A stretch of 64,000 nucleotides of DNA from Flavobacterium sp. (GTDB lineage: Bacteria; Bacteroidota; Bacteroidia; Flavobacteriales; Flavobacteriaceae), in assembly GCF_029945805.1 (NCBI RefSeq), contig NZ_JAQSDH010000045.1, positions 1 to 64,000 of the forward strand. Direction: 5' to 3'. The notes below the pieces were generated by a model, which made no database searches, was not told where the DNA came from, and saw nothing but the letters and a program-made list of their open reading frames with translations. Shown piece after piece: positions 1 to 64,000 of the stretch; position 1 is the stretch's first letter, and every line of letters starts with the position of its first letter. Made by a program: the position numbers and the translations under genes.

Positions 1-300
1 CCTAAAACTAGTTCAGATTAAATCGCTGCTCTTTCGGTTAGCGGGTGCAAAAGTAGTCGTTTATTTTTAACTGGCAAGCTTTTTAAAATAATTTTTGATT
101 TTATTTTCTTAGGCTTGTGTTTCAGTCTCTCAATGAACTCCCTTTATTGCGGGGTGCAAAAGTAATTATTATTTATTAACCGGCAAGCTTTTTTGAAAAT
201 ATTTTTAAGTTATTTCTTTTGCTATTCTATCCGGTTTGTCAATGAACTCCCTCTCTTGCGGGGTGCAAATATAAGAACACTAATTCTTTCAATCCAAATA
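1..300 (-). promoter_or_regulatory. Three tandem Bacteroidetes-type promoters firing leftward
   Basis: On the minus strand three copies of the -7 consensus TAnnTTTG are seen: TATATTTG (266-273), TACTTTTG (157-164) and TACTTTTG (48-55). The second and third have a TTG -33 element inside GCTTGCC at 184-186 and 75-77, each with a 19-base spacer; the first has TTG candidates at 290-292 and 295-297. Each -7 is followed at once by GCACCC(C)GC, a GC-rich discriminator. The two upstream copies also share about 28 transcribed bases ending in GGGAGTTCATTGA, so they look duplicated. Stacked strong promoters with GC-rich discriminators are typical of rRNA or other stable-RNA operons. The transcribed gene lies left of the window, so the rRNA assignment is inference. 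Confidence 0.7.
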
Positions 301-461
301 AAAAACAACGTTTTTTTGTCTTTTTTTTAATGTCTTGATAACATAGATTTTACACGGAACGTTTTGTAACATGCACCCATTTTTCTACCGAGATTGAATC
401 CCTACGGGATTACAGGAAGATGAAATTTAGGTATTTATTTGTCCTGACGAAGCCAAAAATG

Positions 462-577
462 GTCTTTAGCCCCGATAGTAGTGGCATCCTTTTTCCTCTT
501 TTAAGGAAAAAGATAGAACGGAGAGCGGGACGAGTGTTGTTAAAGAAGGAAATGGTTGTGCTCCTAATTATTCGAAA
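462..577 (+). repeat. Interspersed palindromic element, copy A
   Basis: This stretch has the flanks shared by six elements in the window: AGCCCCGAT and GTGGCATCC on the left, AAAGATAG, GGAGAGC and GCTCCTAA on the right. Between them is a self-complementary stem in which CCTTTTTCC pairs with GGAAAAAG. It lies 3' of the leftward LolC/E-like permease gene and upstream of the triple promoter, and overlaps the last few codons of the permease. It has no coding potential; whether it acts as a terminator or a mobile repeat is not known. Confidence 0.55.
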
Positions 578-1800
578 CGAATAGATTTAGATGGTGTAAT
601 TTTGGTAATAATATAAGAAGGAATCAATAAAACGACTAGACAGATCACGACGGTTCCGATGTTGAGTAGTAAAATGTAGAACAAATTGATGTCAACTGGG
701 GCTTCGTTTACGTAATAACTTTCGGGATTAAGTTTGATGATACCAAAGTACTTCTGGAGGAGTAATAACCCAATTCCGATTCCATTTCCCCAGAGTAACC
801 CTCGCGCGATCAGGTAAGAAGCGTTGTACAGAAATATTTTTCGAATGGACCAGTTGTTGGCGCCTAGCGATTTTAATATTCCAATCATTTGAGTTCTTTC
901 GAGAATAAGTACCAATAAAGCTACGACCATATTGATTGTTGAAACCGCTATCATCACTATTAAAATAACAATGATATTAAAATCGAAAAGTTTGAGCCAT
1001 TCGAATATGTAATAGAATTTGTCGACGATAGTTTGAGAGTCGAGTGTGGACGATGTTTCTTTATAGACTTCCTTGCCTTTGCTTTCAATTTGGGTGAAAT
1101 CATCGACAAAGACTTCAAAAGAACCTATTTGGTCTGACTTCCATTTATTGATGCGTTGCACGTGGCGAATATCTCCGATTACAAAATTGGCATCGAATTC
1201 TTGAAAACCTGAATTGTAGATTCCGACAATCTTGAAATTACGCAGGTTATAGCCTTCGCTATTTTCCTTTATGAAGTAGGTTACGAATTTGTCACCAAGT
1301 TTTAAAGCCAATCGGTTGCATAAATACTGAGAGATTAGCACTTCTTCGTTAAGATTTGATTTGAAATTGGGCATTCTACCTTCTACAAGATATTCCTGGA
1401 GATTTTTGGTTTCAAAATCTTTTCCGGCCCCTTTAAAGATGATTCCTTCGAAATCGGTATCGGTTCTTATTAATCCATCTTTACTAGCAACTGCTTGAAT
1501 GTGACTTATTCCTTCAACTTCTTTAAATTTTGGATAAAAATTTTGGTTAATGGAAATAGGTTTGGTACTGACGTCTGAATTGTTGTCGTTATATCCTGAA
1601 ATTATAATGTGTCCGTTAAAAGCAGAAACTTTCTGGCGGATTTTTTGTTGCAACCCAATTCCTGTCGCAATGGAAACAATCATCATAATCATTCCAAGTG
1701 CAATGGCGGTGATGGCAATTTTTATTATTGGCGCAGAAATACTACTTTTATGATCTTTAGCAGTAATAAGTCGTTTTGCTATAAAATATTCTAATTTCAA
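568..1800 (-). CDS. LolC/LolE-family ABC transporter permease (FtsX domain)
   Basis: This 410-residue inner-membrane protein has the architecture of the lipoprotein-releasing LolC/LolE and MacB-type permeases. There is one N-terminal transmembrane segment (about residues 25-47), a large periplasmic MacB-PCD-like domain (about 48-270), and then an FtsX domain with three membrane segments (about 273-300, 320-345, 370-395). The stretch ILERTQMIGILKSLGAN is the typical FtsX coupling region facing the ATPase, and the C-terminus ITPSKSIRFE resembles the usual end of LolE proteins. By family it would extract lipoproteins from the inner membrane for transport to the outer membrane. No LolD ATPase is adjacent, so it must work with an ATPase encoded elsewhere. 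The substrate is inferred from family only. Confidence 0.85.
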   Translation of the reverse strand: MKLEYFIAKRLITAKDHKSSISAPIIKIAITAIALGMIMMIVSIATGIGLQQKIRQKVSAFNGHIIISGYNDNNSDVSTKPISINQNFYPKFKEVEGISHIQAVASKDGLIRTDTDFEGIIFKGAGKDFETKNLQEYLVEGRMPNFKSNLNEEVLISQYLCNRLALKLGDKFVTYFIKENSEGYNLRNFKIVGIYNSGFQEFDANFVIGDIRHVQRINKWKSDQIGSFEVFVDDFTQIESKGKEVYKETSSTLDSQTIVDKFYYIFEWLKLFDFNIIVILIVMIAVSTINMVVALLVLILERTQMIGILKSLGANNWSIRKIFLYNASYLIARGLLWGNGIGIGLLLLQKYFGIIKLNPESYYVNEAPVDINLFYILLLNIGTVVICLVVLLIPSYIITKITPSKSIRFE

Positions 1801-1821
1801 ATTTTGGAATTATAGTTGCGG

Positions 1822-1829
1822 CAAAGGTA
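1822..1829 (-). promoter_or_regulatory. -7 promoter element for the LolC/E-like permease
   Basis: On the minus strand TACCTTTG matches the Bacteroidetes -7 consensus TAnnTTTG, 22 bases upstream of the start codon. No clear TTG is found at the expected -33 distance, so only half of the promoter is supported. Confidence 0.5.
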
Positions 1830-1839
1830 AAGAAAGTTT

Positions 1840-1878
1840 TCGCCACAGATTACACAGATTTTGACAGATTAAAAAAAT
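1840..1878. repeat. CACAGATTACACAGATT-type simple repeat
   Basis: Imperfect units of the type cacagatt(a/t) occur here and again at about 17350-17510 and near 49840. They are short degenerate tandem repeats in intergenic DNA with no coding sense. Confidence 0.5.
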
Positions 1879-1883
1879 TATTT

Positions 1884-3164
1884 ATGCGTTATTTTATTAA
1901 AATTGGGCTGTTATTTATGATAGTGACTTCATGCAAAGGTCAAACTAATTCGTCGAAAGCTGAAAAGCCGAAGGCAGCAATTGGACAAGAGACGGCAGAA
2001 AGCAGAAGGCAGAATTCAGGAATTCAAACTGGCGCTGATAACACAATTGCCTATTTACCATTATTAAAAGACAAGAAAGTTGGAATTGTTACGAACCAGA
2101 CAGGAATTATTAAAATTGAGACTGAGGAAAATGTTGTGACTAGTTATGGTGTAAAACAAGACAGAAGAATGTTTAACAATGTTAGTGTTGTTGATTTCCT
2201 TTTATCCAAAAAAATCAACCTAACAAAAATATTCGCTCCTGAGCACGGTTTCCGTGGAACTGCTGATGCTGGAGAACATGTTGTGGATGGAAAAGATACC
2301 AAAACGGGTTTGCCAATCATTTCACTTTATGGCGATAACAAAAAACCAAAGGCGGATCAATTAGCCGGATTGGATGTTTTAGTTTTTGACTTACAAGATG
2401 TTGGTGCGCGATTCTACACTTATATTTCTTCGCTACATTATATTATGGAAGCTTGTGCCGAAAACAATATTCAACTCATTATTTTGGACCGACCGAATCC
2501 GAATGGCGGAATTGTTGATGGACCGATATTGGAAAAAGAATTTACTAGTTTTATTGGGATGCACCCGATTCCGACCTTACACGGAATGACGATTAGCGAA
2601 TATGGCAAAATGATTAATGGTGAAAAATGGCTGAAAAATGGAATGCAATGCGAGCTGACTGTGATTCCATGTTTAAATTACAAACGGGAAATGAACTATA
2701 GCCTTCCAATAAAACCTTCTCCAAATTTGCCGAATGACCAAGCGATAAATCTATATGCGAGTTTGTGTTTGTTTGAAGGAACGAACGTCAGTTCGGGCCG
2801 TGGCACCGAAAAGCAATTCCAAATTTATGGTTCACCATTCATGCCAAAAGTTGGTTTCAGCTTTACGCCCGTTTCTAATTTTGGCTCCAAAGACCCAATG
2901 AACAAAGGTTTACTTTGTTATGGCGAAGACTTAAGTAAAGCTCCGAAAGTAAATCAATTGGAAATAAAATGGCTGATTAAAGCTTATACTGAAACGTCGG
3001 ATAAGATGAAATTTTTTACTTCGTTCTTTACCAAATTGGCCGGAACCAAGAAGCTACAACAGCAAATAGAAGCAGGAACATCGGAAACTGAAATAAGAAA
3101 GTCATGGGAAAAAGGATTGGCTGACTTCAAAATGATGCGTAAAAAGTATTTGATTTACGAGTAA
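1884..3164 (+). CDS. namZ: DUF1343 lipoprotein, NamZ-like exo-beta-N-acetylmuramidase
   Basis: The 426-residue product begins with a lipoprotein signal peptide with Cys17 in IVTSC, so it should be exported and lipid-anchored. From about residue 57 it matches the DUF1343/NamZ family (GH171), which removes terminal N-acetylmuramic acid from peptidoglycan fragments during cell-wall recycling. Family motifs visible are the Asn-rich VGIVTNQTG, APEHGFRG, DLQDVGARFYTY, LDRPNPNGG and the SSGRGTEKQF segment near residue 307. The stretch between the lipid anchor and the domain (about residues 22-52) is low complexity; part of it (ETAESRRQNSG) is translated from a minisatellite-like run. The gene converges with the PH-domain gene and their ends overlap by 10 bases. 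The enzyme activity is inferred from family. Confidence 0.85.
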   Translation: MRYFIKIGLLFMIVTSCKGQTNSSKAEKPKAAIGQETAESRRQNSGIQTGADNTIAYLPLLKDKKVGIVTNQTGIIKIETEENVVTSYGVKQDRRMFNNVSVVDFLLSKKINLTKIFAPEHGFRGTADAGEHVVDGKDTKTGLPIISLYGDNKKPKADQLAGLDVLVFDLQDVGARFYTYISSLHYIMEACAENNIQLIILDRPNPNGGIVDGPILEKEFTSFIGMHPIPTLHGMTISEYGKMINGEKWLKNGMQCELTVIPCLNYKREMNYSLPIKPSPNLPNDQAINLYASLCLFEGTNVSSGRGTEKQFQIYGSPFMPKVGFSFTPVSNFGSKDPMNKGLLCYGEDLSKAPKVNQLEIKWLIKAYTETSDKMKFFTSFFTKLAGTKKLQQQIEAGTSETEIRKSWEKGLADFKMMRKKYLIYE

Positions 3165-3565
3165 ATCTTCATTTCGATACTCGGATTGTGTTTAAGCAAG
3201 TCTTCTATAAAATCTTTTCGTTCTTTGGGTGAAATATAAACTTCATCATACTTATTATAAAAAATAGCAATTCTATCTAATGAAAGCGCCGGAGAACTTA
3301 AGATAGAATTTGTCTTTTCGATTTTTCTAATTTTTGAAATGTCAATTGTTTCGTTTACAATCCACATACATTTTACAATCAATTGGTTTCCCTTTATGAT
3401 ATACCGAGTTGTTTTTGAAATAAATAAAACTACCCCGACGACAAATCCTATACCAGCAAAACCATACATCCATTGTCCTTTTACAAGACTGGCAACACTG
3501 AGGTAAATTGGATATAACAAAAGCAACCCCAACCAATAATCAATTTTTGATTTATATATTTTCAT
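3155..3565 (-). CDS. Small membrane protein with bacterial PH domain (bPH_4/DUF1200-like)
   Basis: This 136-residue protein starts with two hydrophobic segments (about residues 10-25 and 32-50) forming a membrane hairpin. A soluble C-terminal beta-rich half follows that resembles the DUF1200/bPH_4 domain (RYIIKGNQLIVKC, then ISPKERKDFIEDLLKHNP near the end). The ending about a residue range used by a protein is characteristic of this family. Function is unknown. It lies 2 bases downstream of the YkgJ-like gene and is probably co-transcribed with it; its 3' end overlaps that of namZ. Confidence 0.65.
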   Translation of the reverse strand: MKIYKSKIDYWLGLLLLYPIYLSVASLVKGQWMYGFAGIGFVVGVVLFISKTTRYIIKGNQLIVKCMWIVNETIDISKIRKIEKTNSILSSPALSLDRIAIFYNKYDEVYISPKERKDFIEDLLKHNPSIEMKIYS

Positions 3566-3567
3566 AT

Positions 3568-4107
3568 TTATAAAGGTAATCTTTTCTTCATTTCTTCCAC
3601 AATATTATAGGCTGCTGGGCAAATAGCGACATTTTTCAAAGTCAGATCGGATATTTGCTGAAACTTCTTTCTGTCGGTGTGTGGAAATTCGCGACAGGCT
3701 TTTGGACGCACTTCATAAATCATACAATAATTTTCATTATCTAAAAACGTACACGGAACACTTTGCAACACATAATCTTGATCTTCATCAACACGCAGGT
3801 ATTGGTCAATAAATTGTTGTGGTTTTTGTTTCATATGCTTTGAAATCCGCTCAATATCGGCCAAAGTAAATAGCGGTCCAGTAGTTTTACAGCAGTTGGC
3901 ACAATTGAGACAATCGGTTTTTTTGAATTCGGCATCGTGCAAATCCTGCATCACATAATCCAAATTTTTAGGCGTTTTCTTTTTGAGCTTATCGAAATAC
4001 TTTTTGTTTTCGATATGCTTATCTTTGGCTAACTTTTGTAATAGGTTTATTTGTGGATTTGTCAATTTGGTTATTTGATAATGAACTGCAAAATTACACA
4101 AAACCAA
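3568..4107 (-). CDS. YkgJ-family cysteine cluster protein
   Basis: The 179-residue product has the Cys-rich pattern of the YkgJ/UPF0153 family (PF03692): CLNCANCCKTTG at about residues 68-79, then a Cys-x10-Cys pair around NYCMIYEVRPKAC with REFPHT, and a final Cys in AICPAAYN. Such clusters are thought to bind a metal or an Fe-S centre; the role is not known. The start is uncertain. The N-terminal region (about residues 10-25) is translated from an AAATAACCAAAT-type minisatellite that continues into the intergenic DNA, and no other ATG occurs before residue 53. The gene is divergent from the methyltransferase gene. Confidence 0.8.
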   Translation of the reverse strand: MVLCNFAVHYQITKLTNPQINLLQKLAKDKHIENKKYFDKLKKKTPKNLDYVMQDLHDAEFKKTDCLNCANCCKTTGPLFTLADIERISKHMKQKPQQFIDQYLRVDEDQDYVLQSVPCTFLDNENYCMIYEVRPKACREFPHTDRKKFQQISDLTLKNVAICPAAYNIVEEMKKRLPL

Positions 4108-4140
4108 TAACCAAATACACGAATAACCAAATAAACTCGC
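4055..4140. repeat. AAATAACCA-type minisatellite spanning a gene start
   Basis: Degenerate units of the type (c)aaataacca(a) occur on both sides of the YkgJ-like start codon, reaching the start of the methyltransferase gene. Part of the run is coding and part is intergenic. Confidence 0.5.
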
Positions 4141-4839
4141 ATGAAAGACCTTTTCGGAAAAGCCATCCTCGATTATCAGACCAATAATTCGCCAGAAGAT
4201 TTAGTGACTGAAACCAATATTTCGGAAGCCGATGAAATGAGCGTAGACTATTTGTTCCGAAGCTTCGATGAGATGCCAAAACTGGAGCAGAAAGCGTTGC
4301 AATTAGCCAAAGGAAAAATTCTTGATGTAGGCTGTGGCGCTGGAAGTCATGGGTTGTATCTTCAGCAAAAAGGTTTAGATGTTACTGCTATTGATATTTC
4401 GCCGAATGCTATTGAAGCTTGTCGTCTTCGCGGATTGAAAGATGCTAGAGTTCAGAATATTTTGGAATTAAAAAACGAAAAATTCGATACAATTCTGTTA
4501 CTTATGAATGGAACCGGAATATTCGGCACCTTAGCAGCAACTTCAAGTTATCTGCAAAAACTAAAATCAGTATTAAATCCAAATGGACAAATTTTGATTG
4601 ATAGTTCAGACATCATTTACATGTTCGACCAAGACGAAGAAGGAAGTTATTTGGTTCCGGCTGACGGATATTATGGCGAATTGACGTTTACCGTTTCTTA
4701 TAAAAATGAAACCGAAGACACTTTCCCTTGGCTTTATATGGATTATAACACTTTACAGAATGCGGCTCATGCTAATGATTTGCAATGTGAACTTATTCTG
4801 GAAGGCGACCATTTTGATTATTTGGCGCGTATTTTCTAA
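4141..4839 (+). CDS. Class I SAM-dependent methyltransferase
   Basis: The 232-residue protein has a Rossmann methyltransferase fold. Motif I is ILDVGCGAGSHG at about residues 60-71, followed by the acidic end of strand 2 in VTAIDISPNAIEAC and a motif IV-like FDTILLLMNGTGIFG around residue 115. The substrate cannot be told from sequence; small-molecule methyltransferases of this type are common. It is the only rightward gene between two leftward ones. It ends one base before the stop of the convergent T9SS protein. Confidence 0.85.
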   Translation: MKDLFGKAILDYQTNNSPEDLVTETNISEADEMSVDYLFRSFDEMPKLEQKALQLAKGKILDVGCGAGSHGLYLQQKGLDVTAIDISPNAIEACRLRGLKDARVQNILELKNEKFDTILLLMNGTGIFGTLAATSSYLQKLKSVLNPNGQILIDSSDIIYMFDQDEEGSYLVPADGYYGELTFTVSYKNETEDTFPWLYMDYNTLQNAAHANDLQCELILEGDHFDYLARIF

Positions 4840-5901
4840 TTAATTACTAATCAATAAAGGAATCGTTTTAGCATTTTCATTTGCCGTAAATCTCAGAAAA
4901 TAAAGTCCCGTCTTTAATTTTGAAGTATCAACTGTAATAATTCCGTTGGTTTGATATTCGGCTACACTATTTGCGTTAACAATCTTTCCGTCTGTGCTTA
5001 AAATCTGATACGAAATAGCCATCGGTGTACCTATTTCAAACTTTACAAAAGCTTCTGCCTGGGCTGGATTTGGATAAACCGATACCGATTTCAACCAATT
5101 AAATTCGGCAGTAGCTAAAGTTAAATCTAAATAAGTTACGGTATTGTTTCCAGAATTTGGTATCGCAAGGACATTCGTTGCAGTATTATAAAAAATATCG
5201 GCCGGACTACTCAAACCTGCTGCTACAACCGCAGGAGTATTTGCAAACGCCGCATCATATTTTATAACATTTTGTCCGCCCCAAGTCGATACATAATAAT
5301 TTCCAATAGCATCTCTAGTTATTCCATCACAATTAGCATTAGCAGTAGAAAGTACGGTGGTAACCATATTAGTAGTTAAATCAATGGCTTTTATTGGTGC
5401 ATTTGAACCCCAATTCACAAAAACACAGCGATTATTGGCTTGGTCAAAAACGATTCCGTTTGGTGATTGTACTAAGGAAGTGGCAATCGTTGAAAAAGTT
5501 TGCGCGGCAATATTAATTTTAATTATTTTTTTGGCACTGAAATCTGTGGCATAAAGATTCCCAGAATTATCATGGGTCATTCCATTCAAAAAAGAAGCAC
5601 CAACATTCAAATTAAACACATTGGCGCCCGTTGTTAGCGAATATCCTTTAACAGACGCTCCACTGCAGCAATATAAAATATCATCCACAATTTCAATTCC
5701 ATAAGGTCCAGAAACTAATCCAGTGGCAAAAACAGTTAAAACTCCAGCGCTACTTCGAGCTAAAACCTCATGAGAGGTAGTGTTTGCAATTAACCAACGG
5801 TTGTTCGCATAATCAAATTCTGCGCTTTCTGGACCGCTGTAGTTTTGCGCAAAAGTCATCAAAGTAAAAAGAAAAAAATATAAAGCAGTAATTTTTCGCA
5901 T
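4840..5901 (-). CDS. Secreted NHL/SMP-30-like beta-propeller with T9SS sorting domain
   Basis: This 353-residue protein has a signal peptide (about residues 1-19, cut after TFAQ). A repeated YWTD/NHL-like propeller follows (about 20-265), with recurring units such as GMTHDNSGNLYATDF and GITRDAIGNYYVSTW. The C-terminal 80 residues form a type A T9SS sorting domain, starting at VSVYPNPAQAEAF with GLYFLRF near the end. It should therefore be exported by Sec and then carried across the outer membrane by the Por system. The ligand or enzyme activity is unknown; SMP-30-like lactonase activity is possible but not shown. Confidence 0.8.
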   Translation of the reverse strand: MRKITALYFFLFTLMTFAQNYSGPESAEFDYANNRWLIANTTSHEVLARSSAGVLTVFATGLVSGPYGIEIVDDILYCCSGASVKGYSLTTGANVFNLNVGASFLNGMTHDNSGNLYATDFSAKKIIKINIAAQTFSTIATSLVQSPNGIVFDQANNRCVFVNWGSNAPIKAIDLTTNMVTTVLSTANANCDGITRDAIGNYYVSTWGGQNVIKYDAAFANTPAVVAAGLSSPADIFYNTATNVLAIPNSGNNTVTYLDLTLATAEFNWLKSVSVYPNPAQAEAFVKFEIGTPMAISYQILSTDGKIVNANSVAEYQTNGIITVDTSKLKTGLYFLRFTANENAKTIPLLISN

Positions 5902-5944
5902 GTGCTAGTTTTTTGTAAATATATAAAAACTATTCATTTATATT

Positions 5945-6055
5945 TTTTTATAAGCTATTTCCAGCTATCCACTATATCTTTTATAGCTGTCAGTTTTAAA
6001 AAACAGACAACTATAAAAGGATGCCGTTCCTATCTGGGCTAGGGTTTTATGATAA
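5945..6055 (-). repeat. Interspersed palindromic element, copy B
   Basis: On the minus strand the element reads CCTAGCCCAGAT, then GGCATCCTTTTATAG, a loop, CTATAAAAGATATAG and GATAGCTGGAAATAGC. The inner stem CTTTTATAGtTGTC pairs with GACAgCTATAAAAG. It lies between two leftward genes, downstream of the double TonB_C gene and upstream of the T9SS propeller gene. Confidence 0.6.
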
Positions 6056-6067
6056 CTAACAAATCTG

Positions 6068-6814
6068 TTATTTACTGGGTTTTATAACAATTGGTAAAGC
6101 ATATAATACTCTGACTTTTTTACCATCTTGTTCACCAGGTATCCAATTGGGAGAATTTTTCAAAACTCTAATTGCTTCTTCTTTTGTCCCATAACCAATA
6201 TCCCGAAGTACTTTAATATCAGTAACACTTCCATCCTTCTCAATTACAAAAGTTACAACTACCTTCCCAGACAAACCTTTAACATCTGGAGTTTTGAAAT
6301 TTTGACTTATATAGTTGTAAAACGCTTTTAATCCACCAGAAAAATCAGGCTTTTTCTCTACGCTAGCCGTATTAAAAATTGGTTCTCCACCAACTTTATT
6401 TTCTGCTGGACTCACAATCAATGATTCATTATTTTGTTTGTCCCTGAAAACCATCGGATACTTTATCTCAATACTGATTGGTTTTCCATTGCGCATTGCC
6501 GGTTTCCATTTGGGGCACAGTTTCAAAACCCTAATAAATTCGGTTGCCGATTCCATATCTAAAACCTGAATAATTCGTATTTTGGTTACGCTTCCCGTTT
6601 CGTCAATGGTAAATGCTGCTTCTAATTTTCCGGATTTTGTAACTTTGGAATAATCAAATTGTTCATTCAAATATTTACTAAATTTATCAATTCCGCCGCC
6701 ATTGAATTGTGCATCAATTAACTCACCCGTAAGATAGACTTCTCCATCGCCTTGTATTTGGGAAAATCCAAAAACAGGCAATAATACAATCAACAAAAAT
6801 TTAATTAGCTTCAT
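6068..6814 (-). CDS. Secreted protein with two TonB C-terminal domains
   Basis: The 248-residue product has a signal peptide (about residues 1-18, ending GFSQ) and two TonB_C-like repeats, about residues 35-130 and 155-245. The second is closely similar to the C-terminus of the TonB encoded at 10.5 kb: both share KPDF.GG, VEKDGS.TDIK, GYGT.EA.RVL and GKKVRVLY.LPIV. Unlike TonB it has no uncleaved anchor and no proline-rich linker, so it cannot transmit energy in the usual way. It may be a soluble periplasmic binding or modulating protein; that is inference. It is 5 bases downstream of queE and likely in the same operon. Confidence 0.75.
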   Translation of the reverse strand: MKLIKFLLIVLLPVFGFSQIQGDGEVYLTGELIDAQFNGGGIDKFSKYLNEQFDYSKVTKSGKLEAAFTIDETGSVTKIRIIQVLDMESATEFIRVLKLCPKWKPAMRNGKPISIEIKYPMVFRDKQNNESLIVSPAENKVGGEPIFNTASVEKKPDFSGGLKAFYNYISQNFKTPDVKGLSGKVVVTFVIEKDGSVTDIKVLRDIGYGTKEEAIRVLKNSPNWIPGEQDGKKVRVLYALPIVIKPSK

Positions 6815-6819
6815 AATAG

Positions 6820-7452
6820 TTAAGGAATATTCAAGTATTTATGGGTTTGTAGAGATACTCTCCACTTTGGATTATTCATTACATAATCCACAATTAATGG
6901 CGTCATTTCTTCTTTTTTACTCCATTCTGGTTGTAGAAAAAGAATCGCATTTTTGTTGACTTTTGTAGCTTGTTCTTCGGCAAAAATGAAATCGTGTTTG
7001 TTATAAATGATAACTTTCAACTCATTGGCAATTGCATAGGCATCAGCAACGGGCAACTTATTTTTCTTTGGCGAAAGGCAGAACCAATCCCATGTTCCCG
7101 AAACTGGATAAGCACCCGAAGTTTCGATATGAACTTTTAATTTGTTTTCTTTTAATTTCTGGGTAAGTGCAGTCATGTCCCAGGTCAATGGTTCACCACC
7201 TGTTACGACAACTGTGTCAGCATATTTCTTTGCATTGGCAACAATATCTTCTATCGCTGTTGGCGGATGCAATTCGGCATTCCAACTTTCTTTCACGTCA
7301 CACCAGTGGCAACCCACATCACAGCCTCCGATTCGAATGAAATACGCAGCAGTTCCTGTATGAAATCCTTCGCCTTGAATCGTATAAAACTCTTCCATTA
7401 ACGGAAGCATTTCTCCTTTTTCAACGGCTAATTGTGTTTGTTTTGTTAACAT
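6820..7452 (-). CDS. queE: 7-carboxy-7-deazaguanine synthase QueE
   Basis: This radical-SAM enzyme of 210 residues converts 6-carboxy-tetrahydropterin to 7-carboxy-7-deazaguanine on the route to preQ0 and queuosine. It has the QueE signature EFYTIQGEGFHTG (about residues 21-33) and the Cys-x3-Cys-x2-Cys cluster motif CDVGCHWC (Cys44, Cys48, Cys51) that holds the 4Fe-4S cluster. VVTGGEP follows, the radical-SAM GGE motif. The compact length is normal for QueE. A second queuosine gene, queA, is 20 kb away in the window. A -7 promoter candidate lies about 32 bases upstream. Confidence 0.93.
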   Translation of the reverse strand: MLTKQTQLAVEKGEMLPLMEEFYTIQGEGFHTGTAAYFIRIGGCDVGCHWCDVKESWNAELHPPTAIEDIVANAKKYADTVVVTGGEPLTWDMTALTQKLKENKLKVHIETSGAYPVSGTWDWFCLSPKKNKLPVADAYAIANELKVIIYNKHDFIFAEEQATKVNKNAILFLQPEWSKKEEMTPLIVDYVMNNPKWRVSLQTHKYLNIP

Positions 7453-7465
7453 TATTTTTATTTTA

Positions 7466-7491
7466 TCCCGAAGTTTCGGGAGGCAAAGATA
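7466..7491 (-). promoter_or_regulatory. queE -7 promoter element next to a TCCCGAAGTTTCGGGA palindrome
   Basis: TATCTTTG on the minus strand (7484-7491) fits TAnnTTTG. The perfect 16-base palindrome TCCCGAAACTTCGGGA (7466-7481) falls around the predicted transcription start. The same palindrome is found inside the kynU coding region, so it is a dispersed repeat as well as a possible operator. Confidence 0.45.
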
Positions 7492-7545
7492 CTTAATTTA
7501 GCTTCGTACTGTTCGGATTTTATCCTTGGGAAAATCCTTTTTAAA

Positions 7546-7582
7546 TAAAAAAACCGCTCCAACATTGTGGAACGGTTTTAAG
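7546..7582 (-). terminator. Rho-independent terminator of the ExbB-TonB-TPR operon
   Basis: On the minus strand AAAACCGTTCCA, a short loop and TGGAGCGGTTTTTTT form a hairpin with one G-T or mismatch position and a T tract. It sits 17 bases after the stop codon of the TPR gene. Confidence 0.75.
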
Positions 7583-7598
7583 AATATTTATTTTAAAT

Positions 7599-9356
7599 CT
7601 ATTTTAACGATTTAATAGAACTTTGAGCATATTCATTTGTTGGGTCAAGTGCCAACGTCTTATTGAAATATTCAATAGCTTTCGCTTTATTTGTATTCGC
7701 ATAAACAGCAGCAATGTTATTGTAAGATTCAATTAATTTTGGTTTAACTTTATCTAATTCGGCTTTATATATTTCGAAATTGGCATCTTTCAAAGTTCCC
7801 TTATAAAGCTCTAAAACTTTAATATCATCTAATACTTTATTTGCATCTAACAACGAACTCTCCCATTTTTTTGAAACAACATCAACATACTGTTGGTAAT
7901 ACTTAGCAATCATTTCATCATTTTCCATCAACTTATTTATTCTAGCTCTGAAAATATACGCTTCTTGAGTTGCTGGAGAAGCAGTAATTACGTTTCCGTA
8001 GGCAATATCTCCTTTTTGAAGTTGAACTTTATCTACTTTAGCGCCTTGAAAAGTACTGTTGTAGTATATTGCATTTCCTAAATAAAAATTATCAATTAAA
8101 TAATTTTTAGATTCTGGATTAGATGTAGCGATTTCAAATACAGCAGCAGCTGCTCCAAACAATTTCATCTCGTACAATTTTTTACCAACTTCATTTAATT
8201 CATTTACTGCTAAAGGTTCCATTTCGATCCCTTTTTTCAAATCCGCAATTCCTGATTCTAACTGAATTGGATCAACTGATTTTCCATCAGCACTTACTCC
8301 TTTTTTGATTTTGGCTTGACCTAAATATAAATAATCACGTGCAATAATCTTATTTGATGGGTTTGCAGTATAATCTTGCAATGATTTCAATGCGATATCA
8401 ACATTTCCGTTCTCATATGCTGAATAACCTAAATAACGTAGAATTCTTGGATTAACTCCATCTAATTCTTTCATTGTATTAGCTTCTAATTCTAAGGCCT
8501 TATAATCTTTAGCTAGGATTAAAAAGTCAGCGTGACGCATACGTGAAGTAATAGAGTAATCGGTTAGAGTCAAATATTTTTCGTAAAAACCTAATGCTTT
8601 TTTAATATTCTCTTCGTAGGATTTTGGCACGTTATTACCCCATAAATAGTGAGTTTCAGCTAACTCACGATAAACAGGACCATAATTCGGATTGATTGCA
8701 ATCACTTCATTATAAGCTTTAACCGCTTCCGTGTATGCCTTGGCTCCTTTTAATAAAACACCTAACTGCATTTTGGCTCTAATTAGGGTATTGTCTGACT
8801 GATAAGCGTTTCTATAGGCAACATACGAATCGTTTTGATTTTTGTCACCATAATAAGCATCCCCTAGAGCCAATTGTACTTGAGCATCCGTTGGATTTAG
8901 TGTCGCAGCTTTATTCAAAACGGTTATGGCACTTTTATAATCTGGCTTATCAGAATTCATATATGCACGAGCTATATATACATATTCTTCAATATCTTTC
9001 TTTTTAAGTTCTTTAGTTACCATATCAAATTTGGCTTGAGCTGCAACTTTATTGTCGGTATCCAAATCAATTTGTGCAAGTCCGATAGTATTAAATCTTG
9101 CACCCTCAGAACCTGACAATCCTTTTTGGAAAGCTATTTTAGCAGAATCGGCTATATTTTGTTTTAGATAAACTGTACCTAGAAGGAATGCCGCTTTACC
9201 ATTTGTTGGTTTTGCTTGTATAAGTGATTTTAATAGCGATTTTGCTTTCTCAAATTGTTCAGCATCAATAGCCTTTTTCGCTGGTTCTAAATCTTGTGCA
9301 TTGGCAATAGTTGTTGCAACTAATGCTAAGCTGAGTATTTTAAACTTGTTCATCAT
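7599..9356 (-). CDS. Secreted TPR-repeat protein
   Basis: The 585-residue protein has a signal peptide (about residues 1-20, TTIANAQ). Tetratricopeptide repeats follow along most of its length, for example KAAFLLGTVYLKQNIADSAKI, NPTDAQVQLALGDAYYG and the C-terminal unit NIAAVYANTNKAKAIEYF. It is probably a periplasmic scaffold. It is the last gene of a leftward operon that begins with ExbB/ExbD/TonB, 5 bases behind the PstS-like gene. The context suggests it helps the TonB energy-transducing complex or an uptake process it powers. No enzymatic domain is seen. Confidence 0.8.
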   Translation of the reverse strand: MMNKFKILSLALVATTIANAQDLEPAKKAIDAEQFEKAKSLLKSLIQAKPTNGKAAFLLGTVYLKQNIADSAKIAFQKGLSGSEGARFNTIGLAQIDLDTDNKVAAQAKFDMVTKELKKKDIEEYVYIARAYMNSDKPDYKSAITVLNKAATLNPTDAQVQLALGDAYYGDKNQNDSYVAYRNAYQSDNTLIRAKMQLGVLLKGAKAYTEAVKAYNEVIAINPNYGPVYRELAETHYLWGNNVPKSYEENIKKALGFYEKYLTLTDYSITSRMRHADFLILAKDYKALELEANTMKELDGVNPRILRYLGYSAYENGNVDIALKSLQDYTANPSNKIIARDYLYLGQAKIKKGVSADGKSVDPIQLESGIADLKKGIEMEPLAVNELNEVGKKLYEMKLFGAAAAVFEIATSNPESKNYLIDNFYLGNAIYYNSTFQGAKVDKVQLQKGDIAYGNVITASPATQEAYIFRARINKLMENDEMIAKYYQQYVDVVSKKWESSLLDANKVLDDIKVLELYKGTLKDANFEIYKAELDKVKPKLIESYNNIAAVYANTNKAKAIEYFNKTLALDPTNEYAQSSIKSLK

Positions 9357-9361
9357 CCTAA

Positions 9362-10279
9362 TTAATTTTTATCTTTAGTAATTGTATTTCGTATTATTAT
9401 TTTTCTTCCGGGTGTGCGTACGGGAAGCAATCCTGATTTTAGTACTATGCGTTGTCCTCGTTCACCTGTAATGAAGGAACCAAATCCCATTCCTAATCCG
9501 GAGTATCCTTGACAATTGACAATATACAAATCGCGTGCCAAAGGATATTTTCCTAATGCAAGATTATCTTGTGTTGGAAAAAAATACTGTTGTTGATCAA
9601 CACCTTTTACAGCTAAAACATTGACTTTGTCTACGAAAGGCTGTAAATCTAAAGGTGGCTGAAAAATCCAATTCATGCCAATAATACCAATCATGCCCTC
9701 ATGCTCTGCCACATATTTGATAACTTCTTCATTAGTTTTTAATGAAAAAACGTTTTTTTGATTGGTCACTAGTACTCCAGAAACTTCATTAATGTATCTC
9801 ACCGTACTTGAATTGGGATTGTCAAAAACCAAGCCTTTGATAGTTGGAATAGATTTTCCTTTTAAAAAATCAATTACATCTTGCAATGCAATTAGTGTGT
9901 CTTTTGCTGTTTTTCTTTTTATAAAGGCAACCGCATCTGTTGCAAATGGAGTAGTTCTTGGCCTTATTTTTTTTGATTGAAAAACTTCCAACTCTTTTTC
10001 ACTTAATGGTCTAGATAGTATTGCAATTCTTGCGGTATCACTTAATAATGAATTGACAATTTCTTTTTCTGATTTGGAAACCAAAAGCAGTTTTGCAGTG
10101 TATTCTGTTTCGAAAACAGCTTCTTGATCTTCGATTATTGGCAGTACAGATTCATCAACATAAACCGTTGCTTTTCCTGCAATAATTGTATCCATGATTT
10201 CATTTTTGTTTTGACAAGAAAAAACAAAAATCAAAGTAATCAAAATAAAGCCAATAAACGTTTTAGTTAATTTATTCAT
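9362..10279 (-). CDS. PstS-like phosphate/substrate-binding lipoprotein
   Basis: This 305-residue protein has a lipoprotein signal (Cys22 in FVFSC) and a PBP-like fold of the PstS type. Recognisable parts are the early VDESVLPIIEDQEAVFE, the segment ARIAILSRPLSEKE, and PNSSTVRYINEV, which resembles the phosphate-binding Ser/Arg region. The end region is GERGQRIVLKSGLLP. No PstCAB transporter genes are adjacent. It sits in the Ton operon between a small membrane protein and the TPR protein, so its partner may be the Ton system rather than an ABC importer. That role is inference. Confidence 0.75.
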   Translation of the reverse strand: MNKLTKTFIGFILITLIFVFSCQNKNEIMDTIIAGKATVYVDESVLPIIEDQEAVFETEYTAKLLLVSKSEKEIVNSLLSDTARIAILSRPLSEKELEVFQSKKIRPRTTPFATDAVAFIKRKTAKDTLIALQDVIDFLKGKSIPTIKGLVFDNPNSSTVRYINEVSGVLVTNQKNVFSLKTNEEVIKYVAEHEGMIGIIGMNWIFQPPLDLQPFVDKVNVLAVKGVDQQQYFFPTQDNLALGKYPLARDLYIVNCQGYSGLGMGFGSFITGERGQRIVLKSGLLPVRTPGRKIIIRNTITKDKN

Positions 10280-10287
10280 TTCTAATT

Positions 10288-10512
10288 TTATTCTTTATTA
10301 AAGAAGCGCAAAAACCGTATAAAGGAATAAACTATTAGCAAAACTCCAAAAGCAATTCTATATTTATATTCTAACGCTAAAGGTAAGGACTTCCAAAATA
10401 TGATTATGAGGCCTAATGTTAAATAAATCAAAAAAAACAAGATCCCTATAACGAGAAGAAACCGCTCTTTAAGCGATTTCTTCTGAAAATTTTCTATGAA
10501 AGGTGAAATCAT
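10288..10512 (-). CDS. Small two-TM membrane protein in the Ton operon
   Basis: The 74-residue product is mostly hydrophobic, with two predicted membrane spans (about residues 18-39 and 50-68) and basic ends. I do not recognise a family. Its start codon follows the tonB stop directly (10512/10513), which means tight co-transcription and likely translational coupling. It may be an accessory subunit of the ExbB-ExbD-TonB complex. Confidence 0.65.
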   Translation of the reverse strand: MISPFIENFQKKSLKERFLLVIGILFFLIYLTLGLIIIFWKSLPLALEYKYRIAFGVLLIVYSFIRFLRFFNKE

Positions 10513-11304
10513 CTATTCTGATTTTGGGAAAACAATTGGTAAAGAGTATAAAACTCTAACCTTTTTACCATTTTGCTCACCAGGAACCCATTTCGGACAT
10601 TTTCTCAAAACTCGTTCCGCTTCTTTTCCTGTTCCGTAACCTGCGTCTCTTATGATTTTGATATCTGTAAGGCTACCGTCCTTTTCAACAACGAAACTGA
10701 CGAATACTCTACCACCAGGAAAATTCTCATCTTCTACAGGTTGAAATGTTCTTTGAATGTAACTGTAGAACTTTGCCATTCCACCTGGGAAATCTGGTTT
10801 CACCTCAATACCCGCTGTGTTGTAGATGGTATTGTCTTCTCCCACAACTTCACTTGGACCTTTCCCAACAGGCTCAATGGACAAGGGAGCGTCGGGATCA
10901 CCTTTAATTGTTTCAGCTCCAATTTTCTTTTCTTTTATTTCAACGATTTTTGGTGGCTCTTCAACAATTTCCTCTGTTTTTGCCACTACGGGCTTAACAA
11001 ATTTTACCTGGTCCACTTTTGGAGGAGGAGGTGGCGGTGGTGGAAGATCTTTGGGAAGCTCTTTTGGTGGTAACTTTACCGTCACAATCTTTTGATCCAT
11101 GTTTACCTCTTCTTTTGACATATCAGGAATCAAACTAATAATAAGCGGTGCGCTTACTGCTAGTCCAAAAACTAATGCTCCAATGATAAGTGCACGAACC
11201 GAGGTTTTTGAATTTTCCTGACGTAACTCATAAGCGCCATAGGCTTTATTACGCCCTTCAAAAACGATGTCTATCCACTGTTTATTAAATAAGTCTAACT
11301 TCAT
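10513..11304 (-). CDS. tonB: TonB energy transducer
   Basis: The 263-residue protein has the TonB layout. A cytoplasmic N-terminus of about 37 residues contains NKAYGAYELR, a feature of Bacteroidetes TonB. A single membrane anchor follows (about 38-58), then a proline-rich periplasmic linker (PPKELPKDLPPPPPPPPK) and a C-terminal TonB_C domain (about 170-263) ending RVLYSLPIVFPKSE. It passes proton-motive energy from ExbB/ExbD to outer-membrane TonB-dependent receptors. It follows two exbD genes and one exbB gene in the same operon. The product of the 6.07-kb gene is a soluble paralogue of its C-terminal domain. Confidence 0.92.
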   Translation of the reverse strand: MKLDLFNKQWIDIVFEGRNKAYGAYELRQENSKTSVRALIIGALVFGLAVSAPLIISLIPDMSKEEVNMDQKIVTVKLPPKELPKDLPPPPPPPPKVDQVKFVKPVVAKTEEIVEEPPKIVEIKEKKIGAETIKGDPDAPLSIEPVGKGPSEVVGEDNTIYNTAGIEVKPDFPGGMAKFYSYIQRTFQPVEDENFPGGRVFVSFVVEKDGSLTDIKIIRDAGYGTGKEAERVLRKCPKWVPGEQNGKKVRVLYSLPIVFPKSE

Positions 11305-11336
11305 TTTTTAGTATATTTTTGATTAACATTGGAACA

Positions 11337-11909
11337 TTACTTGTTCATTTCGTCAATTAATTTTTGCTCTTCGGGAGTAATGTCATTTACAATGGCATAC
11401 GTTGGCACTTTTGATATTGCCATTTCATCCAAAACATCAACTAAATTTCTATAGGTAGATTTTTTAGAGGGTTTGATAATAACAATCAACCCATCACCTT
11501 TTTTGTTATTTGGTCTTGTTTTACAATATTCTTCAACCGATTTTACTCTTTTCAGGATTTCTTTACGAAGCCCATTTTTGCCGTAAACCGCATCGGTAGG
11601 TTTCCCATTTGGTTCAGGTGCTTCAAGAAGTCCGTGATACCATTTTATTTGGTTATCCTTTCCCATGATAATGGTCATAGTTCTTCTTTGATCCGTTTTC
11701 ATAGGTTTTTGTTTAGTCTTATCATCCTCTTTATCTGGCAATCCTAAATCCATGGATTGAGGTTTTGATAATGAGGTAGTCAACATAAAGAACGTAATTA
11801 ATAAGAAAGCTAAATCCACCATGGCAGTTAAATCTACCTTTGCATTGGATTTTTTACTTCTTACTTTGCCACCTTTACCACCGGAGTCCCCAGTATTTAA
11901 TTCAGCCAT
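11337..11909 (-). CDS. exbD: Biopolymer transporter ExbD (second copy)
   Basis: This 190-residue ExbD/TolR-family protein has a short basic N-terminus and one membrane span (about residues 27-47). The key Asp is in VDLTAMVDLAFLLITFFML, where the membrane-embedded acidic residue takes part in proton conduction. The periplasmic domain is longer than in E. coli ExbD. It lies between the other exbD and tonB. The two ExbD proteins differ in their periplasmic parts, so they probably form a mixed complex rather than being simple duplicates. Confidence 0.88.
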   Translation of the reverse strand: MAELNTGDSGGKGGKVRSKKSNAKVDLTAMVDLAFLLITFFMLTTSLSKPQSMDLGLPDKEDDKTKQKPMKTDQRRTMTIIMGKDNQIKWYHGLLEAPEPNGKPTDAVYGKNGLRKEILKRVKSVEEYCKTRPNNKKGDGLIVIIKPSKKSTYRNLVDVLDEMAISKVPTYAIVNDITPEEQKLIDEMNK

Positions 11910-11929
11910 TTTATATTATTATTATACAA

Positions 11930-12565
11930 TTAATAATCTTTTCCTCTTAAACCAGTAACTAAATTAAAGCTATTGATTTTTTGGTCTTGTAAAATATCCA
12001 TAACTCTTTTGATTTGGGGATATTCTTCTTTAGCATCGCCTTTGATTGCAAACTGCAGCTCTTTATCAGCGCCGTTATCAATATTTGCTTTTCTTGCGTA
12101 TTGTATCCAATCTTTCAATTGGTTATTGTCTCCAATAGAATCAACAGGAATTCCTGATTGCATTCCATCTTTAACTCGGTCAGCGCCTTTCAAAGCCAAT
12201 ATTCGCTTCAATTCTCCTATCGGCACACCAAATTCATCCATTAGCATAAATTCTTGTTTTTCTTTATCGGTAAAAGGAACTTTATACATCTGAGACATAT
12301 AATCAAGAGCACCCTTACGAATTACTCTGTCCTTCATTCCGATAAAAACTTGCTCTTTTCCATCTTTTTTTCCTACTGTGATGGTTACCAATCCTGTTTC
12401 AGGCAATTTTGTTTGCACTGTTGAAGAAGGTGTATCGACCGGAAGGGGTTCGGGCATTTTTGCCGTTGCCGTTAAGATAAAGAAGGTAAGCAAAAGGAAA
12501 GCCACGTCACACATTGCCGTCATATCGATGGATGTTGACTTTTTGGACATTTTTATTTTACCCAT
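11930..12565 (-). CDS. exbD: Biopolymer transporter ExbD (first copy)
   Basis: The 211-residue product has the ExbD/TolR signature SIDMTAMCDVAFLLLTFFIL near the N-terminus (about residues 11-30), with the conserved Asp in the membrane span. A proline-rich stretch follows, then a periplasmic domain whose end reads YPQIKRVMDILQDQKINSFN. It is the second gene of the leftward Ton operon, 45 bases after exbB and 20 bases before the second exbD. Confidence 0.88.
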   Translation of the reverse strand: MGKIKMSKKSTSIDMTAMCDVAFLLLTFFILTATAKMPEPLPVDTPSSTVQTKLPETGLVTITVGKKDGKEQVFIGMKDRVIRKGALDYMSQMYKVPFTDKEKQEFMLMDEFGVPIGELKRILALKGADRVKDGMQSGIPVDSIGDNNQLKDWIQYARKANIDNGADKELQFAIKGDAKEEYPQIKRVMDILQDQKINSFNLVTGLRGKDY

Positions 12566-12610
12566 TATTTATTTGTTTTTTATCAATTAATAGTGAATCA
12601 ATTAATTGAA

Positions 12611-13432
12611 TTAATTTTTTAAACTTCCTCTGAATTTTCTGTATGCATTCACGATTGTTGAACCCGCTTCATCGATAGAATACGTCAAGGTATCAATTTT
12701 AGAAGTAAAGAAGTTGTAAGTTACAATTGCTAGAGCAGAGGTAGAGATTCCTGTAGCTGTATTAATCAAAGCTTCCGAAATACCATTTGCTAATGCAGCT
12801 TGATCTGGAGTTCCTGTAGAGGCTAATGCACCAAACGCTTTAATCATCCCTGTTACTGTTCCTAACAAACCTGCAAGTGTACCAAGAGACACTAAAGTGG
12901 AAAGAATTGTTAAGTTTTTCTCTAACATTGGCATTTCAAGAGCTGTAGCTTCTTCAATTTCTTTATGAATGGTTTCCGCTGCTTCTTCACTATTGAAGCC
13001 TTCCTTTTTAACATCCTGATATTTAACTAAAGCTGATTTTACTGCATTTGCAACAGAACCTTCTTGTTTATCACAAGCAACAATAGCCTCTTCGATATTA
13101 CCACCTTTGATATCAGCTGTAATTTTTCTCATGAAAGTATCTAAGTTTCCTTTTCCAGCTGCTTTTGAAATAACCGCAAAACGCTCAAATGAAAATACAA
13201 CTACCATCAGCAATAACCCTAACAAAACTGGTACAATTGGCCCACCTTTATATACCATTGCCAAATAATTTCCTGAAATTGGATGTCCAGTATTCACACC
13301 GCCTTCAAAGTTAGCGCCATTCCCCATAATAAATTGCCAAATTAACCATCCCACAAAAATACATGCTACAATGATGATTCCTGAAATCATTCCTACGCCT
13401 TTTGAACCGCCTTCTTTTTTAACGTTTGCCAT
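12611..13432 (-). CDS. exbB: MotA/TolQ/ExbB proton channel family protein
   Basis: This 273-residue protein has an N-terminal span (about 13-35) and the MotA/TolQ/ExbB domain with three further spans (about 62-87, 167-195, 225-247). The segment ILSTLVSLGTLAGLLGTVTGMI is the family's pore-lining signature, and the Gly/Ala/Thr-rich ISEALINTATGISTSALAI the last one. With ExbD it makes the proton-driven motor for TonB. It is the first gene of the operon; a -7 promoter candidate lies about 65 bases upstream. Confidence 0.92.
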   Translation of the reverse strand: MANVKKEGGSKGVGMISGIIIVACIFVGWLIWQFIMGNGANFEGGVNTGHPISGNYLAMVYKGGPIVPVLLGLLLMVVVFSFERFAVISKAAGKGNLDTFMRKITADIKGGNIEEAIVACDKQEGSVANAVKSALVKYQDVKKEGFNSEEAAETIHKEIEEATALEMPMLEKNLTILSTLVSLGTLAGLLGTVTGMIKAFGALASTGTPDQAALANGISEALINTATGISTSALAIVTYNFFTSKIDTLTYSIDEAGSTIVNAYRKFRGSLKN

Positions 13433-13496
13433 TTTTTTAAATTTTAAAAGTTTTAATAAATTATAAGTTATAGTTGTTTATAAACTTGATCAGGAG

Positions 13497-13504
13497 CAAA
13501 TTTA
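13497..13504 (-). promoter_or_regulatory. -7 promoter element for the exbB-tonB operon
   Basis: TAAATTTG on the minus strand matches TAnnTTTG, 65 bases upstream of the exbB start codon. No TTG is present at the expected -33 distance, so the assignment is moderate. Confidence 0.4.
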
Positions 13505-13951
13505 ATTTTTTACTTTAAATAAAAAAATTTTTTTTGCTTTTAATAACACTTAGCTTTAAATAGAGTAATACAATAATTATATACATTTTAAACTATTAGT
13601 AAATATTGAAGGAGAATATTATTATTTTTAATGTTTTCACTGCAATTATTATAACTATAACGCTAAAAATGTTAAATATGTATTTAAAAACCATGTTTTC
13701 TTTCGAATGTTAAATTTATGTAAAGAAAAAGCATCTCAATAAAAAAAACATAGTGATTTTAAGTACACAAGTTTTAAATTGGAATATTTTAACTGATTCT
13801 TTCATTTTTTAAGTTTAAAAAACAAACCAATTATTAAAGTTTAAAGCTAATCCATATACAATAAAACATTTTATAGATTCCATAAAAACAAAACTGACAT
13901 AATCAACCACACAATAATTTTAAGTATAAACTGTGGACCATCAAATAACAC

Positions 13952-13981
13952 TTGATGCTTTTAAAAAAAAATAGTATTTTG
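13952..13981 (+). promoter_or_regulatory. Promoter candidate for the HerA-like ATPase gene
   Basis: TTG at 13952-13954 is followed after 20 bases by TATTTTG (13975-13981), which is one T short of the TAnnTTTG consensus. It is about 30 bases upstream of the start codon. Confidence 0.4.
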
Positions 13982-14010
13982 CAATATCTTTATAATCTAA
14001 AATATATTTA

Positions 14011-15528
14011 ATGTCAACATCCACAGAATTTAGTAATTATATAAACGAAGGCTACACATCAAAAGGGGACAGTATTATTCTTGGCGGAGCCATTTTAAAT
14101 GGAGAAGCACTAGCGGATACTTATATAAAGATTCCTCTAAAAACCTTGAATCGCCACGGATTAATTGCTGGCGCTACCGGAACTGGAAAAACAAAAACCA
14201 TTCAAGTACTTTCTGAACAATTGTCTTCATTTGGGATTCCGGTGTTGATGATGGACATTAAAGGTGATTTTTCAGGAATTGCTAAAGAAGGCGAAGAAAA
14301 ACCTTTTATCACAGAACGTCATGCTAAAATAAATCTACCTTATACTACCGCTTCTTTTCCTGTAGAATTAATGTCGCTTTCACAACAAAATGGTGTACGC
14401 CTTAGAGCTACAGTTTCTGAATTTGGCCCCGTATTATTTTCAAGAATATTAAATTTGAATGATACGCAGACTGGTGTTGTTTCGGTACTATTTAAATATT
14501 GTGACGACAATAAAATGCCATTGTTGGATTTAAAAGACATCAAAAAAGTGCTGAATTATATCACCGAGGAAGGCAAGGAAGAAATTGAGGAAAACTACGG
14601 AAAGATTTCTACGGCAACTACTGGCATTATTTTGCGTAAAATTATCGAATTAGAACAACAAGGCGGTGATATTTTTTTTGGAGAAAAGTCGTTTGAAATT
14701 GATGATTTGATGCGAATAGATGAAAATGGGAAAGGCTATGTAAATATCATCCGCTTGACGGATATACAAGATAAGCCAAAACTATTTTCCACCTTTATGC
14801 TGAGTTTGTTGGCGGAAATATATCAACAAATGCCCGAGAAAGGTGATGCCGACCAACCCGAACTTGTTATTTTTATTGATGAAGCGCATTTAATCTTCAA
14901 TGAAGCCAGCAAAGCATTACTAGAACAAATTGAAACCATAATCAAATTAATCCGTTCAAAAGGAATTGGTGTTTATTTTGTTACCCAAAACCCAATGGAC
15001 GTTCCAGCAAGTGTTTTGGCACAATTAGGATTAAAAATTCAACATGCTTTGCGCGCTTTTACTGCAAATGACAGACAAGCCATCAAGCAAACTGCCGATA
15101 ATTATCCAACATCCAAATACTATAAAACAGATGAAATGCTGACGAGTTTAGGAATTGGAGAAGCCTTTGTAACAGCGTTGAACGAAAAAGGAATTCCGAC
15201 ACCGTTAGCCGCAACGATGATGCGTGCACCAATGAGCCGAATGGATGTTTTGGTTGAAACTGAAATATCAGAAATCAATGCCAAATCAAAATTGGTTCGG
15301 AAATATGCTGAAGAACTTGATCGCGATAGCGCTTACGAAATGTTAAACAAAAAGATTAATGATGCCATTCAGCAAGCGGAGACCGAAGAGGAAACCAAGG
15401 TTCAGGAGCGCAAAAGCAGCGAACCCAGCACAGCTACTGTCATTACAAAATCAGTTGTAAAAGTGGTTACAAGCGCAAGTTTTATTCGTGGTGTTTTCGG
15501 AGTTTTGAGTAAAATGTTTAAAAAGTAA
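14011..15528 (+). CDS. HerA-like ATPase, DUF853/YjgR family
   Basis: The 505-residue protein is a P-loop ATPase of the HerA/FtsK type. The Walker A motif GATGTGKT is at about residues 54-61, and the Walker B motif LVIFIDEAHLIF at about 284-295. VYFVTQNPMDVPASVLAQLG follows as the sensor region of the DUF853 (YjgR) family. The N-terminal ILGGAILNGE resembles the start of these proteins. Family members are hexameric motor ATPases of uncertain cellular role. No NurA-like nuclease is nearby. The cupin gene follows after 2 bases. Confidence 0.85.
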   Translation: MSTSTEFSNYINEGYTSKGDSIILGGAILNGEALADTYIKIPLKTLNRHGLIAGATGTGKTKTIQVLSEQLSSFGIPVLMMDIKGDFSGIAKEGEEKPFITERHAKINLPYTTASFPVELMSLSQQNGVRLRATVSEFGPVLFSRILNLNDTQTGVVSVLFKYCDDNKMPLLDLKDIKKVLNYITEEGKEEIEENYGKISTATTGIILRKIIELEQQGGDIFFGEKSFEIDDLMRIDENGKGYVNIIRLTDIQDKPKLFSTFMLSLLAEIYQQMPEKGDADQPELVIFIDEAHLIFNEASKALLEQIETIIKLIRSKGIGVYFVTQNPMDVPASVLAQLGLKIQHALRAFTANDRQAIKQTADNYPTSKYYKTDEMLTSLGIGEAFVTALNEKGIPTPLAATMMRAPMSRMDVLVETEISEINAKSKLVRKYAEELDRDSAYEMLNKKINDAIQQAETEEETKVQERKSSEPSTATVITKSVVKVVTSASFIRGVFGVLSKMFKK

Positions 15529-15530
15529 TT

Positions 15531-15893
15531 ATGAAAAAATACCGCATACAAAAATCGCCGTTTGTAGTTCCGACTACTGATGGAAAAGTGATTGAAGAAC
15601 ATCACGGAATTCCGACTACCGACAACCATGAAATCTCTATTGCGCACATGATTGCTCCGCCAAAATGGAGTGAGCCATATCAAACACCAGAGTTTGAAGA
15701 ATACACTTATATCATTTCAGGTAAAAAACAATTTATAATTGAAGGGGAAACTATAATCTTAGAAGCCGGACAATCTATTAAAATCGAAAAGAATACTAGA
15801 GTTCAATATTCGAATCCGTTTGACGAACCGTGTGATTATATTTCTGTTTGTAAACCCGCGTTTGATTTTACTAAAGTGCATCGGGAAGAATAG
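15531..15893 (+). CDS. Cupin domain protein
   Basis: This 120-residue protein is a single small beta-barrel of the cupin_2 type. Motif 1 is around PEFEEYTYIISGKKQFIIEGE and motif 2 around LEAGQSIKIEKNTRVQYSNP. The usual metal-binding His pair of motif 1 is not obvious, so a non-metal or sugar-binding role is possible. It is only 2 bases behind the HerA-like gene and shares its transcript. Confidence 0.8.
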   Translation: MKKYRIQKSPFVVPTTDGKVIEEHHGIPTTDNHEISIAHMIAPPKWSEPYQTPEFEEYTYIISGKKQFIIEGETIILEAGQSIKIEKNTRVQYSNPFDEPCDYISVCKPAFDFTKVHREE

Positions 15894-15897
15894 AGCT

Positions 15898-15978
15898 TCA
15901 ATAGCAATAACAATAGCAATGACAATCAAAATGTTCAATTTTTGAAATTGAAATTGACTTTTGAAATTGATATTGAAA
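15898..15978. repeat. CAATAGCAATAACAAT / TTGAAATTGA simple repeats
   Basis: This is a run of caatagcaata-type units followed by ttgaaattga-type units, between the convergent cupin and kmo genes. No hairpin terminator is evident. Confidence 0.5.
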
Positions 15979-15980
15979 AC

Positions 15981-17321
15981 TTATTTCAGTAAAGAAATTA
16001 TTTTATTTTCAACTTCTGCGCTATTCCATTTTTCTTGAATATTTTCCATTTGCATTACTTCTTCCATAATTTTATTTTGAAGATCGCCAATGGCTAAAGC
16101 TTCGGAATAAGGTTGCAAGCTGAATGTAACTCTGCTATATAATGGCATCCATTTATCGGGATGTTTATCTGAAAACCACTTTTCTATTTTCTTTTGTAAT
16201 AAGAAATTCTCATCTGCAGTTTTGGAACTCATTTCCATAAAATTTCTGAAAGAAAGTTCGGCAATAGCATCAGCATTGGGTTTTCTGGAAATTTCGTATT
16301 CTTTAAAAATTGTTTCCCAATCATCACCGTATTTGGAAATCATTTCGCTTAAAATCGTAATATCCTCAAAGCCAGCATTCATTCCGTGACCATAAAAAGG
16401 AACAATTGCATGAGCCGAATCGCCAATTAGCGCGACATTATCGCCATGTGTCCATGGAAAACATTTGGTCATTACTAAATAACTGGTTGGATTCTTAAAG
16501 AAATCTTCGACCAGATCCGGAATTACTTCTTTGGTATCCGGGAAAAATTCGGCAAAGAAAGTTACTAACGTGGCTTCATCTTTTAAATGCTCAAACGAAT
16601 TTTCGCCTTCAAACGGCATGAATAAGGTACAAGTAAAAGTTCCATCCAAATTGGACAACGCCATTAGCATAAAATTTCCTCTTGGCCAAATGTGTAATGA
16701 ATTCTTGTCTATTTTATGTGTTCCATCAGGATTTGCGGGAATATGCAATTCTTTGTAACCCATTTTCATGAATTCTTGCGAGTAGTCAAACATACTTTGA
16801 CGTTGCATTCTGTGGCGAATTCTAGAAAAAGCACCATCGGCACCAAAGCATTTGTCGTATTTGAGTTCAGTCCACTCGCCTCTTTCGGTTTCCCCAATAT
16901 GCAAAGTGGCATCCGCTAACGTAATGTCCCAAATTTTATGTTCAAAAAAGAATTCAACTCCTTCGGCTTCAGCCAAATCAATCATTCTTCTGTTCAAAAT
17001 TCCACGAGACAAAGAGAAAATTGCTTCACCATCTTTACCGTAATTCTGATAATTCAGCTTTCCATCTTTTAAATGAATCGCTCGTTTGTCAACTGCAATA
17101 CCAATTTTGCGAATTTCATCATCAAGACCAACGTCTTCCATGGCTTTCCAACCGCGGTTTGACATTACTAAATTAATGGAACGACCAGAAAATTCAACTG
17201 TTCTGATATCGGGACTTCGGTCAAATACGTGAACGGTATGACCTTGCTTTTTGAGATAGATTGCTAACAATGTTCCGACTAAGCCCGAACCTACAACAGC
17301 AATTTTTTGAGGACTTTGCAT
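15981..17321 (-). CDS. kmo: Kynurenine 3-monooxygenase (FAD-dependent)
   Basis: The 446-residue flavoprotein has an N-terminal FAD-binding Rossmann motif GSGLVGTLLAIYL (about residues 11-23) with the acidic strand end FDRSPD. The FAD pyrophosphate/ribose motif is ALIGDSAHAIVPFYGHGMNAGFED (about residues 298-321), typical of KMO with its conserved GQGMN-like segment. It hydroxylates L-kynurenine to 3-hydroxykynurenine using NADPH and O2. With kynU (25.8 kb) it supports kynurenine breakdown or NAD synthesis through 3-hydroxyanthranilate. The length agrees with bacterial KMO. Confidence 0.9.
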   Translation of the reverse strand: MQSPQKIAVVGSGLVGTLLAIYLKKQGHTVHVFDRSPDIRTVEFSGRSINLVMSNRGWKAMEDVGLDDEIRKIGIAVDKRAIHLKDGKLNYQNYGKDGEAIFSLSRGILNRRMIDLAEAEGVEFFFEHKIWDITLADATLHIGETERGEWTELKYDKCFGADGAFSRIRHRMQRQSMFDYSQEFMKMGYKELHIPANPDGTHKIDKNSLHIWPRGNFMLMALSNLDGTFTCTLFMPFEGENSFEHLKDEATLVTFFAEFFPDTKEVIPDLVEDFFKNPTSYLVMTKCFPWTHGDNVALIGDSAHAIVPFYGHGMNAGFEDITILSEMISKYGDDWETIFKEYEISRKPNADAIAELSFRNFMEMSSKTADENFLLQKKIEKWFSDKHPDKWMPLYSRVTFSLQPYSEALAIGDLQNKIMEEVMQMENIQEKWNSAEVENKIISLLK

Positions 17322-17344
17322 TTATTTATACTAAACGGTTTTGC

Positions 17345-17512
17345 AAATTTAATTATTTAAACGCAGATTTCGCAGATTAACAGAGATAAAGGAACACAGC
17401 TGCAATTAGAAACACAGATTTCACAGATTAAAACAGATAAATTCGTTCAAAACCAATGTGCCTTCTAAAAAAATAATTTGTGCCAATATGTGCCAATCTG
17501 TGCAATCTGTGT
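17345..17512. repeat. CACAGATTTCACAGATTAAAACAGAT repeat region
   Basis: Degenerate tandem and inverted units of (g/c)cagatt and GTGCCAAT(A/C)TGTG fill the gap between kmo and the penicillin acylase gene. The end facing the acylase (tgtgccaatctgtgcaatctgtgt) is inverted relative to the kmo end, so a long imperfect stem could form. The acylase stop codon sits at the border. Confidence 0.55.
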
Positions 17513-19899
17513 TAGCTTTTCGGTTTGAAAACGAGTTTGGTTGATGTTTTGATGATCTCTTCCTTATTCAATTTCATTTTCCTGAATTTTCCTTTGACAA
17601 ACATATCGGACTGATCTCTATAGTGTTGACTCATCGGGTTGCCGGATTGTCCTGTTGGTAAGATGCTCCAACTGTTTTCAATATCCGAAAAATCAATTAT
17701 TCTTCTTGTTGACGGACCGCCTTTTACTTGAATTTGGGCATCATCAGAATAGGTAAACAATTGATTATTGATTACTTCATTGGTTCCCGAAATTCCAAAC
17801 GTATCAACATTAAAAAACTTACTGAATAGTTTTACTTTCCCAATAGGATGCTGGAATTCCACTTTATGTACTTTCTCCCATTTCCATTGACTGACATCCG
17901 AACCCAATTGACTTTCTAAGGAAGCGACGGCTTCTTTAAAGGATTTTGTTAGTATTTCAGCTTGCGTTTCTGTTTTATTTTTGGTTGAAACATTATCCCA
18001 CCAAGGCGAGACTGCATTCTGAGTTTGGGCCTCAATCATTTGCTTGACAATGTGCGTGCCCAATAATAATTTGAAATTTTCTTCGCCCAATTCATCTTCA
18101 AAAGTATCTTTCAAATAAAAGTAGAACCATTTGTTGTAAATGCTTGGCGCGATATCTTCTAAATCATGTGTTCCTTTCCATTGTTTTAGAATGCTTAACG
18201 CTTGCTTTTCGTTTTGTGAAAATTTGGATGTATCCAATGGCTTAGTCATATTTGCCACTATAGTTTGAGCTGTAGCCGATGTATTATCAACTATCATTTT
18301 AGAAACATCTTCTTTGGTCCAATCATTTTTTGGAGCTAACAATGCGTCAATTCGCATGGCTCTGTCTTTTGGAAGATAATATCCTGGGTACAAATAGCCG
18401 TCAATAGCTTCAGGTTGGTTATTGGAAGTATACACATAATTCCATGTTGGATTAATAGCGGCTGGATTTTTAGCAAACGGAAGAAACTCTTTCTTATCGT
18501 CAATGCCGTTGGCTCCGTTTAAGATGAAGTTGGTGTTGACCGATTTATCTACTTTATACAACTTTCCAGAAGTGATCCAAGCAATATTACCTTTGGCATC
18601 GCCATACATAATATTCAATCCTGGCGCTTTGATTAGTTCTATGTTTTTATGAAAATTTTCTAAATCTTTGGCGTGCGATAATTCATAAACGGCATCCAGA
18701 ATTTGATTTTTTTGTTGGGTATAAATCCATGACATCGCAACGGATTCATTTGGTTTCAAACCATCTAATAAGCCGTTTACTATTGGCCCGTGTTGGGAAG
18801 TTTTGACATTTAGTTTGTAATCCGCACTATCTTTAACCTTGATAATTTTTTGTTTATAAGTGTAGTTTCTATATCCTTCAACCGTTTTATATTCCTTTTC
18901 ATTGTTTGGATTGTTCACTTCTTCAAAGAAATCTAAGTCGTCATTTTCAAACATTGTTAGTCCATAAGCGTACTTGCGGTTGTGTCCTAAAAGCGGAAAT
19001 GGCGTTCCCGCGATGTAGTGGCCGTACATTTCATAATCAGGACAAACGATATGCGCTTCATACCAAGTTCCGGGTTGTGAATACATGATGTGGGGATCAT
19101 TTGCCAAAATCACTTTGCCGTTTTTTGTTTTGTTTCCACCAATAACCCAACTATTACTTCCTATAAAAGCGGGCACAGGCGCATTTTCTAATAAACTCGC
19201 AACTGATTTTGCTATTGTTGTATATTCTTTGTATTTGCCCTTATTCGTTTTTAATTGTTTTGTTGCCAATGAACCATCGATTCCAAAATCTTTTAAATAC
19301 TCCATTCCAAAACGATCGCGAATTTCTGTTAGCAACGGATCCGTTTTTTGTGCCATGGCAAAGCTGAATGACATATATCCGAATATATTATAGACATCGT
19401 TCAAGGTAAATTTTTCTTGTTTGATTCCTAATAAAGTAATTTCCACTGGTGTTTTTCCTTCTTCGATGTACTGATTGATTCCGTCAAGATAGGCGTTTGC
19501 CAAAATGTAGGTTTGAGAATTTTTATCCATAGCGGCGACAGCTTTTTTAGAATTTTCCTCTATTCCAATTCCAGCAAAAAATTTATCCGTTTTCAATGCG
19601 GGATTTCCGAAAATTTCTGAAAGTCGCCCAGGTGCAATACGACGCATGAGTTCCATTTGCCAAAGTCGATCTTGCGCATGCACATAGCCTAAAGTTACCA
19701 TGGCATCTTTTTGTGTAGCAGCATAAATATGCGGAACACCATACTCATCAAAGTAGACAGTGGTTTCGGTACTGAGGTTTTTTAAGTTTTCTTCGCCTTG
19801 ATAATTGGGTTTAGTATATTGGAGGTATGCAAATAAGGATAGTGCGATGAGTATTATTATGGATAATAAGCCTAAAAGCAGTTTCTTAAAAAATTTCAT
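17512..19899 (-). CDS. Penicillin acylase family protein (Ntn hydrolase)
   Basis: This is a 795-residue precursor if started at MKFFKK. The longer ORF start at 19944 lies upstream of a -7 element (19919-19926) and is therefore unlikely. There is one N-terminal hydrophobic segment (signal or anchor), an alpha chain, then the autoproteolytic site GSNSWVIGG. Ser248 (counted from MKFFKK) after Gly would become the N-terminal nucleophile of the beta chain. The family cleaves amide bonds of beta-lactams, N-acyl-homoserine lactones or similar acyl amides; the natural substrate here is unknown. It is probably periplasmic. Confidence 0.88.
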   Translation of the reverse strand: MKFFKKLLLGLLSIIILIALSLFAYLQYTKPNYQGEENLKNLSTETTVYFDEYGVPHIYAATQKDAMVTLGYVHAQDRLWQMELMRRIAPGRLSEIFGNPALKTDKFFAGIGIEENSKKAVAAMDKNSQTYILANAYLDGINQYIEEGKTPVEITLLGIKQEKFTLNDVYNIFGYMSFSFAMAQKTDPLLTEIRDRFGMEYLKDFGIDGSLATKQLKTNKGKYKEYTTIAKSVASLLENAPVPAFIGSNSWVIGGNKTKNGKVILANDPHIMYSQPGTWYEAHIVCPDYEMYGHYIAGTPFPLLGHNRKYAYGLTMFENDDLDFFEEVNNPNNEKEYKTVEGYRNYTYKQKIIKVKDSADYKLNVKTSQHGPIVNGLLDGLKPNESVAMSWIYTQQKNQILDAVYELSHAKDLENFHKNIELIKAPGLNIMYGDAKGNIAWITSGKLYKVDKSVNTNFILNGANGIDDKKEFLPFAKNPAAINPTWNYVYTSNNQPEAIDGYLYPGYYLPKDRAMRIDALLAPKNDWTKEDVSKMIVDNTSATAQTIVANMTKPLDTSKFSQNEKQALSILKQWKGTHDLEDIAPSIYNKWFYFYLKDTFEDELGEENFKLLLGTHIVKQMIEAQTQNAVSPWWDNVSTKNKTETQAEILTKSFKEAVASLESQLGSDVSQWKWEKVHKVEFQHPIGKVKLFSKFFNVDTFGISGTNEVINNQLFTYSDDAQIQVKGGPSTRRIIDFSDIENSWSILPTGQSGNPMSQHYRDQSDMFVKGKFRKMKLNKEEIIKTSTKLVFKPKS

Positions 19900-19918
19900 A
19901 GAGAGGATGTTTCGTAGA

Positions 19919-19926
19919 CAAATATA
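19919..19926 (-). promoter_or_regulatory. -7 promoter element for the penicillin acylase gene
   Basis: TATATTTG on the minus strand is a perfect TAnnTTTG match, 20 bases upstream of the MKFFKK start. Because it lies inside the extended ORF, it supports the shorter start. Confidence 0.5.
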
Positions 19927-20060
19927 GTAAATTGTGTCTTTCAATAGGATTAGAATGACATTGCCTTTTTATTGTTTCTGATTAAATATAATTGCAACAA
20001 GATTTTTGTACTTTTAACCATCTAATAAACTTTATCCCTACATCTTAAAAAATATCATTT

Positions 20061-21686
20061 ATGAAAAGAAGAGCTTTTTTAACCAATAGTAGTCTGGCGG
20101 CTGCCGGATTGACCACTACTCTATTTGCTGTGGCTGCTTGTTCTGATAAGAAAACAGAAACAGCAACGACTACTAAAACTGATAGCGCAGAAGATAATTT
20201 CGAATTGAATGAAATTACCGTAGCTGAACTTCAAGATAAAATGGTAAAGGGAGATTACAGTTCGGAACAAATCACCAAATTATACCTAGACCGAATCGAA
20301 GCTATAGATAAAAACGGTCCAAAACTAAATGCTGTTATCGAAATCAATCCCGATGCTTTGGCAATTGCAAAAACAATGGACAAAGAACGCAAAGAAGGAA
20401 AAACAAGAGGAGCATTACACGGAATTCCCATTTTAATAAAAGACAACATTGACACTGCCGATAAAATGATGACCACTGCAGGTGCGCTTGCTATGCTTGG
20501 ACACCAAGCAGAAAAAGATGCTTTTATTGTAAAGCGATTGCGAGATGCGGGCACGGTTTTATTAGGAAAAACCAATTTGAGTGAATGGGCCAACTTTCGT
20601 TCTACGAATTCCTGTTCGGGTTGGAGTAGTCGCGGTGGACAAACTAAAAACCCTTACATATTGGATCATTCACCTTGTGGCTCTAGTTCGGGCTCGGGTT
20701 CAGCTGTGGCAGCAAATTTATGTGCTATTGCGATTGGTACAGAAACGGATGGATCAATTACTTGTCCCGCTTCGGTAAGTGGAGTGGTTGGAATTAAACC
20801 CACTGTTGGCTTAGTAAGCCGCTCCGGAATAATACCAATTTCGCATACACAAGATACGGCTGGCCCACTAACTAGAACCGTTACTGATGCTGCGATACTT
20901 TTGGAAATTTTGGCAGGCATTGATGAATCTGATGCTATTACGAAAGAAAGTGCTGGAAAAGTAACGAAATACACAAAATACCTTGATATCAATGGATTGA
21001 AAGGCAAAAGAATTGGAGTCGAAAAGAAAAAATACACCAATCAGTTTTTGAACCACTTACAAGAAAAAGCAGTAAACGTTTTAAAACAACAAGGTGCTGT
21101 TATAGTAGAAATTGAATACTTAGACCGCGTTAATGCCTTGGGTGCTGATGAGCTCGTAGTACTGAAATATGAGTTTAAATATGGTGTGAATAAATATCTT
21201 TCGAATACTAATGCTAAGGTAAAAACAGTAGCAGAAGTTATTGCCTACAACAAACAAAACGAAGACAAAACCATGCCCACGTTTAAACAAGAAATTTTAG
21301 AAATGTGTGAGACCAAGAACGGTTTGGATACTGCCGAATATACTGCTGCCTTAGCTAAAAGTCATAACGGTACAAAACAAATTCTGGATACCGTTATGCA
21401 AAAAAATAATCTCGATGCTATAACGGGATTAACTATGGGACCATCGTGCAGCATTGACACTATTTATGGTGATCGTTGGGGCGATGTGTTTTTGACCGCT
21501 CCTGCGGCAATGAGTGGTTATCCTCATATTAGTGTGCCGTGCGGAAAAGTATATGAGTTGCCTGTAGGACTATCATTTTTTAGTGGTGCTTATCGTGAAG
21601 GTGAAATAATCGCTTTGGCCTATGCCTATGAACAAGCCACTAAACATAGGATACAGCCAGCGTTTACCAGATCATTCATTATGTAA
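20061..21686 (+). CDS. Exported amidase-signature (GatA-like) lipoprotein
   Basis: The 541-residue protein begins with MKRRAFLTNSS and a hydrophobic stretch ending VAAC (Cys27), so it looks like a Tat-exported lipoprotein. It then has the amidase signature fold. The catalytic Lys is Lys127 in PILIKDN, and the Ser-cis-Ser/Lys region is GSSSGSGSAVAANL followed by GTETDGSITCPAS. It hydrolyses an amide bond, but the substrate is not apparent. Being exported rather than cytosolic separates it from true Glu-tRNA amidotransferase GatA. It stands alone on its strand between two leftward genes. Confidence 0.88.
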   Translation: MKRRAFLTNSSLAAAGLTTTLFAVAACSDKKTETATTTKTDSAEDNFELNEITVAELQDKMVKGDYSSEQITKLYLDRIEAIDKNGPKLNAVIEINPDALAIAKTMDKERKEGKTRGALHGIPILIKDNIDTADKMMTTAGALAMLGHQAEKDAFIVKRLRDAGTVLLGKTNLSEWANFRSTNSCSGWSSRGGQTKNPYILDHSPCGSSSGSGSAVAANLCAIAIGTETDGSITCPASVSGVVGIKPTVGLVSRSGIIPISHTQDTAGPLTRTVTDAAILLEILAGIDESDAITKESAGKVTKYTKYLDINGLKGKRIGVEKKKYTNQFLNHLQEKAVNVLKQQGAVIVEIEYLDRVNALGADELVVLKYEFKYGVNKYLSNTNAKVKTVAEVIAYNKQNEDKTMPTFKQEILEMCETKNGLDTAEYTAALAKSHNGTKQILDTVMQKNNLDAITGLTMGPSCSIDTIYGDRWGDVFLTAPAAMSGYPHISVPCGKVYELPVGLSFFSGAYREGEIIALAYAYEQATKHRIQPAFTRSFIM

Positions 21687-21738
21687 TAAGCAACTTAGGT
21701 TAAAAATGATTTTCTTTGATTGCGTTTTTTTTAGAAAT

Positions 21739-22191
21739 TTAGATGGTAAAAGCGGTAGTATTTTTGACTTCACCTATCACAAATGTGCTGTGTGTACTGC
21801 CAATATGCTGCAAGGATGTAAGCTTTGTAACCATAAACTCTCTGTATTCTCGCATGTCTTTTACGCAGATTTTGAGGATGTAATCGTAATCGCCACTGAC
21901 GTGAAAACATTCTAAAACTTCGTTTAGTTTTACAACTTCTTTTTCGAATTGATTGATGAATTCTTTGGTGTGTTGCAATAACTTTAAATGACAGAAAACG
22001 ACAAATCCTTTGTTGATTTTATTCCGATTTAACAAGACGACGTACTTTTCGATGAAGCCTTCGCGTTCTAGTTTTTTAACACGTTCGTAGACTGCCGTTA
22101 CCGAAAGGTTGAGTTTTACCGAAAGTTCTTTGGTGGTTTTCTTGGTGTCGTGTTGCAGTAATTCAAGTAACTTTTTATCGGTGGCGTCCAT
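21739..22191 (-). CDS. Lrp/AsnC-family transcriptional regulator
   Basis: This 150-residue regulator has an N-terminal winged helix (LLELLQHDTKKTTKELSVKLNLS...VYERVKKLEREGFIEKY, about residues 7-48). The C-terminal RAM ligand-binding domain is about residues 65-140 (CFHVSGDYDYILKICVKDMREY). Family members sense amino acids, often leucine or methionine. It is divergent from a Cys/Met-metabolism PLP enzyme, and such pairs usually mean direct control of the neighbour. That makes a sulfur amino acid a likely effector, by inference. Confidence 0.9.
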   Translation of the reverse strand: MDATDKKLLELLQHDTKKTTKELSVKLNLSVTAVYERVKKLEREGFIEKYVVLLNRNKINKGFVVFCHLKLLQHTKEFINQFEKEVVKLNEVLECFHVSGDYDYILKICVKDMREYREFMVTKLTSLQHIGSTHSTFVIGEVKNTTAFTI

Positions 22192-22575
22192 GGGTTGAAG
22201 TTGCGGTTAAAAAATCGGCATAATTAATTATTGTATTTCAAAAGTAGTTAATATTTCTATTAAAATTAATAAATATAGTTTTATAATCTATTATTTTGAT
22301 TTTATGTTGACATTAAATCTGATATTTTGTTTTTTTGATGATTGTTACAAGGTAACGAAAAACCCTAGCCCAGATTACCTAAACAAGTTTATATTTATTA
22401 ATGGTGTTCGGTGAACACTCCGTGTTTGCAATGAAAATCCTTTTTTAGGATTGCCCTGTAGTGAAGCGAAAGGGAAAGCAATCCTGAAAAAGATTGCAGT
22501 GGGAAGCTGGAATTAGCTTCAAAAAATAAAACTAATTGAGGATGCGATTGTTTCGTTCCTCGCAATGATACAACT
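22192..22575. other. Divergent intergenic region between lrp-like and PLP-enzyme genes
   Basis: The first 160 bases next to the regulator gene are very AT-rich and should hold its promoter and operator sites; no clear -33/-7 pair stands out. The middle holds a palindromic element (22361-22515). The last 40 bases carry a GATTGTTTCGTTCCTCGCAATGAT repeat unit related to one at the metH start. The ORF at 22398-22601 on the minus strand is repeat-derived, not a gene. Confidence 0.5.
22361..22515 (+). repeat. Interspersed palindromic element, copy C
   Basis: The start CCCTAGCCCAGATTACC and the later GAAAATCCTTTTTTAGGATTGC, a loop, GCAATCCTGAAAAAGATTGCAG and GAAGCTGGAATTAGC match the family pattern. 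The inner stem here is AGGATTGC(C)CT pairing with AG(GG..)GCAATCCT, different from the other copies. It is split by about 45 bases of unrelated sequence. Confidence 0.5.
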
Positions 22576-23778
22576 ATGAAAGACTTTAATCCTGCAGACA
22601 ATATTCAAGATTTACAATATTTTGGCGAATTTGGTGGTGTGAATCCATCGATTTCGGACAGTTCGACGTATACTTTTTTATCGGCTAAAACGATGTTTGA
22701 CACGTTTGAAGGTAATGCTGAAGGCTGTTATTTGTATTCGAGACATTCGTCACCGAGTAATTTATATTTAGACAAAGCCTTGGCCGCTATGGAGGGAACG
22801 GAGACTGCAAATGTTTCTGCTTCTGGAATGGGTGCTATTACGCCGACACTTTTACAGTTGTGCAGCAATGGTGACCACATTGTTTCGAGCCGAACGATTT
22901 ATGGCGGAACGTATGCTTTTTTGAAAAACTTTACGCCACGATTTGGCATCAAAACGTCGTTTGTAGACATTACAAAACTAGATATTGTTGAAGCTGCCAT
23001 CACTCCGGAAACGAAAGTTCTTTACTGCGAAACAGTAAGTAATCCATTATTAGAAGTTGCAGATATTGCTTCGCTGGCTAAAATTGCCAAAAAATACAAG
23101 CTTACTTTAGTAGTTGACAATACTTTTTCGCCTTTATCTGTAGCGCCGATTTCATTAGGTGCCGATATTGTGATACACAGTTTGACCAAATATATTAATG
23201 GAAGTAGCGATACGGTTGGCGGTGTTACCTGTGCTTCGAGAGATTTTATCAATAGTTTGAAAGATGTGAATTCGGGTGCGAGCATGTTGCTTGGACCAAC
23301 GATGGATAGTATGCGAAGTGCGAGCGTGATGAAAAACCTGAGAACGCTTCACATTCGAATGAAGCAGCACAGTTATAACGGTTTGTATTTGGCTCAGAAG
23401 TTTGAAAATGAAGGCATTAAAACGGTATATCCTGGTTTGGAAAGTCATCCGAGTCATGCATTGTATGCTTCGATGATTAATAAAGAATATGGTTTTGGTG
23501 GAATGATGACTATTGATGTGGGGACTTTGGATAAAGCCAATGAATTGATGGAATTGATGCAGGAGCGAAACTTAGGGTATTTGGCGGTAAGTTTAGGTTT
23601 TTATAAAACGTTGTTTAGTGCGCCTGGGAGTTCTACCTCTTCTGAAATTCCACTTGAAGAACAAAAAGCGATGGGATTAACGGATGGTTTAATTCGTTTT
23701 TCAATAGGATTAGACAATGATATTGAAAGAACGTATCAGTCGATGAAACAGTGTATGAAAGAGTTAGGGATTTTATAA
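22576..23778 (+). CDS. Cys/Met-metabolism PLP-dependent enzyme (methionine gamma-lyase-like)
   Basis: The 400-residue protein belongs to the trans-sulfuration PLP family (cystathionine gamma-synthase, cystathionine lyase, methionine gamma-lyase). YSRHSSPSNLYLDKALAAMEGTE matches the usual YSR..NPT...E region. VDNTFSPL holds the PLP-binding Asp. VIHSLTKYINGSSDTVGG holds the Schiff-base Lys, and the C-terminal region has LIRFSIGLDN. The exact reaction cannot be set from sequence; beta/gamma elimination of a sulfur amino acid is likely. The divergent Lrp regulator fits catabolic control. Confidence 0.85.
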   Translation: MKDFNPADNIQDLQYFGEFGGVNPSISDSSTYTFLSAKTMFDTFEGNAEGCYLYSRHSSPSNLYLDKALAAMEGTETANVSASGMGAITPTLLQLCSNGDHIVSSRTIYGGTYAFLKNFTPRFGIKTSFVDITKLDIVEAAITPETKVLYCETVSNPLLEVADIASLAKIAKKYKLTLVVDNTFSPLSVAPISLGADIVIHSLTKYINGSSDTVGGVTCASRDFINSLKDVNSGASMLLGPTMDSMRSASVMKNLRTLHIRMKQHSYNGLYLAQKFENEGIKTVYPGLESHPSHALYASMINKEYGFGGMMTIDVGTLDKANELMELMQERNLGYLAVSLGFYKTLFSAPGSSTSSEIPLEEQKAMGLTDGLIRFSIGLDNDIERTYQSMKQCMKELGIL

Positions 23779-23798
23779 CGTAATTCAATCCAATAAAA

Positions 23799-23837
23799 AA
23801 ACGAGTTAACACCATCCCTGCCGTTAACTCGTTTTAC
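23799..23837. terminator. Bidirectional terminator hairpin
   Basis: ACGAGTTAAC and GTTAACTCGT are a perfect 10-base inverted repeat around a 12-base loop. It has A residues on one side and T residues on the other, between two convergent genes. It can serve both strands. Confidence 0.85.
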
Positions 23838-23857
23838 CAAAATCATTATGTACCTTT

Positions 23858-24265
23858 TTATTTCTTCTTACTATCATCAATAATTGCACCTGTACCAGCT
23901 CCTAATCCTGCGCCCGCCAAACCACCAATAATAGCTCCTTCTCCTTTTTTCTTACTTATTGCAGCGCCTGTTATAGCACCTACTCCGGCTCCGATTACGG
24001 CTCCTTTAGCAGCACCACTCCATTTTTTTCTTGCCGGAGCTGCAGCAGCAGGTTGTTGATTATTTACAATCACTACTTCTTTTTGTTTCTCTTGCGCTTT
24101 ATAAACTGTATTCATTGAATCAATGATATATTGTTTTTGAGCTACTGTCTTCATAGAATCAATAGTCACTTGACGCGCTTCATCAACTACTACTCCTTGC
24201 TTGTCTGTATTTTTACACGATACAATTACAGCTACAGTGGCGAAAATCAATAGTACCTTTTTCAT
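23858..24265 (-). CDS. Glycine-zipper (YMGG-like) lipoprotein
   Basis: This 135-residue protein has a lipoprotein signal with Cys17 (VIVSC). A polar, coiled-coil-prone middle follows (about 20-75). The glycine zipper is GAAKGAVIGAGVGAITGAAI and GAIIGGLAGAGLGAGTGAI (about 84-128), ending in DDSKKK. Glycine zippers insert into or pack at membranes, and family members are envelope-associated with unclear function. It is monocistronic, ending at the shared terminator. Confidence 0.85.
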   Translation of the reverse strand: MKKVLLIFATVAVIVSCKNTDKQGVVVDEARQVTIDSMKTVAQKQYIIDSMNTVYKAQEKQKEVVIVNNQQPAAAAPARKKWSGAAKGAVIGAGVGAITGAAISKKKGEGAIIGGLAGAGLGAGTGAIIDDSKKK

Positions 24266-24399
24266 AATTCAATAGTTATTAGTTACAAGGCAAAGTAACG
24301 ACAACCATTTGATGTTGGGGTTATATGATTTAGCGCAAAGTTTATAGAATTACGGTTCTGCTTGCAATAGTGGTGGATTCTAATGGATTTGAAAATGAA

Positions 24400-25488
24400 T
24401 TATTTTCTATCAAAAAGTATTTTATTTCCAACATTCAATCCGTTATTTTTAGCTAAAACACCACACATATGGAATAACATTCGGGCGCCTACATTGCCGT
24501 CCCAATCGTCATTCTCGCCTGGTGCTACTTCAACTAAATCAAAACCTATGATTTCTTTTCCGCTTGCGGCTAGTTTATTGAATAGATAAGTGGCTTGTTC
24601 GAATGAAAATCCACCTGGAACCGGAGTTCCCGTATTGGGGCAATACCAAGGATACATTCCGTCGATATCAAAACTGATACACACTTTATGAGGCAAACTT
24701 GCCATAATTGCATCGCATTGTTGTGCCCACGTTTTCCCTTCAAAAGATTCGGCTTTTAAATCCGCATCGGTATTAATTAAAACTCTTCCTTTAGATTCTT
24801 TTGCCACAGTAACTTCTTGTTCGCAGAAATCGCGAATTCCCACTTGAACAATCTTGGATATTTGTGGAATTTGTAATGCATTGTACATTATTGACGCATG
24901 CGAGAACGTAAAGCCTTCGTAGGCAATTCGCAAATCCATGTGCGCATCGAGATGCAGGATTCCGAAATTATCGTGAATTGAGGCCAAGGCTTCATAATAG
25001 CCTAATGGTGTAGAATGATCTCCACCAAGAAGCACTACTTTTTTCCCTTGATTCATCCAGAATAACACTTTTTCTTTTACTTCTGTATGCAAATCGCGGC
25101 ATGCTTTATTTATGGTTACCAAATCGGCTACTAAAGCGGGATGATGGTTCAACTCTTCTCCTTTTTCTAATGCATGAATGATAGGCTGAGCCAACGTTTT
25201 ATAGGAATTGGAATTGATTTTCCAATGTTCTGGCGCGTTATCATAGTACATTCCGAGTTTCCATAATTCGGGAAAATCTTGGTGATTTAAATCGACTTGA
25301 AACGACGCGTCTAAAACCGCTTCGGGGCCATCAGATGCACCAGAGCCGTAACTTACGGTTACTTCCCACGGCACTGGAATGATTATAATTTCGGATTGTT
25401 CGGCTGAAAAGGGTAATCCAAAAATGGTTGCATCAGCTAAACCGGGTTGACTTGGATCGAAAGTGTCTATGATTTGTTGTTTGGTCAT
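24400..25488 (-). CDS. Agmatinase/arginase-family ureohydrolase
   Basis: The 362-residue protein has the ureohydrolase metal sites: GGDHS (about residue 160), LHLDAHMDLR (about 180-190) and the SFDIDG pair later on. These residues bind two Mn ions. The family signature after this, usually DPxxxPGTGTPxxGG, reads YPWYCPNTGTPVPGG here, so the usual Asp is Tyr. The protein is also longer than SpeB, with about 80 extra N-terminal residues. It may hydrolyse agmatine, arginine or formiminoglutamate; the substrate is uncertain. Confidence 0.85.
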   Translation of the reverse strand: MTKQQIIDTFDPSQPGLADATIFGLPFSAEQSEIIIIPVPWEVTVSYGSGASDGPEAVLDASFQVDLNHQDFPELWKLGMYYDNAPEHWKINSNSYKTLAQPIIHALEKGEELNHHPALVADLVTINKACRDLHTEVKEKVLFWMNQGKKVVLLGGDHSTPLGYYEALASIHDNFGILHLDAHMDLRIAYEGFTFSHASIMYNALQIPQISKIVQVGIRDFCEQEVTVAKESKGRVLINTDADLKAESFEGKTWAQQCDAIMASLPHKVCISFDIDGMYPWYCPNTGTPVPGGFSFEQATYLFNKLAASGKEIIGFDLVEVAPGENDDWDGNVGARMLFHMCGVLAKNNGLNVGNKILFDRK

Positions 25489-25593
25489 TTTGTTTTAGAT
25501 TATCGGATTATGGATTTTTGGATTACAGATTTGATAAATGAATTAAGTTAAACAGTTAGTACAATTTTATAGTAGCGCCAATTATTTGCAGTT

Positions 25594-25654
25594 TGTCACA
25601 CTGAGCTTGTCGAAGTACTTTAAAAAAGGTCTTCGACAAGCTCAGACTGACATT
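25594..25654. repeat. Inverted CTTCGACAAGCTCAG repeat pair
   Basis: GTCACACTGAGCTTGTCGAAG and CTTCGACAAGCTCAGACTGAC face each other across a 16-base spacer and could form a stem of about 20 bp. This is a variant of the CTTCGACTGCGCTCAG repeat found elsewhere in the window. It lies between two leftward genes, kynU (downstream) and the agmatinase gene. Confidence 0.75.
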
Positions 25655-25773
25655 GTTTTTCTAATTGAACTCAAAATAAGGTAAAAATCTATTTTTCATT
25701 AAACTAATGATAATTGCATCAATGGGTTTATTTATAAGTATTTATAACCTGAAAACCTCTAACCCTTCTTAAA

Positions 25774-27063
25774 TTATCCTTTTAAAATTCCTTGTTTTAG
25801 TATTTGTCCAAAGTTATACATGTCTTCGTACGAGCAGTAAAATGGTGCTGGTGCAAAACGAATTACGTTTGGTTCGCGCCAATCGGTGATTACTCCGTTT
25901 TTCATTAGGTAATCAAATAAACTTCTACCTTGTCCGTGGAGTAAAACCGATAATTGACAGGCTCGTTCTTCTTGATTTGTTGGCGTTATGATTTCGAATT
26001 CGGTTCCGTCGATTTCTTTGTCGATTTCGCGTAATACGAATTCTAAATAGGCTGTAATTTGATTTCTTTTTTGGATTAGTTTATCCATTCCGACTTCTGC
26101 GAATAATTCCACCGAAGCCAAATAAGGCGCTAAAGACAAAATCGGTAAATTACTTATTTGCCAACCATCGGCTCCGTGAACAGGATCAAACGTTGGTTCC
26201 ATTTTGAAACGACGTTCTTTATTGTGTCCCCACCAACCTGCAAATCTTGGTAAATCGGCTTGATGGTGTTTTTCATGGATGAAGCAACCCGAAGCATTTC
26301 CCGGGCCAGAATTCATGTATTTATAAGAGCACCAAGCCGCAAAATCTACGTTCCAATCGTGCAATTCTAATTTGATGTTTCCGGCAGCATGCGCTAAATC
26401 AAAACCAACTACAGCTCCGGCTTTGTGACCGACTTCGGTAATGGCTTTCATATCGAAAACTTGTCCAGTGTAATAATTCACTCCACCGATTAATACCAAT
26501 GCTAATTCATCACCAACTTCATTGATTTTAGCCAAAATGTCTTCTAACCGAATGTTGTGTTCACCCTCTCTACGTTTGATTTCAACTATTGCATCCTCTT
26601 TATTTATCCCGAAGTTTCGGGAATGAAAATCCACCTGACTTTGAAACATATATTGATCAGACGGAAAGGCTTTTTCTTCACAGATGATTTTGTAACGTGT
26701 TTTTGTTGGACGATAAAAGGAAACCATCAGTAAGTGTAAATTTACTGTCAACGTATTCATCACCGTAATTTCTGAAGGCTTTGCTCCAACCAATTTACTT
26801 AACGGATTCGCAAAACGTTCGTGATAATCCCACCACGGTTTTTCGGAATAGAAATGACCTTCAACGGCAAGATTTGCCCAATCATTCATTACATCGTCAA
26901 CATATTTTTTAGTGCGTTTGGGTTGTAATCCTAACGAATTTCCGGTGAAATAGATCACCTCTTTTCCGTTGTGCTGTGGAAAAATGAATTCGTTTCTGTA
27001 GTCTTTTAAATCGTCTTGAGCATCGAGTTGCTGCGCAAATTCGAGTGTATTTTGAAATGTCAT
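25774..27063 (-). CDS. kynU: Kynureninase
   Basis: This 429-residue PLP enzyme cleaves kynurenine or 3-hydroxykynurenine to (3-hydroxy)anthranilate and alanine. The region FDLAHAAGNIKLELHDWNVDFAAWCSYKYMNSGPG matches kynureninases; the Lys in CSYKYMN is the PLP Schiff base and the Asp in FDLAHA contacts PLP. It agrees in length with the family, apart from about four extra residues in HSRNFGINKED. There the coding DNA contains the palindrome TCCCGAAACTTCGGGA, also present upstream of queE. It is probably the catabolic or NAD-branch partner of kmo. Confidence 0.93.
   Translation of the reverse strand: MTFQNTLEFAQQLDAQDDLKDYRNEFIFPQHNGKEVIYFTGNSLGLQPKRTKKYVDDVMNDWANLAVEGHFYSEKPWWDYHERFANPLSKLVGAKPSEITVMNTLTVNLHLLMVSFYRPTKTRYKIICEEKAFPSDQYMFQSQVDFHSRNFGINKEDAIVEIKRREGEHNIRLEDILAKINEVGDELALVLIGGVNYYTGQVFDMKAITEVGHKAGAVVGFDLAHAAGNIKLELHDWNVDFAAWCSYKYMNSGPGNASGCFIHEKHHQADLPRFAGWWGHNKERRFKMEPTFDPVHGADGWQISNLPILSLAPYLASVELFAEVGMDKLIQKRNQITAYLEFVLREIDKEIDGTEFEIITPTNQEERACQLSVLLHGQGRSLFDYLMKNGVITDWREPNVIRFAPAPFYCSYEDMYNFGQILKQGILKG
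26607..26622. repeat. TCCCGAAGTTTCGGGA palindrome inside kynU
   Basis: This perfect 16-base palindrome is identical to the one at 7466-7481. In frame it encodes the SRNFG part of kynU, where human kynureninase has a shorter HG sequence by my recollection. Confidence 0.7.
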
Positions 27064-27084
27064 TGGTGTATTTATTTGTGTTGT

Positions 27085-27130
27085 AAAAGTAGAAAAAAAG
27101 GGAAAAGTAAAAAGGGAAAAGTAAAAAGAA
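27085..27130. repeat. GTAAAAAGGGAAAA microsatellite
   Basis: Units of (a)gggaaaagtaaaa are repeated about three times directly upstream of kynU. Confidence 0.6.
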
Positions 27131-27149
27131 ATTTAACTATAGATTGTAT

Positions 27150-27293
27150 TTAGCCCTGATGGCAGTGGAAATCCTTTTTTTATTTTATGAAAGCATCTCG
27201 AGTGCGCTCGATGTGACAAAAAAAAGATTGCAACGGACAGCAGGAATAGGGTTTATTGAAATGCCCGAACCATTCGCTCCTAAAAAAAAATCC
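27150..27293 (+). repeat. Interspersed palindromic element, copy D
   Basis: The element begins TAGCCCTGATGGCAGTGG, then ATCCTTTTTTT. A central loop carries a CTCGAGTGCGCTCGATGTGACA repeat unit. It ends AAAAAAAGATTGCAACGGACAGCAGG and AATGCCCGAACCATTCGCTCCTAA. The right-hand tail is nearly the same as that of copy E at 44.4 kb. It lies between queA (3' side) and kynU (5' side). Confidence 0.65.
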
Positions 27294-27321
27294 CAATCTA
27301 GTTATTGACTAGATTGGGACT
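27289..27321. terminator. Terminator hairpin downstream of queA
   Basis: TCCCAATCTAGT and ACTAGATTGGGA form a perfect 12-bp stem around TATTG, with an A run on the left. On the minus strand the hairpin is followed by TTTTTTTT, so it terminates queA transcription about 45 bases after its stop codon. Confidence 0.85.
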
Positions 27322-27330
27322 ACTATATAA

Positions 27331-27356
27331 GCACTTCGACTGCGCTCAGCGTGACA
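27331..27356. repeat. CTTCGACTGCGCTCAG short repeat
   Basis: GCACTTCGACTGCGCTCAGCGTGACA is a standard copy of the roughly 25-base dispersed repeat, located 8 bases after the queA stop codon. Confidence 0.7.
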
Positions 27357-27363
27357 ATTCAGA

Positions 27364-28413
27364 TTAAATAATCAACATGGCGTCTCCGTAAGAGTAGAAA
27401 CGGTATTTTTCTTTGATTGCTTCTTCGTAAGCTTTTTTCATCAAATCGTGACCACAGAAAGCAGAAACCATCATTAACAATGTCGATTTTGGTGTGTGGA
27501 AATTGGTCACCATACAATCAGCGATACTGAAATCGTAGGGTGGAAAAATGAATTTGTTGGTCCACCCTGAGAAGGTATTCAACGTTCTTTGTGATGAAAC
27601 GGCACTTTCTATGGCACGCATAGAAGTGGTTCCGATACAGCAAATTCTTTTCTTTTTTACTTTGGCAGAATTCACAATATCACACGCTTCTTGAGTAATG
27701 ATTAATTCTTCTGAATCCATTTTGTGTTTTGATAAATCTTCTACTTCCACTGGATTGAACGTTCCTAAACCAACGTGTAACGTAACTTCAGCAAAGTCAA
27801 TTCCTTTGATTTCTAATTTTTTCAAAAGGTGTTTTGAGAAGTGTAAACCTGCAGTTGGTGCAGCTACAGCCCCTTCTTCTTTGGCATAAATAGTTTGGTA
27901 ACGCTCCGCATCTTCAGGCGTTACTTCACGACTGATGTATTTTGGTATTGGTGTTTCTCCAAGCTCCGTCAATTTTCTTCTGAATTCTTCGTACGAACCA
28001 TCGTAAAGGAAACGCAATGTTCTTCCGCGAGAGGTCGTATTGTCGATTACTTCGGCTACTAATGAATCATCATCACCAAAATATAATTTGTTCCCAATTC
28101 TGATTTTACGTGCTGGATCAACCAATACATCCCAAAGACGTTGCTCAGCATTTAATTCTCTTAATAAGAAAACTTCAATTCTGGCTCCGGTTTTTTCTTT
28201 GTTTCCGTACATACGAGCTGGAAACACTTTGGTATTGTTCAAAATCATTACATCTCCGTCATCAAAATAGTTAATGATGTCTTTGAACATTTTGTGTTCT
28301 ATGGTTTTTTCTTTTCTGTTAATAACCATTAATCTGGCTTCGTCTCTATTTTCGGCTGGGTATTCTGCTAATAATTCGGTCGGAAGATTGAATTGGAAAT
28401 GAGATAACTTCAT
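27364..28413 (-). CDS. queA: S-adenosylmethionine:tRNA ribosyltransferase-isomerase QueA
   Basis: This 349-residue enzyme transfers and isomerises the ribosyl part of SAM to preQ1-tRNA to make epoxyqueuosine. Family marks are FDLPTELLA-like [22 protein letters not shown] at the N-terminus, [15 protein letters not shown], then [15 protein letters not shown] and the C-terminal [18 protein letters not shown]. The length agrees with the family. A promoter candidate is upstream (28473-28504). Confidence 0.95.
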
Positions 28414-28472
28414 TTAATATTAGATTTTAGATATTAGATTTCAGATAAATACACCTGAAATTTGAACGATTG

Positions 28473-28504
28473 CAAATATACGATTGTCAAATAGGCGTTG
28501 TCAA
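28473..28504 (-). promoter_or_regulatory. Promoter candidate for queA
   Basis: On the minus strand TTG (28502-28504) and TATATTTG (28473-28480) are separated by 21 bases and lie 60 bases upstream of the start codon. Both elements fit the Bacteroidetes consensus. Confidence 0.5.
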
Positions 28505-28579
28505 GTGTTTTACTGTTTATTTTCAGAAAGTTGCAAAATCTAAGAGTTTCAAAGCTTCAAAGTCCGAGAAGCAATGAGT

Positions 28580-29830
28580 TTACTGGATTTTCTGAAGGTC
28601 AAAACCTATTGCTTTCAAATCGTCCCAAAAGCTTGGATAGGATTTTGAAACTACTTCCGCATCTTCAATAATTATATTCGTTTTTAAAGCCAAAGGCGCG
28701 AAAGCCATTGCCATTCGGTGGTCTTGATAGGTTTTAATTTTTACATCTGAATTGATTTTATCGGATGCTTCTAAAGTCAGGCTTTCATTGGTAACCGTGA
28801 CATGTGCACCTAATTTTTCGAGCTCGATTTTAAGCGCTACTACTCTATCGGTTTCTTTTATTTTCAACGTATGCAAACCTTTTAAATGGCAACTAATTCC
28901 GAGTCCGAAACAAGTCACAGCGATGGTTTGAGCTATGTCGGGAGCGTTGTTTAATTGACAATTGATAATTTGTGATTGACAATTAGAAACTTTTTGTAGC
29001 TGGATTGTATCCTTTAGAAAAACAGTCACAACTCCAAAATTTTCATAGATTTCAGCTAAAACAGAGTCGCCTTGTAAACTGTTTTGTTTGTAATTGGATA
29101 AAGTAATTTCCGTTCCGATTTCGGATAATGCTACGATTGAATAAAAATAGGAAGCCGAGGACCAATCGGATTCAATTAATAATTGATAATTGATAATTGA
29201 TAATTTTGGTTTTACTATAATTATGTTGCTCACAAAAGACGTTTCAACTCCGATTTCGTTTAGCAAAGCTAAAGTCATTTTGATGTACGGAATGGATGTG
29301 ACTTTGCCTTCTAAAGTGAATTCTAAACCATTTTCTAATTTGGGTGCAATGAGTAAAAGTGCCGAAATATATTGACTGCTAACATTTGCGGCAAGCGAAA
29401 CTTTGTTCTGAATTAATTTTTTTCCTTTGATTCTGATTGGTGGAAAACCATCATTTTCTTCGTAGCTGATTTCGGCTCCAAGTTGGCGTAAAGCATCAAC
29501 TAAAATTTTGATTGGACGCTCTTTCATTCTGGTTGAACCTGTAAGTACAACTTCATTATTTTCTTGAATGGCGAAATAGGCTGTCAGAAAGCGCATAGCT
29601 GTTCCTGCGTGGTGAATATTGAATTCCCTCGACTGCGCTCGGGATGACAAATCATCTGTCAATGCTTGCAGCATCACTTCTGAATCATCCGAATTTGAAG
29701 CATTTTCCAATTTTAGATTTGGATATAAAGCCTGAAGCAATAACAATCTGTTCGTTTCCGATTTGGAACCCGTAATTGTAACTTTTAGCTTTTGACTTTC
29801 GACTTTCGACTTCTGTAAATAGAGCATCAT
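28580..29830 (-). CDS. aroA: 3-phosphoshikimate 1-carboxyvinyltransferase (EPSP synthase)
   Basis: This shikimate-pathway enzyme joins PEP to shikimate-3-phosphate. I place the start at the ATG at 29830, which overlaps the stop codon of the SMR gene (ATGA). The longer ORF start would extend well into that gene. The protein then has 416 residues. Motifs are TGSKSETNRLLLLQA (phosphate/PEP site), NIHHAGTAMRFLTAYFA (normally NSGTAMR), TGSTRMKERPI and KETDRVVALKIELEKLGA. Several segments are translated from dispersed repeats: KSKVESQKLKV, SSRAQSREF, LSIINYQLL and NCQSQIINCQL. They are at surface-like positions and the active-site motifs are preserved. Confidence 0.9.
   Translation of the reverse strand: MMLYLQKSKVESQKLKVTITGSKSETNRLLLLQALYPNLKLENASNSDDSEVMLQALTDDLSSRAQSREFNIHHAGTAMRFLTAYFAIQENNEVVLTGSTRMKERPIKILVDALRQLGAEISYEENDGFPPIRIKGKKLIQNKVSLAANVSSQYISALLLIAPKLENGLEFTLEGKVTSIPYIKMTLALLNEIGVETSFVSNIIIVKPKLSIINYQLLIESDWSSASYFYSIVALSEIGTEITLSNYKQNSLQGDSVLAEIYENFGVVTVFLKDTIQLQKVSNCQSQIINCQLNNAPDIAQTIAVTCFGLGISCHLKGLHTLKIKETDRVVALKIELEKLGAHVTVTNESLTLEASDKINSDVKIKTYQDHRMAMAFAPLALKTNIIIEDAEVVSKSYPSFWDDLKAIGFDLQKIQ
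28955..28992. repeat. AATTGACAATTGATAATTTGTGATTGACAATT minisatellite inside aroA
   Basis: The coding DNA has repeated (aatt)gacaatt units, translated as NCQSQIINCQLN. Similar intergenic runs flank the four-helix-bundle gene at 30.2-30.6 kb. Confidence 0.6.
29176..29207. repeat. AATTGATAATTGATAATTG minisatellite inside aroA
   Basis: Three to four 9-10 base units ttgataa(tt) are read as KLSIINYQLLIE between a beta strand and the conserved SDWSSASY segment. Confidence 0.65.
29622..29651. repeat. CTCGACTGCGCTCGGGATGACA repeat inside aroA
   Basis: This is a copy of the dispersed repeat with its TC-CTCGACTGCGCTCGGGATGACA form, read as DDLSSRAQSREF immediately before the conserved HHAGTAMR motif. 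Confidence 0.8.
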
Positions 29831-30153
29831 TCTGAAACTGCTTTTAAACCAATAACTGAAATTATTAAGGTACTGATAAAAAATACACGCCAAAAAGTTG
29901 CAGGTTCTTTAAAGATAAAAATCCCGACCAAAACACTACCTACTGCTCCAATTCCGGTCCAAACTGCATAAGCTGTTCCGATTGGAAGCTCTCTAGTGAC
30001 TTTAACCAACAATACCATGCTGATGGTTAAGCAAATCAGAAATCCAACATACCAGATATAAACCATATTCCCTGTTGCTTCTTTGGCTTTGCCTAAACAA
30101 GTCGCAAATCCGACTTCGAACAATCCGGCGATAATTAATAAAATCCAGTTCAT
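29827..30153 (-). CDS. SMR-family efflux protein (SugE/Gdx-like)
   Basis: The 108-residue protein has four transmembrane helices of the small multidrug resistance family. The essential membrane Glu lies in LLIIAGLFEVGFA (Glu13). The run LPIGTAYAVWTGIGAVGSVLVG is shared with SugE/Gdx guanidinium exporters as well as QacE-type exporters. A single SMR gene usually makes a dual-topology homodimer. No guanidine riboswitch was recognised upstream. Its stop codon overlaps the aroA start, indicating co-transcription and coupling. Confidence 0.88.
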   Translation of the reverse strand: MNWILLIIAGLFEVGFATCLGKAKEATGNMVYIWYVGFLICLTISMVLLVKVTRELPIGTAYAVWTGIGAVGSVLVGIFIFKEPATFWRVFFISTLIISVIGLKAVSE

Positions 30154-30154
30154 T

Positions 30155-30200
30155 TTTTTAATGGTGAATTGTAAATGGTGAGTTGTGAACGTAATAGTGA
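30155..30200. repeat. AATGGTGAATTGTAAATGGTGAG minisatellite, left flank of the four-helix-bundle gene
   Basis: Units of (a)atggtgaattgt(a) occur just 3' of the four-helix-bundle gene, before the SMR start. They are roughly inverted relative to the run on the other side of that gene. Confidence 0.5.
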
Positions 30201-30204
30201 ACGT

Positions 30205-30567
30205 TTATTGCTTTCCAATCTTCTGTTTTGTTGTGATGATAATTGATGCTAAAATTTTATTAATTTCAACTATATCATTTTTTAGTGATTGAAATTGTGA
30301 TTTATCTAAATAGTCTGACTGAAACAATAATTCTAACCAATAATCAGATTCGTTAGCTTCCTTCTGAGCAATTGCGAGCTTATGTATAAAGTCTAATTTG
30401 CTTTCTGCTTGCTCAGCCTCACGAACAAGAGCACCTACAGCTGTTCCACTTCTTAATAATTGCTTACTGATTACAAATTCTTTTTTTTCTTTACAAAGAT
30501 ATTTATACAAGTTAACAATCCTTAATGCAAAAGCAAATGATTTTACTTTAATTATATTTTCAGCCAT
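30205..30567 (-). CDS. Four-helix-bundle protein (23S rRNA intervening-sequence protein family)
   Basis: This 120-residue all-helical protein resembles the S23/IVP family: KVKSFAFALRIVNLYKYL at the start, RSGTAVGALVREAEQAESKLDFIHKLAIAQKEANESDYWLELL in the middle. Members were first seen encoded in intervening sequences of 23S rRNA but are also found as free genes, often several per genome in Bacteroidetes. No biochemical role is established. Here it sits between the mazG-like gene and the SMR gene, flanked on both sides by related AT-rich minisatellites. That suggests it arrived as a cassette. Confidence 0.82.
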   Translation of the reverse strand: MAENIIKVKSFAFALRIVNLYKYLCKEKKEFVISKQLLRSGTAVGALVREAEQAESKLDFIHKLAIAQKEANESDYWLELLFQSDYLDKSQFQSLKNDIVEINKILASIIITTKQKIGKQ

Positions 30568-30625
30568 ACTATACTTTTAATGGTCAATGAATTACAATTC
30601 AAAATTTACCATTCACAATTTACAA
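30568..30625. repeat. AATTTACCATTCACAATTTACAATT minisatellite, right flank of the four-helix-bundle gene
   Basis: Units such as tttaccattcacaattta are related, in inverted orientation, to the run at 30155-30200. Confidence 0.5.
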
Positions 30626-30952
30626 TTATTTCAGTTTTTCATTATTGTGATGACGATCGTGATCGCGGTTGGTTTTTAAATCTAGTTTTTTATCAAACGC
30701 AGCTTGTAAGTCAATTCCCGTTTGGTTTGCCAGACATAGAACTACAAAAACTACGTCGGCTAATTCTTCACCAAGATCTTTGTTTTTGTCGCTTTCCTTT
30801 TCGGATTGTTCACCATATCTTCGGGCAATAATTCGGGCTACTTCACCAACTTCTTCCGTTAGTTGCGCCATATTGGTTAATTCGTTAAAATAACGAACTC
30901 CGTGATTTTTAATCCAATTGTCAACTTCTAGTTGGGAGTTTTTTAGATTCAT
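30626..30952 (-). CDS. MazG-like nucleotide pyrophosphohydrolase
   Basis: The 108-residue protein is a single all-alpha MazG-like domain. The metal-binding pattern is LTEEVGEVARIIARRYG (ExxE region, about residues 31-47) followed by GEELADVVFVVLCLANQTGID (ExxD region). It should hydrolyse NTPs or a modified nucleotide to NMP and pyrophosphate, as a house-cleaning activity. The C-terminus TNRDHDRHHNNEKLK is His-rich and translated from a low-complexity stretch. It is the first gene of a leftward group with the four-helix-bundle, SMR and aroA genes; a -7 element (TATCTTTG, 30983-30990) is just upstream. Confidence 0.88.
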   Translation of the reverse strand: MNLKNSQLEVDNWIKNHGVRYFNELTNMAQLTEEVGEVARIIARRYGEQSEKESDKNKDLGEELADVVFVVLCLANQTGIDLQAAFDKKLDLKTNRDHDRHHNNEKLK

Positions 30953-30982
30953 TGTTTTTGTAGCTTATTAAATTCAGTAAGC

Positions 30983-30990
30983 CAAAGATA
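30983..30990 (-). promoter_or_regulatory. -7 promoter element for the mazG-like operon
   Basis: TATCTTTG on the minus strand fits TAnnTTTG, 31 bases upstream of the start codon. No good -33 TTG was found. Confidence 0.45.
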
Positions 30991-31012
30991 CAATTCCGAA
31001 ATAATAAAACGG

Positions 31013-33001
31013 CTAAACTTTTTTCAGGACAATTTTTTCTGTTTGTTTACTGACGATTTCCTTAAAGAAATTTTTTAGCGCTAAATAATATTCCGCTGGG
31101 ATAACTGCTTGATTTAAATCCAACGTATAAAGCACCTGAATCTGATTTCCCGTAGTAGAAATAACGTATTTGAAACTCCCTAGATTATCTGGCAAGGCTA
31201 CTGCTTTTGACTCTGGAAGTGTTTCAACTGTATAACCAGCTGGGAAAATTAAACTGATATTAAACTTGTCCTGATTGGGAAACATAAAATCTACAGGATA
31301 TTCACGTACCTCTTGCTTGAACGGATTGTCACTTCTTGCAAAAAATAAAAACGGTGAAACATACATTTTATCACCAATTCCTTCAACGGAATTAGTCGAA
31401 GTAAACGAATAATTCTCGATAATTGGCAAAGCAAAATCGGTAGTATTCTGAACATCATATTCCGATATGTTCAGTCCTGTACTTCTTTTTTCAAGTTTTT
31501 CGATATAACTTTCTTTGGCAATTCCGCTGTATCTTTCTCTAAAAACTAACGCATTATAATCAAAATATTGTTCTCTGATTTTTCCTGAAACTTCGCCTTG
31601 TGGTGAAATAGTGGCCATAATATTGATTACCTCCTTTGAATTCGATTTTGGCATAAGATCAATATCCGCAGAACTTCCGTCTTTCTTGATTAATCGTCCT
31701 GAAGTATTTAAATCTCGAACAGGCAAAATGTTTAGATCCGCGTACTTGCTCGTGGCATCTAAAAGAATCGTTTTTTCATCTATATTGACAGCAGCGATTA
31801 CGTAATTAAAAAGTGTTCTGTTCGGAAATAAAGCTACGCCATTATCTCTTGTACTCACTAAAACCGGATTGGCTTCAACACCAGCCATTCTTAACATTGC
31901 AACTAATAGTAAATTAATTTCGGCAACATTGCCCACTTTATTGGCGTAAGCTACCTCCATTTTTGTTCTCGGGTAATAGCCATATTTTCCATTCCAATTC
32001 ATTCTGTTTTTAACAAAATTGAATACTTTTTGAGTGTTTTCTTCTGGCGTTGCTCCAGAGTTTATAAACAGTCTCGCATCATTTAAAAAATAGTCAAATT
32101 TGCTTATCGCAGTATTGAATTCTTCTTCTTCAAAAATTGATTTGGCAACCGCTTCCCAAGTTGTGGCAATTTGCTTAACTGGTTGATCAGGCATTCTTAT
32201 CAATTGTAATTCATGCACTATTTTACCGAGATAATTATCGATGTTATTTACATAACTTTCCTCTTTAATTGCTGGTATGTCTTTAACCTTGTATGTTGTC
32301 TTAATCTGCTTAAAACTTATCCATTTGGTTTGATTGTAGACATCATTAAGTGCTTGTGATGTACTTTCTATTTTTTCTTCTTTAGCAACATCAACAAAGC
32401 CAATTTGTATTCCTTTATAGATATACATTTCAGGAATTTCGGTGACGAATTCAACCGTATTGACCGGAATATCATATTGGAATTGAAAATCGGGTAAAGT
32501 GGCGATATTTTCCGTTTTTAATTCGTACTCCAGCTCAATGATTGATCCTTCCTTTACATTGGGAAAGGTTAACGATTTTACTTTCCAAAACTGATTACTA
32601 TTTTCTACAAATTTCCCTTCATCGCTAACTTTGGCTTTTACCACTTTATCGTTCTCTAAATTATAAGTGTAGGCACTTTCAATCTTTACTGATTCATCAT
32701 TAAGATTATCATAACCAACATAATAAGGTATTTTGAAATTAGCCCATTTAAGCCCTTCTTTTTTATAGATTTTAAGTTTTATTTGGAATTGTGTATATGA
32801 AACAAACTTACTTTCGCTTAATAAAAATTTAAATGTTGTCTTTCCCTTTTTAAATAAAATTGCCGCCGAAGCACTAGTGTCTTTCTGACTTTTCTTCTCG
32901 ACCAGTTCTTCTTTTGTGACTCTATCCAATTCTAATTTTTGCGCAGTTGCATGGAAGGAGACCATGACAAAAAGAAGAAGAGAAAAACTTAATTTGATCA
33001 T
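31013..33001 (-). CDS. DUF3857 transglutaminase-like protein lacking catalytic residues (paralogue 2)
   Basis: The 662-residue secreted protein (signal peptide ending ATAQ at about residue 20) has an N-terminal DUF3857 beta domain, a transglutaminase-like core and a C-terminal beta domain. In active relatives the core nucleophile is Cys in a GDCK-like motif. Here the same place reads GNVAEINLLLVAMLRMAGVEANPVLVSTRDNG, without Cys. The later His position reads NYVIAAVN, and only the LLDATS Asp is kept. It is likely a non-catalytic binding or scaffolding protein. It is the last of three tandem genes, 4 bases behind its close paralogue. Confidence 0.8.
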   Translation of the reverse strand: MIKLSFSLLLFVMVSFHATAQKLELDRVTKEELVEKKSQKDTSASAAILFKKGKTTFKFLLSESKFVSYTQFQIKLKIYKKEGLKWANFKIPYYVGYDNLNDESVKIESAYTYNLENDKVVKAKVSDEGKFVENSNQFWKVKSLTFPNVKEGSIIELEYELKTENIATLPDFQFQYDIPVNTVEFVTEIPEMYIYKGIQIGFVDVAKEEKIESTSQALNDVYNQTKWISFKQIKTTYKVKDIPAIKEESYVNNIDNYLGKIVHELQLIRMPDQPVKQIATTWEAVAKSIFEEEEFNTAISKFDYFLNDARLFINSGATPEENTQKVFNFVKNRMNWNGKYGYYPRTKMEVAYANKVGNVAEINLLLVAMLRMAGVEANPVLVSTRDNGVALFPNRTLFNYVIAAVNIDEKTILLDATSKYADLNILPVRDLNTSGRLIKKDGSSADIDLMPKSNSKEVINIMATISPQGEVSGKIREQYFDYNALVFRERYSGIAKESYIEKLEKRSTGLNISEYDVQNTTDFALPIIENYSFTSTNSVEGIGDKMYVSPFLFFARSDNPFKQEVREYPVDFMFPNQDKFNISLIFPAGYTVETLPESKAVALPDNLGSFKYVISTTGNQIQVLYTLDLNQAVIPAEYYLALKNFFKEIVSKQTEKIVLKKV

Positions 33002-33005
33002 ATTT

Positions 33006-35015
33006 TTATACTTTTTTAAGCACGATTTTTTCAGTCTGTTTGCTTACTATTTCTTTATAAAAGCCTTTTAATATTTCATAATATTCTGAACCAATTATAG
33101 CCTGATTGATGTCAAGCGTATAAAGCACCTGAATTTGACCTGCGTTATTAGAAATAATATATTTTAAACTTCCCATATTTTCAGGCATTGCAATAGCTGC
33201 TGCTTGAGGCAAGGTTTCCACAGCATAGCCTTCTGGTATTTTTATACTGATATTGTATTTATCTTGGTTTGGATACACGAAGTCAATAGGATATTCACGG
33301 GTTTCTTGCTTGAATAGGTTTTCTGTTGCAGCAAAAAATAAGAAAGGGGAAAAATACATTTTATCGCCAATAATCTCAACAGAATTGGTGGCTTTAAAAT
33401 CATAATTTTCGACAACCGGCTGCGATAAATCATTTTTATTCTGAACATCATATTCCCCAATTTCTAACCCTTGATGTCTCTTTTCTAATTTTTCTATGTA
33501 GCTGTCTTTCGCAATTTCATTGTTGTTCTGTCTGAAAATAAAAGCATTATAATCAAAATATTGTTCTCTAATTTTTCCGGTGACTTCGCCTTGTGGAGAA
33601 ATGCTTCCCATGATACTGATTACATCTTTTGAATTGGTATTCGGCATTAAGTTAATCTCTGCTGAACTTCCGTTCTTTCTGATTATTCTACCAAACCAAT
33701 TTAGATCTTGAATGGGTAAAATATTGGCTTGTGAATATTTACTAGTCGCATCAAATAATACAATCTGATTATTCAATTCAAGTCCAGTAATTACATAATT
33801 ATAAGCTGATGAACTTGGATATAAATAAATTCCATTTGAGCGCGTACTAATTAAAACGGGATTGGCTTCAAAACCAACATAACGCAAAATTGCCGTTAGC
33901 ATAAGGTTGATTTCTGCTGCATTTCCTTTCTTATCTAAATATGCTTTTTTAACTCCTGCATCACACGTAATTCCAGTGAAATTAGTCCAATTCATTCTTG
34001 ATTTTACGAAGTTGAAAATAAGATTTATTTTTTCATCCGAAGACGTTTTTCCTTTCAACAAAGCATCTACATCTTTCTCAAAGTAACCCGTCTTAATTAA
34101 TTCGGGACCAAAATTATCATTATCGTAAATTAATTTTGCGACTGATTCCCAGTCGGTGTTAAAACTTTGGCTTGGTGAATTCGGAAATCTAGTTCCTGAT
34201 CGTTCGTATGAAATTTTAGACTGATAATTACTAATGTTATTTACATATCCTTCATCTTTTAAGGCGGGAACATTTTCAAGTTTATAAGTAACTTTATTTT
34301 CTTGAAAATTCATTAATGTATTTATTCTTCTTGGTGCAGATGACATCATTCCCCCAACTTTATCTTCAGTATAACTGAAATTAATTGATCTTTGAGCAGA
34401 TGATTTTTCAGTTTTAGGTGCATAATACCCTTTCATGTGCGTATTATAAATAAAGTATTCAGGTATAAGAGCTGAATACTCTGAATAGCCTACTGGAATT
34501 TCTTTTTGAAATTCCCATTCTGGAAAGTTCCAGGTATAAGGTGATGAAATCGTAATTTTGTATTCAATGATAGAACCTACTTTTACATTAGGCATAGTTA
34601 TCTTTTTTCTATTCCAAAATTTATTTACTTTTTCAGTGAATTCTCCATCACTACTCAATTTAGATTTTTCAATTTTATCTCCAACTAAATTATACGTTAT
34701 TCCTCTAGAAACAAGCACTTTTTCGTTTCCGTTACCACCAACATATATTCTTTCGGAATGGTTGGCAAAATCGTACCCTTCTTTTTTGTAGACCTTAATT
34801 TTGGTGCTGATTTCGGTTATTAATTCAAATCCATCATCTCCAGAATAGTTAAAATAGGTTTTTCCAACATTAAACAATACAGCCGCAGCAGCCGAAGTAT
34901 CCGTTGGACAAACTTTTTCTTTTAGTTCTTCAACAGTTACTTTTCCTAATTCGTGATTTTGTGAAAAGACGACGGTGGATAGCCCTAGAATTAAGATGGT
35001 AAAGATGTTTTTCAT
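33006..35015 (-). CDS. DUF3857 transglutaminase-like protein lacking catalytic residues (paralogue 1)
   Basis: This 669-residue protein has a signal peptide (to VVFSQ, about residue 19) and is a close paralogue of the next gene along its whole length. Both end in KEIVSKQTEKIVLKKV and share SPQGEVTGKIREQYFDYNAF-type segments. The transglutaminase nucleophile position reads GNAAEINLMLTAILRY, with Ala in place of Cys, and the His position reads YNYVITG. It is therefore predicted to be inactive as a transglutaminase or protease. It sits 4 bases after the third family member, whose active site looks intact. Confidence 0.8.
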   Translation of the reverse strand: MKNIFTILILGLSTVVFSQNHELGKVTVEELKEKVCPTDTSAAAAVLFNVGKTYFNYSGDDGFELITEISTKIKVYKKEGYDFANHSERIYVGGNGNEKVLVSRGITYNLVGDKIEKSKLSSDGEFTEKVNKFWNRKKITMPNVKVGSIIEYKITISSPYTWNFPEWEFQKEIPVGYSEYSALIPEYFIYNTHMKGYYAPKTEKSSAQRSINFSYTEDKVGGMMSSAPRRINTLMNFQENKVTYKLENVPALKDEGYVNNISNYQSKISYERSGTRFPNSPSQSFNTDWESVAKLIYDNDNFGPELIKTGYFEKDVDALLKGKTSSDEKINLIFNFVKSRMNWTNFTGITCDAGVKKAYLDKKGNAAEINLMLTAILRYVGFEANPVLISTRSNGIYLYPSSSAYNYVITGLELNNQIVLFDATSKYSQANILPIQDLNWFGRIIRKNGSSAEINLMPNTNSKDVISIMGSISPQGEVTGKIREQYFDYNAFIFRQNNNEIAKDSYIEKLEKRHQGLEIGEYDVQNKNDLSQPVVENYDFKATNSVEIIGDKMYFSPFLFFAATENLFKQETREYPIDFVYPNQDKYNISIKIPEGYAVETLPQAAAIAMPENMGSLKYIISNNAGQIQVLYTLDINQAIIGSEYYEILKGFYKEIVSKQTEKIVLKKV

Positions 35016-35019
35016 AAGG

Positions 35020-36930
35020 TTAGGCTTTTGCTAGTACTACTTTTGAGTTGTCGGTTTTGGCGATGGTTTCTAAAAACTTTCTAAAGTTTTCGTATTTGGA
35101 TTTATCGTAAATCCCTTTTTTTAGGACTAATTTTCGTTTGCATAAAATTTTGGTTGGACTTAGTGTAGTGAATTCAATTTTATAATATCCAAACTCCGTA
35201 TCTTGTTCTAATCCATTCGGCTTGGCTTCAACCACAAAACCCTCTGGAATCGTGATTTCAATCTCGTCTTCATTGGTATATCCGCGTTCTCTTTGAAACG
35301 GAAATTCACGTGTTCTATACTTCTTAGGAACATACGAATTTTGATCAAACGCATTGAGGGCAAACATTAACTTTCCTCCTGAATTTTGGGCATATCCTTC
35401 TGCTTGCAACTCCAAAGTTTCCGTAAAATCAATTGTTTTGGAATCATTATTGAAATTAATTTTCTTTATAGTCAAATTATTGATGTTGCTAAATTGTTCT
35501 TTATAATATTTGATTTGGTCTTCCCTGCTCATTCTTTCCTTCTTAAACTCATTATCATATTGCAGTCCTTTTGAAGAAATTTTTAAACTCCCAATAAGAT
35601 CTCCATTTTCAGTAATTTGATATGCTCCTTTTATAATCTGCAGATTGTCTTTTTCGGTGAACGTTTTGGTTTTAACGATTTCTCCGCCTTCTGGCTTTAT
35701 TAATAAAACGTTTCTATCATCTGTAAAATCCCCTTGAAAACCAAAAGGCTGAATTTGACTTGTGCATTCCAACCAAATCAATTGATCCTCAACGGGTAAG
35801 GTCAAAATAACATGATTTCCTTGAATCGAAGCAAAATCAGCTTGAAGGTCTTTTGTCTCATTAGTTCCCGCATAAACAACTGTATAATATGAAGGAACTC
35901 CAACTACTTTTAATAAGGAACGCGTATAATTTGTCAAAGCTTTACAATCTCCATAGCCCAACTTATCAACGTCTTTTGCCAACATAGGTTTCCATCCGCC
36001 AATACCCACTTGAACACTAACATATCTGGTTTTTTCTTGAACATATTTGTAAATAATCCTAGCTATTTCTAACGGATTTTTTTCATTCCCTACTAACTGC
36101 TTAATCTTATTTTTAGTGTCCTCCGGAATTTCTTCTGTATCAGCTAGAAGTGCATTGTAATACCATTTTCCGAATTCTTGCCAGTTGGTTGCAGTTCCGT
36201 CAACATTTTCCAAACGGAAGTTTTCTAACGCAAAATATACCATCGGGAAAACATCTGTAAAACCAGGACTTAGCTCTTCTCTTTTCTTGGCTACCAAATT
36301 TTTTGCGCTGTAGCTAATTGACGACGCTGTTTCCGTCTTGTAGATTGGATATTTTGCTGAGAAATTAACTTCTTTATTTTTTAGATTTAATTCAGCTTTG
36401 AAATTAATGGTCAATAAAGAAGTTTCGGTACTCACATTATAACCATCCATTGGGCTCCAAGGTGGAATAAATGCGGTATTTGAGGTTTCCAAAGTAGTTT
36501 CAAAAACTAAAGTAAAAGGATAGGTTATAGGTGTATAATCTAAATATAACGCTCTATTATCATTAAAAATAGAAACACCATCGGCAACGCTAGTATCTTT
36601 AAAATCTTTTCTTTTGAATGTTTTTAAAAATTTGCCAAAAGCATCATAAACCGTAGCTTCTATTGACGTAATTTTTCTATTCTTATCATAATTCTCAGAT
36701 AAGTCAAGATTTATCAAACCTAATTCATTTAAAACTGATATCACTTGAACCGACTTATAAGTCATCGCCTTTTGAGAAGCAATAGTTACATCTAACTGAC
36801 TCAAACGCACCACGGCATTGGCATTTTGCTTTAAACTATCGGAAATGTTTGAAATGGAATATTCTGATTTTTGTCCAAAAACGGAAACAGAAATTAACAG
36901 AAAAAGTAATGGAAAAAGAGATATTCTCAT
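35020..36930 (-). CDS. DUF3857 protein with intact transglutaminase-like core
   Basis: The protein has 636 residues from the MRISLFP start. An ATG six codons upstream overlaps a -7 element and is less likely. The signal peptide ends at VFGQ. DUF3857 occupies about residues 55-230, and the transglutaminase-like core about 270-400 with the nucleophile motif DKLGYGDCKALTNYTRSLLK and the His in QGNHVILTLPVED. The C-terminal domain ends DNSKVVLAKA. It is exported, probably to the periplasm. The substrate is unknown. It leads the three-gene operon in which the other two are degenerate at the active site. Confidence 0.82.
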   Translation of the reverse strand: MRISLFPLLFLLISVSVFGQKSEYSISNISDSLKQNANAVVRLSQLDVTIASQKAMTYKSVQVISVLNELGLINLDLSENYDKNRKITSIEATVYDAFGKFLKTFKRKDFKDTSVADGVSIFNDNRALYLDYTPITYPFTLVFETTLETSNTAFIPPWSPMDGYNVSTETSLLTINFKAELNLKNKEVNFSAKYPIYKTETASSISYSAKNLVAKKREELSPGFTDVFPMVYFALENFRLENVDGTATNWQEFGKWYYNALLADTEEIPEDTKNKIKQLVGNEKNPLEIARIIYKYVQEKTRYVSVQVGIGGWKPMLAKDVDKLGYGDCKALTNYTRSLLKVVGVPSYYTVVYAGTNETKDLQADFASIQGNHVILTLPVEDQLIWLECTSQIQPFGFQGDFTDDRNVLLIKPEGGEIVKTKTFTEKDNLQIIKGAYQITENGDLIGSLKISSKGLQYDNEFKKERMSREDQIKYYKEQFSNINNLTIKKINFNNDSKTIDFTETLELQAEGYAQNSGGKLMFALNAFDQNSYVPKKYRTREFPFQRERGYTNEDEIEITIPEGFVVEAKPNGLEQDTEFGYYKIEFTTLSPTKILCKRKLVLKKGIYDKSKYENFRKFLETIAKTDNSKVVLAKA

Positions 36931-36953
36931 CAAATGTAATTTTTCCAAATATA
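36931..36953 (-). promoter_or_regulatory. -7 elements upstream of the DUF3857 operon
   Basis: On the minus strand TATATTTG (36946-36953) and TACATTTG (36931-36938) both fit TAnnTTTG. The first would give a very short leader to the MRISLFP start; the second lies too close to that start to be its promoter. Confidence 0.35.
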
Positions 36954-36978
36954 AAAAATTAACTTACAATTAACGATC

Positions 36979-37431
36979 TTACTCTTTGTTTTTTGTGTCG
37001 ATAATAATAGTCACCGGACCATCATTTACCAAGGCAACTTTCATGTCGGCACCAAACTGACCGGTTTGTACTTTTTTGCCTAATTCACTTTCCATTTTTT
37101 GGATAAAAGACTCGTATAACGGAATGGCGATTTCTGGTTTTGCGGCTTTTATGTACGAAGGACGATTGCCTTTTTTAGTTGATGCATGTAACGTAAACTG
37201 ACTTACGATTATCATTTCGCCGTCAACATCCTTTAGCGATAAATTCATAACGTGATTTTCATCATTAAAAATACGAAGATTAGCGATTTTTGAAACCATC
37301 CAATCTAAATCTTCATTGGTATCAGCAGCTTCAAATCCGACCAAAACTAATAATCCTTTTTGGATGTTAGCAACAATTTGATTATTAATGGTAACTGAAG
37401 CGGAAAATACTCTTTGAATTACGGCTTTCAT
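36979..37431 (-). CDS. dtd: D-aminoacyl-tRNA deacylase Dtd
   Basis: The 150-residue enzyme removes D-amino acids (for example D-Tyr) from mischarged tRNA. It starts MKAVIQRVFSASVTINNQIV and has the family's signature SQFTLHASTKKGNRPSY (about residues 77-93) and the C-terminal TGQFGADMKVALVNDGPVTIIID, which includes the cross-subunit Gly-Pro region. The length is normal. It is downstream of rsgA, separated by a short dispersed repeat. Confidence 0.95.
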   Translation of the reverse strand: MKAVIQRVFSASVTINNQIVANIQKGLLVLVGFEAADTNEDLDWMVSKIANLRIFNDENHVMNLSLKDVDGEMIIVSQFTLHASTKKGNRPSYIKAAKPEIAIPLYESFIQKMESELGKKVQTGQFGADMKVALVNDGPVTIIIDTKNKE

Positions 37432-37449
37432 ATTCAGGTTTATTTTATG

Positions 37450-37475
37450 GCACTTCGACTGCGCTCTGTGTGACA
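37450..37475. repeat. CTTCGACTGCGCTCTG short repeat
   Basis: GGCACTTCGACTGCGCTCTGTGTGACAG is a copy of the dispersed repeat in the gap between rsgA and dtd. Confidence 0.7.
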
Positions 37476-37502
37476 GTTAAACTAAAGACTATTTACTGAA
37501 CA

Positions 37503-38480
37503 CTATTTTCTCGTTTCATCACTCGCAATTCGGTCCTCATTAAACGTGTCTTGACGGTAATGTTCGTCGTCGCCTTGTAGAATTTTGAGATAACTATTGT
37601 AACGCGACCAAGCGATTTTATTTTCTTCTAATGCTTTCTTGACAGCACAATTGGGTTCGTCTTTGTGCAAGCAATTATTGAATTTGCATTGGTCTTTCAA
37701 TTTGAAAAACTCTGGAAAATAGCCGCTAATTTCTGCGGGTTCTAAATCAACAATTCCGAAACCTTTTATTCCAGGCGTATCAATAATTCGGGCATCAAAT
37801 GACAAATCATACATCTCAGCAAAAGTCGTGGTATGCTGTCCTTGCTTGCTTTGTTCCGAAATATTTTTGGTTTTTAAATTTAAAGTGGGTTCCAATGCAT
37901 TGACTAAAGTCGATTTTCCCACGCCAGAATGTCCCGAAAACATACTCACTTTTCCAATCATCATTTGCTTCAACTCCTCCAATCCCACATTTCCAATAGC
38001 CGAAACTTTCAACGACTTATAACCAATTTGAGAATAAATATATTGCAAATACAATTGTTCTTCTACCATTGCTTCATCGAAAGTATCAATCTTATTGAAA
38101 ACAAGAACCGCTTCAATTCCGTACGCTTCTGCAGTAACCAAAAATCGGTCAATAAAACTTGTAGTCGTTGGCGGATTATTTATGGTAATCAGTAAAAAAA
38201 CAATATCAATATTCGAAGCAATAATATGCGTTTGTTTCGATAAATTAACCGATTTTCTGACGATGTAATTCTTTCTTTCGTGAATGTTGTGAATCGTTCC
38301 AGTAACAGCATCTGAGTTTTCATCCAAATCAAAATCTACTACATCACCAACAGCAATTGGGTTTGTACTTTTGATGCCTTGCATTCGGAATTTCCCTTTA
38401 ATGCGGCATTCAAAAAACTGGTCGTCTTCCGTTTTTACGGTATACCAACTTCCTGTAGATTTATAAACTAGTCCTGTCAT
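37503..38480 (-). CDS. rsgA: Ribosome small-subunit GTPase RsgA
   Basis: This 325-residue circularly permuted GTPase acts late in 30S maturation. It has an N-terminal OB-fold (about 1-75) and permuted G motifs: NKID (G4), then GHSGVGKSTLVN (G1, about 186-197), and DTPGIKGFGI (G3). The C-terminal zinc knuckle is CKFNNCLHKDEPNCAVKKAL. All key residues are present. A -7 candidate (TACCTTTG, 38500-38507) lies 20 bases upstream. Confidence 0.95.
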   Translation of the reverse strand: MTGLVYKSTGSWYTVKTEDDQFFECRIKGKFRMQGIKSTNPIAVGDVVDFDLDENSDAVTGTIHNIHERKNYIVRKSVNLSKQTHIIASNIDIVFLLITINNPPTTTSFIDRFLVTAEAYGIEAVLVFNKIDTFDEAMVEEQLYLQYIYSQIGYKSLKVSAIGNVGLEELKQMMIGKVSMFSGHSGVGKSTLVNALEPTLNLKTKNISEQSKQGQHTTTFAEMYDLSFDARIIDTPGIKGFGIVDLEPAEISGYFPEFFKLKDQCKFNNCLHKDEPNCAVKKALEENKIAWSRYNSYLKILQGDDEHYRQDTFNEDRIASDETRK

Positions 38481-38499
38481 TTTTTTAATTTAGATTCTG

Positions 38500-38507
38500 C
38501 AAAGGTA
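38500..38507 (-). promoter_or_regulatory. -7 promoter element for rsgA
   Basis: TACCTTTG on the minus strand fits TAnnTTTG, 20 bases upstream of the start codon. Confidence 0.45.
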
Positions 38508-38544
38508 AAAAAATTGAAACTGGTATTTAATTTAAAATTGCCAC

Positions 38545-38577
38545 AAAAAAAAGTTGCCATTTCTGACAACTTTTTTT
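38545..38577. terminator. Terminator downstream of the 38.6-kb secreted protein gene
   Basis: AAAAAAAGTTG and CAACTTTTTTT form a perfect 11-bp stem around a 10-base loop. On the minus strand the stem itself ends in a long T run, 19 bases after the stop codon. Confidence 0.8.
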
Positions 38578-38595
38578 AAGTAAGAACTAAAAGAT

Positions 38596-39120
38596 TTAGT
38601 ATTTGTATGCAACTCCAGTTTTAATAGCTTGCGAACCACCTAGTGAATTAGAACTTGCTCCAACAGTTGTTTTATCCGCTATTTGTAAAACAAATGGGCA
38701 GCCCATTTTAGCAGCATCCATTTTTAATTTTTTAGCTGCTTTTTTATCTCCTGTATTTCCAGTTTGAAAATTAATCAAGCCTGTTTTTCCGCGTACTTCA
38801 CCAACTTTTTTCAAGCCAGCGATATATCCTTTATCTTCAAGGATTACAACTTTTTCCCAGTCATCTTCACCATTGATAACAATTTTTTCAGTTACATCTT
38901 CCTGTCTTTTTGTTTTTCCGTAAACGATTTTCTCTACCGCATACTTTCCGATAGTGTTTTCTGCATCTTCACCATCATACTTAAAAACGATAGTGTACTC
39001 GTCAAGACGAATGACCTTTCCGTCAACAATTTCGCCACTGTGTTTGTAGATTTTGTCAGTTTGTGCGTTTGCAACATTCAAGCCAAGTGCAAACACAACG
39101 ATTAAAATGATTTTTTTTAT
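38596..39120 (-). CDS. Small secreted protein of unknown function, atypical start
   Basis: I do not recognise this protein. The ORF list begins at a GTG (39096), but that removes the basic n-region of a signal peptide. Reading further upstream in frame gives IKKIILIVVFALGLNVANAQ, a typical Bacteroidetes signal peptide, with ATA where the start ATG should be. No ATG exists in frame upstream. So either ATA is used, or the start was mutated or misread next to long A runs. The mature part (about 150 residues) has DKIYKHSGEIVDGKVIRLDEYTI, typical of small beta-rich envelope proteins, and one Cys. It is monocistronic with its own terminator. Confidence 0.6.
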   Translation of the reverse strand: MKKIILIVVFALGLNVANAQTDKIYKHSGEIVDGKVIRLDEYTIVFKYDGEDAENTIGKYAVEKIVYGKTKRQEDVTEKIVINGEDDWEKVVILEDKGYIAGLKKVGEVRGKTGLINFQTGNTGDKKAAKKLKMDAAKMGCPFVLQIADKTTVGASSNSLGGSQAIKTGVAYKY

Positions 39121-39175
39121 TTTTTTTTAAATTTAAATTAGTACTAGATTATTTTTATTGTTGCGCAATAATACA

Positions 39176-39208
39176 AAAAAAACCCATGACAAAATCATAG
39201 GTTTCAAT
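39176..39208 (-). terminator. Terminator of the DAHP synthase/chorismate mutase gene
   Basis: On the minus strand AAACCTATGA, a short loop, TCATGGGTTT and TTTTTT form a 10-bp hairpin with one G-T pair and a T run, 16 bases after the stop codon. Confidence 0.8.
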
Positions 39209-39224
39209 TTTAATCTATAAGAAA

Positions 39225-40307
39225 TCAACTATTAATAACTTTCTCCTGATGGGCTATACTTTCTTGGTGTATCGCCTTAAAAATTCTAAGAATAAATTCT
39301 TCGCTTAGCCCTCTTTCATCGCCATCCAAAATCATTTTACCTAAAATTTCATTCCAGCGTTTATTTTGCAAAACAGCTACATTTTTTTCTTTTTTCAGCG
39401 CTCCAATTTGTTCGGCAACTTTCATTCTGTTCCCTAAAATTTCCAACAATTTACTATCCGCTATATCAATGTTCGCTCTTAGTTTTATCATGCCTGTGTT
39501 GTAGTCACCATCTTCTGTAGATATTTTTTTTACTTTTAAATCTTCAAAAATCTGTTTTAAAACAGTTGGTGTAACCTGTTGTGCGGCATCACTCCAAGCG
39601 TTATCAGGATCGGTGTGCGTTTCAATAATTAATCCGTCATAATTCAAATCCAATGCTTGTTGCGATACTTCCTGAATCATATCTCTTCTCCCTGTAATGT
39701 GAGAAGGATCGCAAATTAATGGTAAATCAGGGAAACGACTTTGCAATTCGATCGCAATTTGCCATTCCGGAATGTTTCTGTATTTTGTTTTTTCGTAAGT
39801 CGAAAATCCTCTGTGGATTACACCTAGTTTTTTAATTCCGGCATTGAACAAACGCTCTACACCGCCAATCCACAAAGATAAATCTGGATTTACCGGATTT
39901 TTAACCAAAACAATTTTATCAGTTCCAGCCAAAGCATCTGCAATTTCCTGAACCGCAAACGGATTCACCGTTGTTCTAGCTCCAATCCAAAGAACATCGA
40001 TATCGTATTCTAACGCTAATTTTACGTGAGCAGCATTTGCGACTTCCGTAGCCATCAACAAGCCAGTTTCTGCTTTTGCTTTTTGCAGCCATTTTAAACC
40101 AATTGCTCCAACACCTTCAAATCCGCCCGGACGCGTTCTTGGTTTCCATATTCCAGCACGGAAAATACTAACATCTGAATTCTTTAATTCGTGTGCGATT
40201 TTTAAAACTTGCTCTTCCGTCTCAGCGCTGCATGGTCCGGCAATTACTAGTGGATGACTTAATTTGAAATCGTCTAACCATTTTCTGTTTTCTTGTGTAA
40301 TATTCAT
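39225..40307 (-). CDS. Bifunctional DAHP synthase / chorismate mutase
   Basis: The 360-residue protein joins a KDO8P-synthase-like DAHP synthase domain (about residues 1-265) to an AroQ-type chorismate mutase (about 270-355). Synthase motifs are VIAGPCSAETEEQ near the N-terminus, FRAGIWKPRTRPGGFEG, GARTTVNPFAVQE, and ICDPSHITGRRDM with metal-binding residues. The mutase part has the three-helix pattern with LRANIDIADSKLLEILGNRMKVAEQIGALKKEKN. It starts the shikimate route and converts chorismate to prephenate; the fusion usually allows feedback control by the mutase domain. aroA is also in the window. A -7 candidate is at 40324-40331. Confidence 0.93.
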   Translation of the reverse strand: MNITQENRKWLDDFKLSHPLVIAGPCSAETEEQVLKIAHELKNSDVSIFRAGIWKPRTRPGGFEGVGAIGLKWLQKAKAETGLLMATEVANAAHVKLALEYDIDVLWIGARTTVNPFAVQEIADALAGTDKIVLVKNPVNPDLSLWIGGVERLFNAGIKKLGVIHRGFSTYEKTKYRNIPEWQIAIELQSRFPDLPLICDPSHITGRRDMIQEVSQQALDLNYDGLIIETHTDPDNAWSDAAQQVTPTVLKQIFEDLKVKKISTEDGDYNTGMIKLRANIDIADSKLLEILGNRMKVAEQIGALKKEKNVAVLQNKRWNEILGKMILDGDERGLSEEFILRIFKAIHQESIAHQEKVINS

Positions 40308-40323
40308 AGGGCTTTTTCTCCTG

Positions 40324-40331
40324 CAAAATTA
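40324..40331 (-). promoter_or_regulatory. -7 promoter element for the DAHP synthase gene
   Basis: TAATTTTG on the minus strand fits TAnnTTTG, 17 bases upstream of the start codon. Confidence 0.4.
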
Positions 40332-40502
40332 GTGTCTTTTACCGAAAATCTGTGGACTATCTCTTGTATTTTTTCTTAAATAACGCAAAGCTAAAATCGG
40401 ATATCCTTTAAACTTTGTGTTTACTATTTGATTGCAAACAAATGACTTCATTCTTTTCGGTCACATGCCTTGGGACGCTATCGATTGCGTAAAAAGTGCT
40501 TT

Positions 40503-41426
40503 CTATCGCTTTTCCACTCGTCTCGGCGTGTCTTCGCCTTTAATGATACTTTCAGAACTGATGGCAATCGCTTTAATTATTTCGGTCATATTATCTAAAT
40601 CTAAAGTCGAAACTTCATCGCTTAGCTGATGGTAATTGGCTTCTGAATCCATTTTTGATGTTGAAATAGTATGGGCCGGAACACCGTAAGCGGCCAAAGT
40701 AGCGTTGTCAGAACGGTAAAAAAGATTTTCCTGAGGATAAGGATCTTCGTAAAAGTTGAAATTAGTTCCTTTCAAATTTTTTTGTAAAAGTGTGCCAAAA
40801 TCAGATTTTTCAAAACCTGTTACATAAGCCGAATTTTTGCCCCATTTACTTTCGGTTCCAATCATTTCTATGTTAAACATGGCAACAACCTCATCTGGAT
40901 TTATATTCTTAGAAAAAAACTTCGAACCATATCCACCTATTTCTTCAGCAGTAAAAGCAACAAAAATAATAGTGCGTTCGTTACTATCCAAAACCTTGAA
41001 ATAGTTTGCCAAAGCAATTACAGCAGTAACACCAGAAGCATCATCATTCGCCCCATTATACACCTTATCCTTGCCTTCTTGCTCAGTTCCTAAATGGTCG
41101 TAATGCGCAGAAAAAACAACATATTCATTCGGTTTTGATTTTCCTAAAAGTATTCCGATGACATTATTGGCACTTTGATTTCTTGAAGTGAATTCTTGTC
41201 TGTAGTTTTTCAATTCTTTATAATAGTCCAGACCAACTTTGGTAAATTCTCTTTCGATGAATGCTGAAGCGGAATCAATACCGGCCGTAAAAACTTTTCT
41301 GCCCTGCATTTCATCAGAAGCTAGTGTTGTTTCAATTCGGATAATTTCTGAGTTATGAATAGCAGCCTTTTTCTGCGCATTGATTACAGATCCCGACAAT
41401 AGCAATAGGAAGACAATTTTTTTCAT
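40503..41426 (-). CDS. M28-family zinc peptidase (exported)
   Basis: The 307-residue protein has a signal peptide (about 1-17, VINAQ). The M28 di-zinc aminopeptidase core shows FSAHYDHLG (first metal His/Asp), NGANDDASGVTAVIALA (bridging Asp), FVAFTAEEIGGYGSKFF (catalytic Glu and metal Glu), FNIEMIG and a late His in VPAHTIS. All metal ligands appear present. It should release N-terminal residues from peptides in the periplasm or outside the cell. It is monocistronic, divergent from gldA. Confidence 0.9.
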   Translation of the reverse strand: MKKIVFLLLLSGSVINAQKKAAIHNSEIIRIETTLASDEMQGRKVFTAGIDSASAFIEREFTKVGLDYYKELKNYRQEFTSRNQSANNVIGILLGKSKPNEYVVFSAHYDHLGTEQEGKDKVYNGANDDASGVTAVIALANYFKVLDSNERTIIFVAFTAEEIGGYGSKFFSKNINPDEVVAMFNIEMIGTESKWGKNSAYVTGFEKSDFGTLLQKNLKGTNFNFYEDPYPQENLFYRSDNATLAAYGVPAHTISTSKMDSEANYHQLSDEVSTLDLDNMTEIIKAIAISSESIIKGEDTPRRVEKR

Positions 41427-41520
41427 CGTTCTAGATTGGTTTAGTTGTAAAAGTAAGAATCAAAAATTAAAATAAAGTTACAGGAAATCTAAAAATTACG
41501 GACACACCATTTTTTCTGTT

Positions 41521-41528
41521 TACATTTG
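41521..41528 (+). promoter_or_regulatory. -7 promoter element for gldA
   Basis: TACATTTG matches TAnnTTTG, 17 bases upstream of the gldA start codon. No TTG occurs at the expected distance. Confidence 0.45.
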
Positions 41529-41545
41529 CTTTAAATAGTTCCATT

Positions 41546-42448
41546 ATGTCAATAGAAGTTCAGAATGTTTCAAAAAGTTACGGTACCCAAAAAGCCTTAG
41601 ACAACATTTCCTTTTCGGTTAAAAAAGGAGAAATTGTTGGTTTTCTTGGTCCAAATGGCGCCGGAAAATCTACTTTAATGAAAATATTGACCACTTTTAT
41701 TAATGCCGATGAAGGTACTGCAAAAGTAAACGGAAGTGATGTAACTGAAAATCAAAAAGCCGTGCAACTTTCAGTGGGCTATCTTCCCGAACACAATCCG
41801 TTATATCTTGATTTATATGTGAGAGAATATCTGGCTTTTAATGCCGATGTATATAAGGTCTCGAAATCCCGAATTGAAGAGGTAATCCAACTAACGGGTT
41901 TAGCATCCGAAAGCCATAAGAAAATCGGGCAATTATCAAAAGGATTCCGTCAGCGTGTTGGATTAGCAACAGCCTTACTTCACAATCCCGATGTTTTGAT
42001 TTTGGACGAACCCACAACAGGTTTAGATCCGAATCAATTGGTAGAAATAAGAAATGTGATTAAGAATGTGGGTAAAGACAAAACCGTTTTCCTTTCTACA
42101 CACATCATGCAGGAAGTGGAAGCGATTTGCGACCGCGTAATCATCATTGACCACGGAAAAATTGTTACCGATAAAAAACTAGATAAATTGGTTTCTGAAG
42201 AAACGGAGCAAATCATCGAAGTAGAATTCGACAAAAAAATCGATGAATCATTATTAGCAAACTTCCCAAATATTAAAACGTTCAGTAACACAACAGACAA
42301 TCTTTGGACATTAACCTTCTCTACCGAAGAAGACATGCGTCCAAAAGTATTTGACTTTGCTCATGATAACGGATTGAAAACACTTCAAATCAGTTCGAAA
42401 AGCAAGAATTTAGAAGAGATATTTAGGGAAAAAACGAAGAAGAAATAG
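41546..42448 (+). CDS. gldA: Gliding-motility ABC transporter ATPase GldA
   Basis: The 300-residue protein is an ABC ATPase. Walker A is GPNGAGKST (about residues 36-44), the signature is LSKGFRQRVGLATALLHNP, and Walker B is VLILDEPTTGLDP followed by the H-loop FLSTHIMQEVE. Length and N-terminus (MSIEVQNVSKSYGTQKALDNI) agree with GldA of Flavobacterium, which works with GldF/GldG permeases and is needed for gliding in F. johnsoniae. GldF and GldG are not adjacent here. Members without gliding also carry close relatives, so the symbol rests on resemblance. Confidence 0.85.
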   Translation: MSIEVQNVSKSYGTQKALDNISFSVKKGEIVGFLGPNGAGKSTLMKILTTFINADEGTAKVNGSDVTENQKAVQLSVGYLPEHNPLYLDLYVREYLAFNADVYKVSKSRIEEVIQLTGLASESHKKIGQLSKGFRQRVGLATALLHNPDVLILDEPTTGLDPNQLVEIRNVIKNVGKDKTVFLSTHIMQEVEAICDRVIIIDHGKIVTDKKLDKLVSEETEQIIEVEFDKKIDESLLANFPNIKTFSNTTDNLWTLTFSTEEDMRPKVFDFAHDNGLKTLQISSKSKNLEEIFREKTKKK

Positions 42449-42500
42449 AGTTCAGAAGGCAGAAATTAGAAATTAGAAATTAGAAGTTAGAAATTAGAAA
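42449..42500. repeat. ATTAGAA heptanucleotide repeat
   Basis: About six 7-base units attagaa occur after gldA, following a cagaaggcagaaa stretch like that in the namZ coding region. Confidence 0.75.
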
Positions 42501-42543
42501 CTCACTTTAACTGATTACTAAAAACTGAACACTGAATACTTTT

Positions 42544-43293
42544 TTACGGGTAAACAACACTACCATTATACAACTGCTGAACCTCAACTAGTGGCGGCAC
42601 ATTTTTCAAAACAAGATTTCCAGTGCTGTTTAAAACTCCGGTAATACTCTGAATCGGAAACACCATCATATCGTTTGATCCACGATGGTAAACGGTTATA
42701 TTTTGTGCAATTAAGTTTTCGGCTTCTATTCGGCCATCGCCAAAATAAAAATTAAAGCTTGCCGTATTAGTCTGACCTGAAAGAAAAAATCGGGAAACAT
42801 TGTTATTGTTTATCGTAATGGAATTGGTATCCAAATTCATTAAAAAATCGCCCGTTCCTGCACCACTTTCGCCATCCGCATCTTTATCAAAAGCTGTAAT
42901 TACCAAATTTGGAAAACTCAAAACACCATTCGAACTAATATTTCGATCTGTTTTTGAATAAATCTCTTCTAATGTTGGCGTTGTAATTAAAATTTTAGTC
43001 TGTCCCGATTCACGCACCCAATTACAACTCGTTTCATCTTTAAAAATGAGTTGATCTCCAATTTGTTTTACCTGAACATTATCTATGAAATTCGAACCGG
43101 CTTGAATCTGAACCTGATAATTAGCGCCTTGAGTAATGACAACTTCAATTCCTTTAAAGACTTTTATGCGCTTAAATGCCGTCACAGGAACATCTTTAGT
43201 AACCGTAACACCGAGGCTTTCTATACAATCACTTGGCTTTTCACACGAGGCAAAAACCAAAAATAGCACTATCACTATAAAACTCTTTTTCAT
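42544..43293 (-). CDS. DUF2807 (GIN-domain) lipoprotein
   Basis: This 249-residue protein has a lipoprotein signal (Cys17 in VFASC). It is then a beta-helical putative auto-transporter adhesin head GIN domain (DUF2807), with the start FKRIKVFKGIEVVITQGANYQVQIQAG and repeated short strands to the end. Its molecular role is unknown; such proteins are envelope-associated. It follows the PagL-like gene by 8 bases and is likely in its operon. Confidence 0.78.
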   Translation of the reverse strand: MKKSFIVIVLFLVFASCEKPSDCIESLGVTVTKDVPVTAFKRIKVFKGIEVVITQGANYQVQIQAGSNFIDNVQVKQIGDQLIFKDETSCNWVRESGQTKILITTPTLEEIYSKTDRNISSNGVLSFPNLVITAFDKDADGESGAGTGDFLMNLDTNSITINNNNVSRFFLSGQTNTASFNFYFGDGRIEAENLIAQNITVYHRGSNDMMVFPIQSITGVLNSTGNLVLKNVPPLVEVQQLYNGSVVYP

Positions 43294-43301
43294 AACACTT
43301 T

Positions 43302-44393
43302 TTATAATCGGTAACCTACACCAAACTCTAAAGCTTCGGCCAAAAACAAATGCGTTTTAATCGCAAAAGAAGCAAAAATCCTGTTTGAAATATAATAGTT
43401 CATTCCAACTCTATCATATATCACAGTATCTTTTTTAAACGGTTGATACACATAATAACCCAACTGCGCGTTGAGCGAAATTCTATTGATAAATAATTCA
43501 TATCCGCCAAAAATGCCGACACGTTTGTAATCTATATTGGGATCGGAATTAAATTCAGGATAAGCAACTGAGTAATATTTAATATAATCTTTAAACGAAT
43601 TGGTCAGAAATAAATCGGCTCCTAATTGCAAACCCGATTTTCGGTTCAACCTCTTATCCGCATAAAATCCCAAGTGGTAAAAAGGTTTCTGTCCACTTCG
43701 AATAATTGGACTCTCATTGACACCCGTTCTAAAAACAAAATTGTAATGAATAGGCTGACGATAATTTTTGAAATCGGTTTTAGTTGTATCATTCTTGATA
43801 CTTCGTTCCTCAGCAAAGTTATAATTCAAACCAGCGCTCAACATATACGTATTGATGCCGCTGTTCGGTGATTTCACGCGTCCGTTAGAAAAATGAGTAA
43901 ACATCACTCCCGCATTGATTCCGATATGCTTGAACAAATTTTGATTCGTATAACTCAATCCAATATTCGTATTATCTAAAACACGCGTACCAAAAGCCTT
44001 ATTCTTGCTGTTCTCAACCTTATTATACGGATTTGTAGTCACCGCAAGACCTTCTGCCAAACGCAGTTGCAAATGACGGTTCAGAAAATAAAAATTGTAC
44101 AACACGCCTACAGCATATACTTCGCCAAGTTGTGGACTTTTAAAATCTTGGTACATAAAATAACCACCGTAATCAGGAAAATCATATACTTTTTGCCACT
44201 CTTCACTACCGTGCGTTTTATTCAAAAAACTAACCGTTACCCCTTCCGGATGCCCATTAATTAAATGGTAAATATCTTCACTATGAGGCAATACATTTCC
44301 TCTCAAAAATGACAGCTCAACAGCATAAGTATCTTTCTGCTGCGCAAATACACAGCCAGATATCAATAAAAAAATACAGAAAAAATTCTTCAT
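43302..44393 (-). CDS. Acyloxyacyl hydrolase / PagL-like lipid A deacylase
   Basis: The 363-residue protein has a signal peptide (VFAQ, about residue 18) and beta-barrel character with alternating aromatic strands. The motif FTHFSNGRVKSPNSGIN (about residues 166-182) matches the PagL/acyloxyacyl hydrolase active site with His-Ser and the Asn-x-Gly part. By family it is an outer-membrane lipase removing the 3-O acyl chain of lipid A. It is longer than PagL (about 170 residues), having extra N- and C-terminal regions, as is common in Bacteroidetes. A -7 element (TATATTTG, 44413-44420) is upstream. Confidence 0.75.
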   Translation of the reverse strand: MKNFFCIFLLISGCVFAQQKDTYAVELSFLRGNVLPHSEDIYHLINGHPEGVTVSFLNKTHGSEEWQKVYDFPDYGGYFMYQDFKSPQLGEVYAVGVLYNFYFLNRHLQLRLAEGLAVTTNPYNKVENSKNKAFGTRVLDNTNIGLSYTNQNLFKHIGINAGVMFTHFSNGRVKSPNSGINTYMLSAGLNYNFAEERSIKNDTTKTDFKNYRQPIHYNFVFRTGVNESPIIRSGQKPFYHLGFYADKRLNRKSGLQLGADLFLTNSFKDYIKYYSVAYPEFNSDPNIDYKRVGIFGGYELFINRISLNAQLGYYVYQPFKKDTVIYDRVGMNYYISNRIFASFAIKTHLFLAEALEFGVGYRL

Positions 44394-44412
44394 CCTAAAA
44401 CTTAAAAGCGCA

Positions 44413-44420
44413 CAAATATA
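44413..44420 (-). promoter_or_regulatory. -7 promoter element for the PagL-like operon
   Basis: TATATTTG on the minus strand is a perfect TAnnTTTG match, 20 bases upstream of the start codon. Confidence 0.45.
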
Positions 44421-44429
44421 ATGGAATAT

Positions 44430-44550
44430 CTTTAGGAGCGAACGGCTCGGGCATTTTAGTTCTCTTTATTCCTGCTTTCCGCTACCCTATCTTTGTCAAA
44501 GTTTTAGACTTTAACAAAGATGATTTTCACTCCAATCAGGGCTAGTCTGG
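44430..44550 (-). repeat. Interspersed palindromic element, copy E
   Basis: Read on the minus strand the element begins TAGCCCTGATTGGAG and has an inner stem in which CATCTTTGTtaAAGT pairs with ACTTtgACAAAGATAG. It continues GGTAGCGGAAAGCAGGAAT and ends AATGCCCGAGCCGTTCGCTCCTAA. Its tail is nearly identical to that of copy D. It separates metF (ending at 44634) from the PagL-like gene. Confidence 0.65.
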
Positions 44551-44609
44551 ATTTATCTTTTGTGAAATTTAGGTACTTAAATCAACGCTAAACCCAATCA
44601 AAACCCCTT

Positions 44610-44634
44610 GTCACTCAGAGTGCAGTCAAAGGAC
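44610..44634. repeat. Degenerate CTTCGACTGCGCTCAG-type repeat
   Basis: TCACTCAGAGTGCAGTCAAAGGACT is a decayed copy of the dispersed short repeat, abutting the metF stop codon. Confidence 0.4.
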
Positions 44635-45590
44635 TAAAAAACCTCTTTTGCAATCGCCTTAATATTCTCCGCTTTTCCCATTGAATAGTAATGTAGCACA
44701 GGAATTCCAGCCGCAACCAACTCCTTACTTTGTTGCGTACACCATTCGATTCCGATTTGTTTCACATGGTCATTATCTTGTGCCTTCACTACAGCCATAA
44801 TCAAATCATCAGGTAATTCTAAAGAAAACCGGTGCGGAATCAAATTCAGTTGTTTCTTCGTAGCAATAGGTTTCAACCCCGGAATAATCGGAACCGTAAT
44901 TCCAGCTTTCCGACATTTATCCACAAAATCAAAGAACTTCTTATTGTCAAAAAACATTTGTGTGATTATATATTCTGCACCATTTCTGATTTTTTCTTTC
45001 AAAAAATGAATATCGCTATCCAAACTCGGAGCTTCCATGTGTTTCTCGGGATAACCCGAAACTCCGATACAAAAATTCGTTTTCGTTGAATTTTGCAAAT
45101 CTTCATCCAAATAAATTCCGTTATTCAAGTTCGAAATTTGAGTAACCAGTTCACTGGCAAATTGATTTCCTTCCTTTTCGGCTTTGAAATAAGTTTCGCT
45201 TTTCACAGCATCCCCCCGAAGCGCAACCACATTGTCAATTCCTAAAAAATCCAAATCAATTAGTAAATTCTCAGTATCTTCCTTCGTAAAGCCGCCACAT
45301 AAAATATGCGGAATAGCATCAACCGAATATTTATTCTGAATTCCAGCACAAATACCAACCGTTCCTGGTCGTTTTTTTACAATTTTCTTTTGCAATAATC
45401 CGCTAGGCAATTCTTTGTATTCATACTCTTCACGATGATAGGTGACGTCAATAAATGGTGGATTGAATTCCATCAACGGATCAATGCTATCAAAAATCGA
45501 CTGGATGTTTTGGCCTTTCAAAGGCGGTAAAATCTCAAACGAAAACAAAGGTTTTCCGTTGGCGTTTTGGATATGTTGGGTTACTTTCAT
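44634..45590 (-). CDS. metF: 5,10-methylenetetrahydrofolate reductase
   Basis: The 318-residue flavoenzyme makes 5-methyl-THF, the methyl donor for MetH. FSFEILPPLKGQ near the N-terminus holds the catalytic Glu region, VVALRGDAVKSE is the FAD-binding Asp region, and YIITQMFFDNKKFFDFVDKCRKAGI and PIIPGLKPI complete the TIM barrel signature. It is the last gene of the metH-metF transcript, which starts at a SAM-I riboswitch. Between it and the metH C-terminal gene lies a long inverted repeat. Confidence 0.95.
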   Translation of the reverse strand: MKVTQHIQNANGKPLFSFEILPPLKGQNIQSIFDSIDPLMEFNPPFIDVTYHREEYEYKELPSGLLQKKIVKKRPGTVGICAGIQNKYSVDAIPHILCGGFTKEDTENLLIDLDFLGIDNVVALRGDAVKSETYFKAEKEGNQFASELVTQISNLNNGIYLDEDLQNSTKTNFCIGVSGYPEKHMEAPSLDSDIHFLKEKIRNGAEYIITQMFFDNKKFFDFVDKCRKAGITVPIIPGLKPIATKKQLNLIPHRFSLELPDDLIMAVVKAQDNDHVKQIGIEWCTQQSKELVAAGIPVLHYYSMGKAENIKAIAKEVF

Positions 45591-45598
45591 TTTTTTTA

Positions 45599-45667
45599 AG
45601 TTTCAGGTTTGAAGTTTAAGGTTTCAGGTTCTTAACGTTGAACTTGAAACCTTAAACTTGAAACATT
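45599..45667. repeat. Long inverted repeat between metH and metF
   Basis: GTTTCAGGTTTGAAGTTTAAGGTTTCAGGTTC and GAACTTGAAACCTTAAACTTGAAAC are nearly perfect reverse complements around an 8-base loop, forming a stem of about 25 bp. It could reduce read-through or protect the upstream metH message within the operon. Confidence 0.7.
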
Positions 45668-45671
45668 TTTT

Positions 45672-48600
45672 TTAATCTGCTATATTCGGCGAAAGCCATT
45701 TTGTTGCCATTTCAGTAGAAATTCCTCTACGTTTGGCATAATCTACTACTTGATCTTCTTTAATTTTTCCGAGACCAAAATACTTGCTTTCTGGATTTCC
45801 AAAATAATATCCCGAAACGGATGATGCGGGCCACATTGCCATGCTTTCGGTTAGTGTTACTCCTATTTCTTGTTCAACGTTTAATAATTTCCAAATCGTT
45901 GGTTTCTCTAAATGGTCTGGACATGCCGGATAACCTGGCGCAGGTCTAATTCCTTTATATTCTTCAGCAATTAAGTCACTATTTGATAAATGTTCGTCAG
46001 CTGCATAACCCCAAATTTCTTTACGAACTTTTAGGTGTAAATATTCAGCAAACGCTTCGGCTAAACGGTCGCCCAATGCTTTTACTAAAATGGAATTGTA
46101 ATCGTCTAATGCTTCTTCAAATTTCGCTGCTTTTTCATCCACACCAAAACCTGTGGTAACGCAAAAACATCCGATGTAATCTTGTATTCCGCTGTCTTTT
46201 GGTGCGATAAAATCCGCCAAGGCAATGTTTGGTGCACCTGCTGTTTTTTGGGATTGTTGTCTTAAAGTCAGGAATTTAGTTATTGAAGGCACTTCGACTG
46301 CGCTCAGTGTGCCAATTTCAATATCGTCGTCGTTTACTGTATTCGCTGGAAATATTCCGACAATTCCTTTAGCGATTAACCATTTTTCATGAACTATTTG
46401 GCTCATCATTTCTTGAGCATCGGCAAATAAACTCGTCGCTTGTTCGCCTACAACGGCATCTGTTAAAATCGCCGGATATTTTCCGTACAATTCCCATGAA
46501 CTGAAAAAAGGTGTCCAATCAATAAAATCAACTAACTCTGAAAGTTCAACTTCAATCGTTTTTGTTCCGATGAAATTTGGTTTTATTGGCGTGAAAGTAT
46601 CCCAATCCAACTTATTTTTATTTTTACGTGCTTGTTCAATCGACAAATAATTTTTATCGCGACTTCTGTTCAAATAACCTTCCCGTAATTTGTCATATTC
46701 CTCCCGAATGGCTTTTACATAACTTCCTTTAGTTTCTGCTTGCAGCAAATTACTCGCAACAGTTACCGCACGTGAAGCATCGTTTACGTGAACTACGGTT
46801 TGTTTGTATTCGGGTGCAATTTTCACAGCGGTATGCGCTCGCGAAGTGGTTGCACCACCAATCATAATGGGAATTTTGATGTTTAGTTTGTCCATTTCTT
46901 TGGCGAGATATACCATTTCGTCAAGCGATGGCGTAATCAATCCGCTTAAACCAATAATATCCACATTATGTTCAATAGCTGCCGCAATAATTTTTTCTGG
47001 CGGAACCATAACACCCAAATCAATGATTTCGAAATTATTACAACCCAAAACTACGGCTACAATATTTTTTCCAATATCATGCACATCGCCTTTTACGGTT
47101 GCCATTAAGACTTTTCCTGCCCCCCCCGCCCCCGAAGGGGGAGCTACCAAGTTGGCGGATATTTTAGTTATAACCTTTTCAAGCTCAAATAAAACTTCGT
47201 TATTTTTGAACCTTATAACTCTATATCCTTCGCTCAGAAGCCATTTAGTTCTTTCAGCATCACTTACTATATTTTCTGGCAATTGATGAATAGACCCATC
47301 AACCTCAATAATTAAATTTTGTTTTAAACATATAAAATCGGCTATATAATTTCCTACTATGTGTTGTCTTCTAAACTTATACCCATCAATTCCTTTGTTG
47401 CTCAAAACATTCCATAATATTTGTTCGGCATCCGTTGGTTTGTTTCTCATATCAAAAGCAAATTTCTTCAACAACCCATAATTGTATGGATTTGCAGTCT
47501 GCCAATGTTGTGAGGTTTTAACTCCCCCTTCGGGGTTTGGGGGGCTTATAAATGGCAACAAATAAGCCACTGCTTTTTTCATTACTCGAGCCGATTTTAC
47601 GACTTGAGGCAAAAACATTTTTCCGCTTCCAAATAAATCGCCAACCACATTCATTCCAGCCATCAGATTGACTTCGATAACTTCGATTGCTTTTTCAGAA
47701 TTTAAACGTGCTTCTTCAACATCAATTTCGATAAATTCGTCAATTCCTTTTACTAAGGAATGGGTTAATCGTTCTTGAATTGTGCCGCTTCGCCATTCTT
47801 GAATTGCTTTTTCATTGACTTTAAAATCGCCTTTGAAGGTTTCAGCTAAATCCAACAATCTTTCCGTGGCATCTTCTCTTCTATTCAGCAAAACATCTTC
47901 GACGTGTTCCAGTAAATTTTTATCTATTTCATCATAAATTTCGAGCATTTCCGGATTTACAATTCCCATCGTCATTCCGTTTTGAATCGCATGATATAAA
48001 AATGCCGAATGCATGGCTTCGCGTACTTTGTCATTGCCTCGAAACGAGAACGAAACGTTACTTACGCCTCCAGAAATATTAGCAAATGGAAGATTTTCAC
48101 GAATCCATTTTGTAGCTCTGAAAAAATCTAATGCGTTTAGTTTGTGTTCGTCCATTCCGGTTGCCACTGGAAAAATATTGGGATCAAAAATGATGTCTTG
48201 TGCTGGGAATTTCACAACATTCACCAGAATATCATAACTTCTTTTGCAAATTTCTATACGTCTTTCATAAGTATCAGCTTGACCATTTTCATCAAAAGCC
48301 ATAACAATTACGGCAGCGCCATATCGCTTTACCAATTTGGCATGATGAATGAAGGTTGCTTCTCCTTCTTTTAATGAAATAGAATTGACAACACCTTTTC
48401 CTTGAATCACTTTAAGTCCGGCTTCGATAATTTCCCATTTGGAACTGTCAACCATAACTGGAACTCTGGCGATATCGGGTTCAGCTGCGATTAAATTAAG
48501 GAATTTAGTCATCGCATAAACGCCGTCCAACATTCCTTCGTCCATATTGATGTCGATGATTTGGGCGCCGCCTTCCACCTGTTCTCTAGCAACCGAAAGC

Positions 48601-48755
48601 GCTTCATTGTATTTTTCTTCTTTTATTAAACGCAGAAATTTACGGGAACCCGTTACATTGGTTCGTTCGCCAACATTCACGAAAATGGATTCCTCGTTAA
48701 CGAAAAGTGGCTCTAAACCAGATAACTGTAAATTTATTTTATTTGTTCTTGGCAT
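45672..48755 (-). CDS. metH: Methionine synthase, folate/B12/activation part, with in-frame DUF559 insertion
   Basis: This 1027-residue protein (from MPRTNK; the ORF's first six residues are repeat-derived) is cobalamin-dependent methionine synthase without its homocysteine domain. Order: a pterin-binding barrel ([14 protein letters not shown]... to about residue 300), the B12 cap (about 305-400), the insertion, the B12 Rossmann domain with GDVHDIGKN (His ligand to cobalt), then the SAM-dependent activation domain with [12 protein letters not shown]. The insertion (about 142 residues between YLLPFI and [10 protein letters not shown]) is a DUF559 domain, described separately. A second, small insert ([10 protein letters not shown]) comes from a dispersed repeat. 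All catalytic motifs are intact. Confidence 0.93.
46288..46314. repeat. CTTCGACTGCGCTCAG repeat inside metH
   Basis: GGCACTTCGACTGCGCTCAGTGTGCC is a copy of the dispersed repeat in the activation-domain coding region, read as [10 protein letters not shown]. Its ends (GGCAC and GTGCC) are complementary. Confidence 0.85.
47119..47546 (-). mobile_element. DUF559 nuclease-like mini-element inserted in metH
   Basis: About 428 bp interrupt metH without breaking frame. The borders are imperfect inverted repeats: GCCCCCCAAACCCCGAAGGGGGAG at the 5' side, and GCCCCCCCCGCCCCCGAAGGGGGAG when the other end is read in reverse. Each also forms a small hairpin with CCCC(C)GAAGGGG(G). The interior encodes a DUF559 domain of the Vsr/PD-(D/E)XK type: [47 protein letters not shown] (core Asp, Glu-x-Asp and His), and [10 protein letters not shown]. 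It lies on the same strand and frame as metH, at the linker between the B12 cap and Rossmann domains. The mobility is inferred; no flanking duplication is evident. Confidence 0.75.
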
Positions 48756-48830
48756 ATTTTCATTGCGAGACACGTAGTACTCTCGGCTTGTTTTTACTTT
48801 TATTTTGAACCATTAAGAAATTAAGATTCA

Positions 48831-49826
48831 TTAAGGGTAAATTATTGTTTCTATTTTTCTTGGTTTGAATTGCGCTGCAGCTTCTGCGATTAATTTTATA
48901 TGTTCTGGAGTTGTTCCGCAACAACCGCCGATGATGTTTATTAAATCATCTTTTAAATATTCTTTGATTAAAGTCTGCATTTCTTCTGGTGTTTGGTCGT
49001 ATTGTCCGAAGGCGTTGGGTAAACCAGCATTTGGATGCGCTGAAATATTGAGTTGTGTATTATGAGCTAATCGTTTTAAATACGGTTTTAATTGATCGGC
49101 ACCCAAGGCACAATTGAAACCAATACTTAACAAGTCGATGTGCGCAATAGAAATTAAAAATGCTTCTACGGTTTGGCCTGAAAGTGTTCTTCCTGAAGCA
49201 TCGGTAATTGTTCCGGAAACCATTACTGGAATATCGATATTGCGTTCTTCTTTTACTTCTTCGATAGCGAAAAGTGCTGCTTTGGCGTTTAAGGTGTCGA
49301 AAATAGTTTCCACTAATAAAACATCGCAACCGCCGTCTATTAAGGCTTCTACTTGCTGTTTGTAAGCGATTCGCAAATCGTCAAAAGTTACGGCACGAAA
49401 TCCAGGGTCATTTACATCGGGAGACATGGATGCGGTTCGGTTGGTTGGTCCGATGGAACCGGCTACAAAACGCGGTTTATCGGTGAATTCGTCGGCAACT
49501 TCACGCGCGATTTTGGCAGATTGGTAGTTTAGTTCGTATACCAAATCTTCTAAGTGATAATCGGACATTCCTATTGTGGTTCCTGAGAATGTATTGGTTT
49601 CAACAATATCGGCACCCGCCTGAAAATACAAACGGTGGACTTGCTTAACCGCTTCGGGTTGTGTGATAGAAAGTAAGTCGTTATTCCCTTTTAATGGATG
49701 TGGAAAATCTTTGAATCGTTCTCCTCGGAAATCTTCTTCTGAGAAGTTGTAGCGTTGCAACATGGTTCCCATAGCTCCGTCGAGGACTAAGATTCGTTGT
49801 TGGATTGCTTGTTGAATTTTTGACAT
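48831..49826 (-). CDS. metH: Homocysteine S-methyltransferase (MetH N-terminal domain as separate gene)
   Basis: This 331-residue protein (start MSKIQQ; the ORF's five upstream residues are less likely) is the homocysteine-binding barrel of methionine synthase. Motifs are LDGAMGTMLQ near the N-terminus, GSIGPTNRTAS, VETIFDTLNAKAALFA, and the zinc Cys residues in GFNCALGAD and IGGCCGTTPEH. It moves the methyl group from B12 on the partner subunit to homocysteine. The split from the C-terminal part (75-bp gap) is normal in Bacteroidetes. It is first in the operon under the SAM-I riboswitch. Confidence 0.93.
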   Translation of the reverse strand: MSKIQQAIQQRILVLDGAMGTMLQRYNFSEEDFRGERFKDFPHPLKGNNDLLSITQPEAVKQVHRLYFQAGADIVETNTFSGTTIGMSDYHLEDLVYELNYQSAKIAREVADEFTDKPRFVAGSIGPTNRTASMSPDVNDPGFRAVTFDDLRIAYKQQVEALIDGGCDVLLVETIFDTLNAKAALFAIEEVKEERNIDIPVMVSGTITDASGRTLSGQTVEAFLISIAHIDLLSIGFNCALGADQLKPYLKRLAHNTQLNISAHPNAGLPNAFGQYDQTPEEMQTLIKEYLKDDLINIIGGCCGTTPEHIKLIAEAAAQFKPRKIETIIYP

Positions 49827-49860
49827 AAATATTAATTTCACAGAGATACACAGAGTTTTT

Positions 49861-49986
49861 TAGCCCTGATGGAAGCGGCATCCTTTTTTGTTTTAGAAAA
49901 AGCCCTTCGACTGCGCTCAGGGTGACAAAACAAAAAAGATATAGCGTACAGCAGGATTAGCTTCTGAAAATTCAGAAGGTTCTTAA
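49861..49986 (+). repeat. Interspersed palindromic element, copy F
   Basis: The element starts TAGCCCTGATGGAAGCGGCATCC. Its inner stem pairs TTTTTTGTTTT with AAAACAAAAAA around a loop carrying the CTTCGACTGCGCTCAGGGTGACA repeat. It continues GATATAGCGTACAGCAGGATTAGC and ends in the palindrome CTTCTGAAAATTCAGAAG. It is transcribed in the 5' leader of metH, between the SAM-I aptamer and the start codon. Confidence 0.7.
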
Positions 49987-50028
49987 AAAAATATAGGTTA
50001 TCGTGGAAAGTGAGAAGAATTTCTCGGG

Positions 50029-50133
50029 GTTATCTTTGTCTGAATAAATTCGGACTAGAATGTAGCACCTTCTTTTGGTAAAGGGTTGCTAAGCTTTCAA
50101 CGGGTCTATTCCCTCCAGCTTTCGTGATAACAA
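50029..50133 (-). ncRNA. SAM-I (S-box) riboswitch upstream of metH-metF
   Basis: On the minus strand the sequence has the S-box core in order: TTATCACGAAAG, GGAGGGA, GACCCGTTGAAA, AGCAACCC, AAGGTGCTAC, and the P1 closing GATAAC that pairs with GTTATC at the 5' end. These are the SAM-binding and kink-turn parts of the SAM-I class. It is about 200 bases upstream of metH. A second GATAACC copy (49996-50002) downstream could compete for P1 pairing, and GAGAAATTCTTCTC forms a small hairpin; the actual switch mechanism is not clear. Confidence 0.92.
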
Positions 50134-50154
50134 GCAATAAATTTATGAACACTG

Positions 50155-50185
50155 CAAAGTAATGACATAGAAATTTATTTTGCAA
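50155..50185 (-). promoter_or_regulatory. Promoter for the SAM-I/metH transcript
   Basis: On the minus strand TTG (50183-50185) and TACTTTG (50155-50161) are 21 bases apart. Transcription would start about 10-20 bases before the aptamer. Confidence 0.6.
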
Positions 50186-50223
50186 CAGTTTTTTTAGAAT
50201 ACTAAAAAATAAGTTAGAATAAT

Positions 50224-50252
50224 TTGAAATTCAATTACATTTTATACATTTG
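50224..50252 (+). promoter_or_regulatory. Promoter for metK
   Basis: TTG (50224-50226) and TACATTTG (50245-50252) are 18 bases apart, a good match to the Bacteroidetes consensus. The predicted leader is about 160 bases and includes the SAM-II-like motif. Confidence 0.7.
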
Positions 50253-50268
50253 CACTCGAGAATAATAA

Positions 50269-50318
50269 GAGGAAAAATTTGAACTGATTGCAACCTCGTT
50301 AAAAAAATGCTAAAGCAG
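50269..50318 (+). ncRNA. SAM-II-like riboswitch upstream of metK
   Basis: The leader reads GAGG, a loop with ATTTGAACTGATTGCA, CCTC, GTTAAA and then GCTAAAGCAG. This order (P1, loop with conserved ATTGCA, P1', TAAA-rich linker, GCTAAA pairing back into the loop) is that of the SAM-II pseudoknot class. CTG in the loop can pair with CAG at the 3' end. It is the right gene for SAM feedback. About 100 bases separate it from the start codon, more than usual for this class. Confidence 0.75.
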
Positions 50319-50361
50319 CAACTCTCCTTTAGTACCCTTGCAATCCACTTTTTTTCTTTTT
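50286..50361 (+). promoter_or_regulatory. Alternative hairpin and T run in the metK leader
   Basis: GATTGCAA (50286-50293) inside the SAM-II-like loop is the exact complement of TTGCAATC (50338-50345), and CTAAAG (50310-50315) pairs with CTTTAG (50327-50332). This competing structure uses residues needed for the aptamer and is followed by TTTTTTTCTTTTT. It looks like a terminator or switch structure exclusive with SAM binding. Confidence 0.55.
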
Positions 50362-50380
50362 ACACTAATTAAAATAACAG

Positions 50381-50401
50381 ATGCTGAACTAAATTCAGCA
50401 T
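50381..50401 (+). promoter_or_regulatory. Hairpin before the metK start
   Basis: ATGCTGAA and TTCAGCAT form a perfect 8-bp stem with a CTAAA loop, ending 18 bases before the metK ATG. There is no T run, so it probably acts on translation or message stability. Confidence 0.6.
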
Positions 50402-50419
50402 AAAAATTAAACTATAGTT

Positions 50420-51670
50420 ATGGCATATTTATTTACGTCGGAGTCAGTGAGTGAAGGACATCCAGACAAAGTTGCAGACCAAATTTCTGATGCATTAATT
50501 GATAACTTTTTGGCTTTTGACGCTGATTCGAAAGTGGCTTGCGAAACTTTAGTAACTACGGGTCAGGTAATTTTGGCTGGAGAAGTAAAATCAAGTACGT
50601 ATCTTGATGTACAGCAAATTGCAAGAGAAGTAATCCGAAAGATTGGATATACTAAAAGTGAGTATATGTTTGAAGCGGATTCTTGTGGTGTACTTTCTGC
50701 GATTCACGAGCAGTCTGCTGATATTAATCAAGGTGTAGACAGAGCGAGCAAAGAAGAGCAAGGTGCTGGTGACCAAGGAATGATGTTTGGTTATGCAACT
50801 AATGAAACGGAGAACTACATGCCTTTGGCTTTAGATTTATCTCATGCTTTGTTGATTGAATTGGCCAACTTAAGAAGAGAAAATAAAGAAATAACCTATT
50901 TGCGTCCGGATGCAAAATCTCAAGTTACTTTAGAGTATTCTGATGATAACAAACCGGTTCGAATTGATGCCATTGTAATTTCTACGCAGCATGATGATTT
51001 TGCCGCTGAAGCTGAAATGTTAGCTAAAATTAAATCCGATTTAGTTTCAATTTTGATTCCAAGAGTTAAGGCAAAATATCCTCAATACGTTCATTTATTT
51101 AACGACAAAATTACGTATCACATCAACCCAACTGGAAAATTTGTTATTGGTGGTCCACACGGAGATACCGGTTTAACAGGGCGAAAAATTATTGTGGATA
51201 CGTATGGTGGAAAAGGAGCTCATGGTGGTGGCGCTTTCTCTGGAAAAGATCCGAGTAAAGTGGATAGAAGTGCTGCTTATGCGACAAGACATATCGCTAA
51301 AAACCTAGTTGCTGCAGGAGTATGTGATGAAATTTTAGTTCAAGTTTCCTATGCTATTGGAGTGGCAAAACCAACTTCGATCAACGTAGTAACTTATGGA
51401 ACTTCAAAAGTGAACATGACTGATGGCGAAATTAGTAAAGTGGTTGAGAACGTATTTGATATGCGTCCGTACTTTATAGAACAACGTTTGAAATTGAGAA
51501 ATCCAATTTACAGTGAAACTGCTGCTTATGGTCACATGGGAAGAAAACCAGAAACGGTTACTAAAACTTTTCAATTACCAAACGGCGCTCCAAAAACCGT
51601 AACTGTTGAGTTGTTTACTTGGGAAAAATTAGATTATGTAGCTCAAGTAAAAGCGGCTTTCGGATTGTAA
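50420..51670 (+). CDS. metK: S-adenosylmethionine synthetase
   Basis: The 416-residue enzyme makes SAM from methionine and ATP. Motifs are [14 protein letters not shown] (about residues 13-26), [12 protein letters not shown] (about 114-125), and [19 protein letters not shown] (about 270-290), covering ATP, K+ and Mg2+ sites. Length is slightly above E. coli MetK, as usual for Bacteroidetes. It is monocistronic with a strong promoter, a SAM-II-like leader and a terminator. It faces away from the metH operon. Confidence 0.97.
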
Positions 51671-51690
51671 CATCTGAAACCCTTAATTAT

Positions 51691-51721
51691 AAAAAAACCA
51701 GCTCAATGAGCTGGTTTTTAG
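51691..51721. terminator. Bidirectional terminator between metK and the TonB-dependent receptor gene
   Basis: AAAAACCAGCTCA and TGAGCTGGTTTTT form a near-perfect hairpin with A and T runs on the two sides. It serves metK and the convergent receptor gene. Confidence 0.9.
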
Positions 51722-51723
51722 TT

Positions 51724-54453
51724 TTATAGATTGTACTTCAAACTAACTATTAAATAGCGAGGTTGAATGGTGTATTGCGAGTCACTGGTAGCAAATTGGG
51801 AGAAACTATTGTCTTTTAAAACTTTTGTATTTAGCAAATTGGTTACACTCGCTTTATATTCCCAATGACTGTCTTTTGTTTTTTGGAAAATCAAACTTGC
51901 TGACAGAAAATCGTACTCGTTTTCAACTGATTTGTCATTGTTGTAATAATGAAAGTATTCGTATTCACTCACAAACGAAAAACTTTTCAAGAAAAAATAA
52001 TCCAATTTCACATTTGGCCTGTCGGTAAAAAAAGTGTCGTTTGGATATTGATTTACAGAATAGCCATACCCTACTTCAATATTTGGATAGTCTTTAAAAT
52101 TAGTTGAAGCGGTTAAGTTATAGTTTTGGGTAAAACTTTCATTGGTGATTAAAACATCCTGAAACGTAAATCGGTCCACTTGAATATTATTAAATTTTGA
52201 CCAGTTCAAATTAGCGCTCAATGAAGCTTTGTAATATTTAAAAAATGATCTTCCGTATCTTAACAAGCCTGAAATGCTTTCGTCTGCAAACTGAGAATTA
52301 AATGGGGATGAAACTTGATTTACATTATTAAACAATGCCCTGTTTTTAATAGCGTCAACAGATCTATCATAACTGGCAAAAGCTGTAATATTCTCAAAAT
52401 TGAACATGTTGTATTTAAAATAGCGTAATGAATGGGATTGTTGAATGGAGTTTTCCAGTAGTCTGTTTCCTCTGGATAAGCTGTTGTAATTATTCAACAC
52501 AAAACCTTCGGCCAAATTATTAATATCTGAAAAATTGTTGTTAAATGAAAAATTATAGGTTAACGACTCTGCTTTTTTAATTTGATAAATCGCTAAGAAA
52601 TCAGGAAGAATTCTATTGAAATTTAATTTATAGTTGCTGCTTAACTGTTCGTTATCCAAAGAATAGTTATGAACACTGAAACCTGGTGTAAATGTAAATT
52701 TTCCGGTCAATATCTTATAATGCAGCCCTATAAAAGCATCATTAAATCTGTAAGTGACGTCGTTTTTGTTTTCTGGATTATTTAAATCATTTACAGATTC
52801 GTTATCTAATAGCTGAAAAATCTTTGAATTAAAGTTTTGATATGAATTTGTATTTCCGAGTGTTACATTGATATTGCTTTTTGGCGTTAGCACGTAGTAA
52901 TAATCTAATTTGGCGTCTAGTTTATTAGTTTTTACAAAACGCTCTTGATTGATGTCATTTCTATTTTGACCCGAAATATAACCGGACAAATTAAACGGTT
53001 GTGTCTGTAAATTGGCATTGTAAAACGGATCTTCTTCTTGATACAAATGTTGCATTTCAAATGCAAAAATATGCTTAGAAGTAGGCGTATAATAAAAACT
53101 TAAATTCTGGTTTATCGTTATTGGATTCTGATTTCTAGTACTTAAAATATTTTCAGTATTTGAATTACTATTTTCATCTATAACTTCTCTCAACAAAGAA
53201 TTGTTTTCATCTTGATTTGAAAATCTACTCAAAATATCGTAGTCCATTTGAAAATAAGCATTTGGCTTATACAATGAACTTAATTTTACCAAAGCCAAAT
53301 TGCTGTTTTGATTTGCTATTTGATTCGTGTTTTGGGTCGAAGCAACTTCGGTTGAATTAGGTTTTAAAAAATTAGTATTCGTGATTGTTTCCGTATCAGT
53401 TACGGAAGAGGACACAATTGCAAAGCCACTCAAGGTCCATGTTTTTGTTGGATTATAAGAAAAGTTGGTCGCCCCAAATTTGGTGTCAATTTCCTTTGCC
53501 CTGTTATTTCGCAATAATGAAATCCCTAAATTATTACTGGAGACATTGAAATTAGAACCCCCTTTGGACATCATATTTCTAAATCCGCCAGTGAATTTAA
53601 AATAATCTTGCACCGTTAAGGGCAGTTCACCGATATTATTGAAATTAGAAATTACATTGATACTGTATTTTGGATTGTAATAAAAAAGTTTTGGATTAAT
53701 GATAAAGCGATCGAACTTATTTTTATCATCCATTCCTCCGCCGGCGGTAACATCACCAAACCAAAAGCTTTTCTTTCCACTTTTAAGTTTGATGTTCATG
53801 GCCAAATTATCTTGATTGTTTTCAACGCCTTTTAAAATTGAATTTTCATTATAATTTCGGAGTACTTGAATTTTATCAATAGCATCGGCAGGAATATTTT
53901 TTACCCCAAGTTTGGTATCGCCATCAAAAAAATCCTTGCCTTCAACCATCAATTTTGAGACTTTTTTGCCTTCCACTTCTATCTCGCCATCAGCGTTTAC
54001 TTCAACTCCGGGCAGTTTTTTTAAAACATCTTCCAGTTTTCTTTCGGTGCCATTTTTAAAAGAATCGGCATTGTAAACAATGGTATCACCTTTTATAGAA
54101 ACAGGCATTTCGCGAACAATTTCAACGCCTTCGAGTTCAATTCCGCCACTTTCTAACGTTATGTTTTCAGTAATGTTTTCCGTTTTTGTAATTACGGTTA
54201 TTTCCTTATTTTGCATTCCAAGATAACTCAACTTGATAGTGTAAGTAGCATTTGGCTTTAAATTAAGGATGAATTTTCCTTTATCGTTGGTAATCGCATA
54301 GGCATCCATCCCTTTCGTGCCTTGGTTGATTGCCATCACGTTTGCCATTTCAAGTGGCGCTTTGTCATTGTCTTGAACGACACCTTCAAAACGGATGTTT
54401 TGTGCAAATGAAAAAGATGAAAAAAGCAGCAAAAGGTAAAATGATTTATTCAT
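51724..54453 (-). CDS. TonB-dependent receptor-like outer-membrane protein with carboxypeptidase-regulatory N-terminus
   Basis: This 909-residue protein has a signal peptide (FAQ, about residue 18). A carboxypeptidase-regulatory-like beta-sandwich (about 20-105) is followed by a plug-like domain, with VYNADSFKNGTERKLEDVLKKLPGVEVNADGEIEVEGKKV. A large outer-membrane beta-barrel extends to the C-terminus YLIVSLKYNL. This layout is the OMP_b-brl_3 subgroup, related to SusC-type receptors but shorter and usually without a SusD partner. The ligand is unknown. It follows two GLPGLI-family genes on the same strand, 27 bases behind them. Confidence 0.85.
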   Translation of the reverse strand: MNKSFYLLLLFSSFSFAQNIRFEGVVQDNDKAPLEMANVMAINQGTKGMDAYAITNDKGKFILNLKPNATYTIKLSYLGMQNKEITVITKTENITENITLESGGIELEGVEIVREMPVSIKGDTIVYNADSFKNGTERKLEDVLKKLPGVEVNADGEIEVEGKKVSKLMVEGKDFFDGDTKLGVKNIPADAIDKIQVLRNYNENSILKGVENNQDNLAMNIKLKSGKKSFWFGDVTAGGGMDDKNKFDRFIINPKLFYYNPKYSINVISNFNNIGELPLTVQDYFKFTGGFRNMMSKGGSNFNVSSNNLGISLLRNNRAKEIDTKFGATNFSYNPTKTWTLSGFAIVSSSVTDTETITNTNFLKPNSTEVASTQNTNQIANQNSNLALVKLSSLYKPNAYFQMDYDILSRFSNQDENNSLLREVIDENSNSNTENILSTRNQNPITINQNLSFYYTPTSKHIFAFEMQHLYQEEDPFYNANLQTQPFNLSGYISGQNRNDINQERFVKTNKLDAKLDYYYVLTPKSNINVTLGNTNSYQNFNSKIFQLLDNESVNDLNNPENKNDVTYRFNDAFIGLHYKILTGKFTFTPGFSVHNYSLDNEQLSSNYKLNFNRILPDFLAIYQIKKAESLTYNFSFNNNFSDINNLAEGFVLNNYNSLSRGNRLLENSIQQSHSLRYFKYNMFNFENITAFASYDRSVDAIKNRALFNNVNQVSSPFNSQFADESISGLLRYGRSFFKYYKASLSANLNWSKFNNIQVDRFTFQDVLITNESFTQNYNLTASTNFKDYPNIEVGYGYSVNQYPNDTFFTDRPNVKLDYFFLKSFSFVSEYEYFHYYNNDKSVENEYDFLSASLIFQKTKDSHWEYKASVTNLLNTKVLKDNSFSQFATSDSQYTIQPRYLIVSLKYNL

Positions 54454-54480
54454 TTTTGGGCGTATAAAATATTTAGTTAA

Positions 54481-55317
54481 TTATTCTTCTCTTGAAAAAA
54501 TGATAACACCATCTTCATTTTTCATACTATCACTCTTTTTCTTTTGAATTTCATCAAATTTATTTTGACTTACCTTTTCTCCATTTTTAGGTCTTTTAAT
54601 TTCCGATTTCGCTTTGGAATTTAATGTAACTTTAGAACATAGGATGATCTGGTTTTCTTCATTTATTTCTAAAATTAATCCTGGCAAACCCCAATAATTA
54701 TTTGGGCCAAAACTTACTGGAATTTCTGGAGTATACCAAGCGGTAACAACATTATCTTTTGGTTCTTCTTGTTTGAATAATGCTGGCTTTTTTTCTTCTT
54801 TTTTCAGATACTCTTGATAATCATCTTTCTGCTTTTGGGTTACTGGAATAATTAATTCCGCTTTGAAACAAGTATAATCACCAATTTTTTTAGATTCCTC
54901 CTTTAGATTCCAACTGGGCTGTGTTAAAGGTTCTTCAATTAAGAATTCTTTGCCAAAAATTTCATCCTCAGCAAGTAAAATTTTTTCTTTAGTATTAATG
55001 TATTTCTTACCAGCTCCCGACATTTTTATCGAAATACTCATTCCGCCTGTTGCTGCATTAGGTTGTTCTAATACTTCATTTTCTTCATAAACGGCATCGA
55101 TCTTAGAAAACGTTAACAAAAATGATTTCTGAGAAGATTTATTAAGTGCTTCTTTGATAAGTGCTGACAATTCGAGATCGTCATCAACTTTATCCTCTAT
55201 TGTTTTATCTTTTTTAAAAATATATTTAGAAAAATATTCCGCTTTTCCTTGAAATTCTTGAGCCGAAGTCGTTAAACCCAAAATAAGTAATGCAATTGAA
55301 AAAGTAGTTTTTATCAT
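54481..55317 (-). CDS. GLPGLI family protein (second)
   Basis: The 278-residue exported protein (signal peptide to TSAQ, about residue 19) carries the diagnostic YWGLPGLILEINEENQIILC motif (about residues 205-223) and the preceding TAWYTPEIPVSFGPN. The family is specific to Bacteroidetes and often lies beside TonB-dependent receptors; its role is not known. It shares with its neighbour the order EEKL/LEQP-Gly-rich segment, FGKEFLIEEPL and YTCFKAELI. Confidence 0.88.
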   Translation of the reverse strand: MIKTTFSIALLILGLTTSAQEFQGKAEYFSKYIFKKDKTIEDKVDDDLELSALIKEALNKSSQKSFLLTFSKIDAVYEENEVLEQPNAATGGMSISIKMSGAGKKYINTKEKILLAEDEIFGKEFLIEEPLTQPSWNLKEESKKIGDYTCFKAELIIPVTQKQKDDYQEYLKKEEKKPALFKQEEPKDNVVTAWYTPEIPVSFGPNNYWGLPGLILEINEENQIILCSKVTLNSKAKSEIKRPKNGEKVSQNKFDEIQKKKSDSMKNEDGVIIFSREE

Positions 55318-55334
55318 AGTTGTAAATTTTAAAA

Positions 55335-56228
55335 TTATCTCCCCATTCTGATTTGCATTCCTTCTCTTCCCTGATTCATTTCTCTCATCTCTTCCATCTT
55401 CTTCATTACGGTTTCATCGTAGCCTTTTTGGGTGACGATTTTACCATTTGCAGGTGCTTTAATTTCTGCTTTTTCCTTTGCATTCATCACAACTTTTGAA
55501 CATAAAATTGTAGTTTTTCCGTCGTTTACTTCCAAGATTAGACCTGGTAATCCCCAATAAGTTTCAGGGCCTTGATTTACTGGAATTTCAGGAGTATACC
55601 AAGCGGTAATAGTGACTTCTTTTGGAATTTCAACCTCATCCATGAAATTGGTTTTCTTTGTAGTGTCCTCTTTTTTTCCTTCACCTTCTTTACTTTCGTC
55701 TTTCTTTTTCAATCGGAAATTTTTAAAATCAGATTGACTGACTGGTTGAACAGCAGTTGCTTTAAAACAAGTATATCCGCCAATCATTCTAGTTTCACTT
55801 TCCATTTTCCAGTTTAATTTTGGCAATGAATCTTTAACCAAAAACTCTTTTCCCATAAACTCTTTGTCCACGGTATAGGTTTTGTCTTTTACGTTTTTAT
55901 AATAGGTTCCGCCACCGCCCATCATATTGGACATCATTTTCATTCTTCCGCCGCCTTGCGTACCTGGAGCTTCAAGTTTTTCTTCTTCTTTATATATAGA
56001 GGCTGATTTATCAAAGTTCAGAATGAATGTTTTTTCGAACATTTTCTTCATATTCTCTTGAATCATTTTCTGAATTTCGGGAGTAATTTCTTTATTTCCT
56101 TGCATTCGGGAAGTAAAATCGGAGGTGCTGGTTTTGGATTCATAAACTGCCATTCCTTGAAAATCTTTTTGGGCGTTTGAAATACTAAATACTATTAAGA
56201 ATAATGAAGTAAAATAGACCTTTTTCAT
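55335..56228 (-). CDS. GLPGLI family protein (first)
   Basis: This 297-residue protein has a signal peptide (ISNAQ, about residue 19), then MKMMSNMMGGGGTYY, a Met/Gly-rich stretch around residues 90-105, and the family motif YWGLPGLILEVNDGKTTILC (about residues 230-250). The Met-rich segments (also MKKMEEMREMN near the end) could bind a metal such as copper; this is speculation. It heads the GLPGLI-GLPGLI-receptor group, 17 bases before the second copy. Confidence 0.88.
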   Translation of the reverse strand: MKKVYFTSLFLIVFSISNAQKDFQGMAVYESKTSTSDFTSRMQGNKEITPEIQKMIQENMKKMFEKTFILNFDKSASIYKEEEKLEAPGTQGGGRMKMMSNMMGGGGTYYKNVKDKTYTVDKEFMGKEFLVKDSLPKLNWKMESETRMIGGYTCFKATAVQPVSQSDFKNFRLKKKDESKEGEGKKEDTTKKTNFMDEVEIPKEVTITAWYTPEIPVNQGPETYWGLPGLILEVNDGKTTILCSKVVMNAKEKAEIKAPANGKIVTQKGYDETVMKKMEEMREMNQGREGMQIRMGR

Positions 56229-56372
56229 TTTTTTTTATTTGAATAGCAAATATGACGAAACTTCATCGTTTATGTTACCAATCTAATGTTAAAAAATGGC
56301 ATTTAGAGGCAAATGGCATAAATGCTTGTTATAGCAGCATTTGTTTCAAGTGCAATTGAAAACAAAATTGTT

Positions 56373-56380
56373 ATATTTGA
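56373..56380 (+). promoter_or_regulatory. -7 promoter element for the DUF389 gene
   Basis: TATATTTG is a perfect TAnnTTTG match, 16 bases upstream of the start codon. A TTG at a suitable distance was not found. Confidence 0.4.
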
Positions 56381-56395
56381 TACAAATCAAGCGGT

Positions 56396-57700
56396 ATGAA
56401 TAAATTTTTAGATTTTATCAACCTAAGCAAAGGCGAGGATAATAAAAAAGCGGTTTTAGAAAATGTAAAATCTAATATTTCTTTTCGAGGCGCCAATCTT
56501 TGGATTCTTGCTTGTGCAATTGTAGTAGCATCAGTTGGTTTAAATGTAAATTCGACTGCCGTGATTATTGGCGCCATGTTAATTTCACCGCTTATGGGAC
56601 CAATTGTTGGAGCTGGCTTTGCGTTAGGGATCTACAATTTTGAACTTCTTAAAAAGTCTTTAAAAAATTTATTCATTGCTACTATTGTTGGATTGGCGGT
56701 ATCTACACTTTATTTTTATTTGAGTCCGTTTAAGGAAACGCAATCGGAATTGCTTTCCCGTACTTCACCCAACATTTATGATATTCTAATTGCTTTTTTT
56801 GGTGGATTGGTCGGTGTAATTGCCATAACTCGAAAAGAAAAAGGAAACCCAATTCCCGGAGTAGCCATTGCCACCGCTTTGATGCCGCCACTTTGTACTG
56901 CAGGTTATGGATTGTCCATTGGAAATATGCGTTTTTTTGGCGGTGCGATTTATTTGTACACTATAAATTGCGTTTTTATTTGCATCGCGACCTTTCTTAT
57001 CGTCAAGTTCCTGAAATATCCGCGGTATATGCAATTTGAAAAAGCACGTGAAAAACAAATTACCGTCATGATTTCGATACTGACCTTAATATTGCTTGTA
57101 CCTAGTATTTATTTTGCCTACACCTTATTTGAAGAAAGAAAATTTGACCAAAAAGTGAATACGTTCATCCAAAATGAATTTACGGATAAAGGATACACGA
57201 TAATTTATAAAAAAGTCAATTACAAATCAACTCCGAGTGCGATAGAATTGGCATTGCTCACAAAACGCTTTACGCATCCGGAAACGGTAGAAATTAAAAA
57301 CAGATTAAAGAATTATGGATTACGTAATGTGAATTTTAAAATCAGGCAAGATACAACTAACCTGAAGCAAGATATCTTGAACCAAATTAAAAATGACAAA
57401 GTAGGCGTAGATAAGAAGGACGCTATTATTGCTTCCTTAAGAAATGAAATACAAGACAATAACTATGACAATGAATCGTTGCTGAGTGAGGCCAAAATAC
57501 TTTTCCCAACGGTGAATGATATTTCTATATCTAATCATCCTTTTAATACTAAAGAAGACAAATCAACCATCGTTCCCGTTGTGATTTACACTAGTGAAAA
57601 AACTTTAAATAAAGCAGATTCAAAACAGTTAGAGTTGTGGATTAAAACGAGAATTAAAAAAAATACAGTGGAAGTTTTCTGGAAAAAATCTGATAAATAA
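56396..57700 (+). CDS. DUF389/TIGR00341 membrane protein
   Basis: The 434-residue protein has a short cytoplasmic N-terminus and a six-helix-type membrane domain (about residues 30-250), including VIIGAMLISPLMGPIVGAGFALG, typical of DUF389. The conserved ATALMPPLCTAGYGLSIG follows near residues 155-175. A soluble C-terminal region of about 180 residues then runs to the end. The function is unknown; the membrane domain pattern suggests a transporter or channel. It is monocistronic, rightward. Confidence 0.85.
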   Translation: MNKFLDFINLSKGEDNKKAVLENVKSNISFRGANLWILACAIVVASVGLNVNSTAVIIGAMLISPLMGPIVGAGFALGIYNFELLKKSLKNLFIATIVGLAVSTLYFYLSPFKETQSELLSRTSPNIYDILIAFFGGLVGVIAITRKEKGNPIPGVAIATALMPPLCTAGYGLSIGNMRFFGGAIYLYTINCVFICIATFLIVKFLKYPRYMQFEKAREKQITVMISILTLILLVPSIYFAYTLFEERKFDQKVNTFIQNEFTDKGYTIIYKKVNYKSTPSAIELALLTKRFTHPETVEIKNRLKNYGLRNVNFKIRQDTTNLKQDILNQIKNDKVGVDKKDAIIASLRNEIQDNNYDNESLLSEAKILFPTVNDISISNHPFNTKEDKSTIVPVVIYTSEKTLNKADSKQLELWIKTRIKKNTVEVFWKKSDK

Positions 57701-57780
57701 AGAAGTCTAATCTCTTCAACAATTCTTGAATTACAATTTTTTGACGCCGAAATTAAATCCATTTGCCGTAAATTAGCGCT

Positions 57781-58575
57781 ATGATTAAAAGAATGTTTTA
57801 TTTCCTATTACTTTTCAACTTCGTGCTTGGTTTTTGTCAGAACAAAAAAGTAACCACCACGGCAGTAAGTACAGCTCTACTTGAAAACAAAACGTATATT
57901 GGTTTTGATGGTTTGGGCAATAATTACTACATCAAAGACAATGTTTTTATCAAACAAAACGAAAGCCAAACTTGGGAATACAAAAACGTAGCCCTGGGCA
58001 AAATCACCTCTGTAGATTATGTTAATCCGTTGAAGGTTGTTGTTTTTTATGAAGATTTTAATACAATAATCACACTTGACAATCAGCTAAACGAAATACA
58101 AAAATTCAATCTCTTTGATATTGATGGTAGTATTTTTGCTTCTAAAGTTGGAATGGCTTCTCAGGATCAGTTTTGGATTTACAATTCGCTGACGCAGCAG
58201 ATACTTCTTTTTGATTATTTAAAAAACACTTTTAAGAACATTGGAAACCCCATTCAGGAAGCGATAAAATACACGGAATCTGATTTCAATAATTTTTATT
58301 GGATTGATGAAATTAACAATTGGTACGCCACGGATATTTTTGGCAAAGTAACCTTGCTAGCTAATATTCCACCATTTGAAAAAATTCAGATAATTGACCG
58401 TGATAAGCTTTTGTTTTCGAGAGACAACATTCTGTATTGCTTGAATAACGTGACGAAAACGGTTTACGAAATAGAAATTGTTGAGAAATCGTTTCAAAAT
58501 TATTACTACAAAGACCAATTTTTGGCTATTTTTACCAACCAACAAATTAAGAATTATAAAATAAAATTACCATAA
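57781..58575 (+). CDS. Secreted protein of unknown function, propeller-like
   Basis: I do not assign this 264-residue protein to a family. It has a signal peptide (about 1-20, VLGFCQ). The body is built of short beta repeats with aromatic anchors (YIGFDGLGNNYYI, QFWIYNSLTQQILLFDY, FYWIDEINNWYATDIFGKV), as in beta-propellers. Its TAA overlaps the ATG of the downstream kinase (TAATG), so the two are translated in coupling. A link in function is not evident because the kinase is cytosolic and this product appears exported. Confidence 0.7.
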   Translation: MIKRMFYFLLLFNFVLGFCQNKKVTTTAVSTALLENKTYIGFDGLGNNYYIKDNVFIKQNESQTWEYKNVALGKITSVDYVNPLKVVVFYEDFNTIITLDNQLNEIQKFNLFDIDGSIFASKVGMASQDQFWIYNSLTQQILLFDYLKNTFKNIGNPIQEAIKYTESDFNNFYWIDEINNWYATDIFGKVTLLANIPPFEKIQIIDRDKLLFSRDNILYCLNNVTKTVYEIEIVEKSFQNYYYKDQFLAIFTNQQIKNYKIKLP

Positions 58576-59189
58576 TGCACATAGCAGTAGCAGGAAACAT
58601 CGGAGCTGGAAAGACAACTTTAACTAAATTTTTGGCCAAACAATTCAAATGGGAACCTCATTTTGAAGACGTAGTTGACAATCCGTATCTAGATGATTTT
58701 TACCATCAGATGGAGCGTTGGAGTTTTAATCTTCAGATTTACTTCTTAAATTCCCGTTTTCGTCAAGTATTGCAAATTCGTGAAAGCGGGAAAAATATCA
58801 TTCAGGATAGAACGATTTACGAGGATGCACACATTTTCGCACCCAACTTGCATGCAATGGGTTTGATGACCAATCGTGATTTTGAGAATTACTCCGATTT
58901 ATTTCAGTTGATGGAGGGTTTGGTTGGCGCTCCCGATTTATTGATTTATTTGAGAAGTTCTATTCCTAATTTGGTTGCGCAGATTCACAAACGCGGACGT
59001 GATTATGAGAATACGATTTCAATTGACTATTTAAGCCGTTTGAACGAACGATATGAAGCCTGGATTCATACCTATGACAAAGGAAAACTCCTAATAATTG
59101 ATGTGGACAACATTGATTTTGTAAATAACCCCGAAGATCTAGGAGAAATTATAAACAGAATAAATGCCGAGATAAACGGATTGTTCTAA
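58575..59189 (+). CDS. Deoxynucleoside kinase
   Basis: This 204-residue enzyme has the dNK/dCK/dGK fold. The P-loop is GNIGAGKTTLTKFLA (about residues 7-21), QDRTIYEDAHIFA is the DRS-like catalytic motif, and IHKRGRDYENTISIDYLSRLNERYE is the lid/arginine region. It phosphorylates a deoxynucleoside for DNA precursor salvage; the base preference cannot be told. Its start overlaps the stop of the preceding gene. Confidence 0.92.
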   Translation: MHIAVAGNIGAGKTTLTKFLAKQFKWEPHFEDVVDNPYLDDFYHQMERWSFNLQIYFLNSRFRQVLQIRESGKNIIQDRTIYEDAHIFAPNLHAMGLMTNRDFENYSDLFQLMEGLVGAPDLLIYLRSSIPNLVAQIHKRGRDYENTISIDYLSRLNERYEAWIHTYDKGKLLIIDVDNIDFVNNPEDLGEIINRINAEINGLF

Positions 59190-59205
59190 AATACTACAAA
59201 AAAAT

Positions 59206-59238
59206 TAAAAACGCCTTTCAATCGAAGGGCGTTTTTGT
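59206..59238 (+). terminator. Terminator after the deoxynucleoside kinase gene
   Basis: AAAACGCCTTTC and GAAGGGCGTTTTT form a stem with one G-T pair around AATC, followed by T residues, 17 bases after the stop. Confidence 0.85.
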
Positions 59239-59387
59239 TTGTTTATCGTTAATAACCTCAAAGACAACGATATTTTTACATACTATTTATTTTAAATATC
59301 TATTTTTATCAAAATAGTTTAAACAATAATTCTTTAGAGTAAAGAATTAAAGTCGATTTTATCGTCCCAACAAAAAGATCAAATCTC

Positions 59388-62300
59388 ATGCAAAAAAATT
59401 ACCTACAAAAAAACCTTGTATTATCGTTCTTGTTATTCGTATCATTTAATTTAAATGTTTCCGGTCAATCTAGAGGTGGAAAAGATTCAGGAAAACACAG
59501 TGATTTTTCAAAAAGAACTTCCATTAAAAACGCATCACGTACAACACAACCCGCACAACCAAGTACACAAGCCACAGCTACTATTACCGCTTGTGATACG
59601 TATACTTGGTCTGAAAATGGACAAACCTACACTACAAGTGGCATCTATACTTCAGGTGGTGGAATTACCCAACTTTTTTCAGATCAGACCGATTGGAATA
59701 CTTCAGCTACAACGAACGGGGCGACTATTTCAACAAATAATTTAGCTGGAATTCCTGCTACAGCATCCATAAACTTAACTTTAGGTTCTGTAAACATAAG
59801 CATGAATGCACCAAGCGGTATGTATTCTAGCGGAAGTGCTGTTGGTGCCAACAATCCAAACGAAGCGGTAACTATTACTTTTAGTCCCGGTGTTTATGGT
59901 GTTTCTGCCAATTATTTTACTGCCGATGTGAATGACAATATTATATCGGGAAACATTACTGCAACCTATTCTGACGGTCAGACTGATAGTCGAACGGTAA
60001 CTACCGATACCGAGGATTTTGGCTATTTCGCCGTTACACCTATAACAAGTATCGTTCTTTCATCAACAGATATTACACGATATATTTCGTTGAAAAACTT
60101 AAGCATTGCTACTAATCCAACTTCTACAGAAGTGTTGGATTTGACAATTAATCCTATTGTAATCCCAACATTTGCAGTAATTAATCCAATTTGTCTCGGA
60201 GATAGTTTATTACCATTACCGACAACTTCAGTTAATGGAATTCCTGGAACTTGGGCTCCAGCATTAGATCCAACCACTACCACAACTTATACCTTTACAC
60301 CAGATAGCGGCGAGTGCGCCTCAACCAAAACCGTCACTATTATTGTAAATCCGATTTCTACTTACACAGATCCATTTGTAGCCTGTACAAGTTACACCTG
60401 GCCTGTAAATGGACAAACGTATACAACAAGTGGTTTATATTCTACATCGATTGGTCTTACTGATACTCAAGAAATTGATGATTTAGCATTATGGTTAGAG
60501 CAGGGTTATTCCTTTAATTCGACTATTAACGGAGATAGCTTAGAAAATCAAAATTCAGGCAGTCAAATAATTGTGCCTTTTGGGCCCATAGCAGCTACTT
60601 TGACCGCTCCAGGCGGAATGTATTCAAGTGGCGATTTTGTTGGGACTCTTAATCCAAATAACACTTTGACAATAAATTTCAGCTCACCTGTTTATGGTGT
60701 TTCTGGAGATTATTTTACAACCGATCTAAATGACAATATTATATCCGGAAATATAACGGTTACTTATTTTACTAATGGCCACGTTCAAAGCAGAACAGTT
60801 ACAACGGATAGCGATAGATTTGGCTATTTTGACAACAACTTAATCACTAAAATAGAAATCAGCACAACTACTACTGTGCCTAATCATTATATTGCTATAA
60901 AAAATCTAATTATTGCCTCTGATCCTCATAGTTGCAGTACGGACACTTTAGATTTGACTATCAATAACGGACCCGCTCCGGGAGATACTTTAGCAACAGC
61001 AGTAGACGTTGTCGGAACTAATTATAATACTATTGGAAATAACCTAGCCGTAAATTGCTATACGGATACTGGCGGAGAATTATCACCAGATGTTTGGTAT
61101 AAAGTAACTTTGAGTCCGTGCGCGACGGCGCTAAGTGTTGATACTTGTACCGGCTCCAATTTTGATACGATTTTGACGGTATTTGCAGCAGATGGATCAA
61201 CAGAATTAGCCTATAGCGACGATGACTGTCCGAATGTGAATAGTTTTCAATCTGCCATAAACGACTTAGATGTTACAAGTGAAGATGTTGTTTATGTTAA
61301 GGTAGAAGGCTATTTTGGTTTAAATAATGAGCAAGGAACTTTCGGGCTAAATATTATACAAACCTTGTCCACACAAGAAATAACAACCTTTGATGCCGTT
61401 GCGCCAATTTGTAACGGAGATACTTTATCGGCATTGCCAACAACATCAACTAACGGGTATACTGGAACTTGGTCTCCAACGTTAGATAATACGCAAACTA
61501 CTACTTATACTTTCACTCCTGATTCAGGTCAATGTGCTACAGATGCTTCATTAACGATTACCGTAAATCAAAAAATAACGCCAACCTTTACTGCCGTAAC
61601 GCCAATTTGTAACGGAGATACTTTATCGGCATTGCCAACAACATCAACTAACGGGTATACTGGAACTTGGTCTCCAACGTTAGATAATACGCAAACTACA
61701 ACTTATACTTTCACTTCTGATTCAGGTCAATGTGCGACAGATGCTTCATTAACGATTACCGTAAATCAAAAAGTAACGCCAACCTTTACTGCCGTAACTC
61801 CAATTTGTAACGGAGATACTTTATCGGCATTGCCAACAACATCAACTAACGGGTATACTGGAACTTGGTCACCTGCTTTAGATAATACGCAAACTACAAC
61901 TTATACTTTCACTTCTGATTCAGGTCAATGTGCGACAGATGCTTCATTAACCATTACCGTAAATCAAAAAGTAACGCCAACCTTTACTGCCGTAACGCCA
62001 ATTTGTAACGGAGATACTTTATCGGTATTGCCAACAACATCAACTAACGGGTATACTGGAACTTGGTCACCTGCTTTAGATAATACGCAAACTACAACTT
62101 ATACTTTCACTTCTGATTCAGGTCAATGTGCGACAGATGCTTCATTAACCATTACCGTAAATCAAAAAGTAACGCCAACCTTTACTGCCGTAACGCCAAT
62201 TTGTAACGGAGATACTTTATCGGTATTGCCAACAACATCAATAAATGGATATACTGGAACTTGGTCTCCAACGTTAGATAATACGGCTACTACAACGTAC

Positions 62301-62861
62301 ACATTTACTCCTGCTTCAGGACAATGTGCTGGAACGACAACTATCACGATTACAGTTCACACAACAGCAACTCCAACAGGAAATGCTTCGCAATCTTTTG
62401 ATGTAACTGATTTAAATAATGCAACAATTGCTGATCTTGTGATAAGTCAACCTAATGTGAATTGGTATGCATCACTTGCGGATGTTCTTTTATTAAATAA
62501 TCCTTTACCACTTTCTACTGTTTTAAACAATGGAGCCACTTATTATGCAGTCGCTTTTTCTGCAACTTGTCCAAGTCAACCCTTTGCGGTTACGGTTACA
62601 GTTACTTTAGGAGCTGGTGAATTTGATGATTTACATTTCAATTATTATCCAAATCCAACCTCATCTGTTTTGAATATTAGTTATTCGAAAGTCATTACTA
62701 AAGTTACTTTGATCAGTATGCTTGGCCAGATTTTAATGAGTCAGGATGCTAATGCAACTGAAGTTCAATTGGACTTATCGCGTTTGGCTGATGCAACTTA
62801 TTTTGTAAAAGTTTTTGCAGATGATAAAGAGAAAATGATCAAGATTATCAAACAGAGATAG
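59388..62861 (+). CDS. Large T9SS-secreted protein with tandem Ig-like repeats
   Basis: The 1157-residue protein has a signal peptide (about 1-27). Two long related modules of roughly 180 residues each follow (about 60-245 and 335-510), sharing GQTYTTSGIY/LY, MYSSG, NDNIISGN and DSRTVTTD-like blocks. Next is a PPC-like module, then five tandem 66-residue units, each with PICNGDTLS(A/V)LPTTS, TGTWSP(T/A)LDN and QCATDASLTITVNQK. A type A sorting domain (YYPNPTSSVLNISY to the end) closes it. It is likely a surface adhesin or matrix protein exported by T9SS. The 198-bp units are nearly identical at the DNA level, implying recent copying. Confidence 0.85.
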   Translation: MQKNYLQKNLVLSFLLFVSFNLNVSGQSRGGKDSGKHSDFSKRTSIKNASRTTQPAQPSTQATATITACDTYTWSENGQTYTTSGIYTSGGGITQLFSDQTDWNTSATTNGATISTNNLAGIPATASINLTLGSVNISMNAPSGMYSSGSAVGANNPNEAVTITFSPGVYGVSANYFTADVNDNIISGNITATYSDGQTDSRTVTTDTEDFGYFAVTPITSIVLSSTDITRYISLKNLSIATNPTSTEVLDLTINPIVIPTFAVINPICLGDSLLPLPTTSVNGIPGTWAPALDPTTTTTYTFTPDSGECASTKTVTIIVNPISTYTDPFVACTSYTWPVNGQTYTTSGLYSTSIGLTDTQEIDDLALWLEQGYSFNSTINGDSLENQNSGSQIIVPFGPIAATLTAPGGMYSSGDFVGTLNPNNTLTINFSSPVYGVSGDYFTTDLNDNIISGNITVTYFTNGHVQSRTVTTDSDRFGYFDNNLITKIEISTTTTVPNHYIAIKNLIIASDPHSCSTDTLDLTINNGPAPGDTLATAVDVVGTNYNTIGNNLAVNCYTDTGGELSPDVWYKVTLSPCATALSVDTCTGSNFDTILTVFAADGSTELAYSDDDCPNVNSFQSAINDLDVTSEDVVYVKVEGYFGLNNEQGTFGLNIIQTLSTQEITTFDAVAPICNGDTLSALPTTSTNGYTGTWSPTLDNTQTTTYTFTPDSGQCATDASLTITVNQKITPTFTAVTPICNGDTLSALPTTSTNGYTGTWSPTLDNTQTTTYTFTSDSGQCATDASLTITVNQKVTPTFTAVTPICNGDTLSALPTTSTNGYTGTWSPALDNTQTTTYTFTSDSGQCATDASLTITVNQKVTPTFTAVTPICNGDTLSVLPTTSTNGYTGTWSPALDNTQTTTYTFTSDSGQCATDASLTITVNQKVTPTFTAVTPICNGDTLSVLPTTSINGYTGTWSPTLDNTATTTYTFTPASGQCAGTTTITITVHTTATPTGNASQSFDVTDLNNATIADLVISQPNVNWYASLADVLLLNNPLPLSTVLNNGATYYAVAFSATCPSQPFAVTVTVTLGAGEFDDLHFNYYPNPTSSVLNISYSKVITKVTLISMLGQILMSQDANATEVQLDLSRLADATYFVKVFADDKEKMIKIIKQR
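61390..62360 (+). repeat. Five tandem 198-bp coding repeats
   Basis: The segment CAATTTGTAACGGAGATACT recurs at 61405, 61603, 61801, 61999 and 62197, exactly 198 bases apart. The units differ at a handful of positions; the fifth degrades after its first half. The length is a multiple of three and every unit is in frame. Confidence 0.95.
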
Positions 62862-62875
62862 TTTTATTAAATAGC

Positions 62876-62907
62876 AAAAGGCTGTCGTTACTGACAGCCT
62901 TTTTTAG
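62876..62907. terminator. Bidirectional terminator between the T9SS gene and the GH2 gene
   Basis: AAAAGGCTGTC and GACAGCCTTTT form a perfect 11-bp stem around a 6-base loop with T residues after it. It overlaps the stop codon of the convergent GH2 gene. Confidence 0.9.
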
Positions 62908-64000
62908 TTTAATGTATCAAATAAAGATTTTACTTTTATCTTTTGAATTGGATTGGAAAGTTTAATTTGTACTTTTAGATTTGGAAGTACATCAAAATAG
63001 TTGTCACTAAAAAAAGTGTATTGTTCCGATGATAAATAAACATTTTTAGCTAAAACATCCGAAGAAACTTCATAAGTCAATTCGTCAATTTTTTTTATTT
63101 GGATAGTTGGTTTACTTAGTTGTAAGTCTCTTGGTTTACCAAAGAAATAATTAGAAGTTGCATCTCTAAACTGAACATTTAAAACAACTTCTTGCAAATC
63201 GAATTTTGAAAAATCAGCTTTAGGAATTTGAAATACAATCGAACTAGTATTATCTTCTACGTAGATTTCTTTTGAAGCATTCCAAAGTAATTTTCCATCC
63301 AACGAGGTCAATTCTAAAACTATTTTATCTGAATATTTTTGTAAAGTATCGTTTACGAGATAAACTTTATAAAAATCATCTTCTTCATTTACAGAAAGAA
63401 GCATGTTTTTATAACTCCGTTTCACTTGATACTGAAAGGCTTTCCAATGGCCATAATAATCTACCGAACTCCACGAAGTTACTGGCCAACAATCGTTGAA
63501 TTGCCAATATAACGTTCCCATACAATAAGGTTTCGCTCTTCGATGCGCTTCGATTGCTGTTTTCATTCCATCCGCTTGAAGCAATTGCGAAATATAATTA
63601 TAATCCTCAAAATCCTTTGGAACATTGTAATCACGGGCCATGTATTCGTTGATGGTTTCGTACCCTGTTGGATGCTTTTGATGGTTCTTAATCGCTTCCG
63701 AAGTTAAATTCAAATCGTTTTGAGGAACAACTTTTTGCAAGGTTTCCAAATTTGGCATTCCTTGAAAACCATATTCACTCATGAAACGCCCGACTTTCTT
63801 TTTATAGATTTCAAAAGGTTCTTTTCCCCACCAAACTCCCCAATAATGCGAATCGCCTTGTGACATGCTTTCCTTTTTTCCCCAACCAATCGAAGGTGAT
63901 GAAGGCCAATAAATTGCCTTGTTTTTGGGCGATAAACTATCCAATGTTTTTGGAATAAGTTGATGAAACAACTTCTCATAATCGTTCCAAACTTTAGTAG
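62904..64000 (-). CDS. GH2 beta-mannosidase, 3' part (5' end outside the window)
   Basis: The reading frame continues past the listed start to the window edge (TKVWNDYEKLF before FHQLIPK), so this is a partial gene of at least 365 residues. Family marks of GH2 beta-mannosidases are YWPSSPS, then FMSEYGFQGMPN with the catalytic nucleophile Glu, and MGTLYWQFNDCWPVTSWSSVDYYGHWKAFQY. After these come the C-terminal beta domains. The acid/base Glu would be in the missing part. It should hydrolyse terminal beta-mannosides. It converges with the T9SS gene at a shared terminator. Confidence 0.9.
   Translation of the reverse strand, partial: TKVWNDYEKLFHQLIPKTLDSLSPKNKAIYWPSSPSIGWGKKESMSQGDSHYWGVWWGKEPFEIYKKKVGRFMSEYGFQGMPNLETLQKVVPQNDLNLTSEAIKNHQKHPTGYETINEYMARDYNVPKDFEDYNYISQLLQADGMKTAIEAHRRAKPYCMGTLYWQFNDCWPVTSWSSVDYYGHWKAFQYQVKRSYKNMLLSVNEEDDFYKVYLVNDTLQKYSDKIVLELTSLDGKLLWNASKEIYVEDNTSSIVFQIPKADFSKFDLQEVVLNVQFRDATSNYFFGKPRDLQLSKPTIQIKKIDELTYEVSSDVLAKNVYLSSEQYTFFSDNYFDVLPNLKVQIKLSNPIQKIKVKSLFDTLN

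Follow-up and report, generated by a model that had tools for sequence, protein, structure and literature searches.

Genes, promoters, and SAM aptamers at the locus

The window, i.e. the whole 64-kb stretch of DNA analysed here, contains a divergent intergenic region with metH and metF on the minus strand and metK on the plus strand. metK (50420-51670, +) encodes an S-adenosylmethionine synthetase of 416 aa with the domains PF00438, PF02772, and PF02773. metH (45672-49841, -) consists of two ORFs, one for the homocysteine S-methyltransferase part (48831-49841; PF02574, E = 1.6e-100; likely ATG at 49826) and one for the pterin/B12/activation part (45672-48773; PF00809, PF02607, PF02310, and PF02965), a two-part order also found in same-genus loci, and metF, encoding methylenetetrahydrofolate reductase, lies at 44634-45590 (-; PF02219, E = 1e-65). 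The C-terminal metH ORF carries an in-frame insertion of ~139 residues (47130-47546, -) between two B12-binding regions, which includes a DUF559 endonuclease-like domain (PF04480, E = 9.4e-34), the sole DUF559 match in the genome. The MetH copies compared from the same genus do not cover the insertion, and inverted repeats (CCCCGAAGGGGGAG/CTCCCCCTTCGGGG) are found at its flanks.

A sequence-only reading of this region had proposed two unrelated SAM riboswitch classes arranged back to back, a SAM-I aptamer preceding metH on the minus strand and a SAM-II-type pseudoknot preceding metK on the plus strand, and had named RF00162 and SAM_alpha (RF00521) as the families to compare. We scanned the whole window with the Rfam covariance models, whose gathering cut-offs are 44.4 bits for RF00162, 44 bits for RF01726, and 36 bits for RF00521. 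In the metH-metF leader a SAM-I aptamer was matched over its full length (50027-50133, -; RF00162, 72.5 bits, E = 4.9e-15, model positions 1-108), and on the opposite strand, 96 nt upstream of metK, cmscan identified a full-length SAM-II long-loop aptamer (50263-50323, +; RF01726, 68.5 bits, E = 4.2e-11, model positions 1-60) including the conserved UGCUAAAGCAG of this family. Both scores are far above the respective cut-offs, and neither class has a second copy in the genome (3.33-Mb assembly scanned). Thus, the two classes, their orientation, and the genes behind them are as proposed, and so is the idea that one intergenic region holds a sensor for methionine supply and a different one for SAM synthesis. 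The assignment to SAM_alpha, however, did not hold, as the metK-side element reaches just 17.3 bits with RF00521; a poor SAM_alpha score had been named as an argument against a SAM-II element, but the SAM-II claim stands because the element belongs to RF01726. It is a SAM-II pseudoknot of the Bacteroidetes long-loop family, i.e. of the same superclass as SAM_alpha but of another family. With SAM_alpha (Corbino 2005, PMC1273637) it shares the kind of pseudoknot and the presumed ligand, differing in its score below the 36-bit cut-off and in that no intrinsic terminator was recognised in its leader. Both aptamers presumably bind SAM.

Promoter-like boxes were read from the sequence upstream of both aptamers. 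On the metK side these are a TTG at 50224-50226 and TACATTTG at 50245-50252 (+), and on the metH side a TTG at 50185-50183 and TTACTTTG at 50162-50155 (-), which, with a 20-nt spacer, are a near-match to the flavobacterial TTG/TAnnTTTG promoter. The two sets of boxes point in opposite directions, away from one another, and the two upstream TTG boxes are separated by 38 nt, in agreement with the ~40 bases estimated previously. A TAnnTTTG box is present just upstream of SAM-II in 129/130 genomes, as compared to 3.5% of shuffled sequences.

A downstream strand matches the aptamer 5' half in both leaders

In the SAM-I leader the strand 49996-50020 (-; ATTCTTCTCACTTTCCACGATAACC) is predicted to form a duplex of -16.2 kcal/mol with the aptamer's 5' half (50110-50132, -), i.e. 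the 5' strands of P1, J1/2, and P2. Over 96 leaders this pairing, which extends to up to 26 consecutive pairs, has a duplex energy of -18.6 kcal/mol with the own aptamer, -16.3 kcal/mol with swapped partners, and -11.8 kcal/mol with shuffled sequences (own vs swapped, z = -9.0).

The metK leader is organised similarly. The strand 50338-50361 (+; TTGCAATCCACTTTTTTTCTTTTT) folds onto the SAM-II 5' half (50267-50293, +; AAGAGGAAAAA...GATTGCAA) with a duplex energy of -16.0 kcal/mol, and in the 128 genomes compared the energies are -17.3, -15.5, and -10.3 kcal/mol for own, swapped, and shuffled aptamers, respectively (z = -10.7). The strand is mostly located 15-45 nt upstream of the start codon; in most genera GTCAAATC is paired with GATTTGAC, and in the window TTGCAATC is paired with GATTGCAA. 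An exchange between a G-C and an A-U pair covaries between the two strands (Fisher p = 2.5e-7), and several singleton variants are compensated (e.g. GAATAATTTGGTC/GACCAAATTATTC, GCTTGCA/TGCAAGC, and TTTGGCTGAT/ATCAGCCAAA). In the MFE fold a second motif, CTTTAG (50327-50332, +), is complementary to the aptamer 3' strand CTAAAG (50310-50315), a pairing for which the same own-versus-swapped test gave no covariation (z = 0.9). The influence of shared ancestry is limited, not removed, in the swap tests of both classes, though nearly each sampled family genome represents a different genus. The comparisons indicate that in both classes the downstream strand and the aptamer 5' half coevolve. New here is a conserved downstream strand that, with support from these coevolution tests, would be able to capture the aptamer 5' half in both leaders. 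As separate features of the metK leader we note that, at 96 nt, it is longer in the window than in most relatives, and that a perfect hairpin (ATGCTGAA/TTCAGCAT) lies at 50381-50401, just 5' of the metK start.

These pairings suggest how both leaders might respond to SAM. At low SAM the downstream strand would capture the aptamer 5' half and the gene would be expressed; in the presence of SAM the aptamer would form, the downstream strand would be freed, and expression would fall, so that SAM would repress both metH and metK. We regard it as likely that the divergent region houses two unrelated SAM sensors that would feed back on two arms of one pathway, methionine synthesis by metH-metF (SAM-I) and SAM synthesis by metK (SAM-II).

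The Gram-positive SAM-I platform consists of a terminator and an antiterminator, with pairing to the P1 3' strand. The element of the window resembles this S-box type (RF00162) in its full aptamer match and its position before a methionine synthesis operon, but differs in that the downstream strand would capture the aptamer 5' half instead of forming a terminator/antiterminator pair. Likewise, the metK-side aptamer is without visible difference from the SAM-II long-loop riboswitch (RF01726; Weinberg 2010, PMC2864571), with which it shares the full aptamer match, the occurrence in Bacteroidetes, and the position before metK, whereas the Rfam model does not extend to the coevolving anti-aptamer strand.

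Distribution of the two classes in the Flavobacteriaceae

The arrangement is common across the Flavobacteriaceae and not peculiar to one genome, as a comparison with relatives, suggested along with the original reading, revealed. In a survey of 151 family genomes RF01726 was matched in 143 and RF00162 in 120, and by our own count from the two match lists both classes occur together in 116. Within the genus SAM-II was found in 59 and SAM-I in 50 of 61 genomes. In a sample of 248 genomes of the phylum SAM-I is widespread (209 genomes), whereas the SAM-II long loop (39 genomes) is almost wholly confined to the Flavobacteriaceae, their order, and their class; SAM-II therefore looks like a later addition relative to SAM-I. 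We also considered a replacement of SAM-I by SAM-II at metK and rejected it, having found no SAM-I beside metK outside the family among the phylum-sample matches listed.

The two classes are split by gene. metK follows SAM-II at 129/130 loci inspected, the exception being genome G004, which is without a SAM-I match and has two SAM-II elements, one ahead of a metY-type gene and the other ahead of a gene for a membrane protein. At 64 family loci the gene behind SAM-I is a metY/cystathionine-synthase-like gene (33), metH (20), metX (10), or an OsmC-like gene followed by metH (1), and never metK (0/64). These genes were named by start motifs and relatedness to the proteins of the window, not by a per-gene family scan, and the SAM-I leaders are a sample obtained by a sequence-pattern search among the loci listed, which missed some loci, e.g. 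that of G039. This division of labour by gene between SAM-I and SAM-II recurs over most of the family.

By our own count SAM-I and SAM-II lie head to head less than ~350 nt apart in ~20 family genomes, with metY-, metX-, or metH-type genes behind SAM-I, and metH/metK pairs of the type found in the window occur in the same-genus genomes G190, G189, and G193. The head-to-head placement probably reflects nothing more than synteny of the met-gene neighbourhood, without regulatory meaning of its own and with each riboswitch acting in cis only, since the two elements lie anywhere from ~130 nt to several kb apart and SAM-I is followed by different genes (metY, metX, or metH). No counter-evidence to this explanation was found, and cis action is to be expected; the divergent orientation is retained in the same-genus cases, which we compared by eye in tables, and this, too, is explicable by synteny alone.

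A survey from 2007 reported both classes in the Bacteroidetes as a phylum but no single species with both (Barrick and Breaker 2007, PMC2258182), a statement that is now updated by the 116/151 family genomes, for which the later RF01726 model was used. We found no paper on the SAM-I/SAM-II pair in the open-access literature; the parts are known, and it is the arrangement that is notable. Unrelated folds for one ligand are usually discussed between lineages, but here both coexist in one genome, facing each other and split by gene, and do so in most of the family, making the two-sensor question testable in one cell, with the same ligand pool, two sensors, and two outputs. SAM-I affinities are in the nanomolar range in Bacillus. 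For SAM-II an affinity of ~1 µM was determined in Agrobacterium (PMC1273637). By analogy, the two classes might be tuned to different SAM levels. A two-tier feedback, in which a tight SAM-I shuts methionine supply first and a weaker SAM-II shuts metK last, with the class fixed by gene family-wide and both aptamers having converged on the same 5'-half-capture platform, would be in line with such tuning but is a speculative proposal that we consider unlikely to hold in full.

Three small genomes without SAM-I match (G004, G053, and G082; L162, L163, and L164) have an extra SAM-II, which precedes by 43-540 nt the gene for a small membrane protein (MNKINISYVVIISL... type). This protein is a candidate transporter with a link to methionine or a cofactor.

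Predicted output of the two switches

As a proxy for the SAM-bound state we removed the aptamer from the fold and compared the mean unpaired probability of the start codon. For SAM-I leaders the accessibility decreased from 0.37 to 0.16 at metY starts (20 lower, 4 higher, n = 33) and from 0.38 to 0.23 at metH starts (12 lower, 2 higher, n = 20). In G190, which has the same head-to-head pair as the window, it dropped from 0.54 to 0.01 via ACATATAA/TTATATGT. The strands of the start-codon pairing show modest coevolution (z = -3.4 overall, -2.0 for metH, and -1.0 for metY). In most relatives the strand freed from SAM-I is thus predicted to pair with the metY or metH start, which would turn translation off. 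Such a design is consistent with the finding that translation initiation in this phylum does not use Shine-Dalgarno sequences and is readily affected by structure near the start (PMC6847099).

When the SAM-II aptamer was removed from metK leaders, the accessibility of the region -10 to +6 was lower in 33 and higher in 6 of 128 leaders, and that of the AUG alone was lower in 40 and higher in 24, with no drop for metK of the window. The predicted change is small over the 128 leaders and absent from the window, so that start-codon sequestration is at most a weak candidate for the metK output. We also asked if the anti-aptamer helix and the T-run at 50349-50361 constitute an intrinsic terminator, in which case SAM would turn metK on, as TTGCAATC has TTTTTTTCTTTTT behind it in the window. 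Taking a terminator to be a G+C-rich hairpin with an unpaired U-run behind it, we recognised none after the helix on reading folds and sequences. Read in the same way, the T-run is base-paired with AAGAGGAAAAA in the aptamer 5' strand, several genus relatives have TTTTTCCTC in its place, which is complementary to GAGGAAAAA, and the T-run is absent from most family leaders. Folds and relatives thus argue against an intrinsic terminator in the metK leader, making it highly improbable.

With a weak effect at the start region and no terminator recognised, control of metK might be exerted at the level of transcription by Rho: SAM would free a C/U-rich strand serving as Rho entry site, which the anti-aptamer duplex would hide in the absence of SAM. 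The leader 3' of the aptamer contains 22% C, 11% G, and 38% U, and this model would accommodate both the missing terminator and the hardly changed access to the start region. The leader comprises just ~40-110 nt, however, and composition is a weak indicator in AT-rich genomes, so that we regard Rho-mediated control as rather unlikely. The output step of the SAM-II switch at metK may be translation, Rho-dependent termination, or RNA stability.

The metH leader of this species and Flavo-1

In the window the metH start is open in both folds (0.64 with and 0.66 without the aptamer), so that it is predicted to be uncoupled from SAM-I in this species. Between the anti-aptamer strand and the metH start lies a Flavo-1 repeat (49858-49962, +; RF01705, 72.0 bits), antisense to the metH leader, and the leader 3' of the SAM-I aptamer comprises 202 nt vs 74 nt in G190. 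SAM-I might thus have lost control of metH through the Flavo-1 repeat that stands between switch and start codon. The 90 Flavo-1 matches in the genome mark a dispersed repeat, and G193 (L246), which has a similarly long leader, is likewise predicted to be uncoupled. On the other hand, the argument is built on folding models, and a same-genus leader of 298 nt (G176, L248) retains a predicted drop from 0.63 to 0.27; length alone is therefore not decisive for coupling. Moreover, the window has kept both the aptamer and the anti-aptamer strand intact, which points to selection that is still at work or to a different output step. On balance we consider a loss of control by Flavo-1 plausible, if slightly less probable than its opposite; with the aptamer intact, the switch would be either recently uncoupled or acting by another step.

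Flavo-1 itself looks more like a dispersed repeat than like a lone sRNA gene, with five matches in the 64 kb (464-536, 5954-6044, 27148-27251, 44464-44547, and 49858-49962). The loop of the copy in the metH leader contains the palindrome CCCTTCGACTGCGCTCAGGGTGAC, which may be another repeat nested within the first.
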